Part shown: positions 1 through 22,354 of the stretch, in pieces
How positions within the stretch are numbered: position 1 is the first letter of the stretch
Layout: each line of letters opens with the position of its first letter
Virus record (IMG/VR): IMGVR_UViG_3300003410_000051
Location: 1 to 22,354 of that record
From: a virus
Length of the DNA stretch: 22,354 nt
Reading direction: 5' to 3' (one strand)
Made by a program: the position numbers and the translations under genes
The notes under the pieces: model-generated
The model's database searches: none
What the model was told of the DNA's origin: nothing
What the model saw: only the letters and a program-made list of their open reading frames with translations

Positions 1-217
1 CATCAAATGCTACAACAGCGTCTACCATAGATAGTGCTCTAATAACTTCTGCTCTTTCTTCTAAAGGCATAAACGGTCTGCCTTTCTTGCGTGTAAGCCA
101 AGCATCGCTGTTAATGCCAACTACAAGTCGATCACCTAATGTTTTAGCTTCTTTGAAATATTCTATATGACCTGAATGAAGTGGATCAAATCCACCTGTA
201 ACTAATACTACTCTCAT
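1..217 (-). CDS. Cytidylyltransferase-like nucleotidyltransferase, 3' end cut by window edge
   Basis: The first 72 codons are visible and the reading frame is open to base 1. The N-terminus has a short hydrophobic strand followed by TGGFDPLHSGHIEYFKEA, which contains the HSGH form of the HxGH nucleotide-binding motif. RLVVGINSD and the stretch KKGRPFMPLEERAEVI then follow, as in RfaE/HldE C-terminal domains and glycerol-3-phosphate cytidylyltransferases. Such enzymes join a phosphorylated sugar or alcohol to CTP or ATP to make an activated donor. I infer that this gene supplies a donor to the glycan genes just upstream. Its exact substrate cannot be told from the fold, and the C-terminal ISSxxTT-type motif that would help is outside the window. 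The ATG has no Shine-Dalgarno; a perfect TATAAATA lies 5 nt upstream. Confidence 0.85.
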   Translation of the reverse strand, partial: MRVVLVTGGFDPLHSGHIEYFKEAKTLGDRLVVGINSDAWLTRKKGRPFMPLEERAEVIRALSMVDAVVAFD

Positions 218-222
218 GTAGA

Positions 223-230
223 TATTTATA
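223..230 (-). promoter_or_regulatory. T4-late-type promoter octamer TATAAATA, 5 nt before ATG
   Basis: On the minus strand TATAAATA is followed by TCTAC and the ATG at 217. This matches the T4 late promoter -10 element exactly. Because T4 late transcripts begin about 6 nt past the octamer, the RNA would begin at or next to the start codon. The motif sits in the 18-nt gap behind the pyruvyl-transferase-like gene. Confidence 0.55.
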
Positions 231-235
231 TGCTA

Positions 236-997
236 CTATAATAGATTTAAAACTTTTTGATAAAAGTTATTATTATAGTCTCTACATTCTTCTAAAAACC
301 CATTTATAATAGGACTACTAGCCGAAGTTTTCCATTGAGAAATGTGAGGTATCAGAGTAGGTTGATATTTCATATGATCGAACTTTACACTCCACGACAA
401 AACTCTAACATCTTTTTCAAGTAGTTGTCCCCAAAACGCACCGTGATAACTATCAGTGATAATAGTTTTTGCACTACCTAAAAAATCTATTACAGCATCA
501 AAATCCATATTGCTGTTTGACATATGTATATCGCCTTTGGAATATTCATATTTAGACTTAAATGCATGAGTATAATAAACTACATCGTGTTTAACTTCAT
601 ATTGTTTGTCAAATGCTGTATGCATGCAACTTACACACGGAAGATATGAATCATAATGTCCTGGTATCCAATCACGAATACCTACAAGGTTACATTTCTT
701 AATATAATCTGGATAATATTTTATCCCTTTAGCAACAGCTTTTCGACCAAAGTTATGTCCTATCCCCCAAAGTACTGCATTTTTTGGTTTTTTGTCAAGC
801 AGTAATTCTATGTGCTGACTAAATTTTTTATGTATTAATCCACCACCGCCTACTACTAAAGTTTGATCAGTAATAGGAAATCCGTTATAAAGTAACTCGC
901 CTGATTCATATTCAGGAAAATCAAAATAACGCCCAGGATTGCAAAAATAATCTCCAACGTTATTTTTTACTTTTCGATGTACCTCGTAAGTTTTCAT
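236..997 (-). CDS. Polysaccharide pyruvyl-transferase-like protein
   Basis: This 253-residue protein carries several marks of the polysaccharide pyruvyl transferase family (CsaB/WcaK type). They are NVGDYFCNP near residues 13-21, the glycine-rich VVGGGGLI at 48-55, LWGIGHN at 76-82, LVGIRDW at 104-110 and the C-terminal block TDSYHGAFWGQLL at 181-193. Family members move pyruvate from phosphoenolpyruvate onto a sugar hydroxyl of a surface polysaccharide; some relatives are glycosyltransferase-like with other donors. Its length is at the short end for the family. The start overlaps the upstream glycosyltransferase by 38 nt and has TATAAATA only 2 nt before the ATG, so its RNA signal is unusual. 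Within the glycan cassette it would decorate a sugar chain. Whether it is catalytically active cannot be judged from the sequence alone. Confidence 0.8.
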   Translation of the reverse strand: MKTYEVHRKVKNNVGDYFCNPGRYFDFPEYESGELLYNGFPITDQTLVVGGGGLIHKKFSQHIELLLDKKPKNAVLWGIGHNFGRKAVAKGIKYYPDYIKKCNLVGIRDWIPGHYDSYLPCVSCMHTAFDKQYEVKHDVVYYTHAFKSKYEYSKGDIHMSNSNMDFDAVIDFLGSAKTIITDSYHGAFWGQLLEKDVRVLSWSVKFDHMKYQPTLIPHISQWKTSASSPIINGFLEECRDYNNNFYQKVLNLL

Positions 998-1577
998 TAT
1001 ATTTATAAATCTCTTTTTTTAGTGGCCCAGTAAAATGTAATACATGTGCCTTCTCTTTTAACCTAGGAGATGCACAATTCCACTCAAAACTTATCTGTTG
1101 AAAAATGTTTCTTCCTTGCTGAATCCATTCATCTTGTAACCAAATTATATGTCCATTTTCGCCTTCGGTAGTTACAAAATATCCTTTACCCCTAGGTATC
1201 CTATATTTTAATTTTTCTTTTAGTTGTTTAATAAAATCTCTACTATGGTCATTATTTTTAAAATATATAAATCCACTATTTAATCTCCCTGACTTTCCGT
1301 TTACATAGAATATACTTTTCTTTTTATTAAGAAAGTTTATAGGCGGACAACGATCTTTAATATAACAGTCGCCGTCAATTAAGCACACATCTTCATCTGT
1401 TGTATTAAGAAGATTTTCTAATTCATCTATTTTTGCCCGCTTCCAATTGCGAGATTCTTGAGAGCCTTTTATTAAATTATAAGTGTAATCATTCTTTCGG
1501 CACCATATAATTTGACTAGAAATACATGGTTTATATTTTTCTATATAGTCATCTGATGCGGTACACAATAATATCAT
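960..1577 (-). CDS. GT-A fold glycosyltransferase-like protein
   Basis: This 205-residue protein starts with a short strand (MILLCTAS). It has an acidic DxD-type metal/nucleotide-sugar site, CLIDGDCYI, at residues 65-73. The sequence WKRAKIDELENLL precedes it, as in GT8/GT77-like nucleotide-diphospho-sugar transferases. RLNSGFIYFKN at 98-108 fits the usual 'N-x-G' acceptor loop, and HVLHFTGPLKK near the C-terminus resembles the HFxGxxKPW element of GT8 enzymes. It most likely transfers a sugar from a nucleotide-sugar donor; donor and acceptor are unknown. Its ATG overlaps the stop of the upstream DUF579-like gene in a TAATG junction, suggesting translational coupling. Its 3' end overlaps the next gene by 38 nt. 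The reading frame is visibly more A+T-rich than the structural genes, consistent with accessory cargo. Confidence 0.78.
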   Translation of the reverse strand: MILLCTASDDYIEKYKPCISSQIIWCRKNDYTYNLIKGSQESRNWKRAKIDELENLLNTTDEDVCLIDGDCYIKDRCPPINFLNKKKSIFYVNGKSGRLNSGFIYFKNNDHSRDFIKQLKEKLKYRIPRGKGYFVTTEGENGHIIWLQDEWIQQGRNIFQQISFEWNCASPRLKEKAHVLHFTGPLKKEIYKYNENLRGTSKSKK

Positions 1578-2134
1578 TAGTGCGTTACATGTCTTAATTT
1601 TGTTATATCTTTAATCACAGTTGAAAACATTGCTTTACTGTAAATATCTTCAACAGTTCTGTCGCAGTCGTGAATAAAAACATCTGTATTTTTTGATGCA
1701 AGTGATGATGCAGTATAAATGCTTTGCATTCTTCCTGGCTTTTTGTCCGTTGTACCTACAGGCGAATCAACAAAAATACAGTCCCATTTTGTATTTTTTA
1801 CAACGTCCGGTAAGTCCATTTTTAAATTTTTATAAACACCTTTGTTATATTCTTCTAGAAGAGTTACGTACTGAACTCTTCTAGTAGTATATGTTACTTT
1901 AATAACATCATTATCTTCTGGCCTAATCCATTTAGCATTATTTTCTAAAAATAAAGTTTTTCCGTTGCGATTAACATAGCGCCACATAGGCGTGTCATGA
2001 CCAGTTCCAAATACTAGAAAGTTTTTATCTCCTAAAAAATTTGCAATATATCGATATTCTTCAGCTGTCATTTGTCCATGATTAGACTTTTCCATCTTTT
2101 CAGCGAGCATAGTTTCAAATTGTTCGTCTAACAT
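1577..2134 (-). CDS. DUF579 / glucuronoxylan 4-O-methyltransferase-like protein
   Basis: This 185-residue protein resembles the plant IRX15/GXM (DUF579) family along most of its length. The matching segments, in order, are FLVFGTGHDTPMW (residues 39-51, equivalent to the plant FGLGHDSxMW SAM-binding segment), TLFLENNAKWI (60-70), YTTRRVQY (82-89), LPDVVKNTKWDCIFVDSP (108-125), PGRMQSIYTA (133-142) and DVFIHDCDRTVED (151-163). Plant GXM enzymes methylate the 4-O position of glucuronic acid on xylan using S-adenosylmethionine. I infer a SAM-dependent sugar O-methyltransferase acting on a phage or host surface glycan; the substrate here is unknown. It overlaps the upstream methyltransferase by 7 nt and the downstream glycosyltransferase by 1 nt, so it is embedded in the glycan cassette. 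This is recognised from remembered motifs, not from a database search. Confidence 0.82.
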   Translation of the reverse strand: MLDEQFETMLAEKMEKSNHGQMTAEEYRYIANFLGDKNFLVFGTGHDTPMWRYVNRNGKTLFLENNAKWIRPEDNDVIKVTYTTRRVQYVTLLEEYNKGVYKNLKMDLPDVVKNTKWDCIFVDSPVGTTDKKPGRMQSIYTASSLASKNTDVFIHDCDRTVEDIYSKAMFSTVIKDITKLRHVTH

Positions 2135-2721
2135 AGTTGCTGCACCTTTTCAAGAATTTCGTCATTCTTTTCTTTAGTTTTAGTAATAATATAAGAAGGA
2201 AAAGGTTCTTGGGTTACAACAGTTAAGAAGTAATTATTCTCTTCAACAAAATCATTAACACTTTCAACTACACCCCAGTCTGGACGTTTTCGCCACGCTG
2301 GTCTATAATCATGTCCTAGTATCATTCCGTCATCTTTTACTAAAGATTTTACTGCTTGAAGATCTTTCATACATCCGTCATATGTATGATCTCCGTCAAC
2401 GTATACCCAATCAAATAAGTTAGGTTCACAGTACTTAGGTAAGTTATACGTCATATCACGAATAAACTGAACATTATAATTTTTAAACTGTTCTTTTATT
2501 TCTTCGTATCTTTGATCCCAAGTTTCTTGATCAGTATAATATGTTCCTTGAACATTTGTAGCAATAGGTCCCCAAAGATCTACACAAAAATGTAGTTGTG
2601 GTTTTACTATTTCTAAAATAATTCGACTAAAATTTCCTTTACCTACACCGAGTTCTGCACACGTACTGTCTGCTGGCATAAGTTCTAATAGTTGTTCTCT
2701 TTTTATATCAAAGCGTGGCAT
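2128..2721 (-). CDS. Class I SAM-dependent methyltransferase (Methyltransf_24-like)
   Basis: This 197-residue protein has the Rossmann methyltransferase motif I, CAELGVGKGNFS, at residues 21-32. An acidic strand end FCVDLW follows at 45-50. The motif-IV-like FDWVYVDGDHTYDGCMKDL lies at 103-121, and DDGMILGHDY at 130-139. The VDGDHxYxxxxxDL plus GGxxxxHDY arrangement is typical of Methyltransf_24 and FkbM-neighbour enzymes often found in glycan clusters. It probably methylates a sugar or glycolipid, but the substrate is not determined. It begins inside the end of uvsY (14-nt overlap) with GGAAG as a possible ribosome site. The glycan cassette is therefore read through from the recombination operon rather than from its own visible promoter. 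Confidence 0.82.
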   Translation of the reverse strand: MPRFDIKREQLLELMPADSTCAELGVGKGNFSRIILEIVKPQLHFCVDLWGPIATNVQGTYYTDQETWDQRYEEIKEQFKNYNVQFIRDMTYNLPKYCEPNLFDWVYVDGDHTYDGCMKDLQAVKSLVKDDGMILGHDYRPAWRKRPDWGVVESVNDFVEENNYFLTVVTQEPFPSYIITKTKEKNDEILEKVQQLC

Positions 2722-3163
2722 CTTCCATTCCTGCTACTCTGAGCTTTACAACATTAGTTATCTGCCATTGCTTTTGATCAAGTGCCTTTAAGACTCCTAA
2801 CCATTTGTTACGCATTAGCGCAAATTCATTGATAATCTTTTCATAGTCTACGACATCTGCCTCACCGTCAACGTATTTTTCAACGTCGCGGCTTGACAGA
2901 GCTCGTTGGTAATTTTCAAGATATTTTTTGAAAAACGAACTGCGCAATCTACGCAGTTCGATGTTTAGGTATTCTAGGATTGCTTCAATCTCTTGGAGCT
3001 GGTTAAATCGGTGTTCAACAATACCAGGCATACTTGCCGCGGCACGTTCAACATTGCCAGTTAGTTTAACTTCTGTCCGAGCTTCTTGTAGCTCGTGTTC
3101 AAAGAAAGCAACTGCATTAGGAATTTTAGAAATATCACGTGATACTTCGCTGTACCAACCCAT
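2708..3163 (-). CDS. uvsY: UvsY recombination mediator
   Basis: This 151-residue protein is called UvsY, which helps load UvsX onto gp32-covered single-stranded DNA. The support is position, size and some residue patterning. T4 UvsY is 137 residues, and this gene lies two genes behind uvsX. The middle is a charged, probably coiled-coil helix (FNQLQEIEAILEYL), then FKKYLENYQRALSSRDVEKY and a C-terminal helix around RNKWLGVLKALDQKQWQI. This is comparable to the YWGILLDFCSGALDAI region of T4 UvsY. I chose the ATG at 3163 rather than the TTG six bases upstream: GAGGA is well spaced from the ATG and the junction is TAATG with the preceding gene. The family is divergent, so this rests partly on synteny. 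Confidence 0.8.
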   Translation of the reverse strand: MGWYSEVSRDISKIPNAVAFFEHELQEARTEVKLTGNVERAAASMPGIVEHRFNQLQEIEAILEYLNIELRRLRSSFFKKYLENYQRALSSRDVEKYVDGEADVVDYEKIINEFALMRNKWLGVLKALDQKQWQITNVVKLRVAGMEDATL

Positions 3164-3378
3164 TACCAATCCTCATCATTATCTTCGTCTAAATCGAGAT
3201 AGTAGTTAATTGCATTATCTAAATACTGATCATTTCCCAGTGCATCTTTTAGTGTTTCATCTGATACTCCGTAATCTGCAAGTAGGTCAATAAACTTTTC
3301 AGCAGCAATTTCTAGATTTTTCTTGTCGGCATATTCTTTAAAAACTAGCCACAAATCAACGATGATGTTTTCATCCAT
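3163..3378 (-). CDS. Small acidic conserved protein between uvsX and uvsY
   Basis: This 71-residue protein has no domain I can name. Residues 1-60 look helical (VDLWLVFKEYADKKNLEIAAEKFIDLL), and the C-terminus is strongly acidic, ending LDLDEDNDEDW. Genes of this size and character occur between uvsX and uvsY in marine T4-like phages as I remember them; T4 itself has none of this type there. It is joined on both sides by TAATG stop-start overlaps, so UvsX, this protein and UvsY are probably made in fixed proportion. The acidic tail might contact a DNA-binding partner by charge mimicry, but that is only an inference. Confidence 0.8.
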   Translation of the reverse strand: MDENIIVDLWLVFKEYADKKNLEIAAEKFIDLLADYGVSDETLKDALGNDQYLDNAINYYLDLDEDNDEDW

Positions 3379-4448
3379 TATTCATTAATCTCCAAAGGTT
3401 CTTCAACATCGGTATTTACCTCTTGAGTCTCCTCTGGTAGATTTACAAAGTCATCCATAACTTTCTGCATAATATCTCCTGTAAAGTTTTTACGATACTC
3501 GAGAATCTCTTCACCGCTACTCATAACATACTTGAGTCGGTTACCGCTTTTCTCAATAACGCCTTTCTTTTCAAACAAATCCAGCAATCCTGAAAATGGA
3601 TCCATTCCTGTTTCATACGGAATACGTACTTCAACATCCTCAAACGGTTTTGCATAGCGAGTCTTCATCACTTTACACTTGGCACGAATACCATGTACTT
3701 GTGATGTTTTAACACCGTTCTCGTCTTCCTTGAGTTTAAGTTTTTTCATTGCCACAACAATACTGCTAGCATAGATAAACCCTGCACCGCCTGAAATCTT
3801 ATCGTCTGGATCAAACATATCTTGGCTTGCGTATGTATGGTTAGTTACTACCATACCTACATTGTATGCTCCAAACATGTTTACACAGTTAGTTACAAGT
3901 GCTTTAAGTGCTTTAGCCTTGCGACCCATATCACCTTTCATGTCACCTGCTTCAAACTGATTAACTTCAGTAGGTGTCATTAACATGCCTAAACTGTCAA
4001 CTACAAACAGAACTTTAGGACGTTCTTCTTCAGCCATGTCTCTATAGTCTTTCATGAATGTTGATACAGTTTTACCTACATCGTCAATCATTGCCATGTT
4101 AAGTTTTAACATTTTATCTTCGCCGGTGTCTACTTGAAGTGCTTGTAGCCATGCTTCGTCAAGTGCGTTCTCTGTATCAATCAATACAACAAAGATACCT
4201 TGCTCTTGTGCTGCTTTGATAATATTACCAGATACTACATAAGATTTACCTGCACCACTTTCGCCTGCAAATACACTTACTTTGCCTAGTGGAATACCTT
4301 TACTAAAGTCACCACTAATAAGATAGTTGAGTGCGTAGTTACCTGTACTAATCCAGTCAGTAGGATCGTTAAATCCTGCACTCATACCTGTAATGGATTT
4401 TGTTAGTTGTGTCCTAAACTTGGTAGGATCAAATGCTTTTGATGCCAT
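3378..4448 (-). CDS. uvsX: UvsX, RecA-like strand-exchange recombinase
   Basis: This 356-residue protein is the phage RecA homologue that forms filaments on single-stranded DNA. It drives recombination-dependent replication and repair. Walker A is GESGAGKS at residues 62-69; IDTENALD (90-97) holds the candidate catalytic glutamate. Walker B is VLFVVDS at 146-152, and DKISGGAGFIYASSIVV supplies the later conserved core region. The length is close to T4 UvsX (391 residues). The start has AGGAG 6 nt upstream. A GC-rich hairpin with a short T tract separates it from gene 32, so it may receive only part of the gene 32 transcription. Its stop overlaps the next start (TAATG). Confidence 0.97.
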   Translation of the reverse strand: MASKAFDPTKFRTQLTKSITGMSAGFNDPTDWISTGNYALNYLISGDFSKGIPLGKVSVFAGESGAGKSYVVSGNIIKAAQEQGIFVVLIDTENALDEAWLQALQVDTGEDKMLKLNMAMIDDVGKTVSTFMKDYRDMAEEERPKVLFVVDSLGMLMTPTEVNQFEAGDMKGDMGRKAKALKALVTNCVNMFGAYNVGMVVTNHTYASQDMFDPDDKISGGAGFIYASSIVVAMKKLKLKEDENGVKTSQVHGIRAKCKVMKTRYAKPFEDVEVRIPYETGMDPFSGLLDLFEKKGVIEKSGNRLKYVMSSGEEILEYRKNFTGDIMQKVMDDFVNLPEETQEVNTDVEEPLEINE

Positions 4449-4472
4449 GTGAATCTCCTAATCTAAAAAGCA

Positions 4473-4512
4473 AAGAACCCCCGAGCAGTCCTTTTCAGCA
4501 ACTGACGGGGGC
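4473..4512 (-). terminator. Hairpin terminator or attenuator between gene 32 and uvsX
   Basis: The 6-bp stem CCCCCG/CGGGGG (4478-4483 with 4506-4511) is extended inward by CAGT/ACTG (4486-4489 with 4501-4504). On the minus strand it is followed by TTCTTTGCTTTTT. It lies 7 nt past the gene 32 stop. The T tract is interrupted, so partial termination with read-through into uvsX is plausible. Confidence 0.75.
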
Positions 4513-4518
4513 GTGTTA

Positions 4519-5529
4519 TTATTGTCCTTGACGTGAACGGATCATTGCAAGAATGTCTTGCGCATTACCGCCATCTGCAGGAGCTGCTTCAGCTGTTGCT
4601 GTAGCAGGAGCAGGATCAGGAGTAAATGGTACATCCTCTGTTACAGGAGGCACTGGTGCTGGCTGTGGCGTAGGTGCACTCTGACTAGTAGCAGTTGCTT
4701 GCGGACTAGCCGCCATGTTAGGGTCACCTGTACGAGCCGCCATACCTGCTGGACGGAAGTACTGACTAAAGCGGTCTGGATCATATGCTTCACCATCTAC
4801 TGATGCTTCAAACATTTCCTGCATAACTTTAATTTCTACTTCTGTAGGTTTCTTAGGCAAGAAATCGCCTAGATTAAACAACCCATGTGTATTGATTGCC
4901 TGCATCTCTGCATCATTTAAAGGACGCTCACGACGAGCCCATTGTGATGTAGAGTAGTCTGCATAACCGCCTTTGCTTGTTTTGTTAAGACGGAAGTCAA
5001 CACCTGCTGTGTAATCTGTTGGCAATTCTTCCATATCAGGATCCATAAGAGCCTGCTTGATGATCTGGAAAATTTGAGGACCAATAATAAAACGTCGAAT
5101 TGGATTCTCTGGCGTTGTGTCTTCTGATAAAGGATTATCTGCAACAAAGCCTTGGAAGATATATGAACGCTTCTTCCAATATTTACGACCCATGTCTTCT
5201 AAACTTGGATCTTTAAACCAACCACGTACTTCGTTGAGAATGTTACATGACTCACCGTACATTTCCATACATGGAATCTGCACTTGTACTGGCTTGCTTG
5301 AAGTGTCGCCTTTAACTCCACTAAACGGAAGTTTAATCATAAGACGTTCTGTCCAGAAGAATGTGTTGTCTGCATTACCATCGGGAAGGAATCGAAGTGT
5401 TGATGTTTCACCTTCGTTCATGTTCCAAAATGGATAGATTGCGTTATCGCCACCGCCTGACTGACGGTTGCCAGAAGCGCCTGCTTCTTGTTCTTTGAGC
5501 TTCGCTCGGATTTCTGCTAATGATGCCAT
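4519..5529 (-). CDS. 32: gp32 single-stranded DNA-binding protein
   Basis: This 336-residue protein is the T4 gp32-type protein that coats single-stranded DNA during replication, recombination and repair. Recognisable parts are the N-terminal basic helix (residues 1-20), YPFWNMNEGETSTLRFLPDG at 32-51, the cysteine-containing segment PCMEMYGESC at 86-95, GWFKDPSLEDMGRKYWKKRS at 103-122 and FIIGPQIF at 147-154. Two of the T4 zinc ligand positions appear to lack an equivalent: I see only Cys87 and Cys95. The C-terminal region (about 264-320) is an Ala/Pro/Thr-rich linker ending in NAQDILAMIRSRQGQ, unlike the strongly acidic T4 tail. The start has a strong AGGAGG. A sigma70-type promoter and a structured leader lie upstream, and a hairpin follows the stop. 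Confidence 0.96.
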   Translation of the reverse strand: MASLAEIRAKLKEQEAGASGNRQSGGGDNAIYPFWNMNEGETSTLRFLPDGNADNTFFWTERLMIKLPFSGVKGDTSSKPVQVQIPCMEMYGESCNILNEVRGWFKDPSLEDMGRKYWKKRSYIFQGFVADNPLSEDTTPENPIRRFIIGPQIFQIIKQALMDPDMEELPTDYTAGVDFRLNKTSKGGYADYSTSQWARRERPLNDAEMQAINTHGLFNLGDFLPKKPTEVEIKVMQEMFEASVDGEAYDPDRFSQYFRPAGMAARTGDPNMAASPQATATSQSAPTPQPAPVPPVTEDVPFTPDPAPATATAEAAPADGGNAQDILAMIRSRQGQ

Positions 5530-5584
5530 AGTTATGCCTCCTAATGTATTGCCTATGTGCTTAGTGCCTAATTGTGTAGCACAA
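5530..5584 (-). promoter_or_regulatory. Structured leader of gene 32
   Basis: The predicted leader holds two alternative hairpins. One is the perfect TTGTG-CTA-CACAA (5572-5584). The other is TGTGCT/AGCACA (5556-5561 with 5578-5583), which uses the same bases and therefore excludes the first. The AGGAGG ribosome site is at 5537-5542. T4 gene 32 represses its own translation through a leader pseudoknot; whether this leader does the same is inference. Confidence 0.45.
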
Positions 5585-5589
5585 TGTAT

Positions 5590-5618
5590 ATACTACACTC
5601 AACTATTTAGCATGTCAA
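5590..5618 (-). promoter_or_regulatory. Sigma70-type promoter for gene 32
   Basis: On the minus strand a perfect -35 TTGACA (5613-5618) is followed by exactly 17 nt and the -10 TAGTAT (5590-5595). Transcription would start near 5583. The spacer also contains GCTAAATA (5604-5611), a late-promoter-like octamer shared with the gene 19 upstream region. An inverted repeat TTAGCAT/ATGCTAA (5607-5613 and 5626-5632) brackets the -35, so a repressor site is possible. Confidence 0.75.
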
Positions 5619-5637
5619 CCATGAAATGCTAAATTTT

Positions 5638-5671
5638 TCAAAAAGTTAGCGGATTATTATAAACCCGCTAA
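5638..5671 (-). terminator. Rho-independent terminator overlapping the end of the 735-residue gene
   Basis: The 7-bp stem TTAGCGG/CCGCTAA (5665-5671 with 5646-5652) has a 12-nt loop that contains the TAA stop. On the minus strand it is followed by CTTTTT. It separates the packaging/structural region from the gene 32 promoter. Confidence 0.8.
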
Positions 5672-7864
5672 ACCTTTGATTCTATTTAATTCTTCTTGTT
5701 CACCAAAGTCTTCGTTGATTTCTGCATACATTGTCTGTAGAGTTTGCTCTGCGTCTTCTTCGTCAGCAATGTTGTAGTCGTCTCCGTTTGCAAGATAGAT
5801 GTCGCCTGTTTTAACATTAACCTGTGCAACTTCTTTACCATTGCTTGCTAATATTGTTACTGTTCCGTCAGCGTTTTTTTCAATATCAGCACCTGGGAAG
5901 TATTCTGGATCTTGTTTTAAGTATTTTAAAAATTCAACTGCTTCAGACTCTTTTTCAGTAATTTCAGAATCTCTATAGCCTTGTATTTCTGCTACTTTGT
6001 TATTGATTTCTTCAATAAACTGTTTAGCATGTTCAATGTACTCTTCACCGTATTCTTTTTCTACCATAGTAAGTACTGCTGTTTCGCCTTTAGGAAACTG
6101 AGCATCTTCGGTACTGAAATATTGTAATACAAATTCAGTAACTGGTATTTTTTTCTTTTCTTCGTCACGAGCTTTTTCTTCGCTTTCTTCTTGTCCTGCT
6201 TCTTTTTCATGATGTTGTGAAAGTTCAATCCAAAGTGCTCTAGGCTTTAATCCAGCTTCGTCTCTTTCCGCATCGTAATCAGCTTTTACTTCGTCTGGTA
6301 TGCTAATTTGCTTGCCTCTGCCTGCATCTAATACAGCTTGTGCAAGTTGTTCTTGATATTTTTCGCTGATACCCATGATGCTCATATAAGTTTTTAAATT
6401 CATGTGTCCTGATATGCCTGGCTTGCCTGGACTAAACTCGTCGTCATATACAGTAATCAAAGGATTTTCATCTGTAGTATTTCTGTCGCCTTCTGGTGCG
6501 TCATCTCTGCCTTCTGCAAACTGCCCCATTAAATCATCGATGCTAGACTCAATTGCTTCATCGTAGCCGCCAAAGTCTTCGTCACCGCCATACAAGTCTT
6601 GATACTCATCGTATGAACTTGGTTGCCCGTCATCGTCGCCGCCTTGATCCTCATAATCGTCACCGTACTGGGCTTTGATTGTTTTTATTGTATTGATTAC
6701 AAGATCGTCCATGTCATTCATACTAGACTTTTCATTTTGATAGATAGTATCAATATCCATTTGAACTTTTTCACCGTACTCGCCTTTTAAGGCAGCTTCG
6801 ATCATATCGTACGCTTCGTCGTCGTCAGTGTCAGCAACTTTCTGTTTGAACTCTTCTGGATCCATTCCTTCACCTAAAAAGTCTTCTGGACCAATTTCTT
6901 CAGCAAGTGTGTTCTCACTTACTAGTTTGTAAATGTAAGGGAATACATCTGCAAGCTCTTCGTTGAACTGACGAATGGTTAACTGATCAATCCAGTTCTC
7001 ACGAACTTCATCTGGAACATCTTCCATTACAGTTGTTTCAAAGTTTTCAAATGACTCTTTGTAGAAGTTTGGTCTTTGTAGTCCTTCTACTGTCTTTTTA
7101 ATAACACTGACACGATCAATAACAGCATCTAGGTAACCGGATAACCCTTCTGCCATTACGCCTGAACGACTCATGTATGTTTTAAACTTTTTAAGACTCG
7201 ATAGTTCTTCTGACAATCCTGTGATATGCTTACCGAAATCATCGTATGGCTTACCGCCTTCTGCTACGTGACGAGCCATTGCTCTTGCACCGTTAAGATG
7301 ACGATAAGGGTATTTAAACTTCTCGCCTTCTGTACTTTCAATGTATATCGAACTAATGCCTTGTGTTCTTGACATAGGTACTTCTGGATTTACATTTGCT
7401 TTGTGCTTGATTACAATACGAGCAGAATCTACATCTTGATAACTTGTTCTGCTAGTTCCGTATAACTTTGATTCGGTCATTTGAGTGTCCCCGGTATTTG
7501 CTAAAAAATTATAATCTCTTTTATTTAGATTAGATTTATTAATATCTCTGATATCAAAATTCAACATACGCTTCTTGGCAAACTGTCTAAGTTCACGTAA
7601 GAAACTGTACCATGTATTTTGTGTTCCTTGATCTTCATTGCTAACGAAATCGTTTGAGTAAGTAACAGTAACGCCATCGTCTTCTGATAGTGCTACACTA
7701 ACTTTACCCAATGATCTTCCTTCTGATGTAAAAGTAAAATCAAAAAATCTAGCATCAGTAGGTTCAGTCACTACTTCACCAGATTCGTTTCCGATTGTTA
7801 AGTTGTTAAATCTGCCTCTTATTTTTGAAAACAGATCTTCTGCTATTTTGTCAAGGTTGTTCAT
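5657..7864 (-). CDS. Large conserved protein of marine T4-like myoviruses, function unknown
   Basis: This protein of about 735 residues has no domain I can assign. The first 300 residues are mixed charge and look folded. They contain TDARFFDFTF, GKVSVALSEDDGV, SNLNKRDYNFL, MTESKLYGTSRTSYQD, GARAMARHVAEGG and WIDQLTIRQFNEELADVFPY. The middle (about 330-470) is very acidic with aspartate runs, and the last 200 residues are glutamate/lysine-rich and probably helical. I recall proteins with this N-terminal region in marine T4-like phages, annotated as hypothetical or structural. The start is placed at the ATG at 7864. A TTG five codons upstream overlaps the terminase stop but has no ribosome site, whereas GATAAATA lies 5 nt before the ATG. 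Sitting between gene 17 and gene 32, it may be a virion component, but that is inference. Confidence 0.85.
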   Translation of the reverse strand: MNNLDKIAEDLFSKIRGRFNNLTIGNESGEVVTEPTDARFFDFTFTSEGRSLGKVSVALSEDDGVTVTYSNDFVSNEDQGTQNTWYSFLRELRQFAKKRMLNFDIRDINKSNLNKRDYNFLANTGDTQMTESKLYGTSRTSYQDVDSARIVIKHKANVNPEVPMSRTQGISSIYIESTEGEKFKYPYRHLNGARAMARHVAEGGKPYDDFGKHITGLSEELSSLKKFKTYMSRSGVMAEGLSGYLDAVIDRVSVIKKTVEGLQRPNFYKESFENFETTVMEDVPDEVRENWIDQLTIRQFNEELADVFPYIYKLVSENTLAEEIGPEDFLGEGMDPEEFKQKVADTDDDEAYDMIEAALKGEYGEKVQMDIDTIYQNEKSSMNDMDDLVINTIKTIKAQYGDDYEDQGGDDDGQPSSYDEYQDLYGGDEDFGGYDEAIESSIDDLMGQFAEGRDDAPEGDRNTTDENPLITVYDDEFSPGKPGISGHMNLKTYMSIMGISEKYQEQLAQAVLDAGRGKQISIPDEVKADYDAERDEAGLKPRALWIELSQHHEKEAGQEESEEKARDEEKKKIPVTEFVLQYFSTEDAQFPKGETAVLTMVEKEYGEEYIEHAKQFIEEINNKVAEIQGYRDSEITEKESEAVEFLKYLKQDPEYFPGADIEKNADGTVTILASNGKEVAQVNVKTGDIYLANGDDYNIADEEDAEQTLQTMYAEINEDFGEQEELNRIKGLAGL

Positions 7865-7869
7865 AGTTG

Positions 7870-7877
7870 TATTTATC
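7870..7877 (-). promoter_or_regulatory. Late-type octamer GATAAATA, 5 nt before ATG
   Basis: GATAAATA is followed by CAACT and the ATG at 7864, and no Shine-Dalgarno is present. It differs from the T4 late consensus at the first base only. It partly overlaps the terminase TGA stop, so its bases are not wholly free of coding constraint. Confidence 0.4.
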
Positions 7878-9456
7878 AATAGTTGTTGCTTATGAAGATA
7901 GGCATTGGCGGTTCATAATCTTCTTCGTGCTCTGCTTGAACAAAAGTATTATACACTCTAGGATCCCAATCTTTGAGTACTGCCATCATTCTTAATGCAA
8001 GCAATGTTGCGCTTATTAAATCATCATTGTGTCCTAGTTTTGCTTGAAAACTAGAGCCTGTTGCTACAAAATTTTTAAGTTCTGATATAAATGGTTTGGA
8101 ATGTATAACCATTTTATCATTTTCGATCATGGTTTTTAGTCGACTACATGCTGTAATTTTTGTAGAGTGTGTTGTGTTAAATCCTTTACGGAACTTACGG
8201 ACATGTCCTTTCCTAATTGGTTCTGATACAAACATTCCTGGAATATTTTCTTCACCAAAGTCATTAATAACAATAAGTGCTGCTTCTCCTATGCCGTTGT
8301 TTTCCACACTCCAATAAATATTATTTGAAACACCAATTTCTGCTTCAATATATTTGCAGATATCTGCAAGTATTCTTATTTGTCCCGGTATAGCAGTTTG
8401 ATTGTGTTGCCATTCTGCTACTTGTTCATAACTAGGTAGTTCAAATACTTGTATAGCAGCATAATCTCCGCCTGTACCCATACTAGGATCAAGTGCTACT
8501 GCGTATGTATATTGACTTGAAGGTTTCTTGTACCAGCGTGTTTGACCCATGTTAAGTATAGGTTTGCCGCCTTCGAGAATGGCAAGTTTAATACTGTTAA
8601 CCAAAGTTTCGTCAAATACTAGAAATTCGCAGCCGTATTCACGACGAAACTTTTCTTCGCCGATGCGTCCAATTTCTTCTTCTTTCCATTTTTCATCACG
8701 ATCAGGATGTTCGTCCCATTGTGCAACAAAACTATGAAAACCATTTATTCCTACTTCAGTTTCGTTGCCATGAGCATCAAACTTTTGTTCTGCTTGTTTC
8801 CAAATAGTAGCAAATGTATCTTCGTCACTGTTAGGTGTGCTGGTAATAATAGCTCTACCACCTGTTGCTAGTGTAGGTGAAATTGATGTCCAAAACTCTT
8901 CCGCAATGTTAGGTTGCACAAATGCAAACTCGTCACAGTATAGTAGCGAGATAGACATACCACGTCCTGTATTGCCTGTTGTTGTTTGTGCAACGATACG
9001 TGATCCGTTTTCGAATTCAATTGATTGTTTGTTGTAACTTGTAACACCTGCTCTAATATGATCTGGACAAGTTTCATAAACATATCGAATACGTGACATA
9101 ATCTCTTGCGCACCTGTGTACTTGTGTGCAGCAACTAGAATGGTTTGGTCTGGATTAAACATTGCATACCAGGCAAGATAGATACTAGCACACGTAGTTT
9201 TACCAGTTTGTCTAGGCATCATGTTAATATTAAATCGATAGTTATGATAGCTATACATTAGACGTAACTGATATTCATACGGATCGAACAACAACTTGCC
9301 TCTTACCGGATGTTGAATGTATGCAAACTTACGAGCAAAATAAAGGTATCCGTTATCAGGATCCATACACTGAGCTAAGTCATTGATTTGCTCTTCTGTG
9401 TATGTTTCTCGTTGATTTGCTTTTTTGGTTAGTACACCGTCTAAACTTTTCGCCAT
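7876..9456 (-). CDS. 17: gp17 large terminase subunit (packaging ATPase and nuclease)
   Basis: This 526-residue protein is the motor that pumps DNA into the prohead and cuts the concatemer. The N-terminal ATPase has Walker A PRQTGKTT at residues 81-88 and Walker B LLYCDE at 171-176, with the catalytic Glu at its end. The coupling motif TSTPN is at 206-210. The C-terminal RNase H-fold nuclease shows ALDPSMGTGGDYAA (Asp323), YWSVENNGIG (Glu385) and GHNDDLISATLLAL (Asp478/479), matching the acidic triad of T4 gp17. It is shorter than T4 gp17 (610 residues). A terminator lies just upstream, and GTTAAATA is 5 nt before the ATG. It is separated from the small subunit gene by three other genes. Confidence 0.97.
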   Translation of the reverse strand: MAKSLDGVLTKKANQRETYTEEQINDLAQCMDPDNGYLYFARKFAYIQHPVRGKLLFDPYEYQLRLMYSYHNYRFNINMMPRQTGKTTCASIYLAWYAMFNPDQTILVAAHKYTGAQEIMSRIRYVYETCPDHIRAGVTSYNKQSIEFENGSRIVAQTTTGNTGRGMSISLLYCDEFAFVQPNIAEEFWTSISPTLATGGRAIITSTPNSDEDTFATIWKQAEQKFDAHGNETEVGINGFHSFVAQWDEHPDRDEKWKEEEIGRIGEEKFRREYGCEFLVFDETLVNSIKLAILEGGKPILNMGQTRWYKKPSSQYTYAVALDPSMGTGGDYAAIQVFELPSYEQVAEWQHNQTAIPGQIRILADICKYIEAEIGVSNNIYWSVENNGIGEAALIVINDFGEENIPGMFVSEPIRKGHVRKFRKGFNTTHSTKITACSRLKTMIENDKMVIHSKPFISELKNFVATGSSFQAKLGHNDDLISATLLALRMMAVLKDWDPRVYNTFVQAEHEEDYEPPMPIFISNNY

Positions 9457-9461
9457 GTATA

Positions 9462-9469
9462 TATTTAAC
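9462..9469 (-). promoter_or_regulatory. Late-type octamer GTTAAATA, 5 nt before ATG
   Basis: GTTAAATA is followed by TATAC and the ATG at 9456. It lies immediately past a strong terminator, so gene 17 needs a new start or read-through. This makes a promoter here more plausible than at sites with no terminator upstream. Confidence 0.5.
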
Positions 9470-9472
9470 CAT

Positions 9473-9497
9473 AAAAAAAGCCCCTTGCGGAGCTTTT
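9473..9497 (-). terminator. Rho-independent terminator with GCAA tetraloop, before gene 17
   Basis: The stem AAAAGCTCC/GGGGCTTTT (one G-T pair) has the GNRA-type loop GCAA and is followed by seven T on the minus strand. It closes the transcript ending with the 60-residue gene. Confidence 0.9.
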
Positions 9498-9500
9498 GAT

Positions 9501-9683
9501 TTATCCTGCGTCAATACAGTTGTTAACTCGTTTGCCGCCTTTCATTTTAGTTGGCTTTGTAGGATGTATTTTCTTACCATCCCAACAAGCTGGTCCGCCT
9601 GCTGGTGATTTTTTACCTTTTTTCTTGTTGCTACTTTTCTTGCCTTTTCTTTCAGCAATATCTATAACTTCAAAAATTTTCAT
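9501..9683 (-). CDS. Small basic conserved phage protein with CW...KGGK...NC motif
   Basis: This 60-residue protein is very lysine-rich in its first half (RKGKKSSNKKKGKKSP). It ends with ACWDGKKIHPTKPTKMKGGK followed by RVNNCIDAG. The pairing of CWxG near the middle with KGGKxVxNC at the end recurs in small proteins and protein tails of marine phages as I remember them; its function is unknown. The two cysteines could form a disulfide or half of a metal site. The start overlaps the stop of the preceding gene in an ATGA junction. A strong terminator follows its own stop directly, so it is the last gene of its transcript. Confidence 0.75.
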   Translation of the reverse strand: MKIFEVIDIAERKGKKSSNKKKGKKSPAGGPACWDGKKIHPTKPTKMKGGKRVNNCIDAG

Positions 9684-11149
9684 TTTTTCTTGCTGCCTTT
9701 TTCAGCAGTAGCCTTTGCAATAGCAGCTCTGCGGTTCTTTAGATACTTGTCTGATTTAGTATTCTCTTCACCGTCATTATCGACATCATCATCTTCTTGG
9801 CCGACAGGATCCATTTTTTCAGCAAGTGCCTTGAGTAGTTGACTCTTGATGCTTTCTACAGCCATTGCATTGTCGCCATCTTGTGCGGCTGCATATGCCT
9901 TTTTCTCGCGATTCAATCCGCCTGATAAATCTTTGTACATGTATTTGGCGTCTTTGTATTCTTCGTCGCCTTCACTGCCTTGTGGTGAGTTAGCCCATTC
10001 AGACATGCCTCTAAAATTATTAAGTATATCGCTGACCATATCGGATCTGTAGTCTTTGGACATATTCATCATATTCAAAACACTTTCTAAATCTAGACTT
10101 TTTAATGCAGCGCCGATGTTTTTGTAGATTTCATCGTCTGATGCATCCTCTGATACACCCATCTTTTTTAATTCTTGAGCAACTGAAGTTGCTGTGTCTT
10201 CACCAGCTTCTTGGACGTCTAACCCAGCATTTTTTCTTATAGAATTTATTTCTACATTTTCGCTAGACTTTTTTTCTACAGGATTATTTTTTGCGAAGTC
10301 TTTAAGTGCCTCGACTGCATCACCAAATGTACAGTCGTCATCAACTCCGCATCTTGGCACAACTGTTTCGTCACCATATACTAAATCTGCATCATCAAAG
10401 TAAACTTCTTCACTATCAACACCTGCCGCTGCTGCAAGTGCATTAGAAACATCTGGTTGATATGCATATTTCATTATACTTGGCATTGATTGTTTACGAT
10501 CATACTTGACTGGTTCTCTTCGCGGTGATTTTCGTGGTTCTGATCCAAATTCAAAACTTTCTGCCTGTCCGCGAAGTTCTGCTCTTGCTTTCTTTAGCAT
10601 TTCAAAATCATCCCCAGCACGAAGACTATCATCGCCTGAGCCAAATGCCATTTGATATAATTCTTTGTCTGAGGCGTTTTTGACTTTTTCCTGCATTTCT
10701 GGGCTGAGCTTCATATCGCTAACAACACCTTCTTCCATACTTTCTTCCTTAGGATCAGCAATGATACTACGTAACTTGCTCATATCAGAATTGATATCTA
10801 GATCAGGTTGATGATCACCGTCCATATCAACGTCTAAGATGCCGTCGCCTTTGTCTAGTTGCTTCGCACCTGAAAGTCCTGCAGATTGCATAAGAGATAA
10901 TAAGTCGTCAACGTGATCTTTACCGCTTGCATTTAGACTTACATTCATTGTAACAGGCTGTCCTTGTGGTTCCTGTGGTGGCATAGCCGCTGGAGGCATT
11001 TGACTTGGAATAGCTGGTACAGGTGCTTCTGACACTGCATTGAAAGATTCTAAGATTGCTTTCATACCGCCGGTGTCTTGTGTGCTTGTTGATTCACCTT
11101 TTTCTGCTGAATCAAAATTCTTTAAAATGTCTAACATGTTGTCGCTCAT
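9680..11149 (-). CDS. Acidic conserved protein with two EF-hand-like aspartate motifs, function unknown
   Basis: This 489-residue protein has no catalytic domain I can name. Residues 45-65 are Pro/Ala/Gln-rich. A compact segment with VTMNVSLNASGKDHVDDLLS (66-85) is familiar from hypothetical proteins of marine phages. Two aspartate motifs resemble calcium-binding loops: DVDMDGDHQPDLD at 106-118 and DVDNDGEENTKSD at 455-467. The second is followed by KYLKNRRAAIAKA and a lysine-rich end. Much of the rest is acidic and predicted helical. It lies between the two terminase genes with GGAAG as its ribosome site and overlaps the next small gene. A scaffold, prohead-core or virion role would fit its acidity and position, but this is a guess. 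Confidence 0.82.
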   Translation of the reverse strand: MSDNMLDILKNFDSAEKGESTSTQDTGGMKAILESFNAVSEAPVPAIPSQMPPAAMPPQEPQGQPVTMNVSLNASGKDHVDDLLSLMQSAGLSGAKQLDKGDGILDVDMDGDHQPDLDINSDMSKLRSIIADPKEESMEEGVVSDMKLSPEMQEKVKNASDKELYQMAFGSGDDSLRAGDDFEMLKKARAELRGQAESFEFGSEPRKSPRREPVKYDRKQSMPSIMKYAYQPDVSNALAAAAGVDSEEVYFDDADLVYGDETVVPRCGVDDDCTFGDAVEALKDFAKNNPVEKKSSENVEINSIRKNAGLDVQEAGEDTATSVAQELKKMGVSEDASDDEIYKNIGAALKSLDLESVLNMMNMSKDYRSDMVSDILNNFRGMSEWANSPQGSEGDEEYKDAKYMYKDLSGGLNREKKAYAAAQDGDNAMAVESIKSQLLKALAEKMDPVGQEDDDVDNDGEENTKSDKYLKNRRAAIAKATAEKGSKKK

Positions 11150-11151
11150 AA

Positions 11152-11721
11152 TTAACTTCCTAGTGGGCTTTTTGAATTTTCTGTGTCGTCAATGTCAGCA
11201 CTTTCGCCTTTTGGAGCACCTTCCATTGGGTCGTTTTCTTTTTCTTTACGAACTTGTTCTAGTTCTTTGAGCAAGTCCATTACACGATTACTGCCTACAG
11301 TGTCTTGTGCAGAGTTTTCAGCTGCACCTTTTTCCATTTCTTCTGTAGTTAGTAATGCTTCATATGGTTCGTTTGATTTTGCTTCTTGATATTCTTCTTG
11401 TGCTTCACCAACTCCGCGAACAATAAGATGGCTTACAGGAATATCACAACAATACGGAATGTACTGTTCTAATACTTGTCTAGTAGTTGGATAGTTTAAA
11501 CTTACTTCAAAGTACGTAACTTCCATGTTTTGCAGTTGTGGGAAATCCAAAGGACGCTCTTGAATAGGAGTTTTCTTACCACTACTCATGTTTGCAACAC
11601 TAAACTTTTGTAATGCTGTTTCTATTTTATCTACGCAACCTTCTGGTAGCTCACCAGCAACTCCAATCTTGAAGTCATAGGTCTTTTTTGATTCTGTTAA
11701 ATATTCTACTAAACTTTTCAT
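11152..11721 (-). CDS. Conserved myovirus protein next to gp16, function unknown
   Basis: This 189-residue protein has a folded-looking first 110 residues. It starts MKSLVEYLTESKKTYDFKIG, includes KKTPIQERPLDFPQLQNMEV, and has a ferredoxin-like alternation of strands and helices (YFEVSLNYPTTRQVLEQYI). The last 80 residues are acidic, Ser/Glu/Lys-rich and probably disordered. I associate this opening pattern with conserved proteins of unknown role in marine T4-like phages. It sits directly after the small terminase gene. The ATG has GATAAATA exactly 5 nt upstream; an AAGGA further up is too far away for normal spacing. A role in packaging or head assembly is suggested only by its neighbours. 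Confidence 0.82.
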   Translation of the reverse strand: MKSLVEYLTESKKTYDFKIGVAGELPEGCVDKIETALQKFSVANMSSGKKTPIQERPLDFPQLQNMEVTYFEVSLNYPTTRQVLEQYIPYCCDIPVSHLIVRGVGEAQEEYQEAKSNEPYEALLTTEEMEKGAAENSAQDTVGSNRVMDLLKELEQVRKEKENDPMEGAPKGESADIDDTENSKSPLGS

Positions 11722-11725
11722 AATA

Positions 11726-12232
11726 TTATTTATCCTTGTCTAACCCTTTTAGACGTTCTAGAAGACTGTTTCTATCAGTTACTACGTAACCTTCTCCATT
11801 GATTAAACCAGCATCTTCAATGGACGAATCCTTGTCCATCTTTTCTTTTTTAAGTTGTAGTTCAACCATCTTGAGTTTTTTATCTAACTTAGCAACTTTA
11901 CTGTCTAGGTTAGTTTTTAAGAAAGTACTAGCAACTTCAAACACTCTGCCTGAGTATCTGCTTTCTACATTCATGCCAAGATCCATTAAATCTTCGTAGG
12001 CTTGCATGGCTTTGTCTGCAACGATGTCCAGTTCTTCATCCGCCATGTCGCCTAGCCCTTTTACTTTAGGCAAGGCTGAAGCAATCTTGTCAAACTCTGC
12101 AATCTCTCTTACAACTTCTTTGTTTTTTTGACTGGGAGTTTTAGGCTTTTCTTTTGCTTGTTCAACAAACTCTTGGTTCTCAGGTAAGTTTAATAAATCT
12201 TCTAGTTTCTTAGTCATAGTTTTTTCCAGCAT
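11726..12232 (-). CDS. 16: gp16 small terminase subunit
   Basis: This 168-residue protein (T4 gp16: 164) recognises viral DNA and stimulates the gp17 motor. The diagnostic stretch is FDKIASALPKVKGL (residues 47-60), AYEDLMDLGMNVESRYSG (78-95), then VFEVASTFLKTNLDSK and KLDKKLKMVELQLKKEKMD. These form the central helical oligomerisation region of T4-type small terminases. The start could be the ATG at 12232 or the one five codons in (12217); neither has a clear ribosome site. A GATAAATA lies 13 nt before the first ATG. Three genes intervene before gene 17, unlike T4, where 16 and 17 are adjacent. Confidence 0.93.
   Translation of the reverse strand: MLEKTMTKKLEDLLNLPENQEFVEQAKEKPKTPSQKNKEVVREIAEFDKIASALPKVKGLGDMADEELDIVADKAMQAYEDLMDLGMNVESRYSGRVFEVASTFLKTNLDSKVAKLDKKLKMVELQLKKEKMDKDSSIEDAGLINGEGYVVTDRNSLLERLKGLDKDK
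11727..11734 (-). promoter_or_regulatory. Late-type octamer GATAAATA, 5 nt before ATG
   Basis: GATAAATA is followed by ATATT and the ATG at 11721. It overlaps the last codons of gene 16 (Asp-Lys-stop), so coding constraint is a possible alternative explanation. Confidence 0.4.
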
Positions 12233-12245
12233 TATATGCTACTAT

Positions 12246-12253
12246 TATTTATC
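12246..12253 (-). promoter_or_regulatory. Late-type octamer GATAAATA upstream of gene 16
   Basis: GATAAATA lies 13 nt before the ATG at 12232 and overlaps the TAA stop of gene 4. The gap also contains ATAGTAGCATATAA, which recurs upstream of the cytidylyltransferase gene at 226-239. Confidence 0.35.
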
Positions 12254-12686
12254 TACGTCTTCCTTGATGGAAAATATCCTTTTCGCTAATGACTCTAAAG
12301 CGTATTCCTTTTTGTTTACACCATGAGTTAGCAGCTTCCCACTTGGCTTGATTCATTACCCAATGTGCTTGATTATGTTTTGATGTGCCTAGTTTTTCTT
12401 TCAGTGTTTGATTTTCTGGTTTGACTTCTATCAGTTCTACTAGTTTTTTACCATTTTTATCTGCATACGCAATAAAGAAGTCTGGTACATATATTGTTTG
12501 CTTGCCGCTTAAAGGATTACGATACGGAATCTTTATTGCTTCACTTGCCCATTTTTCTACACTAGGATGCTCGTCGCAGAACCGCATAAATGCAAACTCC
12601 CAACTTGAACGATAGGTAGGAGTTTTGTTACCCATGTACTTTTCTGGGTTTTTAAGATTAAATTTTCCTTGAGCAAATCTAGACAT
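12249..12686 (-). CDS. 4: gp4-type head completion nuclease
   Basis: This 145-residue protein matches T4 gp4 (150 residues), which completes filled heads before tail joining. It opens with the similar pattern FNLKNPEKYMGNKTPTYRSS and WEFAFMRFCDEHPSVEKWAS. The TnsA-like endonuclease residues are present in order: Glu30 in YRSSWE, Asp69 in VPDF and Glu87-x-Lys89 in IEVKP. An active nuclease that trims protruding packaged DNA ends is therefore plausible, though activity is inferred. It follows the subtilase gene by 5 nt and precedes gene 16. A C-terminal RFRVISEKDIF resembles the WHFEIWTEKTL end of the T4 protein. Confidence 0.92.
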   Translation of the reverse strand: MSRFAQGKFNLKNPEKYMGNKTPTYRSSWEFAFMRFCDEHPSVEKWASEAIKIPYRNPLSGKQTIYVPDFFIAYADKNGKKLVELIEVKPENQTLKEKLGTSKHNQAHWVMNQAKWEAANSWCKQKGIRFRVISEKDIFHQGRRR

Positions 12687-12691
12687 ATCAT

Positions 12692-15600
12692 TTAATTAAA
12701 TTTAAAACTTACAGGATAAAACTCGCTAGACCCTGTATTTGACAGCGTTCCTCCATTACTAGGATCTAACCATACTATTTTTTCAACTATAGATGATCCA
12801 GCATACCAAATCCATAATCCAGTAGGCTCGCTAGGATTGAGTGTAATAGTGCCAGAACTTAGATTAGCATATTCGCCGTCACTATCACCCGAATACTGTC
12901 TACCTATTTTTGTATCTTTAGTCACAGTAAGTTCTACAGTATCGCCTACAAAATAAGTTTTTGTTTTGATAGTATTGTTAAGAAAAATTCTATCAGGTCC
13001 TTCAGTATAAAATGTGCCAGTAGATATTGAATAGGTTTGATTAGGTGTGTCATCATAGAACGGTGCCCAATTATCTCCTGTAAAACTTGGAATAGCATTA
13101 CCTGCACTATCGGTTGCACTAGTAATATTCACAGTCATAAAATTACCTTTAAGGACTGGTCCCGCTTTAAGTGTAAAAACCCAAGTAGGAGTTGTTCGCA
13201 TTGAGTTATCAATAGTTGGTGTATCAGTTACGGTTAATGTGCCTGTGGGATTATCAAAATAATCACTGGCATTACCTTGATCGACAGTGATTTCATAATC
13301 AAAAGTAGTACCCGCAGGAATGTTATATAGTATTGCATATATGCCTAGTTTGGCTCCTGGTGGGTAATAATAGTCGGTCGTTGATCCGCTTACTAAAGAG
13401 TATACTCTTCCACTTGAACTAGTATCCCAGTACAGTTGTACTCTAGACCAATCAGGCGTTCTAGTTGTTCCGTCATCTATTACGTTAATTGTTAATGAAT
13501 CCTGGTTGGCTCCGTCGTCGACAGAAATAGTCAACGTTTGTGTAGATTCTATTGCTTCGTTTTGAAGAACAAAAAAACTTGCTGTGCCTGTATTGTTGTT
13601 TATTATAAAATATTGACGTCCTGGAATTCCGTCACCGCTGCCGTCACTCAATTCGTAGTACCAATTTCCGCTAGTTGATGTTATGTTAAATGGAACTATA
13701 GTTCCATCTGGAACATTTGTTGTAGTAAGTGTAACAACAAACGTGCCGTCTCCTTCTGTTACTGTGCTCGGACCTGATAACGTGTATGTTCTTGTAGGCA
13801 CAGGAATACCACTAGGTAATAATGTAATTTTAGCTGCATTAGGATTTAAAGTTAAATAGTTTTCCATGCTTGTGTATTGTTCGTAGTTGAATGTAGAACT
13901 AGACGTCCCAGGTACTAATAAGATTGATCTTGATTGAGTTGCATTTATGTTTTTAGTAGGGATTGTAATTTTAGTAACAGTATACATAGGCACAGCATCA
14001 CTTGGCACATTACGAACAAGTTCTCCTGTGCTATAATATAGTCTTTGTAAAGTACCGGTTTCCCAGTTTAAAGAATCATATCTGTCATCTGTATCAGGAG
14101 TGTTATCCCATTCCCAAGGATAGAATGACCAATAATCGTCGGTGTTTTCAGAATCATGAAATACATATAACTCTAAATCTTCACCTTCTGTGATAGTTGT
14201 TTTAGGATATTTTACAAAAAAGTTTATAGCTCTATCTGAATCGCCATTGCTCATTGTAAGTTTTTTTGTAGATATAAAAGGTGCTTTTAGAAGTTTATTC
14301 GGACCGCCGAATATTGTTGATGACGATGTATAATCATCTGTCTGTCCAGTACCTTTCATATGATTGTCCCAAGCAAGTTGTACAATATAATCTTTAAACT
14401 GGTAATGATTCCATTTACGCCTTGCTTCTGCAAGTTGGGCAATTACTCCAGTAACTTGCGGACATGCCATCGACGTGCCAGAAATTGCAATAGCTTTATA
14501 GTTAGAATCTAAGACATAGTTGCCTCTATAATCATTATTGTATTGATCCCATATTGTACAACCTTCAGGTATAGCTCCCATAATCCAACTTCCAGGTGCA
14601 TATAAATCTACTCCTGGACCTGCATTACTAAAACTCGATCTTATATTGTTTGTTGGAGGGTTCCAGCCACTAGTACTTCCGTTACCAAAATCCATGGCTC
14701 CTACAGTTATTACGTCTCCGTGACCTGGAGTTGTTCCTCTGTGATAATATCTAGTACCATATACACTTGAAGTCCAGTAGTTGTCGTAGTCATCGCCTCC
14801 TGGAATATCTACCTTGTGTTTGTCATTACCTGCTGCGGCAACAACTATTATTCCTGCATCAATACAGTCTTGTATATCAGCATCAACAGAAGCAAAGTGT
14901 ACAGGAAAAATATAATCTCCGTCAACATTTTGTTGTGATTCTACCATGCCGTATTGCGATTGCATGGTAGTTGCTGTCCAAGGAGTTCCTCGATAATTGC
15001 CGCCTGTGATATTTGTATACGGAGCAAAATACCCCCAGCTGTTACTCATTATTGTAGGATTGTCGTTGCTTTTATTCAAATGCCATAATCTCATTAAATT
15101 AATAGCAAGACTTGTTCCAAATGCATCTGTATCAAAAATTTTAATGGCATAGATGTTAGCAGAAGGAGCCCATCCAAATCTTGCTCCTGCGGCAGTACTT
15201 GAACAATGTGTGCCATGACCGTACTGGTCTGTATAGTGCTGAGGTCCTTGTGTATATGAGCCAGATAAACCCGCTTCTGCAGGCCAATCAACTTGTTGAA
15301 GTCTACTTACACCTGTAATGGGATCTTTCCATTCAGGATGATCTGCAAGGATACCGCTATCACAGATTACAATGTCTACATTTTTTCCAGAAGCAGTTAT
15401 ACCATCAACCCATCCGTCTGGACGCAATGTAAAACTTCGAGTACCGTGTGTACTCATCCATTTACCCCAGTCAGTTTTGTCTGCGTCGTAAAATCCCTGA
15501 ATGGATGTTCTATTTCCTGTTCGTCCAATATTATGAAGTAGTTCGCCGCCGTTTTCTATTTTAGAACCTACTCGTACATCTATAACACGACTATCTGTTT

Positions 15601-15760
15601 TTAAATCTTCAACTTGTTCTGCAGTCATTAATAGATCAAAATTACGCAAACTTTCTGGCTTTTCATTATGCACAGTAAAGCCAGCATCGTGCATTTCTTG
15701 CATGAAGTTTGCTTTGTCTATGCCTTTATGAAGAGTAACTACACAGCGTTGTTCAGACAT
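12692..15760 (-). CDS. Subtilisin-family (S8) serine protease with C-terminal beta-domain extension
   Basis: This 1022-residue protein contains a full subtilase catalytic domain: Asp134 in VICDSGI, His182 in YGHGTHCSSTAAG, oxyanion Asn312 in AAAGNDKH and Ser430 in SGTSMACPQVTG. Residues 1-70 have the look of an I9-type inhibitory propeptide (CVVTLHKGIDKANFMQEMHD). No signal peptide is seen. Beyond about residue 500 come Thr/Ser/Gly-rich beta domains. One at about 665-770 resembles a Calx-beta repeat (STVTEGDGTFVVTL, ending LTINVIDDG), and a further domain runs to the C-terminus. The gene starts 9 nt after the tail-fibre-like gene with AAGGAAC as its ribosome site, so the two are probably co-expressed late. 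I infer a virion- or tail-associated protease, perhaps acting on host surface proteins or maturing a tail part. A lysis role is the alternative. Confidence 0.95.
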   Translation of the reverse strand: MSEQRCVVTLHKGIDKANFMQEMHDAGFTVHNEKPESLRNFDLLMTAEQVEDLKTDSRVIDVRVGSKIENGGELLHNIGRTGNRTSIQGFYDADKTDWGKWMSTHGTRSFTLRPDGWVDGITASGKNVDIVICDSGILADHPEWKDPITGVSRLQQVDWPAEAGLSGSYTQGPQHYTDQYGHGTHCSSTAAGARFGWAPSANIYAIKIFDTDAFGTSLAINLMRLWHLNKSNDNPTIMSNSWGYFAPYTNITGGNYRGTPWTATTMQSQYGMVESQQNVDGDYIFPVHFASVDADIQDCIDAGIIVVAAAGNDKHKVDIPGGDDYDNYWTSSVYGTRYYHRGTTPGHGDVITVGAMDFGNGSTSGWNPPTNNIRSSFSNAGPGVDLYAPGSWIMGAIPEGCTIWDQYNNDYRGNYVLDSNYKAIAISGTSMACPQVTGVIAQLAEARRKWNHYQFKDYIVQLAWDNHMKGTGQTDDYTSSSTIFGGPNKLLKAPFISTKKLTMSNGDSDRAINFFVKYPKTTITEGEDLELYVFHDSENTDDYWSFYPWEWDNTPDTDDRYDSLNWETGTLQRLYYSTGELVRNVPSDAVPMYTVTKITIPTKNINATQSRSILLVPGTSSSTFNYEQYTSMENYLTLNPNAAKITLLPSGIPVPTRTYTLSGPSTVTEGDGTFVVTLTTTNVPDGTIVPFNITSTSGNWYYELSDGSGDGIPGRQYFIINNNTGTASFFVLQNEAIESTQTLTISVDDGANQDSLTINVIDDGTTRTPDWSRVQLYWDTSSSGRVYSLVSGSTTDYYYPPGAKLGIYAILYNIPAGTTFDYEITVDQGNASDYFDNPTGTLTVTDTPTIDNSMRTTPTWVFTLKAGPVLKGNFMTVNITSATDSAGNAIPSFTGDNWAPFYDDTPNQTYSISTGTFYTEGPDRIFLNNTIKTKTYFVGDTVELTVTKDTKIGRQYSGDSDGEYANLSSGTITLNPSEPTGLWIWYAGSSIVEKIVWLDPSNGGTLSNTGSSEFYPVSFKFN

Positions 15761-15769
15761 CTAAGTTCC

Positions 15770-17041
15770 TTAGTAAAGTGCGTTCCACGACACACCGTCA
15801 TAAAATACAGGATAAGGAGTGGATCCTCCTTTAGAAGCAGGGTCCCAGTTAGTTGCATCTGCTACAGCAAAACTTCCACTAACTGCTGTCGGAGCACTTG
15901 TTTGTGCAGTAAGTTCTAAGACATTCGTTGCAGAAATACTTCCATCTACTGCTAATACACCTGCGCTGTTTCCTGTATTAAAAACAAAATCTGCTCCACT
16001 GTCAAATGTAGGATTTCCTACACCTGTAAAAACAAAATCAGTTGCTGTAACTGTGTTAAAGATAACATCGTCTGTGGTGTTTAATGTTTGATCTCCTCCG
16101 CCGGGTAATCCTGTAACAGTGGCTCCTGAAAAATCAACTCCTGCTTGAAATTCTACATTAGAGGTAAATGTTGTACCTTGTTGAGCAATTTGTAATCCTA
16201 CTACATTTACATCTGTAAAATCTACAGTTGCAGTTGAATCAAATCGTAAACTATTTTCAATAGTAACATCACTTTGGAATATTGTATTATTTGCAATGTT
16301 AATAGTGCTCGAATCGTCTGTGCTAATAACACTGCTTGCAAAACTAAAGTTTCCAACGCTATCTGGTATATCTCCTAGAGTAATATATCCTGCATCATTT
16401 GTCAATTCGCTTACAGCAGATACTAGTCTATTATTACTATCTGTTAAGTCATCAATATCTTGAGGGATAACATTGTTATTATCAGTTAGCGTACTAATAT
16501 CAACAGGTATTGCAGGCTTGTTAGTTAAATCGTTATAGCTACCGCTAAACAGTAATGAGTTAATATCTGCCAGTTCAGACACATCTTGCGGGATGGTAGG
16601 CTTGTTTGTTAAACTAGTATACGAACCATCAAAGGTAAACACTGGTGGTACATCGATTAAATCGTTGAAAGATCCTGTGTAGGCAACAGCTGACAATGGA
16701 TTTACATAACCCTGCGTTGTAGGACTTCCATAGGTTACATCTGTTAGTAACTTGCGCCAAGCGCCACTATGTGCATAGTACAAAGCTCCTGTGCTTGCAA
16801 CGTGTATGGTCATACCAGTATAGGTATTTGGATTGTAGTTTGCTAGACTTGCTTCGTCTGCAACAGTGTTAGAATAAGAAATAAGATTATTGCCAAAATC
16901 TATATCTTCACCGCCAATGTCTGGATCACTGGCAAGAGTTGCTTCTACAGCATCTACTCTTGTGTCTAGTTCTGTAAAGTTTCCGTCTAACTCTGCGTGA
17001 GTAAGAGCTGTACCTTTTGTTGTTCTTAATGTTATTGCCAT
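15770..17041 (-). CDS. Tail-fibre-like protein
   Basis: This 423-residue protein begins with LRTTKGTALTHAELDGNFTE (residues 5-24), an N-terminal segment common to tail fibres and fibre-attachment proteins of marine phages. A region of spaced repeats follows at about 122-180: TGSFNDLIDVPP, DGSYTSLTNKPTIP and SGSYNDLTNKPAIP. A long Thr/Val/Asn/Gly-rich beta-structured stretch comes next, as in trimeric fibre shafts. The last residues (TPYPVFYDGVSWNALY) resemble the aromatic end of a fibre tip. It probably contributes to host recognition at the tail. The start follows the upstream stop closely with TAGGAA as a ribosome site. It is followed by the protease gene, suggesting a functional pair. Confidence 0.82.
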   Translation of the reverse strand: MAITLRTTKGTALTHAELDGNFTELDTRVDAVEATLASDPDIGGEDIDFGNNLISYSNTVADEASLANYNPNTYTGMTIHVASTGALYYAHSGAWRKLLTDVTYGSPTTQGYVNPLSAVAYTGSFNDLIDVPPVFTFDGSYTSLTNKPTIPQDVSELADINSLLFSGSYNDLTNKPAIPVDISTLTDNNNVIPQDIDDLTDSNNRLVSAVSELTNDAGYITLGDIPDSVGNFSFASSVISTDDSSTINIANNTIFQSDVTIENSLRFDSTATVDFTDVNVVGLQIAQQGTTFTSNVEFQAGVDFSGATVTGLPGGGDQTLNTTDDVIFNTVTATDFVFTGVGNPTFDSGADFVFNTGNSAGVLAVDGSISATNVLELTAQTSAPTAVSGSFAVADATNWDPASKGGSTPYPVFYDGVSWNALY

Positions 17042-17049
17042 TTTAGTTC

Positions 17050-17490
17050 CTACACTACATATCCTGGTTCAACAAATCCAGGTTCCATAAACGTTGTTGT
17101 ATCGCCTACCTCAACAGGTACAGGAACAGTATCACCGATATTTCTAGATTCGAGTCTATTTCCTGTTTGCACTTTGTAACCGATACTACTAATATTTTCT
17201 CTGTTATAATTTAATATTTCTGCAACCACTGCATCTAGTTGTATTTTATTAAAGTTTTTAATACCATCTAATAGTTCAAATGTTTTTATATTGTCTATCT
17301 TTGCTTGTTGTAATAATACTCCTGCAACTGATGTTGCACTTGATTTACCAAAGCCGCGCTTTTCAAAAAAACCTACAACAGCATCAATTTCGTTAGCAGG
17401 AAATGCAATTTTTTTAGTAAAATATCTATTATAAAATTCTTTTACTTTATCGGCACTGTCTTTAGAAACCGTTTTAGGTAAACTGCTCAT
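17050..17490 (-). CDS. Conserved small tail-locus protein, function unknown
   Basis: This 146-residue protein is mostly helical in its first 110 residues: VKEFYNRYFTKKIAFPANEI, then DAVVGFFEKRGFGKSSATSV and FNKIQLDAVVAEILNYNREN. It ends in a proline/valine-rich tail (DTVPVPVEV, EPGFVEPGYVV). I associate the FPANEIDAVVGFFEKRGF pattern with a conserved protein of marine T4-like phages whose role is not known. Its start overlaps the preceding stop as TAATG, so its synthesis is probably coupled to that of the tube-like protein before it. A tail or baseplate assembly role is inferred only from this linkage. Confidence 0.82.
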   Translation of the reverse strand: MSSLPKTVSKDSADKVKEFYNRYFTKKIAFPANEIDAVVGFFEKRGFGKSSATSVAGVLLQQAKIDNIKTFELLDGIKNFNKIQLDAVVAEILNYNRENISSIGYKVQTGNRLESRNIGDTVPVPVEVGDTTTFMEPGFVEPGYVV

Positions 17491-18680
17491 TATAATCCGC
17501 CTCTTATTCTTCCTGCTGCATCTACGTTAGTTAAATCTGCATTACTAACTTTACTATTTGCTTTACCTGTTTCAACAGCGCCTTGTATTCTCTGTGCATA
17601 GTTGCTTGCCGAAGCATTTACTGCTCCGCCAAACGCTTCTAATTTTTGGAAAAAGCCGCCGCTGCCTGTGTTCTTAGGAAAACTATAGCCCGAGCTATTT
17701 CCTGACTGATCTTTGGCTGCCTGCTGTATTGCACCTTTAAATACATTCAAACCTTCTTCTCTAAGTCCTTCTGCAGAAAGACCTTTTGCATTACCAAATG
17801 TATTAGCAGCATTTAAAATAGTTCCTAGACCTACATTGCCTGTAGCAATATCATTTGCAATATTGCTAATCCCAGATAATATGCCACCTTGACCTAACAA
17901 ACTTTGTGTTCCGCCGCCTTGTATAGTTAATGGGCTCGGTGTTGGATCGTAGTGTTCTTTTGCAAATCCAGGAGGGGAATCTTCTCCTGTTGCTCCGCTA
18001 TCGTAAAATACCGCTTCGTATGCAACTTGCATGGTGTTTTCTGATACTCCTGATGCATCAGTTTGATCCATAGTGTCATGTCCAAAACTTGTTACAATAG
18101 GATTAACTAATGTGTATGATACATATGAATGGCGAGCCATTTGATATATTGTAATTCTATCAAAAAATGGTGTTTTACTTCCTGCATCTAGACCGTATCT
18201 ATACTTGTGAGATGTATCGCCTTTATATGTATTTCTAGAATCGTATGCACCAGGTTTAGAACCTTGATTGCCGTCATTATAATAGTATCTATAGTAATAC
18301 TGCATTAACGTGCTAGTAATACCAAAATTATCGTCGTGGAAGTTAATATTGATCGGTTCGTATTCTAATGTAGTTTGTAGATTCTTTTTTCTGTTATACA
18401 TGTTTTTAGTAACAGTATTAACAGAATAGCTAGGCAAATCAACACCTTTGACTAGTAGATTAATTTCGTTGCGATGACGCTGAACTAAATTTGGAACTAG
18501 ATCCTGTGCTTCACTGCTCAAACTTAAAACAACATGATAAAGATATTTTGTTTTAGGAGCAAGTCTAAAAGCATCATCTACGTATAATCTAGCGGCATGT
18601 TTATAATCTCCAAAAGTTCCTTTCGGATTGGATGCCCCACTTACTAAATTATCTAAAAACCCGTTGAGTATATTTGCCAT
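17490..18680 (-). CDS. Tail-tube-like structural protein (possible gp48/gp54-type baseplate cap or initiator)
   Basis: This 396-residue protein shows a pattern in residues 45-135 that parallels gp19 encoded just upstream. In both, a V-x-x-V/L-P strand is followed by MYN or VYN, then YEPININ (here) or WDPITLN (gp19), an acidic DD/ED and an amphipathic helix. In T4 the tube-like baseplate proteins gp48 and gp54 share the tube fold, so I suggest a tube-joining role, at moderate confidence. From about residue 230 onward the protein is Gly/Ser/Asn/Ala-rich and probably helical or disordered, unlike gp19. The ATG has TATAAATA exactly 5 nt upstream and no Shine-Dalgarno. The stop is coupled to the next gene. 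Confidence 0.8.
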   Translation of the reverse strand: MANILNGFLDNLVSGASNPKGTFGDYKHAARLYVDDAFRLAPKTKYLYHVVLSLSSEAQDLVPNLVQRHRNEINLLVKGVDLPSYSVNTVTKNMYNRKKNLQTTLEYEPININFHDDNFGITSTLMQYYYRYYYNDGNQGSKPGAYDSRNTYKGDTSHKYRYGLDAGSKTPFFDRITIYQMARHSYVSYTLVNPIVTSFGHDTMDQTDASGVSENTMQVAYEAVFYDSGATGEDSPPGFAKEHYDPTPSPLTIQGGGTQSLLGQGGILSGISNIANDIATGNVGLGTILNAANTFGNAKGLSAEGLREEGLNVFKGAIQQAAKDQSGNSSGYSFPKNTGSGGFFQKLEAFGGAVNASASNYAQRIQGAVETGKANSKVSNADLTNVDAAGRIRGGL

Positions 18681-18685
18681 AATAG

Positions 18686-18693
18686 TATTTATA
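18686..18693 (-). promoter_or_regulatory. T4-late-type octamer TATAAATA, 5 nt before ATG
   Basis: A perfect TATAAATA is followed by CTATT and the ATG at 18680. It lies in a true intergenic gap behind the gene 19 terminator, free of coding constraint, which makes it the cleanest example in the window. Confidence 0.65.
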
Positions 18694-18710
18694 CCATTTT
18701 ATAATGTGCG

Positions 18711-18742
18711 TATAAAACAAAAGGAGCTATTATAGCTCCTTT
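18711..18742 (-). terminator. Rho-independent terminator after gene 19
   Basis: The near-perfect inverted repeat AAAGGAGCTAT / ATAGCTCCTTT (18732-18742 with 18720-18730) has a very short loop and is followed by TTTTGTTTT on the minus strand. It lies about 27 nt past the gene 19 stop. Confidence 0.9.
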
Positions 18743-18768
18743 CGCTCGGCATTTCAACTTAAAAAGTA

Positions 18769-19395
18769 TTAAGCACCGCCACCTGTAATTAGGCTTCCTA
18801 CAGTTCTACCTACAGCAGTACCAATACCTTCACCTTGTGGTGATTGTATTGCATTATCATAGCGGATTGCTAGGGTAATTTGTACTGGATCGTTTGTAGC
18901 ATATGCTAGCGTGTTGTAGTTAGCATTTTGTACAAAGCAACCGTATAGTTCGAATGTTTCTAGTACGTTTGGTGTATTAGCACCGTTGCCGCCGTCTAAA
19001 ATTTCAATACGTGTTGTAAACTTATAATCAATGCCTGAAGCTGCACTTGACTGTTCAAAGAAGTCAAACTGCTTTTGTAGTTGTTCGCCGACTAACTTCT
19101 GTACATTATTGTTTACATCTTCACGTAAATTTAATGTAATTGGATCCCATGCATGCTTACCAGCTAGGTAAACACGTGAGTTGTAAACAGGAACTTCAAT
19201 TTCTTCAAAGTTAACTGTCGGACGAGTTACGTCAATAACTTGTTTAGTTAATTCTGTAGTAGGTGTTGAAACACCAAAGTTCTCTAATGTCACTCTAAAG
19301 CGGTATTGTAGCTTAGGCATTAACAAGCCTTGACTTGCTGCACTATTATCGCTTGCTAGTGGCACTGTAATTTTTGATAGTGTTGAAATTGCCAT
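18769..19395 (-). CDS. 19: gp19 tail tube protein
   Basis: This 208-residue protein is the subunit of the inner tail tube through which DNA passes (T4 gp19: 163 residues). Typical features are KLQYRFRVTLENFG (residues 28-41) and the strand-loop VPVYNSRVYLAGKHAWDPIT. A helix with VQKLVGEQLQKQFDFFEQS follows, then FELYGCFVQNANYNTLAYAT and PVQITLAIRYDNA. It lies directly after the sheath gene, as in T4. It has its own AGGAG ribosome site, an upstream GCTAAATA and flanking terminators on both sides. This fits a highly and separately expressed major tail protein. Confidence 0.94.
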   Translation of the reverse strand: MAISTLSKITVPLASDNSAASQGLLMPKLQYRFRVTLENFGVSTPTTELTKQVIDVTRPTVNFEEIEVPVYNSRVYLAGKHAWDPITLNLREDVNNNVQKLVGEQLQKQFDFFEQSSAASGIDYKFTTRIEILDGGNGANTPNVLETFELYGCFVQNANYNTLAYATNDPVQITLAIRYDNAIQSPQGEGIGTAVGRTVGSLITGGGA

Positions 19396-19413
19396 CTTAA
19401 TCTCCTATATAAC

Positions 19414-19421
19414 TATTTAGC
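19414..19421 (-). promoter_or_regulatory. Late-type octamer GCTAAATA upstream of gene 19
   Basis: GCTAAATA is followed by GTTATATAGGAGATTAAG and the ATG at 19395. Here the octamer is 18 nt from the start, leaving room for a short leader that includes the AGGAG ribosome site. The 11-mer GCTAAATAGTT also occurs upstream of gene 32. Confidence 0.45.
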
Positions 19422-19425
19422 CAAA

Positions 19426-19450
19426 ATAGGTCCCCTTGCGGGGACCCACT
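19426..19450 (-). terminator. Terminator with GCAA tetraloop between genes 18 and 19
   Basis: The 7-bp stem GGTCCCC/GGGGACC (19440-19446 with 19429-19435) closes a GCAA loop. On the minus strand it is followed by TATTTT. T-rich tracts flank both sides, so it could work in either direction, though only minus-strand genes are present. Confidence 0.8.
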
Positions 19451-19452
19451 TT

Positions 19453-22354
19453 TTATAGGCCTGCGATCTCGCCTGTATTCTTCAATCTTAATGGAATGTA
19501 GATGAATTCAACTGCCTTAACAGGTTCAATAGCAATGTCTAAGTATAGTTCATTTCTATCAATTCTGTTTGGAGTGTTGTTAGATTCATCACAAACAACT
19601 AAGAAGTCATACAGTGCTCTTTGTCCTACTAATTCTAGTAATAGACTTTCAGTTGCGCCTTTGATCTCGTCTCGTGTGATCTTATCGTTTGGTTCAAAGA
19701 TGTAAGGTTTGGCAAGTTTGTTTAGTTGACTACGTAAGTAGATAACTAAACGTGCAACGTTAATTCTATCAAGCGCACTTGCATTTCTTGCACGAGTCTT
19801 CTGACCGTAGTTAACAAGTCCTGCACCATTTAAGAATGTAATCGGGTTAACGTTGTTAGCGTATAATGTATCACGCTGTCCTTCGTTAAGTGCAACACTT
19901 ACAAACTCGCCTTCGGCATTAATATAACCTGATGAAGTTGCGTTTGTAATACCACCACGTCTTGTACCTGCTGGTGCAAACCATGGATAGCTAACTTGAT
20001 CGCTAAGTGCAATAGTTCTTAGAATCATATGCGAAGCTGGAACAACAACATTGTTACCAAAGTTATCACTTGTAAAGCCTGCTGGGTAGAAGATACCTAA
20101 GTATTCGTCGAAACTTACAAGTCCGTCGTCGTTGTCTTCTACTGCTAGTCTTACGTTGTTTGCCCAATCGTTTAGTGATGTAGCATCAGGTGTTAAACGG
20201 AATGGTGAATCACCTACGATAAACGCACTTAGTCCACGATCATAGTTTAATGATACCATTTCACCGATAAGCTCTGGATATCCTGGAGTTGCCATTAGGT
20301 TAAACGGTCTTGCTTCGTCGTCTCTAATATCATCATTAGAGTTAAGCATTGCTTGTAGAGCCTGTACAACAACTTTACGTTGTGCAACTCTGCCAAATGC
20401 ACCTGAACCATCAGCGTTGTTAGCTGACTCTGTTACCCAGCGATGAGGATAATAGTTTTCCATGTTCTCGCCGCCGCTTAAGCCTGGATCATAACGATTG
20501 TTGTCTGCAACTACATCAACATAGTTACGTACAAAACGCTTAACGTTAAATCCGCTTCTACGAGTATTAAACAACAACATTCCTTTCGGATATAGTGCTG
20601 GATCTGGAGCATCAAAATCTAAGAAGTTACTAGAAAGTAAATCTACAATTGAACTTGCTTCGTCTGTAGCATTAACTCCAGCATCTGTCCAACGTGCATC
20701 AGCAAATAAAACACCATTATCTGTTGTTTGATCTGAACTGTCTAATAAATTCCACTTTAGACTGTCGCCGTTGTATCTGTAAATCAACGGATAATTATCA
20801 ATGTCAGCAGTGCTAACCCAAAGGTCACCATTTACTAATGCAGTTCCGTCTGACTGTTCAGTTGGTTCAGTCGCTGATACAATAGGTCCTTGAGGATCTG
20901 TTTGTAGTACAGGACTCGAATCATAAAACGGCGCAGCCGGTCCAAATGCAGGATCGCTACCGTCATACTGATAACCAACCCAAGTAGTACCGTTGTGAAT
21001 CATAATGTCGCACTCGTCAACAACTGAACTGTACCATAAAGCACCGTCTGCTGTTAATGAAGTAGGAGCATCTGTTGAGTTTTCTGCAACTAGTGGCTTC
21101 CAGTTAGAGATAACATAATCATAGAATGTATCTCCAGTTGGCGCATCGTAGAAATTAGCAGTAGCAGTAGTAATTCCGATAGCTGCTAATACAGCGTCTG
21201 GATCGTTAATTTTAATCTCGCCGCCTTCTACATGACTAATAGTAAGTTTATTTTGTGCGTCTACTGATGCTAAAACTTTAGTTAATGCACTGGAGTTAAT
21301 TGCTTCTGCAATAGTTTCAGCATCAGTTGAATCTCCAGCAAGTGTCATTGGAATAAAGACTAAGGTGCTGTAACTATCGCTACCTGCTGTTGTTTCAACG
21401 ATGTTAAATGCTGCAGGTCCAGCTGCAGGAACCGACGATCCGCCAACTACTGCCGACGTTACAGAAGCATATCCTGTCGAGTTTCTACGATAAATTTTAA
21501 AATCTGCAACAGGGTTAGCTGCCGATTCAACGTCTGCTTTGACGTATAAATCTCCAACTGCTAAATTTGTGCCGCCGCCTGTGCGATCCAGCCCGTATAA
21601 TGCAAGTTCTGGGCTTGTGTATACAGGTGCAGTAATTTCGTCCCAAAGCAGAGTAGCATCGTTCCATTCTCTTACACGGAATCTAGCGCCGCCGTTTGGT
21701 TCTGTGGTTTTAACCCAAAGAGAACCTGTTGGTCTAGCATCTTCATAACTCTTGTAAGTAGGTACGTCTGTATGCGGACTAACCTGTAATACAGGAGCTG
21801 CATAAGTTTTTGCTTCTAGTCCTAGTTTAGCTAAGATAGGTGTATTAACAAGATTAATGTCTGGGCCTGATGAACGAAGTTCTAATGCTCCGCCAGTTTC
21901 TCTTGCACTAATTCCTGTAATATTAGCTTGATTAATATTGTTTACTAGGCTTGATATAGTAGCGCCTGTTGTAGTAATATTATTTCCGCCAATGTTAATA
22001 GATTCGCCAGGAGTAATATTATGACCAGATGTAACTGTTCCTAGAGCAGTAGTTAAACTTGCCTTCCACTCTTCTGTACCAACTTCTACCCAAGTACCTG
22101 CAGCAACTTGTCCGTCACCTTGGTCGTTGCCTGCGTTTCCGCCTGACTTGTAATAAGTTCTAATTAAATTAGTAGTTGTAACAATCGCATAATCGCCAGT
22201 TTGACCAATAGAAGGCTTAGGATCCGATGTTGCTGATCCACCGATTAAATCACTAGCACTATCGATGATAGTTGCTGTAACAGTTGTAAAACTCTGTCCG
22301 CCTGCTGTAGAGCTAGATGCTCCGTTCCATTCTAACATACCGTATGATGTTGAA
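19453..22354 (-). CDS. 18: gp18 tail sheath protein, oversized, 5' end outside window
   Basis: At least 966 residues are visible, against 659 for all of T4 gp18. The frame stays open to the window edge (SerThrSerTyrGly precede the Met at 22338), and that Met lacks a ribosome site and the usual sheath N-terminus, so the true start lies beyond the window. Counting from that Met, about residues 536-961 are the conserved sheath C-terminal part. It includes NGVLFADARW, KRFVRNYVD, ATPGYPELIG, ASHMILRTIALSD, YPWFAPAGTRRG and, near the end, VKAVEFIYIPLRLKNTGEIAGL in part. Residues 1-535 are inserted modules with repeated GDLWV/GSLWV elements, probably displayed on the outer sheath surface. The sheath contracts to drive the tube through the host envelope. 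Confidence 0.95.
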   Translation of the reverse strand, partial: STSYGMLEWNGASSSTAGGQSFTTVTATIIDSASDLIGGSATSDPKPSIGQTGDYAIVTTTNLIRTYYKSGGNAGNDQGDGQVAAGTWVEVGTEEWKASLTTALGTVTSGHNITPGESINIGGNNITTTGATISSLVNNINQANITGISARETGGALELRSSGPDINLVNTPILAKLGLEAKTYAAPVLQVSPHTDVPTYKSYEDARPTGSLWVKTTEPNGGARFRVREWNDATLLWDEITAPVYTSPELALYGLDRTGGGTNLAVGDLYVKADVESAANPVADFKIYRRNSTGYASVTSAVVGGSSVPAAGPAAFNIVETTAGSDSYSTLVFIPMTLAGDSTDAETIAEAINSSALTKVLASVDAQNKLTISHVEGGEIKINDPDAVLAAIGITTATANFYDAPTGDTFYDYVISNWKPLVAENSTDAPTSLTADGALWYSSVVDECDIMIHNGTTWVGYQYDGSDPAFGPAAPFYDSSPVLQTDPQGPIVSATEPTEQSDGTALVNGDLWVSTADIDNYPLIYRYNGDSLKWNLLDSSDQTTDNGVLFADARWTDAGVNATDEASSIVDLLSSNFLDFDAPDPALYPKGMLLFNTRRSGFNVKRFVRNYVDVVADNNRYDPGLSGGENMENYYPHRWVTESANNADGSGAFGRVAQRKVVVQALQAMLNSNDDIRDDEARPFNLMATPGYPELIGEMVSLNYDRGLSAFIVGDSPFRLTPDATSLNDWANNVRLAVEDNDDGLVSFDEYLGIFYPAGFTSDNFGNNVVVPASHMILRTIALSDQVSYPWFAPAGTRRGGITNATSSGYINAEGEFVSVALNEGQRDTLYANNVNPITFLNGAGLVNYGQKTRARNASALDRINVARLVIYLRSQLNKLAKPYIFEPNDKITRDEIKGATESLLLELVGQRALYDFLVVCDESNNTPNRIDRNELYLDIAIEPVKAVEFIYIPLRLKNTGEIAGL

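Follow-up and report, generated by a model that had tools for sequence, protein, structure and literature searches.

Background

The plant proteins GXM, IRX15 and AGM1 carry an N-terminal transmembrane anchor. They are described as Golgi proteins (PMC6508755) and belong to DUF579, which the literature, in the excerpts consulted, treats as a family of the plant cell wall. Plant GXM is described as using SAM to methylate O-4 of the GlcA carried by xylan (PMC3921138; PMC6508755); for the Populus enzymes, the excerpted account states that free GlcA and UDP-GlcA are not used, and that the acceptor is GlcA on an oligosaccharide (PMC3921138). Clade I members are likewise described as 4-O-methylating GlcA on xylan, AGM1/2 (clade III) as required for GlcA 4-O-methylation on arabinogalactan, and IRX15 and IRX15L as having an unknown enzymatic activity (PMC6508755, in part). 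Chlorophyte algae that make no xylan are said in excerpts to possess orthologues, and the acceptor may therefore change within the family (PMC5902652). The words cobalt, metal, divalent and Co2+ are absent from the Populus GXM paper (PMC3921138), and none of the literature matches listed joined GXMT1 with cobalt. Judged by title and the start of the abstract, none of the matches listed for DUF579 together with phage or viral terms described a phage member.

Virus-encoded methylation of a glycan is known from chlorovirus PBCV-1, where A064R is described as comprising two rhamnosyltransferase domains and a methyltransferase that adds a 2-O-methyl group, after which a separate methyltransferase, A061L, puts a 3-O-methyl group on the same rhamnose (PMC9614988, excerpts). 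In these viruses, according to the same excerpts, viral glycan genes can serve the virion. A further sugar-acting enzyme, the mycobacterial MeT1, is described in part of its report as methylating oligomannosides, and a mannosyltransferase and another putative methyltransferase belong to its cluster (PMC9883506).

A GXM-family gene in a T4-like phage

The window analysed here is the whole 22,354-nucleotide stretch of IMG/VR record IMGVR_UViG_3300003410_000051. It matched positions 26109-48462 of the 115-kb contig IMGVR_UViG_3300025617_000009 (12 of 12 sampled exact 40-mers, in order), and appears to be a piece of that larger record. It comes from a T4-like phage, given uvsX and uvsY in the window and Gp23 in the 115-kb contig. 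All INPHARED matches to the phage's terminase fell below 60%, the best (54%) being to Pseudomonas phages such as PA5oct; ARAGORN found no tRNA genes in six pieces of the 115-kb contig. The features around the gene of interest were as follows:

2..217, (-) strand: HldE/RfaE-domain-II-like nucleotidyltransferase, start of the gene, cut by the window edge
236..997, (-) strand: polysaccharide pyruvyl-transferase-like gene (PF04230, E = 7.4e-4, below the curated cut-off)
960..1577, (-) strand: glycosyltransferase (GT)-like partner with a predicted GT-A fold; TAATG junction, homologue fused in contig L119
1577..2134, (-) strand: class-I SAM-dependent methyltransferase of PF21729 (IRX15/GXM, DUF579), by Pfam, TIGR01627 and predicted fold; ATG start, 185 aa
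2128..2721, (-) strand: second methyltransferase, Methyltransf_24 (PF13578, E = 2.2e-13), overlapping the GXM start by 7 nt
2708..3169, (-) strand: uvsY, the recombination gene flanking the cassette (phrog_231, E = 4.8e-17)
3378-4448: uvsX (PF00154; phrog_97 for the L001 protein)
L111:18106-19566: uvsW-like helicase (UvsW_N weak, helicase domains strong)

The first 7 nt of the GXM ORF lay within the end of the upstream methyltransferase gene, and TAATG linked its stop to the start of the downstream gene at 960-1577, which places it in an operon-like run. The gene lay within a run of about 12 ORFs bounded by uvsY and the uvsW-like helicase, in which Methyltransf_24, GXM, GT-like, pyruvyl-transferase-like, HldE-like (with a cupin end), GT8 and weakly GT2-like proteins were recognised; out of ten proteins scanned from this region, four matched nothing in Pfam at E ≤ 0.05. 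In L001/L112 the HldE-like protein was 256 aa long and ended in a mannose-6-P-isomerase/cupin domain. The original prediction had read the ORF as a DUF579/GXM homologue, encoded by a phage among glycan genes and reproducing characteristic segments of the plant enzymes. Each of these points was borne out: all five quoted segments were present in the translation of 1577-2134, the uvsY-uvsW cassette of a T4-like phage was its setting, and PF21729 matched with E = 3.8e-32 and 111.8 bits, 84 bits over the curated cut-off of 27.8. Nor did any unrelated Pfam family match better, since up to E = 10 the sole other match was UvrD_C_2, below threshold at E = 0.12. Membership of the family is therefore solid. 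The match to TIGR01627, the model of the plant DUF579 domain, had E = 7.1e-31 and 107.7 bits and lay under its curated cut-off of 149.85.

Plant DUF579 proteins (GXM1-3, AGM1/2) and the phage protein thus share the Pfam family, the order of segments and a predicted SAM-methyltransferase fold. They differ in that the phage protein is encoded by a T4-like phage, falls short of the TIGR01627 cut-off and has no visible anchor, there being no N-terminal hydrophobic stretch in its 185 residues, as judged by reading the sequence.

A PHROG search returned nothing at E ≤ 0.01 (best 0.03), and in the 50,697 phage records of INPHARED tblastn found no match at E ≤ 0.01 for any of three queries, i.e., the window protein, L034 (from another branch of the window's clade) and L042 (from a second viral clade). 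A PDB search with the single sequence gave weak matches alone (best E = 0.022; ATPases, interleukin-18), while the family profile placed propeller lectins at the top (E = 1e-5), followed by weak, unrelated proteins; the lectin match was taken for a chance likeness through the repeated short segment FGxGxDxxxW. Neither of these PDB searches found a solved structure of the PF21729 family.

Conserved residues and predicted fold

The segments FGxGxD..W, FLE, WDxIxxDxP, PGRM-like and HDxxRxxE were all found in the GXM protein, and were mostly invariant in an alignment of 77 members. Conservation of W117, D118, D123, P125, G127 and the PGRM segment was forced by the first of two search patterns (see below); L40, G45, D47, W51, F62, E64, Y82, D156, R159 and E162 were invariant and not so forced. 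There were 43 members matching the second pattern, of which 28 also fitted the first; among the remaining 15, PGRM occurred in L129 only. In those inspected it was replaced by PGRA, IGRM, SGRM, PGRE or PCRM with the WDxxxxDxP core kept, and PGRM is therefore not strictly required.

Structure prediction gave a confident model (pLDDT 95.1, pTM 0.91), its strands arranged in the order found in class-I methyltransferases. In this model a strand at residues 38-42 was followed by G43-T-G45, within motif I (F42-G-T-G45-H-D47..W51); a strand at 59-64 ended with E64, D123 stood just past strand 4, and H155-D156 just past strand 5. The Rossmann-like fold, glycine motif and strand-2 acid of class-I SAM methyltransferases were all present in the prediction, which makes the fold clear at the level of a model. 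With the expected motif residues in place, the model gave no sign of a lost SAM pocket, which would have counted against the assignment. COMT/MycF O-methyltransferases bind a divalent metal through acidic residues where strands 4 and 5 end. The positions of G43-G45, E64, D123 and D156 are presumably those at which class-I methyltransferases hold SAM and those of the COMT/MycF type a metal. Profile comparison (hhalign) aligned the GXM family with the neighbouring Methyltransf_24 over 125 columns (prob 95.9), pairing D123 and D156 with D109 and D138 of the latter.

Structural searches with the model returned mostly methyltransferases. By Foldseek, MycE was best (E = 2.7e-4), a putative caffeoyl-CoA O-methyltransferase being among the others. 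By VIA, 646 of 1000 chains scored Z ≥ 8 and the best 50 were mostly SAM methyltransferases, including MeT1 (Z 13.7, rmsd 3.1, 150 residues), TrmR (12.7), MycF (12.2; 3.4, 156), SpnH (12.1; 3.5, 157), MycE (12.0; 2.9, 145) and COMT (11.5). MeT1, MycF, SpnH and MycE, all within the first 11 rows, were the nearest solved structures of sugar-acting enzymes, the last three being O-methyltransferases of macrolide sugars; their identity in structural alignment was 10-14%, and their acceptors are not comparable. tRNA m1A58 enzymes (Z 12.2) and rRNA enzymes were interspersed among them, and three of the four sugar methyltransferases scored no better than TrmR and the m1A58 enzymes. The nearest structures suggest specificity for sugar, but a common fold alone is no demonstration of function. 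In BFVD, the model matched M1IF74 (E = 6.8e-4), a viral protein of 638 aa, which has the length of A064R and may be that protein.

The glycosyltransferase-like partner

Pfam matches for the gene at 960-1577 were weak and below cut-off (Nucleotid_trans, E = 0.017, ranked under RRM_3 at 0.0054). In L119, however, a 419-aa frame whose N-terminal part was PF21729 proved homologous to the gene in its C-terminal part (33% identity over 198 residues, 97.8 bits, E = 2e-28). L119 is an IMG/VR contig with tail-like genes, as judged by reading. A profile of the GT-like gene found 10 loci: eight adjacent to GXM, the L119 fusion, and one, L140, where GXM was absent. The eight comprised the window's own virus twice and six related contigs, some of them apparent near-copies; the six carried Methyltransf_24, GXM and GT-like genes, and the pyruvyl-transferase-like gene adjoined the GT-like gene in related contigs. 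Pairing of GXM with a GT-like gene is thus a new and recurrent observation that includes one fusion. It was confined to one group of related phages and one other contig; other viral members had other neighbours. The middle of a fusion protein from Okeania (L107) was also compared with the window's GT-like protein, and the likeness was not significant (18.5 bits, E = 0.11).

The window's virus shared the order uvsY, Methyltransf_24, GXM with L003, L004, L005, L007 and L014. GXM directly followed uvsY in L036, L125 and L127, where neither the window-type Methyltransf_24 nor the GT partner was found (111 loci searched, E ≤ 1e-3). In L006/L138 three genes separated Methyltransf_24 from GXM; in L006 one of the three matched sulfotransferase (E = 7.1e-12), another FkbM methyltransferase (E = 5.4e-16), and the third had no match, showing that FkbM and sulfotransferase genes can also adjoin GXM. 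In L140 such decoration-type genes occupied the position of the methyltransferases: the slot after uvsY held FkbM (PF05050, E = 1.4e-8), a sulfotransferase (PF17784, E = 4.1e-10) and one gene with no Pfam match, beyond which came the same GT-like, pyruvyl-transferase-like and HldE-like genes as in the window's phage.

The model of the GT-like protein, made from 6 sequences, was of moderate quality (pLDDT 73). Its best structural match was domain 1 of PBCV-1 A064R (Z 15.9, rmsd 3.2, 184 residues), the next-best protein being a xyloglucan xylosyltransferase (Z 14.2). Both systems would pair a virus-encoded GT-A-like glycosyltransferase with a class-I methyltransferase, but in the window the two are on separate genes, and their bearer is a T4-like phage rather than an algal virus. 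The likeness is one of fold and plan; homology is not claimed because sequence identity is only about 10%.

Bacterial and viral members of the family

The first DNA pattern, comprising codons for WDx[IV]xxDxPxG...PG[RS]M, located 32 viral stretches, all 32 of which were family members by a custom profile, and 63 genome stretches, of which 62 were members; L066 was found to be a chance match when checked with the profile. The second pattern, with codons for FGxGxDxxxW...FxE, located 44 viral stretches, 28 known and 16 new, and 15 of the new ones were members, L126 being rejected. Over both scans there were 47 IMG/VR contigs, many of them near-copies, and 62 bacterial-genome stretches. The custom profile, having been built from pattern hits, is partly circular, and Pfam provided an independent check: PF21729 matched 77/77 members of the working alignment (the window protein plus 76 of 94 sequences) at E ≤ 0.01, exceeded its cut-off in 21/21 viral records searched by family, and matched 7/7 proteins from new loci. 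A family search of 14 control genomes found no member. Bacterial members included Okeania, Flavobacteriaceae, Gemmatimonadota, Aegiribacteria and Chlamydiae.

TIGR01627 scores for five viral members were 107.7 (the window), 106.5, 79.6, 113.7 and 99.2 bits, and those for six bacterial members 116.3, 152.4, 143, 146.7, 160.6 and 160, three of the six passing the cut-off. Every bacterial member tested therefore outscored every viral one (116-161 vs 80-114 bits), and for this reason the transfer of a plant gene to phage is not favoured. The original prediction had described the protein as plant-type, its family as known mainly from plants and its compact length as a possible minimal catalytic core. 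None of this was supported: the tested bacterial members were closer to the plant model than the viral ones, bacterial members were numerous, and 185 aa is an ordinary size since several bacterial members were open frames of 181-193 aa. DUF579/GXM is better regarded as a bacterial and viral family than as a plant-type one. Some bacterial proteins resemble the phage protein in length and some are fused to GT2 or Methyltransf_24, while the window's protein differs in sitting in a virus-only clade.

Trees were estimated for viral and bacterial members. The first omitted 7 of 95 domain sequences (five fragments and two copies of the window protein); the second omitted 21 of 95 (fragments and near-copies) and added nine domains from 8 of 15 new loci. 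The window protein belonged to a virus-only clade of 15 rows in the first tree and 13 in the second (support 100/99 in both). A second virus-only clade had 13 and 10 rows respectively, with support of 100/100, and held more Gp23-bearing contigs (G009-G012); Gp23, the T4 capsid family, was present in 6 of the 21 viral records, many of which are fragments. A single origin of these two clades was considered and not accepted, the support joining them being only 80/84. In the second tree L032 joined Bacteroidota with good support, and L117/L131, L119 and L122 were placed elsewhere, weakly, L119 on a long branch. The branches starred in the tree force at least two changes of label, so that bacteria and viruses probably exchanged the family on more than one occasion. 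Repeated acquisition by viruses, with either bacteria or an older common pool as the source, is probable from these placements.

Fusions and neighbouring genes

Four cyanobacterial proteins joined Methyltransf_24 and GXM in one chain (L049 from Arthrospira, L104 from Trichodesmium, L080 and L107 from Okeania), and two further loci, L074 and L102, encoded GT2-GXM fusions. A long frame in L067 had a GT1-like part, below cut-off, preceding GXM; a frame of 1289 aa in L122 had tandem GXM domains with Stealth-like and Caps_synth-like parts, both below cut-off.

Neighbouring genes were tallied for 20 viral contigs (134 neighbours, up to four genes on each side, E ≤ 0.01, some contigs being near-copies), and for bacteria from 145 of 164 extracted neighbours at 50 of 58 loci; counts are among the 25 families listed per tally and overlap. 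Viral neighbours included Methyltransf_24 (9), GT8 (9), GT2 (6), CTP_transf_3 (6), Nucleotid_trans (6), GT29 (4) and GT25 (3). The commonest bacterial families were Mur ligase (8) and GT1/GT4-type (7 each). The surroundings of viral members are rich in glycan families and those of bacterial members are mixed; hence, genes of the family do not always adjoin glycan genes, and a general claim of glycan function is weakened for bacteria. Across 111 loci, the sole counterpart of the window's neighbours beside a bacterial member was the Methyltransf_24 of Okeania L107.

Proposed function and alternatives

On the evidence presented above, we consider it probable that the GXM protein is a class-I, SAM-dependent and likely divalent-metal-dependent O-methyltransferase. 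It would methylate one hydroxyl of a terminal or near-terminal sugar, on a glycan made by the phage's own cassette between uvsY and uvsW. The neighbouring GT-like protein would add a sugar, and the GXM methyltransferase would cap or decorate it. Labour might then be divided as in chlorovirus A064R, i.e., between glycosyltransferase and methyltransferase domains with a separate second methyltransferase, and the adjacent Methyltransf_24 gene could act in the manner of A061L. Methylation of the sugar placed by the neighbouring glycosyltransferase is the most likely action because of family chemistry, fold and GT pairing in combination; since a likely sugar-adding enzyme lies beside or is fused to GXM, the methylated sugar probably belongs to a phage-built or phage-altered glycan. 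A likely use would be a variable methylated end group on such a surface glycan, either of the virion or of the host envelope during infection.

A serious possibility, somewhat short of an even chance, is that during infection the cassette alters the LPS or capsule of the host envelope, for example to block superinfection, with methylation there and not on the virion. This reading specifies a target and is compatible with the explanation above. The HldE-like nucleotidyltransferase/cupin, pyruvyl-transferase-like and GT8/GT25-type genes resemble those for LPS and capsule, and GXM is situated near uvsX/uvsY; but Pfam scans of the cassette, in which four proteins had no match, revealed no membrane flippase, polymerase or ligase, and the chlorovirus precedent shows that viral glycan genes can serve the virion (PMC9614988, excerpts). 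It is rather unlikely that the protein is a true O-methyltransferase of GlcA or another uronic acid, like plant GXM, acting on a phage- or host-made polysaccharide. The phage protein does retain the near-invariant residues of a family whose plant clades I and III are tied to GlcA 4-O-methylation (PMC6508755, in part), and L008, a viral member with 44% identity, has an NAD-dependent sugar epimerase two genes upstream (PF01370, E = 8.5e-45). The best PDB relatives of that epimerase were 5u4q (labelled dTDP-glucose 4,6-dehydratase), 6zl6 and MoeE5. The last two we take to be UDP-glucuronate 4-epimerases, and the L008 enzyme may then act on UDP-GlcA and point to a uronic acid. However, the epimerase is encoded by another virus and its substrate is conjectural; among the genes of the window's cassette Pfam recognised no UDP-GlcA synthesis gene, UDP-glucose dehydrogenase or glucuronosyltransferase. 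The five viral members tested also score below the six bacterial ones on the plant model, and the orthologues of xylan-less chlorophytes again indicate that the acceptor may vary (PMC5902652, excerpts).

Methylation of RNA, protein or a small molecule, with the glycan surroundings being incidental, would accord with the equal structural closeness of TrmR and the m1A58 tRNA methyltransferases and with the non-glycan genes adjoining some bacterial members. It is nonetheless improbable, given fusions to glycosyltransferase domains in unrelated genomes and the action on polysaccharide GlcA described for members with demonstrated activity (PMC3921138; PMC6508755, both in part). Least credible of all is a non-catalytic protein in a supporting role, as IRX15 might be; the activity of IRX15/IRX15L is given as unknown (PMC6508755, in part), but the G45/D47 motif, E64, D123 and D156 are kept in the phage protein as across the aligned family.

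A sugar methyltransferase in this phage would add to the glycan genes already familiar from large phages, and by itself the finding opens no new mechanism. The members from phages and from many bacterial phyla, with their glycosyltransferase fusions, offer small and probably soluble homologues for the study of SAM, metal and acceptor use, and may help to show what IRX15, the algal proteins and other uncharacterised members act on. A broader suggestion, which we regard as possible but doubtful, is that T4-like phages possess an exchangeable 'cap' system, with a lasting core and a swappable end-group slot between uvsY and uvsW that changes the outer sugar of a glycan. This would be a phage counterpart, independently reached, of the capsid-glycan methylation by A064R/A061L, and if true, one using an enzyme family that plants apply to xylan. 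The lasting core would correspond to the GT-like, pyruvyl-transferase-like and HldE-cupin genes, and the swappable slot to the GXM methyltransferase, the second methyltransferase, the FkbM methyltransferase and the sulfotransferase.

Gene content around viral and bacterial members

The slot after uvsY varied in content between related phage contigs. FkbM methyltransferase and sulfotransferase genes occupied it both where the GXM gene (PF21729) was absent and where it was present, in the latter instance lying between the Methyltransf_24 gene and GXM. These and the other features discussed here were as follows:

L140:983-2998, FkbM methyltransferase and sulfotransferase genes, slot after uvsY, GXM absent
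L006:4080-6005, FkbM methyltransferase and sulfotransferase genes, slot after uvsY, between Methyltransf_24 and GXM
L112:5558-6325, HldE/RfaE-domain-II-like nucleotidyltransferase and mannose-6-phosphate-isomerase C-terminal/cupin domain in one gene, its start corresponding to window 2-217
L008:4210-5160, gene for an NAD-dependent sugar epimerase, located two genes upstream of the GXM member in this viral contig
L122:7519-11385, 1289-aa frame with two tandem PF21729 domains plus weak Stealth- and Caps_synth-like parts
L117:4338-6005, L120:10515-12173, L131:7196-8869 and L132, viral contigs with approximately 360 residues N-terminal to PF21729

The nucleotidyltransferase-cupin fusion was also found in related phage cassettes. 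The epimerase is possibly a UDP-glucuronate epimerase. Among 134 neighbours of 20 viral members there were matches to CTP_transf_3 (6), GT29 sialyltransferase (4) and HpcH/HpaI aldolase (3), which may point to sugars of acidic or nonulosonic type in some of the viruses that carry GXM. When the N-terminal extension was scanned in L117 and L131, neither produced a Pfam match (E<=0.01).

In bacteria, two ORFs, one of 819 nt and one of 1200-1212 nt, repeatedly preceded the PF21729 gene, as seen in eight Flavobacteriaceae/Bacteroidota stretches (L057, L058, L060, L062, L071, L077, L085 and L106). One ORF of this pair may account for the Mur-ligase matches in the bacterial-neighbour tally, and the ORF responsible is perhaps FolC-like.

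Elsewhere in the window, which derives from a T4-like phage, a 1022-aa subtilase was encoded on the minus strand at 12692-15760 (Peptidase_S8, E=5.6e-34).

Follow-up and report, generated by a model that had tools for sequence, protein, structure and literature searches.

The stretch of DNA analysed here, called the window, is a whole virus record of 22,354 bases from a T4-like aquatic phage. Its minus strand encodes a subtilase of 1022 amino acids (12692..15760), with the ATG at 15760 and a stop codon that ends at 12692. The genes that lead up to it on this strand encode a tail sheath protein (19453..22338; phrog_10581, 2.9e-172), a tail tube protein (18769..19395; phrog_4542, 8.8e-52), a second tube-like protein, a 146-aa protein and a fibre-like protein of 423 aa (15770..17041) that matched the tail-fibre family phrog_9729 (6.1e-7). 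The fibre-like gene ends 9 bp before the subtilase on the same strand, and an AGGA lies inside the gap. This confirms the initial annotation, which had placed the subtilase directly after a tail-fibre-like gene in the tail cluster. A head-closure protein of the T4 gp4 kind (12249..12686, minus strand) follows after 5 bp, and then come packaging and structural genes, the large terminase and a further virion structural protein. The next two proteins, of 336 and 356 aa, resemble by eye the gp32 and UvsX types, and the last one is UvsY-like. No match to Rfam was found in the window, and promoter-like sites were no commoner than in shuffled sequences. The second tube-like protein (17490-18680, minus strand, 396 aa) lies beside the main tube gene and matched phrog_13438 (4.3e-13). 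Adjoining the UvsY-like gene, four minus-strand genes (236-2721) resemble sugar- or methyl-transfer genes, and the segment 2128-2721 matched a DNA methyltransferase PHROG.

The catalytic domain of the subtilase was analysed with Pfam, which returned Peptidase_S8 (PF00082) over the residues 125-468 (5.6e-34; score 118 bits, cut-off 21.8). The domain, residues 125-470 (14351..15388, minus strand), carries Asp134 in VICDSG, His182 in HGTH, Asn312 in AAGN and Ser430 in GTSMA. The Asp/His/Ser triad and the oxyanion Asn thus stand in S8 motifs, and the subtilase profile aligned with aqualysin. An alignment-guided scan of a viral collection confirmed relatives in at least 572 virus contigs, 80 of which were taken for an alignment with the window protein. 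The aligned proteins are 510 to 1076 aa long and all four residues are invariant (81 of 81), where the Asp was partly selected for by one of the two search patterns that contains it, and His, Asn and Ser were not. The claim of a complete S8 protease with these catalytic residues was therefore borne out by the translation, the Pfam match and the alignment. In a pairwise comparison with an 85%-identical relative, the gene had an overall dN/dS of 0.10. The C-terminal region reached 0.13, and the catalytic domain, at 0.05, had the lowest value of any domain tested. The overall and catalytic values exclude chance as the source of the open reading frame.

The AlphaFold model of the subtilase was confident over most of the residues 1-490 and poor beyond. 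In Foldseek, the best solved match was unprocessed pro-subtilisin E (1.4e-15, with a TM score of 0.72 normalised to the target length). After it came fervidolysin, further pro-forms and subtilisins in their mature form. The N-terminal residues 1-70 (15551..15760, minus strand), which are conserved in the relatives, form a propeptide-like domain with a predicted I9 fold. At residues 4-64 a beta-alpha-beta-beta-alpha-beta fold was predicted with a pLDDT of about 83-95, consisting of strands at 4-10, 29-31, 40-45 and 59-64 and helices at 16-25 and 47-54. Pfam gave no I9 match even at E 5 for the residues 1-97 and for two relatives, but the predicted fold and the matches to pro-forms in the PDB uphold the propeptide-like N-terminus that had been proposed. 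The domain is followed by a linker, residues 66-97 (15470..15565, minus strand), that ends before Trp98 and would contain the autocleavage site. Trp98 is invariant in the 81 aligned proteins and is probably the counterpart of the aromatic-Gly that subtilisins have close to their mature N-terminus. Since it likely marks the mature N-terminus, the expected cleavage range narrows from residues 70-120 to about 65-97. Neither a signal peptide nor a membrane segment was found, as the initial annotation had said of the former; the highest mean hydropathy of 19 residues starting within the first 40 was −0.09. Taken together, it is well supported that the window protein is an intact S8 enzyme with a propeptide. 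The S8 match, the invariant residues, the low dN/dS and the pro-subtilisin-like fold suggest that it is a zymogen protease.

The beta-rich C-terminal region, residues 500-1022 (12695..14263, minus strand), was modelled mostly below pLDDT 50 and had no Pfam match. In this low-confidence model, residues 656-765 resemble one beta-sandwich unit of the SxVTEG type. A Calx-beta-like repeat had been noted in the region, but four C-terminal fragments gave no Calx-beta match in Pfam at E 5 and the repeat is not confirmed. Among the relatives, the C-terminal modules differ and are of the cupredoxin type, of the LamG lectin type or almost absent. Pfam Copper-bind was matched by 6 of 60 phage subtilases scanned. 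A cupredoxin-like C-terminal motif with the candidate copper ligands His, Cys, His and Met was seen in 21 of the 80 relatives, for example in L028, L052 and L014.

A contig of 115 kb (L008/G001) was in effect the same virus, being 99.995% identical to the window over 18,660 bases. It encodes a second subtilase of 648 aa on the minus strand (L108:8928-10874; G001 63928-65874) that is 34% identical to the first. This gene is also directly preceded by a fibre-like gene, whose product of 445 aa matched the baseplate wedge-fibre connector family phrog_677 with its C-terminal domain. The C-terminus of the second subtilase resembles a cupredoxin domain (HPFYIKT ... YYYICQFHSAMTG). Downstream of it on the minus strand, a protein of 2503 aa with many repeated beta-type segments is encoded (L108:323-7834). 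Two adjacent related proteins of 323 and 324 aa on the same strand (L108:17121-19076) are unusually rich in cysteine.

A search for the fibre-subtilase pair in other phages had been proposed, and when 57 loci with a complete upstream open reading frame were compared, the pair was found to recur in many aquatic viruses. At 56 of them, the upstream frame on the same strand ended at most 9 bp from the subtilase or overlapped it by at most 32 bp. At the remaining locus, L012, the fibre-like gene ended about 1 bp before the true subtilase start once the start of the frame had been corrected. Genes for head closure, baseplate wedge and virion structural proteins were among those on the 3' side of the subtilases. 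Of 52 partners scanned, 25 matched the tail-fibre family phrog_9729, 18 the connector family phrog_677 and 11 T4 gp9/10 N, and matches to collagen-like families were also obtained. A C-terminal domain of unassigned function, phrog_9627/15343, was common to 42 of the 52. Because the partners belong to several unrelated types, their adjacency is not proof that fibre and subtilase touch each other. Judged from the genes, many phages seem to use a protease mounted close to the tip of the tail. By tblastn, tandem second copies of the subtilase were detected at 3 of 80 loci, and in L012 each of the two copies is preceded by a fibre gene of a different type. The first copy in L012 (L012:858-3551) and the second one in L049 (L049:8699-10345) lack one simple catalytic motif string and are possibly degenerate.

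In cyanophage myoviruses that have the typical partner domain, the subtilase was nearly always the next gene. At the S-CAM1 locus (L123:4341-6596), a profile search detected a remote S8 protein 1 bp after the partner that had been missed by tblastn and is annotated as 'putative proximal tail fiber protein'. This member apparently carries Glu where the catalytic Asp would stand (VDIVTLESG), and an insert separates its Asp and His motifs. Since its position is maintained while Asp seems to be exchanged for Glu, some members may be only structural, and a structural role may outlive the activity in some lineages. The partner domain of most loci was also present in the siphoviruses S-CBS2, PSS2, S-CRES1 and S-CRES3, and no S8 gene was matched at E 1 across their whole genomes.

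The homologues also bear on the presence of the subtilase in the virion. SSCSM1_228 of S-SCSM1, which is only about 28% identical to the window subtilase in the catalytic domain, is labelled as a virion protein in its record. According to the published study, 45 proteins were detected in S-SCSM1 virions by mass spectrometry (PMC9602691). We counted 48 virion-protein labels in the record, so the label tracks the detection closely, but not exactly. For the Agrobacterium phage Atu_ph07, PMC6102473 gives CDS 284-329 as the cluster of virion-protein genes. When the genes were numbered by position and checked against gp128, gp132, gp288, gp292 and gp327 named in that paper, the S8 protein was gp329, the last gene of this cluster. 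The initial annotation had proposed a tail-mounted protease. Its position in the tail cluster holds, and for the virion location of the window subtilase the support comes from these homologues.

We consider that there is about an even chance that the window protein is carried by the virion, at the baseplate or the fibres, as a zymogen protease that cuts host surface proteins. The S8 endopeptidase would be made as a zymogen in the infected cell, where its I9-like prodomain would aid the folding of the catalytic domain and block the enzyme until it is cut off at about residues 65-97. It would be made together with the upstream fibre-like protein and become part of the virion close to the baseplate and the tail fibres, where its C-terminal beta-rich domains may serve for attachment or binding. 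When the virion meets a cell, the protease may cut host surface proteins and thereby help the fibres or the tail to gain access to the receptor or to the outer membrane. We favour this explanation because of the S8 match, the invariant D/H/N/S, the pro-subtilisin-like fold and the strong constraint on the catalytic domain. It is also favoured by the coupling to the fibre gene, the second fibre-subtilase pair, the variable C-terminal modules, the separate S77 protease, the virion-labelled homologue and the place of Atu_ph07 gp329 at the end of a virion-protein cluster. We infer the position at the baseplate or a fibre, the timing of the activation, the substrate and the peptidase activity, and a host surface protein is our leading guess for the target.

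The subtilase could instead act during assembly, where it would cut the neighbouring fibre or some other protein of the tail, and have no extracellular role. The tight coupling to the fibre gene at the 57 loci, the L012 tandem with a fibre gene of its own type before each copy and the near-constant linkage in cyanophage myoviruses, even in S-CAM1, agree with such a maturation. However, the four siphoviruses have the partner domain and no S8 match, which argues that the enzyme is not always needed. In addition, the partners are of unrelated kinds and that of the window lacks the phrog_9627/15343 domain, so that no common substrate is visible, and a maturation enzyme would not need large variable C-terminal modules. 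Fibre processing is thus weakened as a general reason for the pair, and we regard it as unlikely for the window protein, though still worth serious attention.

That the protease is released at or after lysis, where it would degrade debris, decoy receptors or surface proteins of competitors, appears improbable. The gene lies among late structural genes, the protein has no signal peptide and synthesis as a zymogen would keep the producing cell from harm, all of which is compatible with a release. But a soluble product is not expected to show a conserved coupling to fibre genes, and SSCSM1_228 carries its virion label. We give still less credit to a protease, injected or newly made, that takes over the host by cleaving its cytoplasmic proteins. 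Jumbo phages do have patchily distributed peptidases for which an action on host proteins has been proposed (PMC7824862), whereas the subtilase sits among structural genes and its subtilisin-type prodomain is usual for extracellular enzymes.

The Glu in the remote S-CAM1 member and the two tandem copies without a simple motif string could point to a catalytically dead structural adaptor that retains the subtilisin fold only. For the window protein this is very improbable and not supported, since the four residues are invariant in it and its 80 relatives and the dN/dS of 0.05 lies in the catalytic domain. A replacement of the prohead protease, suggested by the adjoining head-closure and packaging genes, is barely conceivable and indirectly contradicted, since the 115-kb contig of this phage encodes a T4-type S77 prohead protease of its own. 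Such a separate S77 gene was found in 3 of 5 related contigs (L014, L040, L056) and in S-SCSM1.

The best-known enzymes of phage tails cleave sugars and peptidoglycan. A widespread tail-borne endoprotease, if true, would be a different route through the cell surface. It is possible, as a tentative generalisation, that aquatic T4-like phages form a class with protease-armed tails, in which modules of a fibre and a zymogen subtilase, sometimes two per genome, act at adsorption; the fibre would aim and the subtilase would strip host surface protein. The conserved pairing is what makes these genes of interest. In the open-access literature searched, we found no functional study of a phage, cyanophage or tail subtilase or serine protease, nor one of a tail-associated protease. 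The family itself is already annotated in cyanophages and in PHROGs (phrog_9158) without an assigned function, and new in the window member are the long C-terminal region and its phage. Since the family is annotated in cultured cyanophages, the proposal is directly testable.

The profile of phrog_9158, the S8 family of T4-like cyanophages, matched the residues 3-721 of the window subtilase (1.2e-67). Its members from the Kyanoviridae S-H38, S-H9-1, S-WAM2, S-CREM1, S-RSM4 and P-SSM2 (gp297) share the layout of propeptide and S8 domain with all four catalytic residues, and their genes follow a fibre, baseplate or hypothetical gene and precede structural genes. However, they are only about 28-31% identical to the window subtilase, and the aligned cyanophage members are mostly 550-680 aa long and lack its C-terminal region of 500 residues. 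With secreted bacterial subtilisins of the subtilisin E/BPN', aqualysin and proteinase K type, the window protein shares the catalytic fold, the catalytic motifs and the prodomain fold. It differs from them by the missing signal peptide, the inserts in the catalytic domain, the phage-specific C-terminal region and the location in a phage tail cluster. T4 gp21, the prohead protease, is likewise a serine protease among T4-type structural genes, but belongs to another family, S77, that is separately present in the window phage. Atu_ph07 gp329, annotated as an extracellular serine proteinase precursor, has an S8 domain (1.4e-36) and a matching fold and lies two genes from the tail fibre gp327. Its sequence is very remote (26% identity to the second subtilase), and it differs by its length of 1251 aa with Ig-type repeats and by its other neighbours. 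The terminase of the window phage is nearest to that of Pseudomonas PA5oct-type jumbo phages (54%), and the terminases of Atu_ph07 and the window phage are 54% identical over about 412 residues.
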